32,263 nt of DNA from a virus. Shown here one piece after another: positions 1 through 32,263 of this stretch. Below the pieces are notes generated by a model. That model worked only from the letters and a program-made list of their open reading frames with translations, made no database searches and had not been told where the DNA came from. The stretch covers positions 1-32,263 of the IMG/VR virus record IMGVR_UViG_3300030061_000215; one strand, 5' to 3'. The position numbers and the translations under genes are program-made. Numbering within the stretch: position 1 is the stretch's first letter; the number at the start of each line of letters is the position of its first letter.

Positions 1-99
1 GTATCCCTTCTTTAGTTACATGAGCTAACTGACCATCTAAAGTTTCTGCTAATCCTTTTGTAAAATCCTCACCAACTTGTCTACCCATTTCATCAAATC
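1..99. repeat. Left copy of 99-bp terminal direct repeat
   Basis: These 99 bases are identical to the last 99 bases of the window (32165-32263). The reading frame of the tape-measure gene continues correctly across the join, so the sequence closes into a 32,164-bp circle. An overlap of exactly 99 is typical of a k-mer assembler closing a circular or circularly permuted genome, so it is probably not a biological terminal repeat. Confidence 0.95.
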
Positions 100-1312
100 C
101 CTCTCCTACTTTACCTAGTGTATCATTAACAATACTTTTAACGTCTCCTAGATCGCCTCTAAGAACAGCTAATATAGTTTTACCTAATCCTTTAAATAAA
201 GTTAATACTGTCTCTACACCTGTCCTAATAACATTAAACGCAGTTTTAAATACAAACATTAAAGCCTGTACTGCTCCTCTTACAATTATACTTTGATTAT
301 ATATATCAATAAAGTTATTAATAATTGCTACTAGGTTTTCCAAAACCACATCAGAATTATCGTGTATTGTTTTAGCAAGAGCAATAAAAGCTGTAATGAT
401 TAAACCTATTGGAGATATAATCATCCCTAGTACAGTAAGCATAGGACCAAATGCTGCTGCTGCAGCTACTAATGCTACTATTAATATCTTAGTATTACCA
501 TCTAAATCTCTAAATTTCTGAATAACATCACCAAAGAATTTAATTACATTTTTAATTACAGGTATTAATATATTACCAAGCTCCTCTGAGAACTCTGTAA
601 ACTGACCACCTAATCTTCTTACTTGATTAGCAAAACTACCAGAGGTTCTTAAAGCATCACCTTGAGCATCAGCAGTACCAGCAATAATAATATTTAATCT
701 AGCCTGTGCTTTCTGTGCTTCTGTAGCAGCCTTAGCTCCACCTTCTATACCCATATTAAGAAGCTCTTGATCTAGCATAGCTTGGTTTATAATAACACCA
801 AACTGCCTCATAGTTTCATGATTACCTACTATAGCAGATTGTAAAGCAGCTAACACTTCTGGCTCTGCCATATTGTTAAATGAAGCTAAGTCCATTGTCA
901 AGCCAGTTAATGCCTTAGACATTTCTAAACCCTCTTCTCTAGCAAAACCTAATGGTACAAATGTATCTTGGAAAGTAGCCATATACTTTCTAAGATCATT
1001 AGTAGATCTGCCTAGCTCACCTGCAGTTGCCTGTACGAAGTCCTCAGCATCTGCAGATAAGTTTTTAAATACGGCAGTAAATTTTGCTGCAGTTTCTTCT
1101 GCATCAGAAGCAGCATCAATAAATGACTTACCAAGCAATCCTAATGGTGCAGTAATGCCTAACGTCATCATGCTACCAACATTCCTTAAAGAAGATCCTA
1201 GACCTGCTAATTTACCCTGTATCCTTGTTAATGATCCTTCTGTTTTTTTAATAGCGTTCTGAAAGCCACTTGCATCTCCGTCAAATCTAAAGGTGAGTCT
1301 TTGTTCTGCCAT
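1..1312 (-). CDS. Tape measure protein, N-terminal part (continues at 31479-32263)
   Basis: The tape measure protein sets tail length and is extruded during DNA delivery. Read from ATG at 1312, it runs without a stop to the left edge and continues in frame at position 32164, ending at 31479, for a total of about 665 residues. This part encodes residues 1-437. It starts MAEQRLTFRFDGDASGF, followed by helical, Ala/Gly-rich sequence with early-tape-measure wording (GSSLRNVGSMMTLGITAPL). A hydrophobic stretch at about residues 270-305 could be a membrane segment. It lies directly downstream of the frameshifted tail chaperone and upstream of the tail tip gene, the standard siphovirus position. The apparent truncation is only where the circle was cut. 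At 665 residues it is short to medium for the family, implying a fairly short tail. Confidence 0.93.
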   Translation of the reverse strand, partial: MAEQRLTFRFDGDASGFQNAIKKTEGSLTRIQGKLAGLGSSLRNVGSMMTLGITAPLGLLGKSFIDAASDAEETAAKFTAVFKNLSADAEDFVQATAGELGRSTNDLRKYMATFQDTFVPLGFAREEGLEMSKALTGLTMDLASFNNMAEPEVLAALQSAIVGNHETMRQFGVIINQAMLDQELLNMGIEGGAKAATEAQKAQARLNIIIAGTADAQGDALRTSGSFANQVRRLGGQFTEFSEELGNILIPVIKNVIKFFGDVIQKFRDLDGNTKILIVALVAAAAAFGPMLTVLGMIISPIGLIITAFIALAKTIHDNSDVVLENLVAIINNFIDIYNQSIIVRGAVQALMFVFKTAFNVIRTGVETVLTLFKGLGKTILAVLRGDLGDVKSIVNDTLGKVGEGFDEMGRQVGEDFTKGLAETLDGQLAHVTKEGI

Positions 1313-1323
1313 GTTTTTTATTA

Positions 1324-1331
1324 CAAATATA
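1324..1331 (-). promoter_or_regulatory. -7 promoter box TATATTTG before tape measure gene
   Basis: On the minus strand the box reads TATATTTG, an exact match to the Bacteroidota -7 consensus TAnnTTTG, 11 nt before the tape-measure ATG. It lies in the 24-bp gap after the chaperone extension gene. No TTTG is seen 19 nt upstream. Its value comes from the same box recurring in most other gaps of the minus-strand block. Confidence 0.45.
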
Positions 1332-1336
1332 ACATT

Positions 1337-2037
1337 TTAAACTTTCTTCCACAGTTGCTTTTTATCTGCCTCCTTAACCCTTCTCTCAAACTCTGCAAAA
1401 TCCTCATCAGAAACTTTGTTTTCTTCTATATCAATATTATCCTGTGGTAGTTTAAATAATTGATCTGGTCTCTTAGATTGATTCTTTTTAGTTATGTTCA
1501 TATTGTATATCATACACGCTAAATAACGAGTCCTTTCCCACTCTTGATTATTTACAATATGAAAATTCTCTGCTAATAGATAGCACTCTTTAAAAGTGTA
1601 TTTCCAAAAATCTTTTGGATGAATACCTATTTGACCGATATAATAATCTAGTAAATCGTCAAATGTTATTTCTTTTGATTTTTTTTTTCAGTAGCTCTTT
1701 TGATTCCAGCGTTCATAGAATTACCTAGTATTTTAGATTCAGTTAATGCCTGTATCATTTCTGTAAATTGATCTTGAGTCATAGTGTCTAACCATGATCC
1801 TACTTTAAATTTATTGTAAGATATTTCGTTACCTTCCTCTTGATCATAAGCTAATAGCCCACAATAAACAATAGCCCTTACACTACTAAGAGCCATTTCA
1901 TTTCCAAATACTTTATCTAATTCTTGTAAACTTACTCCTAACTCCTCTGTCAAAGCTGCCCAAAAATTCATAGAGAAATGGAGGGTACGTTCTTTACCCC
2001 CCAATTCTAATGAGTAGTAACCTTTAATTTTTTGCAT
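1337..2037 (-). CDS. Tail assembly chaperone, -1 frameshift fusion (lambda gpGT-like)
   Basis: A second open frame (1337-1687) follows the upstream chaperone gene, lies -1 relative to it, and has no ATG near its beginning; the first in-frame ATG is far inside. The two frames meet at a run of ten As containing the slippery heptamer A_AAA_AAA (1687 to 1681). Slippage would join 119 upstream codons to about 114 more, giving roughly 233 residues. The extension reads on as KSKEITFDDLLDYYIGQIG and ends KQLWKKV. Lambda gpG/gpGT and many siphoviruses make such a fusion from the gene pair just before the tape measure, and this pair has the same position and layout. Polymerase slippage on the A10 tract (one extra A) would give the same frame, so the mechanism is not proven. 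The hinge inferred is join(2037..1681, 1681..1337). Confidence 0.85.
1629..1688 (-). promoter_or_regulatory. Programmed -1 frameshift signal: slippery A tract plus hairpin
   Basis: On the transcript a run of ten As (1688 to 1679) gives codons GAA AAA AAA, with heptamer A_AAA_AAA at 1687-1681. Sixteen nt later there is a hairpin: ATTTGAC (1664-1658) pairs with GTCAAAT (1635-1629), extended by GAT/ATC around a one-base bulge, with a 15-nt loop. The spacer is longer than the usual 5-9 nt, so the hairpin's role is less certain than that of the slip site. Confidence 0.7.
1666..2037 (-). CDS. Tail assembly chaperone, short form (lambda gpG-like)
   Basis: This 123-residue protein is the unshifted product of the tail chaperone pair, predicted to bind the tape measure and recruit tube subunits without entering the virion. 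It begins MQKIKGYYSLELGGKERTLH and contains an acidic helical middle. The last seven residues (EKKNQKK) are encoded at and just beyond the A-rich slip site. Its size, its position between the tail tube and tape-measure genes, and the overlapping -1 frame support the call; I do not see a catalytic or metal-binding motif. The ATG at 2037 has a TAGATTTG box only 4 nt upstream. The short form should greatly outnumber the fusion if it behaves like lambda. Confidence 0.8.
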   Translation of the reverse strand: MQKIKGYYSLELGGKERTLHFSMNFWAALTEELGVSLQELDKVFGNEMALSSVRAIVYCGLLAYDQEEGNEISYNKFKVGSWLDTMTQDQFTEMIQALTESKILGNSMNAGIKRATEKKNQKK

Positions 2038-2041
2038 AAAA

Positions 2042-2049
2042 CAAATCTA
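2042..2049 (-). promoter_or_regulatory. -7 promoter box TAGATTTG before tail chaperone
   Basis: The minus strand reads TAGATTTG, an exact TAnnTTTG match, then TTTT and the ATG of the chaperone gene. A transcript from this box would start at or next to the ATG and would be nearly leaderless. The -33 position holds TTTT rather than TTTG. Confidence 0.45.
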
Positions 2050-2073
2050 AATAATTTGTCTTAATAAAAAAAA

Positions 2074-2514
2074 TTATGATACTGCAGCAGTAGTTATAGC
2101 TCCTGTAACAACTAATTCACCACTAAATGTTACTGGTGCTTCTGCATCAGAAGTATATTCTATACTAGATACATACACAGCAGCAGTATAGATCTTGTCT
2201 CCAGTTACATTTGTAGACCAGCTAGCATATAATTTAGATCTACCATTAGAAGATCCAATCATATAATCTAAGAAAAAGTCTACATCTACTGTATCATCAT
2301 AGGCAACCAGCCCACTAAACGACAACGAGGCTGACCTAGATCCAGCAATATGTTCAACGTAACCAGCAGAATCTTTGCTAGTTGCTTCTGGTAAATCCAT
2401 AGATACAGATAAACTAGATGACTGGCATTTTCCTACTACATTGTAAGTACCACCACTTGTAGTTGCTACTTTTAAAACTAAACTTGTTCCATTAAAAACT
2501 CCAGTTGTTGGCAT
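2074..2514 (-). CDS. Major tail (tube) protein, TP901-1 family
   Basis: This 146-residue protein is the likely subunit of the tail tube, stacked as hexamers around the tape measure. The start MPTTGVFNGTSLVLKV and the central stretch ATSKDSAGYVEHIAGSRSAS followed by LSFSG are typical of TP901-1-type major tail proteins, where a Lys/Asp-Gly-Xaa-Trp-like segment precedes a beta-sandwich. It is rich in Ser, Thr, Val and Ala, as tube proteins are. It lies two genes before the tape measure and just before the chaperone pair, as expected. The ATG at 2514 follows an AT-rich 65-bp gap with a near-match -7 box. Length is close to the family norm for small siphophages. No contractile sheath gene accompanies it. 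Confidence 0.85.
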   Translation of the reverse strand: MPTTGVFNGTSLVLKVATTSGGTYNVVGKCQSSSLSVSMDLPEATSKDSAGYVEHIAGSRSASLSFSGLVAYDDTVDVDFFLDYMIGSSNGRSKLYASWSTNVTGDKIYTAAVYVSSIEYTSDAEAPVTFSGELVVTGAITTAAVS

Positions 2515-2563
2515 AATATTAAAATTTTAAGTTAAAAATTACTTAAAATTAAATAAGAAAAAG

Positions 2564-2571
2564 TAAAGATA
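2564..2571 (-). promoter_or_regulatory. Near-match -7 box TATCTTTA before tail tube gene
   Basis: The minus strand reads TATCTTTA, seven of eight to TAnnTTTG, about 49 nt before the ATG at 2514 in the 65-bp gap. The same TATCTTTAC string occurs before the gene at 15652. Weak on its own. Confidence 0.25.
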
Positions 2572-2579
2572 TTTATATA

Positions 2580-2951
2580 CTATACGTCTGTATAATCCGA
2601 ATAAGCATCTAAAGTTTTTAACGCTTCATACGCTTGCTTTAGTGAGTTCTTGGCTGTGCTATTTACAGCCATTTCAAAAGATCCACTAAAGGTATCTATC
2701 CAATTATTAGGATTAGATTCTCTCTCAGCAGCATCTTTATATACTCTAGCAGAGTAATTACAATTTGAATTATCTACCCAGCTAGTAGTAAATACTGCCT
2801 CTTTTTTTATAGTACCATCCTCGTTATAAGTAGCAGGAGATGTCTCAGTAGTTTCTTCTCTTGAATATGTATCCCAGTTTACATGATAGATTTTAACATA
2901 AGCCTCGCTAATGTCAATACCTTTAAAATTATATGATCCTTGTAATGCCAT
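2580..2951 (-). CDS. Putative virion structural protein, unknown family
   Basis: This 123-residue protein is not one I recognise by name. It starts MALQGSYNFKGIDISEAYVK and is rich in Tyr, Asn, Ser and Thr with alternating hydrophobic residues, suggesting beta structure, and has a short helical C-terminus (AKNSLKQAYEALKTL). There is no signal peptide or membrane segment. It sits between the giant fibre gene (upstream) and the tail tube gene (downstream), so a role in linking fibre to tail, in fibre assembly or as another tail component is reasonable. It has its own candidate -7 box TATATTTG four nt before the ATG. A function beyond tail-related structure cannot be claimed. Confidence 0.6.
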   Translation of the reverse strand: MALQGSYNFKGIDISEAYVKIYHVNWDTYSREETTETSPATYNEDGTIKKEAVFTTSWVDNSNCNYSARVYKDAAERESNPNNWIDTFSGSFEMAVNSTAKNSLKQAYEALKTLDAYSDYTDV

Positions 2952-2955
2952 AAAG

Positions 2956-2963
2956 CAAATATA
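2956..2963 (-). promoter_or_regulatory. -7 promoter box TATATTTG before gene at 2951
   Basis: The minus strand reads TATATTTG then CTTT and ATG. This is an exact TAnnTTTG match in a gap of only 13 bp after the fibre stop codon. No TTTG is seen at -33. Confidence 0.4.
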
Positions 2964-2964
2964 A

Positions 2965-5900
2965 TTAATTATTTTCTAATGCTTCTATCCTCGCTAGTAG
3001 CTCTTCATTTTGTGTTTTTAATTCTTTAATAGCAGCAGTAAGTAATGGTACTATCATACTATGATCTATTCCTTGATAGCTAGGCTTCCCATCTATTTCT
3101 GCATCTTTTTCACCACTAACAGCTTGAGGCACTACCTCTTGAGCTTCATGTGCTAAGAAACCATCTACAACTACATCTGGTGTATTTTTAAAATTAAATC
3201 TTTTAGGCTCTAAATTATCTACTCTTTCTAAAGCATTACTTAAATCTGTTATATTTTCTTTTAATCTATAATCAGAAGAAGTATTATAAGTTGTGCTACT
3301 AGATGCTGCTCTAATAGATCCTACAGCAGTTGAAGATGTAGATCCATAGAAAAACTGTATTGCAGATGGACCATATATAGTATTTACTTGATAAATGTCT
3401 AGAGAAGATGCACCAGAAGCTGTACCAGAAGTTTTAATCTCCATAGTAGGATCGCTAGTAGTACCGACATTACTGACACCCAAAGCCTTAGTTGTTCCAT
3501 CACAAGTTATAGATGAAGTAGCTGACGCTGAAATACCACCAATAACATTAACACCTGTACTTAGAGTGTGTAGTTTCTTAGAATCATTATGGAATAGATC
3601 AACTGATCCACCTTTTGTACAAGTTATATATTGTTGATTTCCAGTATATGAACGTAGATAAAGAGCAGTATCAGAACGCATCATTAAATAACCAGTACCA
3701 TTTTCTATAAATGAATTTGTACCATTATGATATATTTTAAGATCGTTACCTGTACCGAACTGAGCATATACACTATCTAAGTGCTGTGTGTTTCTAGCAA
3801 ATACTGTTTCTCCTATTCCACCATCTATATAGAAATAATTAGCTAAAGCACCAGAACCATTATCACTTTGAAAATATATGTCGCTATCATCTGCGTAGTT
3901 TCTTATATATAAATGCCCCGTGTTGTTGTTTATAAAAGAACTTGAAGCATCATGATATATTTCAAGATCACCACCTGCTCCAAACCTTGCTTTAACTTGA
4001 TCCCCGTATAAAGTATGATCATTAAAAGTAACTGTCCCTGCAAAAGTTACATTTGAAGAAGAGTCTATTGCTAAAGGTATTACACCAGAATTACCATTAC
4101 GTATATCAAAAGCACCACTTGAATTTCTTAATTGATAAACGTGAGAGCCATCATATAAATCAAACCTATCTTCAGCTCTTACTGTCCCTCCAAAAGTTGC
4201 ATTTTGAGAACCATCAAAAGTTAAAGCAGTGCCTGTAGAACTGCCATCATAATGATCTAAAATAAAATTATCACTAGCATCTCTTCTCCATCTCCAATAA
4301 TCGTTATTAGCAGCTATAGTCCAATATATTTCTGCATCATCAGCCATCACATTCATGAAATCAGTTGCTTTAACTGATGTAGCTGTTACTGCTCCTGCAA
4401 AAATTGCCCCAGTTCCATTACCTTTTATTCTAGCTGTTACAGCGTTGTTACCATCATATATTCTTAAATCTTGACTTGTTGATACTAATTTAATATCTAA
4501 ATCAGCAGAGTTTGGTTTAATTGTATTACCTATTATCTCTCCTGCAAAAGTTGTTCCAGTTGTTCTAACTACTACTTGTCCTGTAGTAGAATTTACGCCT
4601 GCTCTTAAATATAATTCATCACCATTAATATATGTTCTATAACCATCAGCATCTGCTGCATTTAAAATCATATAACGAGCTGTCTCATTAGCTTGACCTT
4701 TAGTATTCCACAAACCACCATAAGCTGTATGAATTGGATGCCTTCCTAAAACACTAGAATAAGTGTTTGTTGTTCCAAATGAATTAATGTTACCTGCAAA
4801 AGTTGCAGCTTGTGAACCAGTAAAACTTAATGCTGTCACACTACCTTGAATTAAAGATAATGTGTCTGAACCATGCGCATAACCAACCGCACCTCTATAA
4901 TGATTTGAAGCTGTACCTGATTCATCTCCAAATTGTAAAAAGTGAGATTGACCTGTTCCAGCCCATAATTGTACACCACCAGCAACTGAACCAGCAGTTC
5001 CGACACTTATTATATTTGTTCCAGCGTTTCCTACAGGCGCACTTTTTATTCCAACGTTTCCTGCAAAAGTTGCATTACCATTTTCTCTATCCAAAGTTAA
5101 TGCACTAGCACCTAGACCATAAGCATAAAAAATTAAATCACGATTTCCTCCATAATTTACTATTTGCCAGTCATTTGTAGCATTATTAGAACCTGTCTTT
5201 GAACTCATAATTATACCACCATCATTAGCAGTATTTTTACGTAGATGAAAATATCTATTAGCTGCTGAATAACCATCATTGAGATAAATATCTTGTGTTG
5301 CTACTAAAGCAGGAACTGTTACGTTGCCTGCAAAGGTTGCAGATTTATCATGATTTAATGTTAAGGATATTCCTACTCCTGTGGTAAATTCTAAATTTGC
5401 TTGGTTACCAGTTGCTGTGTTTCTAACATAACTCCAATTATTATTACTACCACTTACATTGTTTTTAATAGCTAGAGCATGACTTGGTAATTGTAATCTA
5501 GCGTTAGCTGCAGTTGCATAAGGTGTAATACCTAAAGAAGCTAAACCATCATTTCGTATAAAGAAATTAGCACCACCAGCAGCATCATATACTGCAAAAG
5601 CATAAGTAGTAGATGCGTTTGCACCACTATTATCTACTTGTAAACCATAACCACCATCTGTATAATTTTTTACTCTAGCAGTCCAATTTGTAGCTGTACC
5701 TAATATATCAAGTTTTATTGACGGATTGTCCAATCCAATTCCAACCGAACCATCACCATCAATAACTAATCTGTATGCAGTATTTGCAACATCATATATT
5801 CCAAAACCATTAACACCTAATCCTTGAGAATCTGTTTGTAATACATAATTAGCAGTAGAACCACTACCATTATCATTTTGTAATCTGATTGCTGAATTTG

Positions 5901-8900
5901 TTGTACTTGTAGATATATGAAGATTACTTTGTGGGCTTACTGTTCCAAGCCCTAAGTTATATCCAGTATTAATCCAACTGTTACCTCCTGTATCTATTCT
6001 TACATCCTCTGTTCCATCATCCATTAATGAAAATAATCCTTTATCTACAGCCGAACCAGAACCTCTAGGTATAATTCTTGCTATAGTATAATCTGCTGAC
6101 TTTACAAAGAAATCTGAGCCATCTCCTTCAACGCTTACATCTCCTGCAAAAGTTGCATTTTTATTAGTTGCTAGTGTTAAAACAGTATGCGTTAATAAAT
6201 CAGCCATAGAATTAGAATCATCATGTACCATGAACCTCATACCATTGGTTCTGTCTACAGAAATGGTAGCATTGTAATAGTTTAAATCACTAAACTCTAA
6301 TCTTGCTCCATTTGCTTGATTACCACCATTAGCAATTCTTAGTACAGAAGTTCCTGTGCCGCTTGTATTTGAGTTATAAACTCTAGATAATATTTGACCT
6401 GTGCTACTTCTAGTAACATCTACATCCCCTCCAAAAGCTGCATTACCGTCTACGTTAAGCGTACTATCTATATCAACTGTACCATAAAATTGCACAGCAG
6501 TACCATCAAATATTCGCATGTTAGAACTAGCACCACCACCAATATATAAATCATCTCCTGTGCCTGCAAAAACTGTACTTGCATTAGTACCACCATTACC
6601 TATTATTACTTGACTATCTGCATCTGGGTTTATTGTTACTTGTCCATAGAATGTTGCAGATTTATCACTTGAATCTATTTTAAAAATTACATTAGGTGTT
6701 GTAATATCTGTATGTGAAAAATATAATCTAGCAGAATCAGAACTCATAAAAAACGTAGAATCACCAGACGTACCTCTTATAAAACTTAATAGACTTTGTT
6801 GCCCTTTTAAAGCTACTTGAGCAGTTGATGTATCACCACCTCCAACACTAACTTTACCTGCAAAACTTGCAGAATTATCTCCGTTTAAAGTAAGTACAGT
6901 ACCTTGTGTTCCAGCGTTGTCAGTTTTAAACTCTATATACCCTGTGTTATTTGCTCCTGTTGTACCACCTACTATTGCTGCGTAACCACCTGCGTTATTA
7001 GTTAAATTAATAGTAGCACAAACATCAGTTGAATTATTATTAGCGTGTTTTAATTCTAAATAAGCACCAGCATCAGCAGAACCATCACTAGTTATTTTAC
7101 CACTTGCCATGTTTACTACTCCTGCAAAAGTTCCTGCACCAGCAACGTTTAGAGATGTTCCTGTATTAGCTGGATCTAAATAATAACCTGTACTATCTTT
7201 ATCTTTAAATACACCAGCGTGCATTTCGTGAGATCTAATAAAACCATTTGAATATCCAGGACTACCAGTTGAGCTGTATTCACCATAGTTTAAATTACCA
7301 CTAGCATCCATCCAAAGTGATCTTGATACTATACCTCCCCAATGGAAGTTTAAATTAGGAGCGTATTTATCAGCCGTACTACCTGTACCAATATTAGCTC
7401 TTTCTAATATACTTATAGGTGAATTTTGCCAGTCATCATTATTTGTAAGTGTTGTCTCAAAAGATGACATACCACCAGTATAAGAGTTATTTGATGTAGA
7501 TGTTATTCCACCAGTAACGTTTACACTATTGCTAAAATTAAATGAATCACTTGTTGCGTTCCATGTTATTGTAGCATCTGTAGTAGCATTTACTGCATCT
7601 TGTATTGTTATACCAGCACCATTAGCATTAGCAGATGTATCTCCAGATCCATAATTCAAAGTAATGTTTTTATCCTTAACATCTAGATTAGTAGTATCTA
7701 TAGTTGTCGTTGTGCCTTGTACTGTAAGATCGCCAGCTACTATTAAACTGTCATCTGTTTTTAAAACATTTGAAGAGTCTCTATATAAATTCGTGTCTGT
7801 ACCAAATAATATACCTTGTGTTGGAGGTGTACCTCCGTAAGATGTAGAAACCTGTATAGCTTTAGTTCTAATAAATTGAGCAGAGTTACCAGTTGTTAAA
7901 AACTGTACTCCATTAGTAGTATCTGATTTTATGTTATCAACACCAAGATAACCTGCTACGATTGTATTACCAGAAGCATCAACTTCAACTAAATCAGCAC
8001 TTGTACCAAAATTCCAAAGTCTAAACTCATTAGCATCACTAGGCACATACCATCCAAAAGAACCTTGACTATTTGTTGCTTTAAAAGCTGCTGGACCTGT
8101 CGTGCCTTCTACCTCTATTCTTGCTGTACCTGCATTGTATACGTGCAATTTTTCTTGAGGAATACCAACACCTATAGAAACTTTACCAGCAGTTATTCTC
8201 ATTCTTTCAGAGCCACCTTCGTATAGTCTAATTCCACCAGTAGCACCATCTCCAGCTCTTAATTGTAATAAACCTGCATTTCCATGTTCATTACCAGCTA
8301 AGTGAATAGAAGCCCCTCTTGTATCTGTAGCATCACCACCACCCATTATTTTTAATTGAGCATTATCAGAGCCATCAGATGTATTTGCACCAATTTTAAA
8401 ATCGGTAGAAGATCCTAAAATATTTCCTACAAAAGTTGCGTTACCAGAGCTATCAATACCTAAATGAGTAGTAGATGATGTAACATCAATAAAACTAAAA
8501 GCACCACCATCTAATAAGTCAATTCTTGATTGTATTGTACCATTTTCATCTTGGTATCTAACTTGCGATGATGCAGCGCCTTTTAAATTTACAATAGGAA
8601 TACCAGAAGCATGACTTGTTTCTAGACTAAGTAATGGTATAGAAGCGTTTGTTGAAAGTGTTAAATTATCACTATTAATAGTTACATCCCCTTCAAAAGT
8701 TGTATCAATACCATCTATATGGGCAGCTAAAACACCACTACCACTACCAGTTCTAAAGTTTATTGTTTCATCATTACCATGAGCCCAAAGTTCTAACTCT
8801 CCACCAGATAAAACGTGCATAACGCCTAGCTCAGAGCCATTATACATTCGTAAGTGTTGGGCTGTAGTTGTTATTTGTAAAGCAGCACTTGCATGAGGAG

Positions 8901-11637
8901 CACCACCTAAACCTAATCTCGTGCCTTGCATAGTATTGGTAGTCGTAGAACCTCTATCAGTTACTGTTTGTAATGTATCTTCTATAGTAGAAGTATCTAC
9001 AGATATAACTCCGTTAGCATCTGTCTTTAAATATCCTGCTCCATAATCATTAAATGTTATAACGCCATCAGTACCAACTGTCAGTTTAGTAGTGCTGCCA
9101 CTAAAACTTGTACCATAAGCAAGAGAATAGTGTTCTTGTTGATTTAAACCTGCCCACCAGAAATTAGTTCCTGTACTTTGGTTTTGATATTTTATTGCTA
9201 CTTCTTCTGTAGTGCTTGCATCAGTAGATTCTAATGTAATATATACATCGTCTGCTCCAGATATATGCAGTTGAGTATCTGGTGATGTCTCTCCAATACC
9301 CCAGTTTTGTGTACCTATGACACCTACAGTAGAACCATCTTTTAAAATATTAATAACATCACCATGAGTTGATGTTCTATTAAATTGTGCTATAATACTA
9401 TCTCTAGTAAAATTACCAACACCATTAGGATGCAGTTCAATACCTGCTGTAGATATTGATGATGATGTTTTTCCAATTAATATAGAGTTAGTTGTAGTAG
9501 CACCTCTATCTGTAACTGTTTGTAAAGTATCTTCTATAGTAGAACTATCTACAGAAACATTACCATCAGAATCAGTCTTTAAATAACCAGCACCATAAGA
9601 AGGTAATTTTATACCAGCACTTGTTGTTTGAAACTTGACAGAATTTCCTGCATACAAACTTACAGTTTGTCCACCAGTACCTGCAAAGAAAGCCATATAT
9701 TCATTACCATTAGCACTTTGTATTGAGATACCATCACTACGAAGTCTAAGTTCACCAGTACCTGTATCTGCTATATAACTATGAGAACCATCGTGATAAA
9801 TTTCTAGGTCGTATGAATTTCCAAAAAATGCTTTTACATTATCCTCGTGTTTTGTGTCTTGAGGAAAAATTGTTCTTGTGATACTACCATCTAAATAGAA
9901 ATAATTAGTTAAACCACCACTACCATTATCAGACTGAAAATATATATCACTATCATCTGCGTAGTTTCTAAAATATAAATGTCCCGTGTAGTTGTTTATG
10001 TAAGATGATGTACCACCATCATGATATATTTTTAGGTCATTACTACTACCTATTCTTAATTCTACACTATCAGATAACTTAACGTTTTTAGAAAATAGGT
10101 TTGCTTCATTACCACCATCTACAGTAAAATACGTAGCAACTCCACCACTTCCATCATCTGACTTAAATTTTATATCTCCATCGTTTTGTCTATTTTGTAA
10201 TTCTAAATCACCTGTTTCGTTTTGAATGACTGAATCAGTACCATCATGATATATTTTAAGGTCATTACTATTACCCCAGTTAGCTATAACATTATCTCTA
10301 TGACCTGTAGGTTTATAAAAAACATTTTCTCCAGATGTTCCATCTATTTCAAGATATGTAGTCATAGCACCAGAGCCATCATCTGATTTAAAAATTATAT
10401 CAGAATCATTTGCACTATTTTGTATTGTTAAATCCCCAGTTAAATTGCTTATGGTACCAGCACTACCAGAATGATGTATTCTTAAATCTGAATCACTACC
10501 AAAATCTAACCTAACATTATCATTGAGTTTTAATATTCCAGTTAATGTACCTCCAGTTGTATTTAAGTAAGTATTAGTATCTAGTATAACATCTCCATCT
10601 GCATCGGTAGTTAAAAAACCTGCTGTATAAGTAGGTAGCTTTATTCCTGCACTTGTCGTCTCAAATTGCTTAGAATTATCATAGTAGAGATCAACACTAC
10701 CATCTCTTGTAAATGTAGCTATAGTTTCATCAGCACCTGTGCGAATTTTAATAGTGGCATTAGTTACCATTTCCATACCAGCAGGTGTCCAAAAATCTAT
10801 TATATTAGTAGTAGAATTATATCTTAAATATCCATCAGCATGATCACCGATCTCAAATACAATATTATCTTTCATTCTTAGATTTCTGTAAAACTCAGTT
10901 AATCCATACCCTCCATCTACATTAAAATATGTTGTTAAACCTCCACTTTGATCATCGTTTTTAAATATTATATCATGATCTACTTTATCTTGCTCTATAA
11001 TTAAATTACCTTCATCATTATGTAAATATGTGTCTGTGCCATTATGGTATATTTGTAAATCATTACCCGTACCTATATTTAATATTTTACTATCGCCCAG
11101 TTTTACATTAGCTGTTATAGTAACATCAGTTCCATCATCTGTTATTGTAGAATCTCCTATAGTATTGCCATCTGGTGTAAACTTAGGTATAGTATTAAGT
11201 GTACCAGATCCATCTATACCAGAGATCTCACTTAAATTTACCCAGTCAGTTCCAGAGCCTGTAGAGGCTAAAACTTGTCCAGATGTACCAAATGTATTGT
11301 TGCTATCTTTAAATCCACCAGAGACGCTTATATCGCCTGTAAGGGTAAGCCCTCCACTATAGAATAATGCTTTCTGTGAACCTGCTATAGATATACCTAA
11401 CTGAGCAGAGTTAGGTGAATATAAACCAGTTGTAGTAGATCCAAATATTGCTAATGAAGGAACACTAACAGATCCTGCACCTACTAATGTTTGTGTGGTA
11501 GATAAATATAGATTAGCTTCATTACCATCACCATCACTTATCTTTTTTATTGAAGATCCTATGTTAGAATTGCCAGACACCTTGAGAAGGTAGGTGTAGG
11601 TAGAAGCAATGGTTTTCCCAGTTAATGTTACGCCCAT
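2965..11637 (-). CDS. Giant tail fibre with peptidase S74 chaperone domain
   Basis: This 2,890-residue protein takes about 27% of the genome and is probably the receptor-binding or side fibre. The C-terminal 103 residues form an intramolecular chaperone of the peptidase S74 (endosialidase) type: SSDYRLKENITDL, then GFLAHEAQEVVPQAV, then a trimeric coiled coil ending ARIEALENN. By analogy, self-cleavage should occur between Ser2788 and Asp2789, with Lys2793 as the partner residue, releasing the chaperone after trimer folding. The shaft contains seven copies of an IYHDG module and about fifteen TFAGxV repeats, all low in Cys and high in Gly, Ser, Asn and Thr, as in beta-helical fibres. The N-terminus (MGVTLTGKTIASTYTYLLKV) presumably joins the tail. 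It uses the ATG at 11637. No depolymerase active site is evident, and lack of a separate fibre chaperone fits the built-in S74 domain. Confidence 0.9.
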   Translation of the reverse strand: MGVTLTGKTIASTYTYLLKVSGNSNIGSSIKKISDGDGNEANLYLSTTQTLVGAGSVSVPSLAIFGSTTTGLYSPNSAQLGISIAGSQKALFYSGGLTLTGDISVSGGFKDSNNTFGTSGQVLASTGSGTDWVNLSEISGIDGSGTLNTIPKFTPDGNTIGDSTITDDGTDVTITANVKLGDSKILNIGTGNDLQIYHNGTDTYLHNDEGNLIIEQDKVDHDIIFKNDDQSGGLTTYFNVDGGYGLTEFYRNLRMKDNIVFEIGDHADGYLRYNSTTNIIDFWTPAGMEMVTNATIKIRTGADETIATFTRDGSVDLYYDNSKQFETTSAGIKLPTYTAGFLTTDADGDVILDTNTYLNTTGGTLTGILKLNDNVRLDFGSDSDLRIHHSGSAGTISNLTGDLTIQNSANDSDIIFKSDDGSGAMTTYLEIDGTSGENVFYKPTGHRDNVIANWGNSNDLKIYHDGTDSVIQNETGDLELQNRQNDGDIKFKSDDGSGGVATYFTVDGGNEANLFSKNVKLSDSVELRIGSSNDLKIYHDGGTSSYINNYTGHLYFRNYADDSDIYFQSDNGSGGLTNYFYLDGSITRTIFPQDTKHEDNVKAFFGNSYDLEIYHDGSHSYIADTGTGELRLRSDGISIQSANGNEYMAFFAGTGGQTVSLYAGNSVKFQTTSAGIKLPSYGAGYLKTDSDGNVSVDSSTIEDTLQTVTDRGATTTNSILIGKTSSSISTAGIELHPNGVGNFTRDSIIAQFNRTSTHGDVINILKDGSTVGVIGTQNWGIGETSPDTQLHISGADDVYITLESTDASTTEEVAIKYQNQSTGTNFWWAGLNQQEHYSLAYGTSFSGSTTKLTVGTDGVITFNDYGAGYLKTDANGVISVDTSTIEDTLQTVTDRGSTTTNTMQGTRLGLGGAPHASAALQITTTAQHLRMYNGSELGVMHVLSGGELELWAHGNDETINFRTGSGSGVLAAHIDGIDTTFEGDVTINSDNLTLSTNASIPLLSLETSHASGIPIVNLKGAASSQVRYQDENGTIQSRIDLLDGGAFSFIDVTSSTTHLGIDSSGNATFVGNILGSSTDFKIGANTSDGSDNAQLKIMGGGDATDTRGASIHLAGNEHGNAGLLQLRAGDGATGGIRLYEGGSERMRITAGKVSIGVGIPQEKLHVYNAGTARIEVEGTTGPAAFKATNSQGSFGWYVPSDANEFRLWNFGTSADLVEVDASGNTIVAGYLGVDNIKSDTTNGVQFLTTGNSAQFIRTKAIQVSTSYGGTPPTQGILFGTDTNLYRDSSNVLKTDDSLIVAGDLTVQGTTTTIDTTNLDVKDKNITLNYGSGDTSANANGAGITIQDAVNATTDATITWNATSDSFNFSNSVNVTGGITSTSNNSYTGGMSSFETTLTNNDDWQNSPISILERANIGTGSTADKYAPNLNFHWGGIVSRSLWMDASGNLNYGEYSSTGSPGYSNGFIRSHEMHAGVFKDKDSTGYYLDPANTGTSLNVAGAGTFAGVVNMASGKITSDGSADAGAYLELKHANNNSTDVCATINLTNNAGGYAAIVGGTTGANNTGYIEFKTDNAGTQGTVLTLNGDNSASFAGKVSVGGGDTSTAQVALKGQQSLLSFIRGTSGDSTFFMSSDSARLYFSHTDITTPNVIFKIDSSDKSATFYGQVTINPDADSQVIIGNGGTNASTVFAGTGDDLYIGGGASSNMRIFDGTAVQFYGTVDIDSTLNVDGNAAFGGDVDVTRSSTGQILSRVYNSNTSGTGTSVLRIANGGNQANGARLEFSDLNYYNATISVDRTNGMRFMVHDDSNSMADLLTHTVLTLATNKNATFAGDVSVEGDGSDFFVKSADYTIARIIPRGSGSAVDKGLFSLMDDGTEDVRIDTGGNSWINTGYNLGLGTVSPQSNLHISTSTTNSAIRLQNDNGSGSTANYVLQTDSQGLGVNGFGIYDVANTAYRLVIDGDGSVGIGLDNPSIKLDILGTATNWTARVKNYTDGGYGLQVDNSGANASTTYAFAVYDAAGGANFFIRNDGLASLGITPYATAANARLQLPSHALAIKNNVSGSNNNWSYVRNTATGNQANLEFTTGVGISLTLNHDKSATFAGNVTVPALVATQDIYLNDGYSAANRYFHLRKNTANDGGIIMSSKTGSNNATNDWQIVNYGGNRDLIFYAYGLGASALTLDRENGNATFAGNVGIKSAPVGNAGTNIISVGTAGSVAGGVQLWAGTGQSHFLQFGDESGTASNHYRGAVGYAHGSDTLSLIQGSVTALSFTGSQAATFAGNINSFGTTNTYSSVLGRHPIHTAYGGLWNTKGQANETARYMILNAADADGYRTYINGDELYLRAGVNSTTGQVVVRTTGTTFAGEIIGNTIKPNSADLDIKLVSTSQDLRIYDGNNAVTARIKGNGTGAIFAGAVTATSVKATDFMNVMADDAEIYWTIAANNDYWRWRRDASDNFILDHYDGSSTGTALTFDGSQNATFGGTVRAEDRFDLYDGSHVYQLRNSSGAFDIRNGNSGVIPLAIDSSSNVTFAGTVTFNDHTLYGDQVKARFGAGGDLEIYHDASSSFINNNTGHLYIRNYADDSDIYFQSDNGSGALANYFYIDGGIGETVFARNTQHLDSVYAQFGTGNDLKIYHNGTNSFIENGTGYLMMRSDTALYLRSYTGNQQYITCTKGGSVDLFHNDSKKLHTLSTGVNVIGGISASATSSITCDGTTKALGVSNVGTTSDPTMEIKTSGTASGASSLDIYQVNTIYGPSAIQFFYGSTSSTAVGSIRAASSSTTYNTSSDYRLKENITDLSNALERVDNLEPKRFNFKNTPDVVVDGFLAHEAQEVVPQAVSGEKDAEIDGKPSYQGIDHSMIVPLLTAAIKELKTQNEELLARIEALENN
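3690..3975 (-). repeat. Fibre IYHDG modules 6 and 7 (distal copies)
   Basis: Two copies of the fibre module (DLEIYHDASSSFINN and DLKIYHNGTNSFIEN) lie near the C-terminal end of the fibre. Copy 6, with the following segment NYADDSDIYFQSDNGSG, closely matches copy 4 at about 9890-10037 at both protein and DNA level, although about 6 kb separates them. Confidence 0.8.
9770..11066 (-). repeat. Fibre IYHDG module array, copies 1-5
   Basis: Five tandem-like copies of a module of about 50 codons lie in the N-terminal part of the fibre. Each contains DLxIYHxG, then a TGxL segment, then DIxFxSDDGSGG and TYFxVDGG; the fifth lacks the second half. They are spaced by roughly 200-575 nt and have diverged. 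Their purpose is probably shaft lengthening. Confidence 0.8.
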
Positions 11638-11661
11638 AATATATTTTTATCAGATTAATAG

Positions 11662-11669
11662 CAAATATA
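11662..11669 (-). promoter_or_regulatory. -7 promoter box TATATTTG before fibre gene
   Basis: The minus strand reads TATATTTG, an exact match, 24 nt before the fibre ATG in the 33-bp gap after the HNH gene. This would give the fibre its own transcript with a leader of roughly 18 nt. No TTTG is seen 19 nt upstream. Confidence 0.45.
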
Positions 11670-11670
11670 C

Positions 11671-12180
11671 TTATTTTATCATTTTCATAATATGCTTAGT
11701 ATGTTCCTCTCTATGACAGTTAGCACAGAGTATCTCACAGTTGAATATTATCTCATGAATAATCTTATCTACTTTACCATCAGTAAAGTTTTTGTGCGAT
11801 AAGTTTCTAGTAATTCTTGCTATAGAAAAGTTTTTTTTATTGACATGATGAAAGTCTAAAGCACTAAATGATTTGTCATAGCCACAGATAACACATTCTA
11901 ATTTCACATGATTAGATAGCTTATAAATAAACTCCTGTTTCCAATGTCTATGGTTTCTATCTCTTTGTTTATTACGGCAGGCTCTGCAATGTATTTCGTG
12001 TTTCTTATTTGCTCGTTTATAATACTGAGTTAGTGGCTTATCTTTTTTACAGGTGCGACATACTTGGCTATCTTCCTTGTCCTCTGTACTTTGATCCTTT
12101 GTAGTATTTGCCACCTTTCTGATTAGTGTTTCTATTTTTGCTATGTATTCCTTTCCTTTTCTTTTTAGGTTTAGCCTCAT
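11671..12180 (-). CDS. HNH endonuclease with N-terminal zinc finger
   Basis: This is a probable free-standing homing-type HNH nuclease that nicks or cuts DNA. The N-terminal part has two CxxC pairs (C41/C44 and C65/C68) forming a likely zinc ribbon. The nuclease core follows: C96xxC99, then LDFHHVN (H111, H112), then CEILCANCHREEH (C152, C155, H156, H160), in the usual order for HNH proteins with a structural zinc. At 169 residues it is a normal size. The ATG at 12180 lies inside the small basic gene (12068-12208) and lacks an obvious ribosome site. A GTG at codon 23 (VANTTKDQS) would reduce the overlap to about 47 nt and keep both zinc regions, so the start is uncertain. It sits between the lysis cassette and the fibre, as mobile HNH genes often do, and interrupts no gene. 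Confidence 0.85.
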   Translation of the reverse strand: MRLNLKRKGKEYIAKIETLIRKVANTTKDQSTEDKEDSQVCRTCKKDKPLTQYYKRANKKHEIHCRACRNKQRDRNHRHWKQEFIYKLSNHVKLECVICGYDKSFSALDFHHVNKKNFSIARITRNLSHKNFTDGKVDKIIHEIIFNCEILCANCHREEHTKHIMKMIK

Positions 12181-12208
12181 ACGCTTTTACAAAAAACTTA
12201 CGAGCCAT
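12068..12208 (-). CDS. Small highly basic protein overlapping HNH gene
   Basis: This 46-residue ORF begins MARKFFVKAYEAKPKKKRKG and ends KYYKGSKYRGQGR. It is extremely rich in Lys and Arg with Gly, so it likely binds nucleic acid. I recall similar short basic proteins ending in YRGQG in other marine phages, but no function is established. Its ATG overlaps the last codons of the holin gene (12198-12602) by 11 nt, as in translationally coupled phage genes. Most of its length is shared with the 5' end of the HNH ORF in another frame. The recognisable sequence and tight coupling make it more likely to be the ancestral gene here, with the HNH reading frame encroaching on it. Confidence 0.6.
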   Translation of the reverse strand: MARKFFVKAYEAKPKKKRKGIHSKNRNTNQKGGKYYKGSKYRGQGR

Positions 12209-12602
12209 TGTTCTTTACCTTTTCGTATGACCTACCTCCAAAGTAAGCTGATACAGTAACCATTAGTAAAACTTTTAATAGTTCAATCCATTCGCTAGAT
12301 ACTTCAAACTTTATACTACCAGAATCTACAAATACTAAAACGACTACAGAGAATATTAAGAAAAGAAGTACAATAGGTCTTACTGATTTACTAAGTATGT
12401 TACCATTAATCATGTCATACTTCCATCTTTCAGTTACATTCTTTTGCATATCTGATTCAGCTTTAATCCAGATCTGCTCCATTTCTTTTTGAAATTTTGC
12501 TTTCTCGTCTTTGGTTCTAATAAACCTATCAGCTACTCCAGCTATCTTATCTACAATGCTAACACCTGCATCACCAAATATTTTTGTAAGTATTTTATTC
12601 AT
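12198..12602 (-). CDS. Holin-like protein (3TM GTA holin family)
   Basis: This 134-residue membrane protein resembles the GTA_holin_3TM family. A long amphipathic N-terminal region (residues 1-60) ends in ERWKYDMINGNILSKSVRP, followed by hydrophobic segments at about 77-93 and 107-121 and a basic tail (FGGRSYEKVKNNG). The polar segment followed by an Arg-Pro step into a membrane helix, and the closing GGRSYEK stretch, are characteristic. Role inferred: permeabilises or depolarises the host inner membrane to time lysis. It overlaps the upstream one-helix ORF by 4 nt (ATGA) and the downstream basic gene by 11 nt, so it is in a coupled lysis cassette with the DUF5675 gene. Confidence 0.75.
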   Translation of the reverse strand: MNKILTKIFGDAGVSIVDKIAGVADRFIRTKDEKAKFQKEMEQIWIKAESDMQKNVTERWKYDMINGNILSKSVRPIVLLFLIFSVVVLVFVDSGSIKFEVSSEWIELLKVLLMVTVSAYFGGRSYEKVKNNGS

Positions 12603-12715
12603 TTATCTTGTTCTTCACTTGTCCATATATAAATAATAAAACCACCAGTAAGCAATGCACTAAGAAGAGTAATTCCCAAAAGGACAAAATCTACATTCAT
12701 TAAATTCACAGCCAT
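12599..12715 (-). CDS. Small single-helix membrane protein in lysis cassette
   Basis: This 38-residue ORF begins MAVNLMNVDFVLLGITLL and has one membrane segment at about residues 9-31, then a charged tail ending TSEEQDK. Its ATG shares a base with the stop of the gene upstream (TAATG), and its stop overlaps the holin start (ATGA). This coupling on both sides is good evidence that it is translated. It might act as a holin partner, antiholin or pinholin-like peptide. The sequence alone does not decide which. Confidence 0.6.
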   Translation of the reverse strand: MAVNLMNVDFVLLGITLLSALLTGGFIIYIWTSEEQDK

Positions 12716-12906
12716 TACAATTCATCTATTAAATCAATTAATTTATTTTCTATTCTTAAGAAGATTTCTATTCTCTGTACACCTTCCCATTCTTTCAAGC
12801 CATCAGCTACATCCATCAAAGTATTTATCTTAGCTAAAGTTTGATTCACTTTCAACTGACTATTGACATCACTTTCTGATAAACTTACATCGCTTAACAA
12901 CTTCAT
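12715..12906 (-). CDS. Hypothetical small helical protein
   Basis: This 63-residue, mostly helical, acidic protein begins MKLLSDVSLSESDVNSQLKV and ends RIENKLIDLIDEL. It has no membrane segment, signal or known motif. It lies 3 nt after the stop of the membrane/coiled-coil gene and runs into the single-helix ORF with a one-base overlap, so it belongs to the same coupled set. Function unknown; a cytoplasmic partner of the lysis proteins is only a guess from position. Confidence 0.55.
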   Translation of the reverse strand: MKLLSDVSLSESDVNSQLKVNQTLAKINTLMDVADGLKEWEGVQRIEIFLRIENKLIDLIDEL

Positions 12907-12909
12907 ACA

Positions 12910-13215
12910 TTATCTTTTATATACTTTATCTTCTAATGTTTCTAATCTTCTATTAGTTTGATCTTCAAACTTCTCTAACTCTTTTATAAGATAATCTATT
13001 TTTTGATTGATAACTTTAGTATCGTCTTGCTCTATCTTATACTCTGGTAATGTCTTAGCTACTTCTATCTCTGCAGTTAATTGTGAGTATGTCATAGTTA
13101 ATGATATTATACCACCAACCAATAATCCGATGAATTTGATGTCCAGCTTTATATCGCTTCTCCCATCTGAGTCCAAATCAATGGCAACTTTTTTATCTAA
13201 GATTTCTTTTGGCAT
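12910..13215 (-). CDS. Membrane-anchored coiled-coil protein, possible spanin
   Basis: The 101-residue protein has a short charged N-terminus (MPKEILDKKVAIDLDSDGRS), one membrane helix at about residues 27-45 (KFIGLLVGGIISLTMTYSQL), and a long heptad-like region from about 60 to 98 (VINQKIDYLIKELEKFED onwards). A single N-terminal anchor plus coiled coil resembles inner-membrane spanins, and it lies in the lysis cassette just after the DUF5675 gene. No partner lipoprotein was found, so a spanin role is an inference. Other small phage membrane proteins with coiled coils fit as well. Confidence 0.5.
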   Translation of the reverse strand: MPKEILDKKVAIDLDSDGRSDIKLDIKFIGLLVGGIISLTMTYSQLTAEIEVAKTLPEYKIEQDDTKVINQKIDYLIKELEKFEDQTNRRLETLEDKVYKR

Positions 13216-13227
13216 AATTTGTAGATT

Positions 13228-13707
13228 TTAATTCTCTTCAAAATTAATAATTTTAATTGAGAGATGTTTTTGCGTATCAATCAAATCTACAATTTTTGGA
13301 TAAATATATTTATAAGCTGCTGTGCTTTGACCTAGAAACGGCTCTTTGATAAGATTCTCTTGTATGCTAAACCCACACAATAGGCAACCATGTGAGTGAG
13401 AAGTATCATTCCCAATATGCAAAAGAATATCAGTAAAAGAAGGAACATTGAGAAACTCCAACATACCTCTATGAAAATCTGGGAACTTCTTTTTATAACG
13501 TTCATGATGTCCTCCATACTCTCGCAGGACCACTTCGTATTCTCCTTTTGGGATTCTAGTTTCTCCATAAACTTTGACATCTCTCTTTTCATCTTCAAGA
13601 GTAAAGCAAAGAAACTCCTTTTCGTTTGTCTCATAGTCAGTTATAAATAATAAACCTAGTGTACTATCTTTTTGTGAACTGTATCTATATAATTCTAATT
13701 TCTTCAT
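13228..13707 (-). CDS. DUF5675 family protein with SHGC motif, candidate endolysin
   Basis: The 159-residue protein matches the DUF5675 pattern: STLGLLF, then CFTLEDEKRD, then GETRIPKGEYEVVLR, GGHHERY, GMLEFLNVPSF and LLHIGNDTSHSHGCLLCG. Residues H97 and the stretch S105-H106-G107-C108 resemble the His and SHGC catalytic elements of L,D-transpeptidase (YkuD) folds, though the spacing between them is shorter than usual. DUF5675 has no proven function to my knowledge. I see no lysozyme, amidase or other endolysin in this genome, and this gene heads the holin-containing cassette, so a peptidoglycan-acting role is plausible. I chose ATG 13707, which overlaps the upstream stop by 4 nt (ATGA), over the ATG six codons earlier. 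Confidence 0.7.
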   Translation of the reverse strand: MKKLELYRYSSQKDSTLGLLFITDYETNEKEFLCFTLEDEKRDVKVYGETRIPKGEYEVVLREYGGHHERYKKKFPDFHRGMLEFLNVPSFTDILLHIGNDTSHSHGCLLCGFSIQENLIKEPFLGQSTAAYKYIYPKIVDLIDTQKHLSIKIINFEEN

Positions 13708-14138
13708 ATCTCTTCTACTGTGCATCTAAATTCTAGTATAGCCCTATACAGAGTTCTAGTTCTAGTATCCTCTGTAATATAGTTAATACCATTATTTCGT
13801 GCAGCGTAGACATTAAAGTTATTTGATGATAGATCAAAAAAACTTGACTTATCTACAAGTAATTGAGATATTTGATTCATTGCTAAGTTACAATCTAGCT
13901 GTCCTCCAGTACCTGTAGCAAAAGCTGTAACTACTTCTACTCTCGTAATGACATTAGCATTATACTTGTCTTTGTTTACATCTGTCTCGTCATTTGATAA
14001 AGAATAGATATAGATATAAGGATAGTTACCATTGTTAGGTACTACATTATATACTGGTAGAGTAGCTGAGTTAAGCGTTACATTACCATTTAAAGCATCG
14101 TATATCTCTTTCCTAATTAAATGACTAGCATCTTTCAT
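13704..14138 (-). CDS. Tail completion / terminator protein (DUF3168-like)
   Basis: This 144-residue protein begins MKDASHLIRKEIYDALNGNV, then LPVYNVVPNNGNYPYIYIYS, and ends LYRAILEFRCTVEEI. An N-terminal helix followed by beta strands with a PY...YI pattern, and a strand-rich end, fit tail completion proteins of the DUF3168/gp17 type, which cap the tail at the head-proximal end. It follows the HK97 gp10-like gene directly and precedes the lysis cassette by a 4-nt overlap. The identification rests on size, pattern and neck-gene order, since this family diverges strongly. Confidence 0.7.
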   Translation of the reverse strand: MKDASHLIRKEIYDALNGNVTLNSATLPVYNVVPNNGNYPYIYIYSLSNDETDVNKDKYNANVITRVEVVTAFATGTGGQLDCNLAMNQISQLLVDKSSFFDLSSNNFNVYAARNNGINYITEDTRTRTLYRAILEFRCTVEEI

Positions 14139-14576
14139 TTATTTCTTTTTTAATAATTTAACTATTTCTGCACTCCACTCATCAGAGAAAGTATCTAATT
14201 CTCTGTTAATAGTAGGATAAAAGAATGGTCTTTCTCCATGACCTTTACCCTGTTTTGTTTTCTTGACAGTCTTGGTATCAGCACTTAATAGCTGCTCACC
14301 TCTAGTTCCAAACTCTACATATACACCATATTCTGCATTATATCCTATTTCAATGTCTTTATCGTTACCAGATATATAAGCACTATTTCTTAAAGCACCT
14401 TGATCTACTGGTACTATCTTAGCAGTTTCTTTAAGCATCTGTGTACCTTTCATAGCAAGTAACTTAGCTAGCCCTTGATTAGGAGCTATAAATTTAGATA
14501 GCTGTGCCATCCTATCTTGAAACGCTTTCTTACTAGCTGGAGTTAAACCAGCTCTTAAATCCATTGGTTTAGCCAT
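14139..14576 (-). CDS. HK97 gp10-like neck protein
   Basis: The 145-residue protein shows the hallmarks of the HK97 gp10-like family: VPVDQGALRNSAYI at about residues 56-69, EYGVYVEFGTRGEQ at about 81-94, and a GERPFFYPTINREL segment near the C-terminus. Members act in the neck between head and tail. It starts right after the head-tail joining gene and is followed without a gap by the tail completion gene. No unusual features. The ATG at 14576 is the only reasonable start. Confidence 0.85.
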   Translation of the reverse strand: MAKPMDLRAGLTPASKKAFQDRMAQLSKFIAPNQGLAKLLAMKGTQMLKETAKIVPVDQGALRNSAYISGNDKDIEIGYNAEYGVYVEFGTRGEQLLSADTKTVKKTKQGKGHGERPFFYPTINRELDTFSDEWSAEIVKLLKKK

Positions 14577-14577
14577 A

Positions 14578-14907
14578 TTACTCTTCTTTATCTGCCATTA
14601 CTTTATATGTATAAAGATCTGTCTCATACATATCATTAATTCTATATTCATTAGTATCTCCTGTTAAGAATATAAGATCTCCTTTTTGCAGGTTAGTGGT
14701 AGCTGTATTTTTTCTAAGGGTGATCTCTATACCTGTTTGTAAGATCCTCTCTCCATTTTGAAATATCATTTTACCATTTAAGTATTCTCTCTTACCCCAG
14801 AATGTTCCAACTGTAGATTGCGTATGAGTAAACCCACCATAGCCGTCAGCACTATTTGTGTTGCGTTTTACTGTTATCCTATGTCTTAGTTCTCCTGCAT
14901 CTATCAT
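14578..14907 (-). CDS. Head-tail joining protein (head closure, PF05521-like)
   Basis: This 109-residue protein begins MIDAGELRHRITVKRNTNSADGYGGF after its ATG at 14907. The opening GELRHRI...DGYGG and the later beta pattern (GDLIFLTGDTNEYRINDM) are typical of the phage head-tail joining family (SPP1 gp16/HK97 gp9-type), a small beta-barrel that closes the head. It overlaps the upstream connector gene by 4 nt (ATGA) and is followed by the gp10-like gene, matching HK97-like order. Confidence 0.85.
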   Translation of the reverse strand: MIDAGELRHRITVKRNTNSADGYGGFTHTQSTVGTFWGKREYLNGKMIFQNGERILQTGIEITLRKNTATTNLQKGDLIFLTGDTNEYRINDMYETDLYTYKVMADKEE

Positions 14908-15467
14908 ACTTCATTATAATAAATATATGGGCTCAAAATAGTTTGTACGTTAGTAGGCATCTTAGCTACTATAGTACCCTTTACAAAGTCAGCTCTGTTA
15001 TCATAATATGAAGCACCTAATTGTTTGATCGCTAAGGCAAGATCTTCGTGATTCATACCAGATGTTACATAAACTATTTTTATGTTCTTAGAATCGCTAG
15101 AACTTAGCTCTATATACTTATCATCAAACCCATAAGATTCGTATGATGCTGTACTTAAATTACCATCAGAATCTTGCGATTGAACAGAAGTAATACTAGC
15201 AATAGGTGCAAATGGTAAAACTATTTTCATTCTTTTTCTATATAGATTACCATATTCACCACTATAATCTACATCTGAAATAAATAATGTTCTAGTCTTA
15301 GCTACTATATCTCTATTGATTATAGCCTCACATTTCATTCTAGCAGCTTTAATTATATCTGCTACAATACTATCATCATCAGATGTATCTATTCTTGCAA
15401 AACTTTTAAATTCAGAAGATGATACAATCTCTGATCCACTTACACTATCTATTTGACATGAAATCAT
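14904..15467 (-). CDS. Head-tail connector / adaptor (gp6-like)
   Basis: The 187-residue protein has the pattern of HK97 gp6-like adaptors: an N-terminal region with EFKSFARIDTSDDDSIVAD, then helices containing ARMKCEAIINRDIV, a strand-rich middle with LPFAPIASITSVQ, and a C-terminal helix with EDLALAIKQLGASYYDNRAD. Adaptors dock under the portal. It overlaps the small gene upstream by 4 nt and the joining gene downstream by 4 nt. Sequence similarity is patchy, but the pattern and position agree well. Confidence 0.8.
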   Translation of the reverse strand: MISCQIDSVSGSEIVSSSEFKSFARIDTSDDDSIVADIIKAARMKCEAIINRDIVAKTRTLFISDVDYSGEYGNLYRKRMKIVLPFAPIASITSVQSQDSDGNLSTASYESYGFDDKYIELSSSDSKNIKIVYVTSGMNHEDLALAIKQLGASYYDNRADFVKGTIVAKMPTNVQTILSPYIYYNEV

Positions 15468-15652
15468 TTTGTTTCCTTTTTACCTTTATATTCTTTAGTT
15501 TCTTTATTAGGTTTTGCTTCCTTCTTAGTAATATATTCTGCCCATAGATTAGCTATAAATACTTTAGCGTTTTCTTCTGGAACATCTATTATATCATCCT
15601 TTTCATAAGTTACGTTATCCCTAATAATCTTAGTTAATAATTTAATTTTCAT
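15464..15652 (-). CDS. Hypothetical small protein before connector
   Basis: This 62-residue protein begins MKIKLLTKIIRDNVTYEKDD and ends in a Lys/Glu-rich tail (KEAKPNKETKEYKGKKETK). Short proteins with a compact beta start and a charged tail at this position, between capsid and connector, occur in many siphophages, but I cannot give a function. It follows a terminator and is preceded by a near-match -7 box, so it might begin a separate transcript. Confidence 0.6.
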   Translation of the reverse strand: MKIKLLTKIIRDNVTYEKDDIIDVPEENAKVFIANLWAEYITKKEAKPNKETKEYKGKKETK

Positions 15653-15674
15653 GATACTTAAATTTTGTTTGGTG

Positions 15675-15682
15675 TAAAGATA
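15675..15682 (-). promoter_or_regulatory. Near-match -7 box TATCTTTA after the capsid terminator
   Basis: The minus strand reads TATCTTTA, seven of eight to TAnnTTTG, 22 nt before the ATG at 15652. It is just past the capsid terminator, where a new promoter would be useful for the neck and tail genes. No TTTG is seen at -33. Confidence 0.25.
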
Positions 15683-15711
15683 AAAAAAAAGGACAACTAA
15701 TTTAGTTGCCC
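15682..15711 (-). terminator. Rho-independent terminator downstream of major capsid
   Basis: On the minus strand GGGCAACT and AGTTGTCC can pair around a short AT loop (one mismatch in the outer part), and this is followed by a run of nine Ts. It lies 27 nt after the capsid stop codon, facing the direction of transcription. Such a terminator would raise capsid mRNA relative to the downstream neck genes. Confidence 0.8.
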
Positions 15712-15738
15712 TTAATTTATACTAATTAGTTAAACTAA

Positions 15739-16956
15739 TTATGATGTTTCTAAAGCAGTCTTAGCAGCACTAAATGTACCTTTAACAAACGCTTTAGGTA
15801 GATATATAGCGTGAGCAAGTCTGATATTACCTCGTACACTCACGAGATTTTTCTCAAAATTGTCGTTATTTTCTACGCCAAAGTCTATGGTCATATTTTG
15901 TCTCTGGAACACTTGCGAACCTTGAGCAAAATCACCAACTACAAAAGAACCTGCTGCCATCTTATTATTTAGATAAACAGGGATTCCATTGATCCTAGTA
16001 AAGCCGTCAGAAGTTACAATAGAATTACCTCTTAGATACTCATTAGTAGTATCTTTTAATAGGTAGATTTTATGGTAATCTGTAGGATTTAAAATTATAC
16101 CAGTAGCTGTGTAATTACTAAGAGCAAGCTGGTTCGCTGACACTATCAACGCATCCAATTCTTGAGCTGACTCAATAGCATTTGCAAAACCACCAGCAGC
16201 AAAAGAAGTACCTCCGTTGATTAATCCTAACTGATTTGGTGAAACACCAGAACCATTTAGTAATTGATCATCTACTACAGTCATAATTTTAGCAGGTAGC
16301 CTTTGTGAAAGGTATGCCTGTAAACCAACTGTATCATCCAGCATTTCTTGCGAGATAGTCATAGTTGCAGAAGTACGCTGTACGATTGCATCAGCAGCAG
16401 TAAGCTGGAATTCTGATTCAGTCGGAGCAGCTCCCTCAGCTACGTTAGCAGCATTATCAGTATAAGCTGATTCTTTTACATATCTAATTACATTAGCAGA
16501 TGTACTAGCAACTGGGATAATACCCATCATGTTAGTAACATTAGAAGGATCTCTCTTAATTCCTGCAACTCTATCTACACCTGTAGCATCTCTTGATGAT
16601 CCAGCACCAGAGAAATCAGATGATATTAAAACGTCTGCCTTAATATCAAAAGAAGCAGAATTAGATGATCCAGCTCTATAAGCCTTGAAGGATTCGCTAT
16701 TTTCCATAGCCTCTCCAAATCTTTCTGATTTAGTTTTATAAACATCAGAGAAGTCGTCTTTCTTACTTTCAACTTCCATTTTGTCTAATCTTTCAACTAA
16801 TTCAGAGTGTTTTTCAACGAGGTTACTTACCTCGCCTTTTACTACAGTATCAATTTCGTTATTAACATTATCTTGAATAGCCTTTGAACTTTTCTCTAGC
16901 TTCTCATCAATAATATTACAAACGTCATCTAACTGTTTTTTTATATTCTCATCCAT
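15739..16956 (-). CDS. Major capsid protein, HK97 fold
   Basis: The 405-residue protein builds the icosahedral shell. Its N-terminal quarter (about 1-90) is highly charged and coiled-coil-like (MDENIKKQLDDVCNIIDEKL), resembling the HK97 delta scaffold domain that is removed by the prohead protease. The rest has HK97 phrases, for example MMGIIPVASTSANVIRYVKE, QRTSATMTISQEMLDD, VVDDQLLNGSGVSPNQLGL and ILNPTDYHKIYLLKD, which belong to the P and A domains. It overlaps the protease by one base (TAATG) and is followed by a strong terminator. The exact cleavage site is not evident. Length is normal for the family. Confidence 0.95.
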   Translation of the reverse strand: MDENIKKQLDDVCNIIDEKLEKSSKAIQDNVNNEIDTVVKGEVSNLVEKHSELVERLDKMEVESKKDDFSDVYKTKSERFGEAMENSESFKAYRAGSSNSASFDIKADVLISSDFSGAGSSRDATGVDRVAGIKRDPSNVTNMMGIIPVASTSANVIRYVKESAYTDNAANVAEGAAPTESEFQLTAADAIVQRTSATMTISQEMLDDTVGLQAYLSQRLPAKIMTVVDDQLLNGSGVSPNQLGLINGGTSFAAGGFANAIESAQELDALIVSANQLALSNYTATGIILNPTDYHKIYLLKDTTNEYLRGNSIVTSDGFTRINGIPVYLNNKMAAGSFVVGDFAQGSQVFQRQNMTIDFGVENNDNFEKNLVSVRGNIRLAHAIYLPKAFVKGTFSAAKTALETS

Positions 16957-17666
16957 TATTTTGAATTTAAACTGTTAAACATATAATTAAAGATTGAATC
17001 TGAGGTTATTTCATCTTCTTTATTTTCCAAGTGTACATTACTACGAGTTGGTTCTTTTTCCGATTGGTGTGAATTATCACGAGCAATCAAAGACTTCAAA
17101 ACTTCTAATTCATATTCAACTAAATAACCAAGATCATCCGTAATGTTTCCCTTACGAACTAGCTTAATCAAATTGTCAAATCTCTTTGTGTAATAGTCAA
17201 TCTGTTCTGATTTACCTTTTACATCTAATATTTTTGCTTGATCATTAGCAGCAATAGTTACTGCACTTATCTCATATAACTTAGCCTCAGTAATTACTCT
17301 AACGCCATCCTCTCTGTTTTCTCTATCTAATACCTGCATACCCACGCTGTTTTCTTCAATTACTCCATATTTTAAAAGCTCTAATACCTCAGTACCGAAT
17401 GTAGTCTTAGGGATCTCTGCGATAAATTTTAAACCATACTCGTCCTCTTCTAATTCTTTTATTTTTCCTATTGGCTTAGTTATATCATGCTGATATAAAT
17501 ACTTTACTCTTGATCCGTTATTTTTAATTGTTCTGGAATATGCACCTCTTTGTACAATATCGTTATCTGAATCTACGTTACCGAATACACTACCATATCC
17601 TTTGACTATTCCTAACTTATTATCAATATCACTTATTTCTCCTTGTTTATATATAAGACTGCTCAT
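16956..17666 (-). CDS. Prohead protease, HK97 family (peptidase S78)
   Basis: The 236-residue protein is the serine protease that matures the prohead by removing the capsid scaffold domain. It contains GIVKGYGSVFGNVDSDNDIV, the catalytic His in VKYLYQHD (H60), PIGKI, FGTEVLELLKYGV and the Ser of ENSVGM (S107). The acidic member is likely in EAKLYE (E128 or E132), and SAVTIAAN follows. Residues after about 150 form a charged helical tail common in these proteases. A TATTTTTG promoter box is 17 nt before the ATG at 17666. It sits between the Mu F-like and capsid genes, as expected. Confidence 0.92.
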   Translation of the reverse strand: MSSLIYKQGEISDIDNKLGIVKGYGSVFGNVDSDNDIVQRGAYSRTIKNNGSRVKYLYQHDITKPIGKIKELEEDEYGLKFIAEIPKTTFGTEVLELLKYGVIEENSVGMQVLDRENREDGVRVITEAKLYEISAVTIAANDQAKILDVKGKSEQIDYYTKRFDNLIKLVRKGNITDDLGYLVEYELEVLKSLIARDNSHQSEKEPTRSNVHLENKEDEITSDSIFNYMFNSLNSK

Positions 17667-17683
17667 AATTAAATTTTTATTTT

Positions 17684-17691
17684 CAAAAATA
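17684..17691 (-). promoter_or_regulatory. -7 promoter box TATTTTTG before protease and capsid
   Basis: The minus strand reads TATTTTTG, an exact TAnnTTTG match, in the 48-bp gap upstream of the protease. The following bases (AAAATAAAAATTT) resemble those after the portal promoter box, which is also TATTTTTG. With the terminator after the capsid gene, this would define a protease-capsid transcript. Confidence 0.45.
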
Positions 17692-17714
17692 AATAAAATA
17701 AATAATAAATGTTT

Positions 17715-18572
17715 TTACTCCTTTCTGATAGCTAATGCTTGTTGCTCTGTATATTCAGTAGCTACAAAAGGTGCAGAGAAACATCTACAATTTACAATTT
17801 CTTTTGCTGCAGCTCCCATAGTCATATCACTAGGAAACATCATTTTTTGATTATTAATGCTATATGGCTCATTGAAAGGTAATATTGTACCAGAATATGC
17901 TTGATGAGCAGGTCTACCTCTATCATCCATAGTAGCTATCCATTCCTTTTGTAGCATATCTGTACCAAATATATTCTCTGCAGCTACCTTGACACCTAGA
18001 TTAGCTGCTGCCGTACTCTCTGTTCTTATAATTCTTTTAGCCATCCATCTTGCTTTGAAGTCCATATCTTTAGTTAATATCCTTACTCTATCCTCTATAC
18101 CTAACGCCATAAACTCTGGATCGTCTAGCTTTGCTTGTAGTACGGATCTTAATTCTACTAAGGCTGTATCCTGTACTGTTTTAATATTTGCTCCTGTAGC
18201 TATATAGTTTTCTTTGTCTTGAATAAACTTTTCGGTAGCATATTCTACATCTGCTTCATCTTGCTGCTTTGGTATAGACTTCACTAAATGTTTTTTGTAC
18301 CAGTTAAAATACCTTTTAGTTATATCGTTATATAACTCTAAATTAAGTTTATGTATATCCTCTTTATTGAATAACTGAGCAAAATTCTGATTATTAGGAT
18401 TCTCATCTTCTTTAAACATCTGTATAGCTTTATCAAAATTTGATTTATAAAACTTATAGACTAAAGAATTGTTTTTCTTTTGACTGTATAATAATAATTT
18501 TCTAAACTCTAGTGATAGACGTTTCTTCTGATTCTTAGTGAAGATGCTTCTTATAACTTTTGATGTAGACAT
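17715..18572 (-). CDS. Minor head protein, Mu F-like
   Basis: The 285-residue protein belongs to the phage Mu F / SPP1 gp7 minor head family, present in few copies near the portal and involved in head assembly or DNA delivery. An extended helical N-terminus carries Lys-rich stretches. The family region follows: RIIRTESTAAANLGVKVAAE, KEWIATMDDRGRPAHQAYSG, then a C-terminal EIVNCRCFSAPFV with the conserved NCRC. It overlaps the portal gene by one base (TAATG), which fits the usual portal-then-F order. Confidence 0.9.
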   Translation of the reverse strand: MSTSKVIRSIFTKNQKKRLSLEFRKLLLYSQKKNNSLVYKFYKSNFDKAIQMFKEDENPNNQNFAQLFNKEDIHKLNLELYNDITKRYFNWYKKHLVKSIPKQQDEADVEYATEKFIQDKENYIATGANIKTVQDTALVELRSVLQAKLDDPEFMALGIEDRVRILTKDMDFKARWMAKRIIRTESTAAANLGVKVAAENIFGTDMLQKEWIATMDDRGRPAHQAYSGTILPFNEPYSINNQKMMFPSDMTMGAAAKEIVNCRCFSAPFVATEYTEQQALAIRKE

Positions 18573-20869
18573 TAATTTTCATTTTTTTCAATAATACGTT
18601 TACACCAATTAGCCATAGGATCACTATCTACTCCTTTAGCTTTTATAGATCCTCCCCATAAAGCATAAGAAATATCACCACAGATAGGCTTACCTTTTTC
18701 ATCTGTGTATTTACCTGTAACATATTCATTAGCTCTAGACAGGTAGGCATAAGTCTTTTTTACTATAGATAAACTTAATCCTCTACCAGCTATAAGATCA
18801 GATGCTCTATTCTTACCAACTAAGGTTGCACAGGGATTGTTAAAAGATTCGTTAATGTCTTTTGCTCTTTTAGCATTATTTATAGCAGACTTAGGATAGT
18901 TGCTATACATTTCTTCTTTAGTTTCTTTTACTGCTTCGTTATACTCTTCATGAGTATTAAAAGGCATAAATACATCTGTGCCATCCATAGTGTGGCTATG
19001 GCTGCCAGATCCACCTAATTCTCTGGCTCTATCTTCTGCCTCTTGCTCAGTAGTATAAACATCTGTCATACCATCTACTAATCTCTTTACTATAGAATCC
19101 TCAGATGAGCTTTTTTTACTAGACATAGGATGTCCTTCTGGTAAAAGATCTGTATCGTGTTTACCACTTCTAAACTTTCCATTTCTTAGAACAAATAAAA
19201 ACGAATTTACTCTTGACATTGCCCACATCTCTGGACCAGTTACATTAGGTCTTACAGATTCTGGATTAGTTCTATATGCACCGATTCCTCTTTTATATAC
19301 TGCATATAAAGTTCTAACATTAGTTCTTTTACTAGCTACATCTCCTACCTTTTCATTATGATCGTCAGCTTTTTTTTGTAATGACTTTCTTAGGGTAGCA
19401 CTCATTTCCTGCTTTTCTTCCTCTTCTCTTACTTCTTCTATTTCCTCTTCATCTACTATTTCTGGCTCTTCATTAGCATCTGCCTCAGCTCTTTCTGGCT
19501 TAGGAGGGAAAGATAAATCATCACTTACTGACATATCTAAATCTGAAATTGCAACAAAACCACTAGGCACTAACATATCATCTGCTATTGGCATATCATC
19601 CATTATACCATATCCTACAGCCTCTCTCTTTTCATTAGTAGTAAGCCAATAAGACTTAGATAGATTATCTACTAATTGTTGCTGCTCTGGCATAAGCTCT
19701 GGTATTACAGTATAGTCAAAATCAAAATATAGATCTTCACCAAACTGTGGTACTAGCCATCTATTAAATTCATCTCTTATTCTATTAAGCTCTGGAATGA
19801 CAGCATTAGTAAACATTACCTTTCTGGCTGTTCTATAATTATCGTAAGTGCTAGAATCAGTATTATTTAATAATTGTATTGGCACACCATAGACATTTGC
19901 AAGATCAGCAATAGATGCTTGATAAGTTTCTAATAATTGTAAATCTGTACTGTTTAATCCAAAATTAACCCAGCTAAACTTCTTACCAGTAATCATCACT
20001 TTATTAGCATTTGCAGATCCACCAAAGTTTCTTTGCATAGCATCGCTTAATTGTTGTGCCTGTGTAGGTGTCAAAGAATCATCATCTGGTACAAGCATAC
20101 CTTTTGCAGTCTGATTATGTAAATATTTTAGCTGTGTTTCTATAGCTTCATTGTTAGTAGCTAATACTCTCATAGCAGCTTTTATAGGGCTTTGACCATA
20201 TAAGTGTGATCCTTGACCTGTAGAATAGTCTGGATTCCAATCTGCAATATGTAATACTTCACTAGCATCTAGATCATATTGTTGCTTTCTATACTGCATA
20301 ACATATTTATCTACTGGCTTAAATATTCCTGCAGATTTAATTTCTATAAGGTGTGCTGGTAGATTATATAATTGTTGTACTACTCTATCTTTTCTAGTGT
20401 TAGGGTAAATACCATAGACATATCTGTTACCTGTTAGCTTACCAAATCCAATCATCTCAGCTAAGAATGTAGAAAAGCTCTGAGTAGGATTAGGCGTTTC
20501 TAATAGTTTCTGTAATCCAGTATTTTCTATTTCTTCAAAAGTAGATTTACGCAATAGCTTAGATTGTAATAAAGACTCTTGATTTAAGCCATTAGTAGTT
20601 AAAGATTTATATTCCTTGAAAGCACCATTATCTACTTTCTTATAGATCTTAAATGGTACTGAGGTAGATGACTGAATAATAAGATTTATGATGCTATAAA
20701 TACTTGTATTGTGTGAGTATCCTTTTTTGATGTAATCATCATCATAAACATTGTTAGAAATTATGTTATCTCCCAGAAAACTGTATATGAATTTGTTGTA
20801 TGATTCTGCTGTTACATTTGTGTTAAACGCCTTAATACTATTTCTGATTCTATCTAAAAAGCTCGCCAT
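18572..20869 (-). CDS. Portal protein with large C-terminal extension
   Basis: The first 450 residues are an HK97-type portal: NTSIYSIINLIIQSSTSVPF, LLETPNPTQSFSTFLAEMIG, TGNRYVYGI, SEVLHIADWNPDY, LYGQSPIKAAMRVL, ADLANVYGVPIQLLNN and FNRWLVPQFGEDLYFDFDYT. The portal dodecamer at one vertex is the DNA entry and exit gate. After an acidic linker (about 455-490) come about 280 more residues. One segment reads YAVYKRGIGAYRTNP plus EMWAMSRVNSFL (521-558), another GSHSHTMDGTDVFMPFNTHEEY (622-643), and a final one has NAKRAKDINES, RASDLIAGRGLSLSIVKKTY and CGDISYALWGG (664-740). I recall such segments as add-on modules in other phage head proteins, but cannot name their function. The protein is far longer than a typical portal of 400-500 residues. 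Confidence 0.92.
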   Translation of the reverse strand: MASFLDRIRNSIKAFNTNVTAESYNKFIYSFLGDNIISNNVYDDDYIKKGYSHNTSIYSIINLIIQSSTSVPFKIYKKVDNGAFKEYKSLTTNGLNQESLLQSKLLRKSTFEEIENTGLQKLLETPNPTQSFSTFLAEMIGFGKLTGNRYVYGIYPNTRKDRVVQQLYNLPAHLIEIKSAGIFKPVDKYVMQYRKQQYDLDASEVLHIADWNPDYSTGQGSHLYGQSPIKAAMRVLATNNEAIETQLKYLHNQTAKGMLVPDDDSLTPTQAQQLSDAMQRNFGGSANANKVMITGKKFSWVNFGLNSTDLQLLETYQASIADLANVYGVPIQLLNNTDSSTYDNYRTARKVMFTNAVIPELNRIRDEFNRWLVPQFGEDLYFDFDYTVIPELMPEQQQLVDNLSKSYWLTTNEKREAVGYGIMDDMPIADDMLVPSGFVAISDLDMSVSDDLSFPPKPERAEADANEEPEIVDEEEIEEVREEEEKQEMSATLRKSLQKKADDHNEKVGDVASKRTNVRTLYAVYKRGIGAYRTNPESVRPNVTGPEMWAMSRVNSFLFVLRNGKFRSGKHDTDLLPEGHPMSSKKSSSEDSIVKRLVDGMTDVYTTEQEAEDRARELGGSGSHSHTMDGTDVFMPFNTHEEYNEAVKETKEEMYSNYPKSAINNAKRAKDINESFNNPCATLVGKNRASDLIAGRGLSLSIVKKTYAYLSRANEYVTGKYTDEKGKPICGDISYALWGGSIKAKGVDSDPMANWCKRIIEKNEN

Positions 20870-20883
20870 AAGAAAATTTTATT

Positions 20884-20891
20884 CAAAAATA
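20884..20891 (-). promoter_or_regulatory. -7 promoter box TATTTTTG before portal
   Basis: The minus strand reads TATTTTTG, an exact match, 14 nt before the portal ATG in a 43-bp gap after the terminase gene. The bases after it (AATAAAATTTTC) resemble those after the protease box. No TTTG at -33. Confidence 0.45.
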
Positions 20892-20912
20892 CATAATTTT
20901 ATGAAACCATGA

Positions 20913-22091
20913 TTACACTATTACTAGATCTCTATGTTTACTAAGACCAGTTGTAACTCCATAACGCAGAGCATCCATACAATGATCCATAGAATTTTGC
21001 TTTATTTTATTTATTCTCGTGCCTTCTCTGTCCTGCTCCCAAACATACCAAGTATATTCTTTCTGCAGATTTTTGCTCTCCTTAGAGGCATATACCTCAT
21101 ACTGTCTAATCTGATTAATTCCTGCCATAACTGATCCTGCTCCCTTTATAGATCCTCTACAGTATAAACCCATTCTTGACATTTCTTCCAATGATTTAGC
21201 CTCTGCACTATCAAAGATCCATAGCTCTTGTTCTAATCCTAGTTTAGTTATTTCAGAAAAAATATCTTCATTGGTCATTCCTTTAGCATAAAACAACTCA
21301 TGTACATAGAGCTTATCGTTTTTTCTCATAACCATACAGGCTGCAGTAGGATCATTTGAAAAGCCAAAATCGCAAGCATATACTACCTCAGCTTGTTCTT
21401 TGTCTGGAAAGTCTTTTAGATCTACAAACTTCCAATTATCGTATATCTGCCCATCCCTCCAGTTAGCTCTCTTACCCTCACCATATACTCTCCACATTTC
21501 TTTATCAACATCTTTAAGTCTTAATATTTCTTTTTTGACTTCTGGATCTATAAAGAAATTGTCTTTGTAAGTAGTAATAAATGAATCACAATCATCCCTA
21601 GCCATAACATCATATACCCATGATACTACATCAGACGGATTAAAATCTAATAATATTTTCTCTGTAGTACGAAGAGCGATTTGGTTAAAACTTGATTTAT
21701 CAATTTCATTGCACTCATTGAGAAAAGCAATATTTCTCTTTCTACCTCTAATCTTTATTTCTGAATCTAATGATAAAAATTCGCAGAGATGATTTTTATA
21801 CTTAAATGTTAATTCTGTTTTATTAAACTCTGAGAATTGATAGATACCTGTGGTCTTAGCTATATCTAGAAAGTCTCTTAGAGTAGATCCTTTAAGTGCT
21901 GGTAATGTCCTACGAGCTATTGTAATGACCATAGGATCTTTTCTTACAGTCATCCAATAAATAATTATTTGTAGCAATGAGAAAGTCTTTCCACTACGTG
22001 AGCCTCCTTGATGGCATATTATTCTTTTCTTACTATTAAGTGTTTGATAAAACTGCTTATTGCACCTTATTTCTCTTCTGCTGGCTTCCAT
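20913..22091 (-). CDS. terL: Terminase large subunit
   Basis: The 392-residue packaging motor combines an ATPase and a headful or site-specific nuclease, docks on the portal and pumps DNA into the prohead. Walker A is at residues 29-36 (GGSRSGKT), with the Walker B-like IAFLNECNEID at 121-131. The RNase H-like nuclease has acidic residues in ACDFGFSNDPTAA (D241), WIFDSAEAK (D294) and SMDHCMDALRYG (D369/D373). This arrangement matches the PBSX/Terminase_3 type. It overlaps the small subunit gene by 25 nt, and ATG 22091 gives an N-terminus of normal length. All key residues appear intact. Confidence 0.95.
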   Translation of the reverse strand: MEASRREIRCNKQFYQTLNSKKRIICHQGGSRSGKTFSLLQIIIYWMTVRKDPMVITIARRTLPALKGSTLRDFLDIAKTTGIYQFSEFNKTELTFKYKNHLCEFLSLDSEIKIRGRKRNIAFLNECNEIDKSSFNQIALRTTEKILLDFNPSDVVSWVYDVMARDDCDSFITTYKDNFFIDPEVKKEILRLKDVDKEMWRVYGEGKRANWRDGQIYDNWKFVDLKDFPDKEQAEVVYACDFGFSNDPTAACMVMRKNDKLYVHELFYAKGMTNEDIFSEITKLGLEQELWIFDSAEAKSLEEMSRMGLYCRGSIKGAGSVMAGINQIRQYEVYASKESKNLQKEYTWYVWEQDREGTRINKIKQNSMDHCMDALRYGVTTGLSKHRDLVIV

Positions 22092-22420
22092 TGTATTAAT
22101 GTAGATTCTACTCCTCCACTATGCTCTACCTCTTGTTTTTCAACATAGCCTCTTTTATTTCTGCCTTTAGTCTTTAGATAAAATATAGTAGATGTTGGAT
22201 TACCATCTTTTATCTGTTTAAATAAAGATGTTTCTGCAAAGTCTAATGCTACATCAGCTAATTCATCAACTGCAGCTCTAAACTTTTTATCTTTTTTATA
22301 ATAATCATAATAAGTAGTACGAGATAATCCACATTCCTTACAGGCAGCAGATACAATACCCAGATGGTTCTCCAGAGATTGCAATAGTCTTTTTTTATTG
22401 TGTAAAGTTTTGTTAGCCAT
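22067..22420 (-). CDS. terS: Terminase small subunit
   Basis: The 117-residue protein begins MANKTLHNKKRLLQSLENHLG and contains an N-terminal helix-turn-helix region (GIVSAACKECGLSRTTYYDY) followed by a helical oligomerisation region (FRAAVDELADVALDFAETSL). Its C-terminus is GGVESTLIQWKPAEEK. Small subunits bind the packaging site and deliver DNA to the large subunit. Order and overlap with the large subunit gene support the call. I use ATG 22420 in preference to an upstream TTG three codons earlier. Confidence 0.85.
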   Translation of the reverse strand: MANKTLHNKKRLLQSLENHLGIVSAACKECGLSRTTYYDYYKKDKKFRAAVDELADVALDFAETSLFKQIKDGNPTSTIFYLKTKGRNKRGYVEKQEVEHSGGVESTLIQWKPAEEK

Positions 22421-22431
22421 AACAAGCAAAA

Positions 22432-22716
22432 TTAAGCATATTTTGTTACTATTTGTGAATATGTATTGTTTTTACCCTCTTGTCTGTGTTTATAATAGAA
22501 ATATAAATACCATAATTCTTTTAATTGCCACTCTATTTCTGGCAAATTGCGTTCATATTTGTCGTTTACTGGGAATAAAATAGAGATAGCATGGATTCTT
22601 TTAAAGCATTTATAATCATCGTTAGCATCGTACCTGTGTTTCTTTGCTTTTATCTTATAATGCAATATGAATGTCTCAATATTTCGTATTACCTTTTGCT
22701 TCCCTGTCAGTTTCAC
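22432..22716 (-). CDS. Hypothetical protein upstream of terminase
   Basis: This 94-residue protein of unknown function begins (GTG start) MKLTGKQKVIRNIETFILHY. It has basic helices, then an aromatic-rich region (WQLKELWYLYFYYKHRQEG). It contains no recognised motif and no membrane helix. It overlaps the previous gene by 41 nt and sits 11 nt before the terminase small subunit. A GTG start inside the neighbour is not ideal, so a later start is possible. It might relate to packaging, but position is the only reason to say so. Confidence 0.55.
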   Translation of the reverse strand: MKLTGKQKVIRNIETFILHYKIKAKKHRYDANDDYKCFKRIHAISILFPVNDKYERNLPEIEWQLKELWYLYFYYKHRQEGKNNTYSQIVTKYA

Positions 22717-23020
22717 ATCCTAAAAGTAGGATAAATCTCTCTCTATTTATAATTTCTTTATTGTATTTATATGTTTTTACTCCGTTTTTTTCTATTAATT
22801 CTAGGTTATGATAGAAATTATATTGGCGAGAAGAGCGATCTATGTCAAAACTTATTCTCTTATTTGGATACTCATTATACATTATCCAATGGTTATAAGT
22901 AGTCTGACATGGATCACTAGATTCTCCCATATTTTGTTCGGTCTTTCCGTCTAAATCACAGACGAAATTATACCTTACCTTTTTTTTCCTTAACTGTTTC
23001 TGCTTCCACAGGTTCGGCAT
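22676..23020 (-). CDS. Hypothetical protein overlapping both neighbours
   Basis: The 114-residue ORF begins MPNLWKQKQLRKKKVRYNF and contains CDLDGKTEQNMGESSDPCQ, NEYPNKRISFDID and NREIILLLGCETD-like segments. I do not recognise it. The ATG at 23020 lies 53 nt inside the previous gene, while the next in-frame ATG (codon 31, at 22930) would remove that overlap but shorten the protein to 84 residues. The overlap includes a run of eight As. The real start is therefore doubtful, and a slippage-derived fusion cannot be excluded. Confidence 0.5.
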   Translation of the reverse strand: MPNLWKQKQLRKKKVRYNFVCDLDGKTEQNMGESSDPCQTTYNHWIMYNEYPNKRISFDIDRSSRQYNFYHNLELIEKNGVKTYKYNKEIINRERFILLLGCETDREAKGNTKY

Positions 23021-23174
23021 CAGCGTCTTGTATAGCGTTTACTTCTGGTAATTTAACACCCATAGTTTCTAAGGCGTTTAAAACTAAATGTGCTTCTGCT
23101 AAAGTAAGTACACCTTTCTGTACTGACTTCTCACAAACGCTGACCAGAATATTCATTGCTTGATCATTATTCAT
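22968..23174 (-). CDS. Hypothetical small acidic protein
   Basis: This 68-residue protein begins MNNDQAMNILVSVCEKSVQK, is helical in its first half (KGVLTLAEAHLVLNALETMG), and ends with an Ala/Glu/Lys-rich tail (EPVEAETVKEKKGKV). It has no recognised motif. An exact TAGATTTG promoter box precedes it by 21 nt. It follows the helicase gene and precedes three unknown genes before the terminase. Confidence 0.6.
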   Translation of the reverse strand: MNNDQAMNILVSVCEKSVQKGVLTLAEAHLVLNALETMGVKLPEVNAIQDADAEPVEAETVKEKKGKV

Positions 23175-23190
23175 AACTTAAATTTTAATA

Positions 23191-24144
23191 TTAAACAAAT
23201 CTACCAGTAGTAAAATCATACTGTAGAACTTGAGATCCTAGTTTACCATTCAGTCTTTGAGACTTCATTTTAACAGTTTCCCACTCAACAAAATTACAAT
23301 TTTCTTTATCATTCTCTAATAAACTAGATAATATTTCTCCTTTAGATACTTTATCCTCTATTTCTTCCTTAGTTAATCTATGTAAAATGACTATGCAATC
23401 GCATTTATTAAAGTGCATACTGCCCCCAGCTAATGAAAATGAATTTGCACGAGGTACTAATCCAGTCTTATTACTTATGGTTGGTGTTTTTGGATGCTCT
23501 ATATATATTGAGCATACATCATGTGTTCTAGCAAACAGCTTTAAAGACGTTAATGTTAGTTTTAAATAGTTATATAAATTATTCTCTCCTGTAGACTCTA
23601 CCACCCAGTTAAGAGGATCTATAACAAAAAACTCATATCCTTTCTTAGAGAACTTATAAAACACATCTAAAAGAGTTTTAATGCTTGGCATCTCATCCTC
23701 ATTCTCTATAAACACAAAATGATCATGTATAAAGTCTAAGCCTTTATCATAATCCTCTTTAGAACAAACATTACTAAACTCTGGATTTACATTCTGCCCT
23801 ATATAAGCCCTTACTAGGTTTGTAATTAATTCTTTAGTATCTGACTCTGGTGAATATAATAATGTCTTAGAGCCATAATGTTTGGCTCTTAGGATCATCT
23901 GCCAGTTTACCATCTCACTCTTACCACTTTGAGGGTAGCCACTAAAGCAATATAGAAATCCTTTACGCCAGCTAAATATCCCATCTAAGGACTTAATATG
24001 ACATGACTCACCTAATGGATAACCTTTATCAAAGAAAGTCTCTAATTCATCCCTTATATCGTTTACATATATCTCTTTTGTTTCTTGATCCTCAGCACTA
24101 TGCTTGAGGACATCATCAAAGTCTACAATCTTTAATTTTTTCAT
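23191..24144 (-). CDS. DnaB-like replicative helicase (RecA-fold ATPase)
   Basis: The 317-residue protein is a hexameric-helicase-type ATPase like the C-terminal domain of DnaB, T7 gp4 and Twinkle. Walker A is GYPQSGKSEM (residues 69-78), followed by LLYSPESD with the likely catalytic Glu at 100. Walker B is EFFVIDPLNWV (171-181, D176), the conserved His lies in IYIEHPKT (H217), and HFNKCDCIVILHR is near 244-256. The end, VKMKSQRLNGKLGSQVLQYD, is the typical last strand region. There is no primase or zinc domain, and the N-terminus is short, so a separate or host primase must be used. It probably unwinds the fork during phage replication. It overlaps the 105-residue unknown gene by 29 nt, in the same block as the packaging genes. 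Confidence 0.85.
   Translation of the reverse strand: MKKLKIVDFDDVLKHSAEDQETKEIYVNDIRDELETFFDKGYPLGESCHIKSLDGIFSWRKGFLYCFSGYPQSGKSEMVNWQMILRAKHYGSKTLLYSPESDTKELITNLVRAYIGQNVNPEFSNVCSKEDYDKGLDFIHDHFVFIENEDEMPSIKTLLDVFYKFSKKGYEFFVIDPLNWVVESTGENNLYNYLKLTLTSLKLFARTHDVCSIYIEHPKTPTISNKTGLVPRANSFSLAGGSMHFNKCDCIVILHRLTKEEIEDKVSKGEILSSLLENDKENCNFVEWETVKMKSQRLNGKLGSQVLQYDFTTGRFV
23196..23203 (-). promoter_or_regulatory. -7 promoter box TAGATTTG before gene at 23174
   Basis: The minus strand reads TAGATTTG, an exact TAnnTTTG match, overlapping the last codons of the helicase gene and 21 nt before the next ATG. No TTTG at -33. It has the same box sequence as the one before the tail chaperone (2042-2049). 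Confidence 0.4.
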
Positions 24145-24433
24145 AGATGTTTTTAATTTCTGCTTTGTGTTTTAAAATGGTTTGTCTGTACTCATGCAGA
24201 TGATACATCTCATGGGCATTTATAAGTACAACGAGTTTGGCTAATTTCTCCATGCTCTTTTTAGCAAAATCATAAAAAGCCATATCAATCTTTCTATTGT
24301 ACTCCGATCTCTTAGACGACAAGTCTACGAATCTAAAGGTCTCTTCGCTGGTTTCAAATTCAGTTAAGAAATCCGACACAGTCTGGCTGACCTCAGCCTC
24401 TCTTCTTATTTTCTCTTTTTTTGTGTTTTTCAT
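24116..24433 (-). CDS. Hypothetical helical protein, first gene of minus-strand block
   Basis: The 105-residue protein begins MKNTKKEKIRREAEVSQTVS and is almost wholly charged and helical, with probable coiled-coil heptads (DMAFYDFAKKSMEKLAKLVV, then HKAEIKNIYEKIKD). No membrane helix or enzyme motif. It is the first gene of the leftward block, coupled to the helicase by a 29-nt overlap. It could be a helicase partner or loader, but nothing in the sequence demonstrates this. Confidence 0.6.
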   Translation of the reverse strand: MKNTKKEKIRREAEVSQTVSDFLTEFETSEETFRFVDLSSKRSEYNRKIDMAFYDFAKKSMEKLAKLVVLINAHEMYHLHEYRQTILKHKAEIKNIYEKIKDCRL

Positions 24434-24472
24434 TTGGTCGGTGTCAAAAAATTTATTATTTTATTATTATTA

Positions 24473-24555
24473 TATCTATAGTTATAATATATCTATAGAT
24501 TTAATTAATCTATTTTTTTTCTAAAGAAAAAAATAGATTAATTTAATAGATCTAT
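24473..24555. promoter_or_regulatory. Palindrome cluster in divergent control region (possible operator or origin)
   Basis: The 221-bp gap between the divergent gene blocks is intensely AT-rich. It holds TATCTATAG twice (24473-24481, 24490-24498; 17 bp apart), a perfect palindrome ATCTATAGAT (24491-24500), and a hairpin. The hairpin's arms AATTAATCTATTTTTTT (24503-24519) and its complement (24527-24543) match over 17 bp with a 7-nt loop. Another perfect palindrome, ATAGATCTAT (24546-24555), lies on the far side, so the whole element is nearly symmetric about 24523. It could be an operator for the adjacent Cro-like regulator, a replication origin or a bidirectional terminator. Confidence 0.6.
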
Positions 24556-24620
24556 TAGGGCGTTGTTACTACCTAATTTACCTCAATAATAATAATTATT
24601 TTTATATAAACAAAAAATAT

Positions 24621-24651
24621 TTTGTTTTTAAGATATTTCTTCTTAGCTTTG
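24621..24651 (+). promoter_or_regulatory. Early promoter: TTTG-N19-TAGCTTTG
   Basis: TTTG (24621-24624), a 19-nt spacer and TAGCTTTG (24644-24651) form an exact match to the Bacteroidota consensus for both boxes. The ATG of the first early gene begins 4 nt after the -7 box, so the transcript may be leaderless. A second promoter with the same spacing precedes the ParB-like gene. Confidence 0.65.
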
Positions 24652-24654
24652 GTC

Positions 24655-24846
24655 ATGTTTAAAAAACAAGATTTACAAGTGAGGCTAATAGAACTTGGTA
24701 TGACTAAGTTGCAATTAGCGAAAAAACTCGGTGTAACTCCGATGACATTACACAACAAGTTCAATGATCCTAGCAGCTTCAAAGTCGCAGAGATAGAGAA
24801 GATGGTTAAAATAGGATTTATAACATCTTTAATTATACGATTATGA
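24655..24846 (+). CDS. Small Cro/XRE-like helix-turn-helix regulator
   Basis: The 63-residue protein has a single compact HTH domain: DLQVRLIELG, TKLQLAKKLGVTPMTLHNKF (residues 17-36), then a helix with KVAEIEKMVKIGF. The pattern of a short helix, then the LAKKLGVTP turn and a recognition helix resembles lambda Cro/434 repressor proteins. As the first plus-strand gene next to the palindrome cluster, it likely regulates early transcription. I chose ATG 24655 over an upstream TTG that adds 11 hydrophobic residues. Its stop overlaps the next gene by 4 nt. Repressor versus Cro-like antirepressor cannot be distinguished. Confidence 0.75.
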   Translation: MFKKQDLQVRLIELGMTKLQLAKKLGVTPMTLHNKFNDPSSFKVAEIEKMVKIGFITSLIIRL

Positions 24847-25037
24847 ATGATACACAAAATCAGATTATAAGACAATCATCTTTAAAGGCAGCATTAGATT
24901 TCTGGACTTTAAAGTCTGGTGGTAAATGCGAAGATATATCTACAAGCGATGTAATAGCAGTAGCTAGTCGTTTTGGATATTGGTGTGCCAATGGTAAGGA
25001 AGCACCTAGTAATAATAATGGTAAACTTTTAAAATAA
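24843..25037 (+). CDS. Hypothetical early protein
   Basis: This 64-residue protein begins MNDTQNQIIRQSSLKAALDF and has a helical core with two Cys (GGKCEDISTSDVIAVASRFG, then YWCANG) and an Asn-rich tail. The ATG overlaps the regulator's stop (ATGA), so the two are translationally coupled. No known motif. An early host-interaction or regulatory role is plausible only from its position. Confidence 0.6.
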   Translation: MNDTQNQIIRQSSLKAALDFWTLKSGGKCEDISTSDVIAVASRFGYWCANGKEAPSNNNGKLLK

Positions 25038-25042
25038 ATAAT

Positions 25043-25309
25043 ATGAGTGAAACAATATATTTGGGAAGTGGGAAATCTGTTCAAGGACAGTATGGAGAGT
25101 TTTTTAATGTAACCTTAAACTTAGATAAAATAGGAAACCACCCACAGGTCGTGGAGAACTATAAAGGTAACAAATTTGTACGCCTTAGAATATCTAAGAA
25201 AGATCAGAAAGATCAGTATGGTAAGGATGTTGTGGTCGTTTGGAACGATCCTTCTAAGATGGAGAAAAAGACTGAAACGCAATCTAGTAATACTGGGCTG
25301 CCGTTTTAG
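25043..25309 (+). CDS. SSB-like single-stranded DNA binding protein
   Basis: The 88-residue protein begins MSETIYLGSGKSVQGQYGEF, then NVTLNLDKIGNH, NKFVRLRISKKDQKDQYGKD and VVVVWNDPSK. The alternating strand pattern suggests an OB-like fold. It ends in TGLPF, which recalls the DDIPF tip of bacterial SSB tails that bind partner proteins. It lies just before the RecE-like exonuclease, a natural partner. Lower confidence because it is short and the tail is not strongly acidic. Confidence 0.55.
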   Translation: MSETIYLGSGKSVQGQYGEFFNVTLNLDKIGNHPQVVENYKGNKFVRLRISKKDQKDQYGKDVVVVWNDPSKMEKKTETQSSNTGLPF

Positions 25310-25342
25310 TGTTTTTTTCATACAATGAATTATAGGTTAGTT

Positions 25343-25350
25343 TAATTTTG
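25343..25350 (+). promoter_or_regulatory. -7 box TAATTTTG before exonuclease gene
   Basis: TAATTTTG is an exact TAnnTTTG match in the 100-bp gap before the RecE-like gene, 59 nt before ATG 25410. There is no TTTG 19 nt upstream. Its last base is the first base of the terminator-like stem that follows, so a transcript beginning here would lack the left arm of that hairpin. Confidence 0.35.
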
Positions 25351-25406
25351 AAGCACCAGATTCTATTTGGTTTAATGTGTTTGGAGATGAAGGTGCTTCT
25401 TTTTTT
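25350..25406 (+). terminator. Terminator-like hairpin in leader of exonuclease gene
   Basis: GAAGCACC (25350-25357) pairs perfectly with GGTGCTTC (25392-25399), an 8-bp GC-containing stem in very AT-rich DNA, followed at once by seven Ts (25400-25406). The loop is 34 nt, longer than usual for an intrinsic terminator. It ends three bases before ATG 25410 of the next gene. It could end transcription of the first three early genes or act as an attenuator. Confidence 0.55.
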
Positions 25407-25409
25407 ATT

Positions 25410-26183
25410 ATGATTAGAACAAAAGATACAAATTCAGAATATCACGATGGCAATGATGCAATATCAGCATCTGGTCTAAAAGCCATATATCAAAAATCAG
25501 TATTTCATTTCCTAAACCAAAAGCCATTTGTCAGTAGCCCATCTATGAACTTTGGTACTGCCGTACACAGCCATATATTAGAGCCAGAATTAGATGAAAT
25601 TTTAGTATTGCCAGAAGATACAAACCTTAGATTAAAAGCACATAGAGAGAAAAAAGAAAAGTTGGAAAGAGAAAATCCAGATAAGATTATAATAACGTAT
25701 AAAGACAAAGAGAGTTTAGATAAAATAGTAGAAAATATAAAGTCTAATAAATTAGCTATGAACTTAATCAGCAACATCACAGAAGCTGAGTATAGCTATT
25801 ATGGTGAGTATCAAGGAGTTAATGTGAAGATTAGACCAGACGGAATAAAACAAGATAGATATATATTAGATATTAAAACCTGTCAAGATGCTTCTCCAAG
25901 AGCATTTAGATCTGCTGTATACAAGTACGCTTACCACCTGCAAGCCTGTTTTTATGCAGAGATGTTAGGCTATAATGATATTAAAAATCAATTCAAATTT
26001 ATTGCTATTGAGAATCAACATCCATTTGATGTGGCTGTTTATTCTTTGTCAGATGATCTTATAGAAAAAGGTAAGATGGCATGGAGGCAAGCATTTAATA
26101 ATTGGAAAAATTATAAAGAAAAGAATCTTATTTCTGGTTATTACTGGGAAGATATAAATGAAGATGGTAGTTATATATTATGA
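25410..26183 (+). CDS. RecE-like PD-(D/E)XK exonuclease (DUF3799)
   Basis: The 257-residue protein fits the RecE/DUF3799 family of phage double-strand exonucleases that prepare DNA for recombination. Motifs: MNFGTAVHSHILEPE (H53/H55), a Glu in ISNITEAEYSYY (E127), RPDGI (D144), YILDIKTCQDASPRAF with D154-I-K156, and the Q178/Y182 motif in YAYHLQACFYAEMLGY. All catalytic residues appear intact. I use ATG 25410 rather than the start 11 codons earlier, which lies within the terminator-like hairpin. It overlaps the next gene by 4 nt. An adjacent RecT-type annealing protein is not evident; the SSB-like gene upstream may serve. Confidence 0.85.
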   Translation: MIRTKDTNSEYHDGNDAISASGLKAIYQKSVFHFLNQKPFVSSPSMNFGTAVHSHILEPELDEILVLPEDTNLRLKAHREKKEKLERENPDKIIITYKDKESLDKIVENIKSNKLAMNLISNITEAEYSYYGEYQGVNVKIRPDGIKQDRYILDIKTCQDASPRAFRSAVYKYAYHLQACFYAEMLGYNDIKNQFKFIAIENQHPFDVAVYSLSDDLIEKGKMAWRQAFNNWKNYKEKNLISGYYWEDINEDGSYIL

Positions 26184-26668
26184 TAGAAGCGAATAAAAAG
26201 TTAGCGTATGCACTTATGAAGAAATACAATCCTATTGAGAAAAAGGATATAGCTTCTTTGGGTTTCAAGCCAGCCACTTTAAATGAAAATAAATACGATC
26301 ATATAGATGGTAAAATAACATTTACTATAAACGAGATAGAGACAAAAATGACTGTAGACGTTAAGGATAGAAAGTCAATAAAAAGAGGTAGAGATCACAA
26401 TGATAAATTTCTCTGGGTAGAAATTTTAAATTGTTATGGATACAAAGGCTGGTTATATGGTAAGGCAGACTTCATAGCATTTAAACAGAAAGATCATTGG
26501 CTGGTCGTATGGAGAAAAGATCTTGTTTTATTAATTGAAAGTAAAGTAAAAAAAGTATATAATAATACTTTTCCTCTGTATCAATTAAAAACAAGGAAAG
26601 GCAATAAGGATGTTATCACTCTTATTGATAGAAAAGATGTTAAAGGCATAGAAATACCAATACAATGA
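26180..26668 (+). CDS. Possible second PD-(D/E)XK nuclease
   Basis: The 162-residue protein is not confidently assigned. It contains KYDHIDGKITF (D40 or D43) followed by MTVDVKDRKS with D60-V-K62, which fits the D...(D/E)xK pattern of restriction-like nucleases. An aromatic-rich core follows (FLWVEILNCYGYKG, then WLYGKADFIAFKQ). It overlaps the exonuclease and the next gene by 4 nt each (ATGA), so it is in a tightly coupled recombination operon. If the motif is coincidental, it is a protein of unknown function. Confidence 0.5.
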   Translation: MIEANKKLAYALMKKYNPIEKKDIASLGFKPATLNENKYDHIDGKITFTINEIETKMTVDVKDRKSIKRGRDHNDKFLWVEILNCYGYKGWLYGKADFIAFKQKDHWLVVWRKDLVLLIESKVKKVYNNTFPLYQLKTRKGNKDVITLIDRKDVKGIEIPIQ

Positions 26669-26910
26669 CAATATCAGATGATTTAAGTAAACACGAAAAG
26701 AGAGAACTGTTTGGCTCTTATAATACAAATAAACAGGTCAAACAAAAAATAGATGGTCTCATGAGACAGATGGCAAATCTGGAATGTACTCTTGGTATAG
26801 ACAGCACTCATGAGGAAGTTAAAGACGTAAAGAATAAACAATTATTGTTATTGGCAAAAATAAAATTATTAGATCCAATAAAATTTGACACATTAAAAAA
26901 GGTAATATGA
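26665..26910 (+). CDS. Hypothetical small helical protein
   Basis: The 81-residue protein begins MTISDDLSKHEKRELFGSYN and is predicted to be mostly helical (KQVKQKIDGLMRQMANLECT, then KDVKNKQLLLLAKIKLLD). No recognised domain, no signal peptide. It is coupled by ATGA overlaps to the genes on both sides. Probably a small DNA- or protein-binding accessory, but no function can be given. Confidence 0.6.
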   Translation: MTISDDLSKHEKRELFGSYNTNKQVKQKIDGLMRQMANLECTLGIDSTHEEVKDVKNKQLLLLAKIKLLDPIKFDTLKKVI

Positions 26911-27233
26911 CAGAAAAAGAATTTGATAAACTTGTTAGGCAGCTTAACAATTATGCAGAAGATATTAGAAAAGCAAAAAGACCAGAATATACTTTAGAAA
27001 ATACAGACGTTCTTACAAACTTTCGTAACACAGCAGAAAGACTAGGAATATCTGAATTAAAGTGCTTCGGTGTTTTTTTTGACAAACAGCTACAAAGCAT
27101 ATTTAGCCACATAAATAATGCTAACCTTAAAAAGTCAGAACCAATACATTCTAGGTTTGCTGACATTATGAACTATTGTTATTTAGGCTATGCTCTGTTT
27201 GTAGAAAGAGATGGTAAAAAAGAGGATAATTAA
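26907..27233 (+). CDS. DUF1599-like (nucleotide modification associated domain) protein
   Basis: The 108-residue helical protein has RPEYTLENTDVLTNFRNTAE, then a central helix with GVFFDKQLQSIFSHIN, and SRFADIMNYCYLGYALFVE at the end. I recall this pattern (a leading Arg-Pro-Asp/Glu-Tyr, then Asn-Phe-Arg, a central helix and Asp-x-x-Asn-Tyr near the end) from DUF1599/nucleotide-modification-associated domain proteins, related in form to all-alpha NTP pyrophosphatases. Its role in those cases is suspected to be nucleotide metabolism, not proven. It sits in the early operon with nucleases. I place moderate weight on the match. Confidence 0.5.
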   Translation: MTEKEFDKLVRQLNNYAEDIRKAKRPEYTLENTDVLTNFRNTAERLGISELKCFGVFFDKQLQSIFSHINNANLKKSEPIHSRFADIMNYCYLGYALFVERDGKKEDN

Positions 27234-27336
27234 AATTATTGCTGTTATATTGTTAGGTGTATTAAGTATATTTTATGTCAAACACAAACAGAAGGAAGGG
27301 ACACGATTACGAAAGGAATCTGAGGAAAGACTATAG
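27211..27336 (+). CDS. Putative small membrane protein overlapping two genes
   Basis: A 41-residue ORF begins MVKKRIIKIIAVILLGVLSI and has one clear membrane helix at about residues 5-23 with a basic N-terminus and a charged C-terminus. It starts 23 nt inside the previous gene and ends 62 nt inside the next, in another frame. The positive-inside layout is protein-like, but the heavy overlap makes it uncertain. Confidence 0.35.
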   Translation: MVKKRIIKIIAVILLGVLSIFYVKHKQKEGTRLRKESEERL

Positions 27337-27619
27337 ATCTTTAGGATGGCATCATTGTGAGACATCAAGGTATGCCAGTAAGATGATGGATGATCGGAAA
27401 ATAGATCTGGTAAATACTAAACCATTTGCCGTACAGGCTAAGTACACCCAAAACAGCCCTACCTATCATAAGCTATTTAAAGAAATGCAGCCAGAAGAAG
27501 GAGATTATAAAGTCATATACCATAAAAGAAAAAATGATGGTGAGTATGTGATTATGCAGAAGGACGATTTTCATGAGCTTCTAGAGATGCTTATAGCTAA
27601 TAAAATAATAAAACCATGA
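27275..27619 (+). CDS. Holliday-junction-resolvase-like PD-(D/E)XK nuclease
   Basis: The 114-residue protein shows the core of archaeal-Hjc-like small nucleases: RRKGHDYERNLRKDYRSLGW with E13, ETSRYASKMMDDRKIDLV with S31, R32 and D44, and FAVQAKYTQN with Q54-A-K56. That arrangement is the E...D...(E/Q)xK active site. It would resolve branched DNA before packaging, in line with the recombination genes upstream. Its stop overlaps the next gene (ATGA). ATG 27275 gives a full N-terminus. The substitution of Q for E is common in this family. Confidence 0.75.
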   Translation: MSNTNRRKGHDYERNLRKDYRSLGWHHCETSRYASKMMDDRKIDLVNTKPFAVQAKYTQNSPTYHKLFKEMQPEEGDYKVIYHKRKNDGEYVIMQKDDFHELLEMLIANKIIKP

Positions 27620-27771
27620 TAAATAATAATGAAAGACGTTTAGCCCTATTAAAAGCGATAGAAAGATTAGCTAAAAAAGAGATAGAATGGTGCTATAGTG
27701 AAGAAGAGTCAGACGATTGGTCCAAGTTTCATGACCAAGTAATAATACTTAAAAAGAAATATTTAGTATAA
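27616..27771 (+). CDS. Hypothetical small protein after resolvase-like gene
   Basis: This 51-residue ORF begins MINNNERRLALLKAIERLAK and continues with a charged, helical segment EEESDDWSKFHDQV ending KKYLV. It begins with an ATGA overlap with the resolvase-like gene and ends just before the ParB-like promoter. The coupling supports translation; the function is unknown. Confidence 0.55.
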   Translation: MINNNERRLALLKAIERLAKKEIEWCYSEEESDDWSKFHDQVIILKKKYLV

Positions 27772-27775
27772 TTAT

Positions 27776-27806
27776 TTTGATAATTGTAAAATTATTTATA
27801 GTATTG
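27776..27806 (+). promoter_or_regulatory. Early promoter: TTTG-N19-TAGTATTG before ParB-like gene
   Basis: TTTG (27776-27779), a 19-nt spacer and TAGTATTG (27799-27806) match the Bacteroidota promoter with one mismatch in the -7 box. Spacing is identical to the promoter at 24621, and CATGTTTAA follows both (27810-27818 here, 24654-24662 there). The expected start of transcription would be near 27811-27815, which favours ATG 27835 for the gene. Confidence 0.6.
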
Positions 27807-27834
27807 TTACATGTTTAATGTAAATTTTAATTTT

Positions 27835-28620
27835 ATGAATAATTATAAAATAACAAAAAATTATACTTTTCATTTATGGGATTTTAACAGAGATATAGAT
27901 GAAACAAATCTTAAAAATATAAAAGAAAGTATAGAGCGTAGTGGTTTATTACAACCAATAAAAGTAGTTAAACGTAATGGACATTTTTATGTATTTGACG
28001 GACAACATAGATATTTAGCTTGTAGAGAATTAAATATACCAGTCAAATATGTTATAGAAGATAATGTTGATTTATTTAGTATGTTAGAACTTAACAACCA
28101 TTCTAAATTAATGAATAGTTGGGATATTATAAAAGTTTTAGCAATAGGCACAGAAAATATAACATTTAAAAAAACTTATGATTTAGCAAAGTGGATGGTG
28201 TCAAACACAACTTCTTATAATAAGTTATCATTAACTAATGCAGTAGAATTACTACATGTTTCTGGAAACCCTAAAGGTTTATTAAGAAAAATAACAGATG
28301 CTAATAAATTGAATAGGTTTAATATAGATTCTGTCAGAGCAAAAAACATTTTTGAATGTCTTAATATTATAGCTGATTATTCTAACAATACTAAAGGCAA
28401 TTTAATGACAGCGTATTATATAAGAGGTTTTAAAAAGATATATAATGATTATGGTAAATTAAATACTGAGGTTATAAAACATATATCAAACGATATACAT
28501 CTACCCTCAAATCTAAAAAATCAAAGTATGGTTTATGAGTTTTTTAATAAACTATATGATAAACATAAAAATCAAAAAAGATTTTATACTAAAAAACCTA
28601 AACACAGAATCAATGAATAA
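27835..28620 (+). CDS. ParB-like domain protein
   Basis: The 261-residue protein (start chosen at ATG 27835) has a ParB/sulfiredoxin-like N-terminal domain: NLKNIKESIERSGLLQPIKV, KRNGHFYVFDGQHRYLACRE (residues 46-65) and NIPVKYVIEDN. The motif DGQHRYLA corresponds to the GxxRxxA nucleotide-binding box of ParB. The rest is Asn/Lys-rich and helical. Phage ParB-like proteins have been reported as DNA-binding, CTP-binding or nuclease-like, sometimes against host functions; this one cannot be placed. It has its own promoter and looks even more AT-rich than its neighbours. No ParA partner is present, so plasmid-style partition is unlikely. Confidence 0.7.
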   Translation: MNNYKITKNYTFHLWDFNRDIDETNLKNIKESIERSGLLQPIKVVKRNGHFYVFDGQHRYLACRELNIPVKYVIEDNVDLFSMLELNNHSKLMNSWDIIKVLAIGTENITFKKTYDLAKWMVSNTTSYNKLSLTNAVELLHVSGNPKGLLRKITDANKLNRFNIDSVRAKNIFECLNIIADYSNNTKGNLMTAYYIRGFKKIYNDYGKLNTEVIKHISNDIHLPSNLKNQSMVYEFFNKLYDKHKNQKRFYTKKPKHRINE

Positions 28621-28798
28621 TAGTTATCAGCAAGCAAGACGTAAAGCACGCCAGAAGCGTGTAGAGAAACGTACTGAATGGATTAATACTAACTGGGAAG
28701 ATAAGGTAAAGAATAGTGAGGTAGCAGTTTCCTTAAAGAGTATTAAAGAATTAGCAGAAGAGATACAAGAACTAATAGGAGATAAAAATGGAATTTAA
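28613..28798 (+). CDS. Hypothetical small basic protein
   Basis: The 61-residue protein begins MNNSYQQARRKARQKRVEKR, then WINTNWEDKVKN and a helical end (LKSIKELAEEIQELIGDKNG). Its ATG lies inside the last codons of the ParB-like gene (8-nt overlap), which I prefer to a much earlier in-frame start covering ParB. The basic N-terminus followed by an acidic helix suggests a nucleic-acid or protein-binding role, but no function is established. Confidence 0.6.
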   Translation: MNNSYQQARRKARQKRVEKRTEWINTNWEDKVKNSEVAVSLKSIKELAEEIQELIGDKNGI

Positions 28799-28985
28799 GC
28801 ACGACATATTTACTTTTAATGTATTCTATGAGTTTCGTAATTTAAAAATAGAAATGATAGATTACACTACAGAGAACGGAGATATAGTGATGTTACAAGA
28901 TCCTATAGACATGACTTATGTAGTTAGCGAGCAAGTGTATAATGAAGCAAAAGATTATGTTGCAGATTACGAAGAATATAATTAA
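28788..28985 (+). CDS. Hypothetical small acidic protein
   Basis: The 65-residue protein begins MEFKHDIFTFNVFYEFRNLK and becomes strongly acidic (ENGDIVMLQDPIDM, then EAKDYVADYEEYN). Highly acidic small early proteins can mimic DNA, but there is no direct evidence of that here. It overlaps both the preceding gene (11 nt) and the following Cys-rich ORF. Confidence 0.6.
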   Translation: MEFKHDIFTFNVFYEFRNLKIEMIDYTTENGDIVMLQDPIDMTYVVSEQVYNEAKDYVADYEEYN

Positions 28986-29097
28986 GAGATTAGTAAGTTA
29001 CTTTCTACAGGTAAACCTCTGTAACAGAATAAAATGTTACAGAGTGGTTACTCGTAAGAACGGAGTATGTGAACATTGTAAATGTAAAAAGAAATGA
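28957..29097 (+). CDS. Putative small Cys-rich protein
   Basis: A 46-residue ORF begins MLQITKNIIKRLVSYFLQVN and ends VCEHCKCKKK, with two further Cys earlier. The CxxCxC cluster in a basic tail looks like a small metal site. It starts 29 nt inside the acidic gene and ends with an ATGA overlap with the next small ORF, a coupling that supports it. A perfect 9-bp inverted repeat lies inside it. Not certain to be translated. Confidence 0.4.
   Translation: MLQITKNIIKRLVSYFLQVNLCNRIKCYRVVTRKNGVCEHCKCKKK
29017..29044 (+). other. 9-bp inverted repeat, possible RNA hairpin
   Basis: CTCTGTAAC (29017-29025) and GTTACAGAG (29036-29044) are perfect reverse complements around a 10-nt loop (AGAATAAAAT). 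There is no T run after it, so it is not a classical terminator. It falls inside the small Cys-rich ORF. Confidence 0.5.
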
Positions 29098-29174
29098 AAA
29101 AAGGAATTATTGAAATATTATTTTTAGCTTTATTGTTTAGTTTAACTTGGTTAGGGCTAATTATAGTATCATGA
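29094..29174 (+). CDS. Putative 26-residue membrane peptide
   Basis: The ORF encodes MKKGIIEILFLALLFSLTWL plus GLIIVS, a single hydrophobic helix with two Lys at the start. Its ATG overlaps the previous stop and its TGA overlaps the next ATG (ATGA in both). The double coupling suggests it is made, but such short ORFs are easily coincidental. Confidence 0.4.
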   Translation: MKKGIIEILFLALLFSLTWLGLIIVS

Positions 29175-29344
29175 GTATATACGAATATCTGAGAAAAAAC
29201 TTTCTTGATTCTTGTTCCAGATCAATGCACGATCTTGAACAAAGGAGAGAGATTATAAATGAGTATAAAAAACAGATTAAAGACTTTCAAGACTTATTAA
29301 AGAATGAAGATAAATCTTTAAAACAATTAGAAGATAAGATCTAA
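29171..29344 (+). CDS. Hypothetical small coiled-coil protein, last early gene
   Basis: The 57-residue protein begins MSIYEYLRKNFLDSCSRSMH and continues as a charged coiled coil (LEQRREIINEYKKQIKDFQD, then LKNEDKSLKQLEDKI). ATG 29171 overlaps the stop of the membrane peptide. Its own stop overlaps that of the convergent tail tip gene by 4 nt. No recognised domain. Confidence 0.55.
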   Translation: MSIYEYLRKNFLDSCSRSMHDLEQRREIINEYKKQIKDFQDLLKNEDKSLKQLEDKI

Positions 29345-31479
29345 TCTTCTGGTTTAAATTTATAAAAGTTTCTGAGAGTTGTTAAATCGCTTGAGCTGGT
29401 CAAGTTACTTTGGCTAGGTGTATGTGTAATAATTTTATATCTATTTGTTTTAACATCAAAAGAAAGACCATCTATAGCTAATCTATTATTAATTGATTGT
29501 ACAGTAGTAAAGTTTAACTTAGGTAATGTTAAAAGATCTATAGGCGTTACAGTCTCATCTAAATTACCAGATCCATCATTATCAGATAGCTTTCTTACTG
29601 TACCCTGTACTCTGTCATTATTCTCTGACATATCATTTAATCTTTTCATTCCCATTAACTCTTCTAAGTTAAAATCTACATTAGCTCCATATTCTTGGTA
29701 TTTACTTATTGCTACACCATTTGAATCTACTAAGCAATTTACATAAGCATCATCACCTAACTGTCCAAATCTAATGTCCATAGCAGGCAACACCCCACTA
29801 TTATTTTTAAGAGTTGCTTTGTTTATTTCTACTTTTGTAGAATGAAATTCTTTTTCATCATCTACTGTGAATTTAACATCATCATAATACAATCTAAAAT
29901 TAGCATCATTATGTACAGCCTCATGAGGTTTATACCAATCTATTGTTATAGTTCCAGACGAAGGCTGTGTTAAATTAAATTCATATACTACCCACTCTTC
30001 TTGTATTGCACCTAATGTTGTATTAATTGTACTATTTGTAGTCCACCTATCATTATTAACATCCCAGTAAAATCCACCTACTTTTAATCTCCATCTTATA
30101 CTGTAAGCTAAAAGCCCAGATCTATCTGGAGCATTAGCATAAACTGCAAAACTAAACTTCATTGGCGTACCATTAGGAGAGTCGCTATTACCTGTATTAT
30201 TAGTAGCTATAGGAGATGCTGGTGTACTTGATACACTACCTATATTTAATAAAGAATAAACACCACTATAAGGAGATATACCATACACAATAACAGGATT
30301 TTGTGATGTGTCTACACTACTAGAGCTTACACAGTATGTAACGCTATAATCAGTTACAGTCCAGTTATCTGGTTTGAATCCCCATGTAGGAACGCCACCA
30401 GTACCTTGAGCTGCAACAAATTCAAAAGTGCCATTATTAAATTCATTTCTATACAGATCTTTTACTCTTATATTTGATCTGTGCCTTACACATGGTCTTT
30501 TAATAATCTTCATAAGATCATTATTCATAGGCATTATAGTATCTGGATCACCTGTACTATTTATATTTTGTACAGGATCAGTAATAGAATATGTACTTTG
30601 ATTAGCACCATTTTTATCGTAGGTAATAAAGTTTTTACCTGTGCCACTAAATGTAGACAATGACAAAGCATCTAAAGATACAATAGTCCATTGTCCGTTG
30701 TGCTGAAAGATCCTACAGTTAAACATCATCAACAATGATTCTAATATTGTCTTACAATCTACAGCATTACCATTCTCATCTTTCATAGCATCTTTACTCA
30801 TAATAAAAGATTCTGTATAGGGATTAGTATAATCGGTAGAATTTTTTGGTGTTATTCTAGTTAGAAACTTATATCCAAAATCTAAAGAATTTCCAGACGT
30901 ACCCTCGTTATCTTGTATGTTAATATTTTTTAAACATTCTCTCATAGCTTCAAAAGCATTAGGCTGCTCTGTACTACCACCATAATTATAACCATTTATA
31001 GTACCTATTAAATCAGAAGCATAAAAAGAAATCTTATAAGGAAATACTTTAAATGGTCTTTGGTACTCATCTTGTACAACAAATCCTCTCCAGTAAGTTG
31101 AATAGGTAGGAGATGCCTCAGTACCACCAGTTCTATATTCTACAGTTATCCTCCATTGTCTATCATGATCTGGCTGCATAAAAGATATAGCATCTGCATC
31201 CCAAGTGTAAAATGTTTGATCCTCCCAGTTACCTACATTTTCATCTTGCCACTCACTAGATCCATATTCGGATTCTACATAAAGCTCAATCTTACAACTT
31301 GATCCTATTATAGGATTAAAAAAATCGTCATTAGATTGCCACTCTATATTTATTGGATTATCCCCTAAAATAATATTATCATATACTGTACCAGAATAAT
31401 TTTCTTTTGCTATTGATAAACGCCATTGATGTAGATCTACGTCTTTAAAAGGTATTACATATTTATCTCCGTATGCCAT
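29341..31479 (-). CDS. Putative tail tip / hub protein
   Basis: The 712-residue protein is rich in beta-type, Asn, Ser, Thr and aromatic sequence, beginning MAYGDKYVIPFKDVDLHQWR and ending TTLRNFYKFKPED. The N-terminal part, with YSGTVYDNIILGDNPINIEW and FFNPIIGSSCKIELYV, resembles tail hub and distal tail proteins, where a strand-rich domain closes the tube. A stretch at about residues 390-560 (GISPYSGVYSLLN and a later RWRLKVGG) looks like a carbohydrate-binding-type beta-sandwich insertion. It directly follows the tape measure with a one-base overlap, the classic tail tip position, and is the last gene of the late block. No peptidase or lysozyme motif was found. Confidence 0.7.
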   Translation of the reverse strand: MAYGDKYVIPFKDVDLHQWRLSIAKENYSGTVYDNIILGDNPINIEWQSNDDFFNPIIGSSCKIELYVESEYGSSEWQDENVGNWEDQTFYTWDADAISFMQPDHDRQWRITVEYRTGGTEASPTYSTYWRGFVVQDEYQRPFKVFPYKISFYASDLIGTINGYNYGGSTEQPNAFEAMRECLKNINIQDNEGTSGNSLDFGYKFLTRITPKNSTDYTNPYTESFIMSKDAMKDENGNAVDCKTILESLLMMFNCRIFQHNGQWTIVSLDALSLSTFSGTGKNFITYDKNGANQSTYSITDPVQNINSTGDPDTIMPMNNDLMKIIKRPCVRHRSNIRVKDLYRNEFNNGTFEFVAAQGTGGVPTWGFKPDNWTVTDYSVTYCVSSSSVDTSQNPVIVYGISPYSGVYSLLNIGSVSSTPASPIATNNTGNSDSPNGTPMKFSFAVYANAPDRSGLLAYSIRWRLKVGGFYWDVNNDRWTTNSTINTTLGAIQEEWVVYEFNLTQPSSGTITIDWYKPHEAVHNDANFRLYYDDVKFTVDDEKEFHSTKVEINKATLKNNSGVLPAMDIRFGQLGDDAYVNCLVDSNGVAISKYQEYGANVDFNLEELMGMKRLNDMSENNDRVQGTVRKLSDNDGSGNLDETVTPIDLLTLPKLNFTTVQSINNRLAIDGLSFDVKTNRYKIITHTPSQSNLTSSSDLTTLRNFYKFKPED

Positions 31480-32263
31480 TATGATAATATTCTATTCTTG
31501 AAATTACCAGCTCTATCTAATGCTAGTATAAGATCCTGTCCTCGTAATACAAACTCACCTTTAGTTGCTCCCATGCCTCCTAAGCGATCTAAAGGCACTA
31601 CAGCTTCTGGACCTGCCTCACCTATCAATGCGAGAGTAGGTCCTAAAACCACGCCACCCTCTGCCATTGCAGGAACTTGTAGACCTCCTTCTGCAGCTCC
31701 AGCCATACTCTTTTTTAATGAGGATGATATTGCTACCAATGCAACCCCAGCAGCAATTAAAGCTATAGCAGCAGGACCAGATACTTTTTTTAATGCTTCA
31801 ACAAATGCTAATTGAGCAACTCCAAATTGGATAAACATTTTACCAAGATCTCCTAAGAAACTTACAACCATCTTTGTAAAACTAGCAAACACGCTTTTGC
31901 CCTCACCAATAGCTGTTCCTATGCTTTCAAAAAATCCTCCTATAGCACCCTCTAAAACCCCAGAATATTTTTCACCAAAATCTTCTGAAACTTTTTCTAC
32001 TACCTCAGTAGTTTTGTTACCCATATCTTCACCTGCTACAGTAATGTTTTCAGATCCTTTTTTTATTGCATCTGAAATACTAGCTGGTATTTCAAATCCA
32101 AATGCTTTAGCTTTTTCTATAATAAAATTTTTTACATTATCTATACCTTGACTAATACCATTTTGTATCCCTTCTTTAGTTACATGAGCTAACTGACCAT
32201 CTAAAGTTTCTGCTAATCCTTTTGTAAAATCCTCACCAACTTGTCTACCCATTTCATCAAATC
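31479..32263 (-). CDS. Tape measure protein, C-terminal part (continues from 1)
   Basis: This is the remainder of the tape measure, encoding residues of roughly 405-665, in frame with the N-terminal part across the join. It has helical and hydrophobic stretches (GGFFESIGTAIGEGKSVFAS; GPAAIALIAAGVALVAISSS) and a closing region AEGGVVLGPTLALIGEAGPE then AVVPLDRL. That closing phrase is a well-known C-terminal signature of phage tape measures. It ends at the TAA at 31479-31481 with a one-base overlap with the tail tip gene. Bases 32165-32263 duplicate the first 99 bases of the window and should be counted once. Confidence 0.93.
   Translation of the reverse strand, partial: FDEMGRQVGEDFTKGLAETLDGQLAHVTKEGIQNGISQGIDNVKNFIIEKAKAFGFEIPASISDAIKKGSENITVAGEDMGNKTTEVVEKVSEDFGEKYSGVLEGAIGGFFESIGTAIGEGKSVFASFTKMVVSFLGDLGKMFIQFGVAQLAFVEALKKVSGPAAIALIAAGVALVAISSSLKKSMAGAAEGGLQVPAMAEGGVVLGPTLALIGEAGPEAVVPLDRLGGMGATKGEFVLRGQDLILALDRAGNFKNRILS
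32165..32263. repeat. Right copy of 99-bp terminal direct repeat
   Basis: Identical to bases 1-99; see that entry. On the circular map these 99 bases occur once. Confidence 0.95.

Follow-up and report, generated by a model that had tools for sequence, protein, structure and literature searches.

A marine phage very probably makes two versions, a long and a short one, of a tail-building helper protein from a single gene. Its DNA, referred to below as the window, is the whole 32,263-base stretch analysed (virus record IMGVR_UViG_3300030061_000215, 32.6% GC). The best explanation is a chaperone pair of the λ G/GT kind, in which the long form would be reached by -1 recoding on a run of ten As (A10) with no stimulatory hairpin; on comparative grounds, we put the probability of this reading at about 0.88. 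Such recoding is ordinary in kind and, in the window, well supported. Most translation would yield G alone (123 aa); in a minority of cases, a slip on the A10 run would move reading into the -1 frame and the product would be a G-T fusion (about 233 aa). If the family behaves as λ does, G would coat the tape measure protein and T would recruit the major tail protein. The slippery run itself, without a stimulatory hairpin, would drive the recoding, with polymerase slippage (A10 to A11) probably having a share no smaller than that of ribosomal -1 slippage.

The tail genes are on the minus strand, in the order major tail protein, G, T and tape measure, and their relevant features are:

2074..2514, minus strand: major tail protein gene, the upstream neighbour of G (Phage_tail_2, 9.5e-15).
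1666..2037, minus strand: G ORF, short form of the tail assembly chaperone, 123 aa (phrog_2115).
1679..1688, minus strand: A10 run, the putative slip site; the homologous run is A9 or A10 in 28 of 90 clusters.
1681..1687 (read 1687-1681), minus strand: in-phase heptamer A_AAA_AAA.
1678-1684 (read 1684-1678), minus strand: second in-phase heptamer, A_AAA_AAT.
1337..1687, minus strand: T, an open frame in the -1 phase and the C-terminal part of the predicted G-T fusion (about 233 aa); matches phrog_16333 (5e-11) and is conserved in 90 clusters.
1511..1513 (read 1513-1511), minus strand: earliest ATG of the T frame; translation from it would leave out the most conserved half of T.
1629..1664 (arms 1658-1664 and 1629-1635), minus strand: ATTTGAC/GTCAAAT hairpin with a 22-nt loop, starting 16 nt past the first heptamer.
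2..1312, resuming at 31479-32261 across the 99-bp terminal repeat, minus strand: tape measure protein gene, the downstream neighbour of T (PHROG tape measure families).

The 3' end of G reads ...ACT GAA AAA AAA AAT CAA AAG AAA TAA, and the predicted fusion junction is ...RATEKK|KSKEITFDDLL.... From 1687 the T frame is open to a stop at 1339-1337, with no ATG, GTG or TTG until the ATG at 1513-1511. A preliminary description of this DNA had placed a ten-A run holding A_AAA_AAA at the end of G, and an ATG-less -1 frame running to 1337 ahead of the tape measure; all of these are present at the positions it gave, and the next gene is the one at 2-1312. By itself, the A10 run is unremarkable at this base composition, one being seen in the window against 0.6 expected.

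Relatives were gathered from viral contigs in seven scans and from genome contigs in one, which together gave 483 loci encoding both halves. These fall into 90 sequence clusters, and clusters are the better count since some contigs were taken in more than once. Each of the later scans reported more than 530 relatives, nearly all on uncultured contigs. T is at -1 and overlaps the end of G in all 483 loci, and the overlap contains an in-phase X_XXY_YYZ in 481 of them, or 89 of the 90 clusters. Chance expectations for the heptamer rest on the first 52 of the 90 clusters: 51 of these have it, against 6.7 expected from its rate elsewhere in G, and 500 shuffles of the tail codons gave a mean of 18.9 clusters with a heptamer and a maximum of 29. 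The sole cluster without an in-phase heptamer (L107 and L322, which are the same contig) reads GAA GAA GCA AAG TAG, with T still at -1. The most conserved stretch of T, DYYIGQxGIxPxxFW..., precedes the first ATG of the window's T frame, and in the T core the pooled within-cluster differences at codon positions 1, 2 and 3 number 478, 239 and 1433. The comparison indicates that T is a genuine coding sequence, made fused to G. Because the -1 frame and the heptamer are conserved, and T is conserved upstream of its first ATG, it appears near certain that -1 recoding at the window's A10 run is what gives access to T. The earlier proposal of λ G/GT-type -1 recoding in a tail assembly chaperone thus finds strong comparative support in the relatives.

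The sites themselves are of several types. By cluster (n = 90), 52 have G_GGA_AAG/C, 28 have runs of A9-A10, nine have A6-A7 sites and one has none. On the protein tree these types need 14-15 changes, of which well-supported branches alone force six for the poly(A) type. The window lies inside a well-supported group of seven clusters, every one of them poly(A). Differing lysine tRNAs between hosts could also shift site preference.

The length of the poly(A) runs bears on how the frame is changed. Thirty clusters have sites with at least seven As; the run is A9 or A10 in 28 of these, A7 in two and A8 in none. Resampling of flanking codons gives expected frequencies of 0.32, 0.28, 0.24 and 0.10 for runs of 7, 8, 9 and 10, and an expected A9-A10 share of about 0.34, against the 28 of 30 clusters seen. 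With as few as six independent origins, the probability of all being A9-A10 is about 0.0015. For a ribosomal A_AAA_AAA site seven As are enough, yet the runs are almost always nine or ten and never eight, and for this reason we read the pattern as selection acting on run length at poly(A) sites. Many genomes show selection against such runs from nine As upwards (PMC1088944), and in tested cassettes slippage efficiency rises with the length of the A run (PMC3711429). The window, with its A10, has the homopolymer of about eight or more that is expected for poly(A) realignment. The preliminary description noted that transcriptional slippage is possible at an all-A site, and this point gains strength from the homologous poly(A) runs, nearly all A9-A10 and lacking the stem, described below, of the G_GGA_AAG sites.

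Polymerase slippage may be the main route at the window's site, a claim to which we give just under even odds from these comparisons. Against it, the frame is always -1 in the window's family, though polymerase slippage would tolerate others. In addition, the run holds both A_AAA_AAA and A_AAA_AAT in phase, and ribosomal sites are clearly in use among close members of the family. The same heptamers lend weight to a different account, in which the ribosome alone slips by -1 on the A10 run, unassisted and with no polymerase slippage. The ribosomal heptamers of the relatives are in the same place. In λ, gpG attaches to the tape measure protein, recruitment of the tail tube protein falls to the T part of gpGT, and gpG and gpGT are made in a ratio of 30:1 (PMC5009743); a fusion of a few percent, as in λ, may need no stimulator. 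The excess length of the runs over the seven As that a ribosome needs is what counts against this account, which we regard as about as likely as polymerase slippage, at somewhat less than an even chance. Slippage of the ribosome by -1 and translation of A11 transcripts give the identical fusion peptide, so mass spectrometry would prove the fusion and not the mechanism.

The G_GGA_AAG sites differ from the poly(A) sites in what follows them. Most have a stem whose 5' arm begins 5-6 nt past the heptamer and whose 3' arm is formed by the GQVG codons of T (e.g. AGTYGGC). All seven pairs, with G-U allowed, form at an offset of 5 or 6 in 38 of 51 G_GGA_AAG sites, whereas none of the poly(A) clusters forms all seven at any offset from 0 to 11. 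Pair changes on both sides of the stem number 13 against 3.7 in shuffled sequences, and 15 against 4.1, in two gapless alignments; none of 500 shuffles reaches these values, although the shuffles overstate the significance, since the structure was derived from the same sequences and these are related. When the stem partner is slid by 1-3 columns, the covariation signal is mostly gone. Loci L158, L167, L297, L263 and L475, together with other G_GGA_AAG loci (alignments A8 and A9), have a covarying stem of at least 7 bp. The stem of this class is a good candidate for a stimulatory hairpin.

Folding energies separate the classes in the same manner. In windows running from the heptamer to GQxG, the mean z is -2.49 for G_GGA_AAG, -1.75 for A6-A7 and -0.62 for A9-A10 sites, and in flanking controls for the two main classes z lies between -0.3 and -0.7. 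GC-matched subsets agree with the class difference, and GC content does not account for it. In the structure scan, 60-nt windows gave a strong difference between the classes and 50-nt windows gave none, because the latter cut off the 3' arm. The windows from heptamer to GQxG, which are defined by the anatomy of the site, were picked after the first results; with them the difference was restored, and the upstream and downstream controls were near background. A phylogenetically paired test of stem against run did not reach significance in any form. The site types clump on the tree, leaving five well-supported independent pairs. About two of these bear on the stem, and both agree with expectation; with a looser energy threshold the directions were mixed. 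So small a number of phylogenetically independent contrasts on the association of stem and run falls short of proof and weighs against the run as the driver of recoding.

These comparisons permit a tentative reading, which we hold at somewhat under an even chance: one family would produce the same fusion at two levels, by a heptamer with a hairpin in some members and by the polymerase on bare A9-A10 runs in others, the window included, with several switches between them. The known parallel is dnaX, which uses ribosomal frameshifting in E. coli and transcriptional slippage in Thermus (PMC1088944). As with dnaX, homologous genes may reach the same products by heptamer and hairpin or by a bare A run; unlike dnaX, the case of the window is a phage tail gene and is drawn from comparison alone. 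Poly(A) transcriptional realignment is described for Thermus thermophilus dnaX (A9; PMC1088944) and Citrobacter rodentium tssM1 (A11; PMC4256274). The window resembles both in having at least nine As, no recognisable stimulatory structure and a longer protein, here predicted, from the shifted frame. It differs from both in that its run holds in-phase ribosomal heptamers and that the frame in its family is always -1. If the two-level reading is true, the family would be a natural experiment on how slippage by the ribosome and slippage by the polymerase stand in for one another with no change in the products. What deserves specialist attention in the comparison is the division between heptamers assisted by a hairpin and bare A9-A10 runs. 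Among the titles and abstracts listed in full-text searches of open-access papers, there was no direct precedent for such a frameshift in Flavobacterium phages, nor for transcriptional slippage in tail genes.

The window has a hairpin of its own, and ribosomal -1 frameshifting on A_AAA_AAA assisted by the ATTTGAC/GTCAAAT stem would be the classical arrangement: the heptamer is in phase, a perfect 7-bp stem follows, and the G_GGA_AAG relatives do have a covarying stem downstream. However, the window's stem is at the level of shuffled sequence, 32 of 200 shuffles folding as well, and z over the matched stretch is -0.8. It begins 16 nt past the heptamer instead of 5-6, and its register differs from that of the stem conserved in the G_GGA_AAG relatives; in the place of that conserved stem, the longest stem in the window is 5 bp. 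The geometry reported in the preliminary description, a perfect 7-bp hairpin 16 nt after the heptamer, is correct, but the stimulatory role suggested by it is not supported by these results. The hairpin is probably a chance feature without function, and we consider hairpin-assisted frameshifting in the window unlikely.

It is very improbable that T stands as a gene of its own, initiated separately from G. Homologues of that kind were met in none of the 483 loci, the sole exceptions being annotations in distant Cellulophaga phages. The annotated T ORF of phi12:1, phi12:3, phi18:1 and phi18:2 begins at an ATG of its own, upstream of an A9 run, and T is at +1. No ATG, GTG or TTG precedes the conserved core in the window, and there is no common start before it in 66 of the 80 clusters in which the core motif was located. 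In phi17:1, which also carries a distant T relative, the run is A10 and T is at -1. A poly(A) run at which the frame direction varies points to polymerase slippage (PMC3711429), and the +1/-1 difference among the Cellulophaga phages is a possible parallel, although sequencing error or independent initiation would look the same. The Cellulophaga loci (L088, L089, L487, L488 and L489) differ among themselves by one A, and public annotation gives the halves as separate hypothetical proteins. Least probable of all, to a degree that we consider negligible, is that the frame change reflects a broken gene or an artefact of sequencing or assembly at the A10 run. Long homopolymers are error-prone on some sequencers, but the same frame relation is found in 483 loci, many of them G_GGA_AAG homologues without a long run, which largely refutes such an error, and contig L001 (G 92% identical at the protein level) has the same A10.

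The λ G/GT frameshift, to which we return as the model for the window, is of the -1 type (Xu, Hendrix, Duda 2004, as cited in PMC3711429; reviewed in PMC5009743). The window shares with it the gene order, the -1 overlap at the end of G, the in-phase heptamer and a T lacking a start. Many of the window's relatives carry GGGAAAG, listed as highly shift-prone in E. coli (PMC5009743), whereas the window itself uses A10. Neither half is recognisably λ-like in these searches, and G lies closer to the TAC_11/GTA-gp10 group. Its match to phrog_2115 (tail protein) is at 2.1e-10, and that to Phage_TAC_11/GTA-gp10 falls below the curated cut-off. Foldseek of the G model against solved structures found nothing. 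Against predicted viral proteins, the AlphaFold model of G (mean pLDDT 80) gave matches, several of which carry the annotation of a tail assembly chaperone or tail tube protein. With phrog_2115 and these predicted-structure matches, the family of G is assigned as tail assembly chaperone. The family that T matches, phrog_16333, is of unknown function. A0A516LHD1, a predicted viral protein of 58 aa, is 100% identical to T across the aligned stretch; it is about as long as a product begun at the internal ATG would be, in keeping with a near relative whose T had been annotated in truncated form. Automatic annotation likely misses the T half in this family, or trims T to an internal ATG. A large phage family, known almost wholly from uncultured contigs, joins the group with λ G/GT recoding.

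With G as the query, tblastn found no cultured phage, and with T it found Cellulophaga phages only, at 29% identity. The genome-contig scan met relatives on two contigs only, both from metagenome-assembled genomes, and therefore gives no host link. The best terminase matches among those listed are Bacteroides and Phocaeicola phages (about 34%), and the host of the window's phage is on this account likely to be in Bacteroidota.

The ends of the record, 1-99 and 32165-32263, are identical over 99 bp, and the record probably represents a whole genome, circular or circularly permuted, whose tape measure gene is divided between the two ends. Rfam and tRNA scans of the whole window gave no matches. 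The window also encodes a Phage_capsid-family capsid, a portal and a Mu F-like protein. The portal protein (18572-20869) has a long C-terminal extension past the Phage_portal domain, with weak matches to DUF5824 and DUF3721 under their cut-offs. Between the tail genes and a putative holin, an ORF of 2890 aa (2965-11637) ends in a Peptidase_S74 intramolecular chaperone domain; it is probably a receptor-binding fibre.
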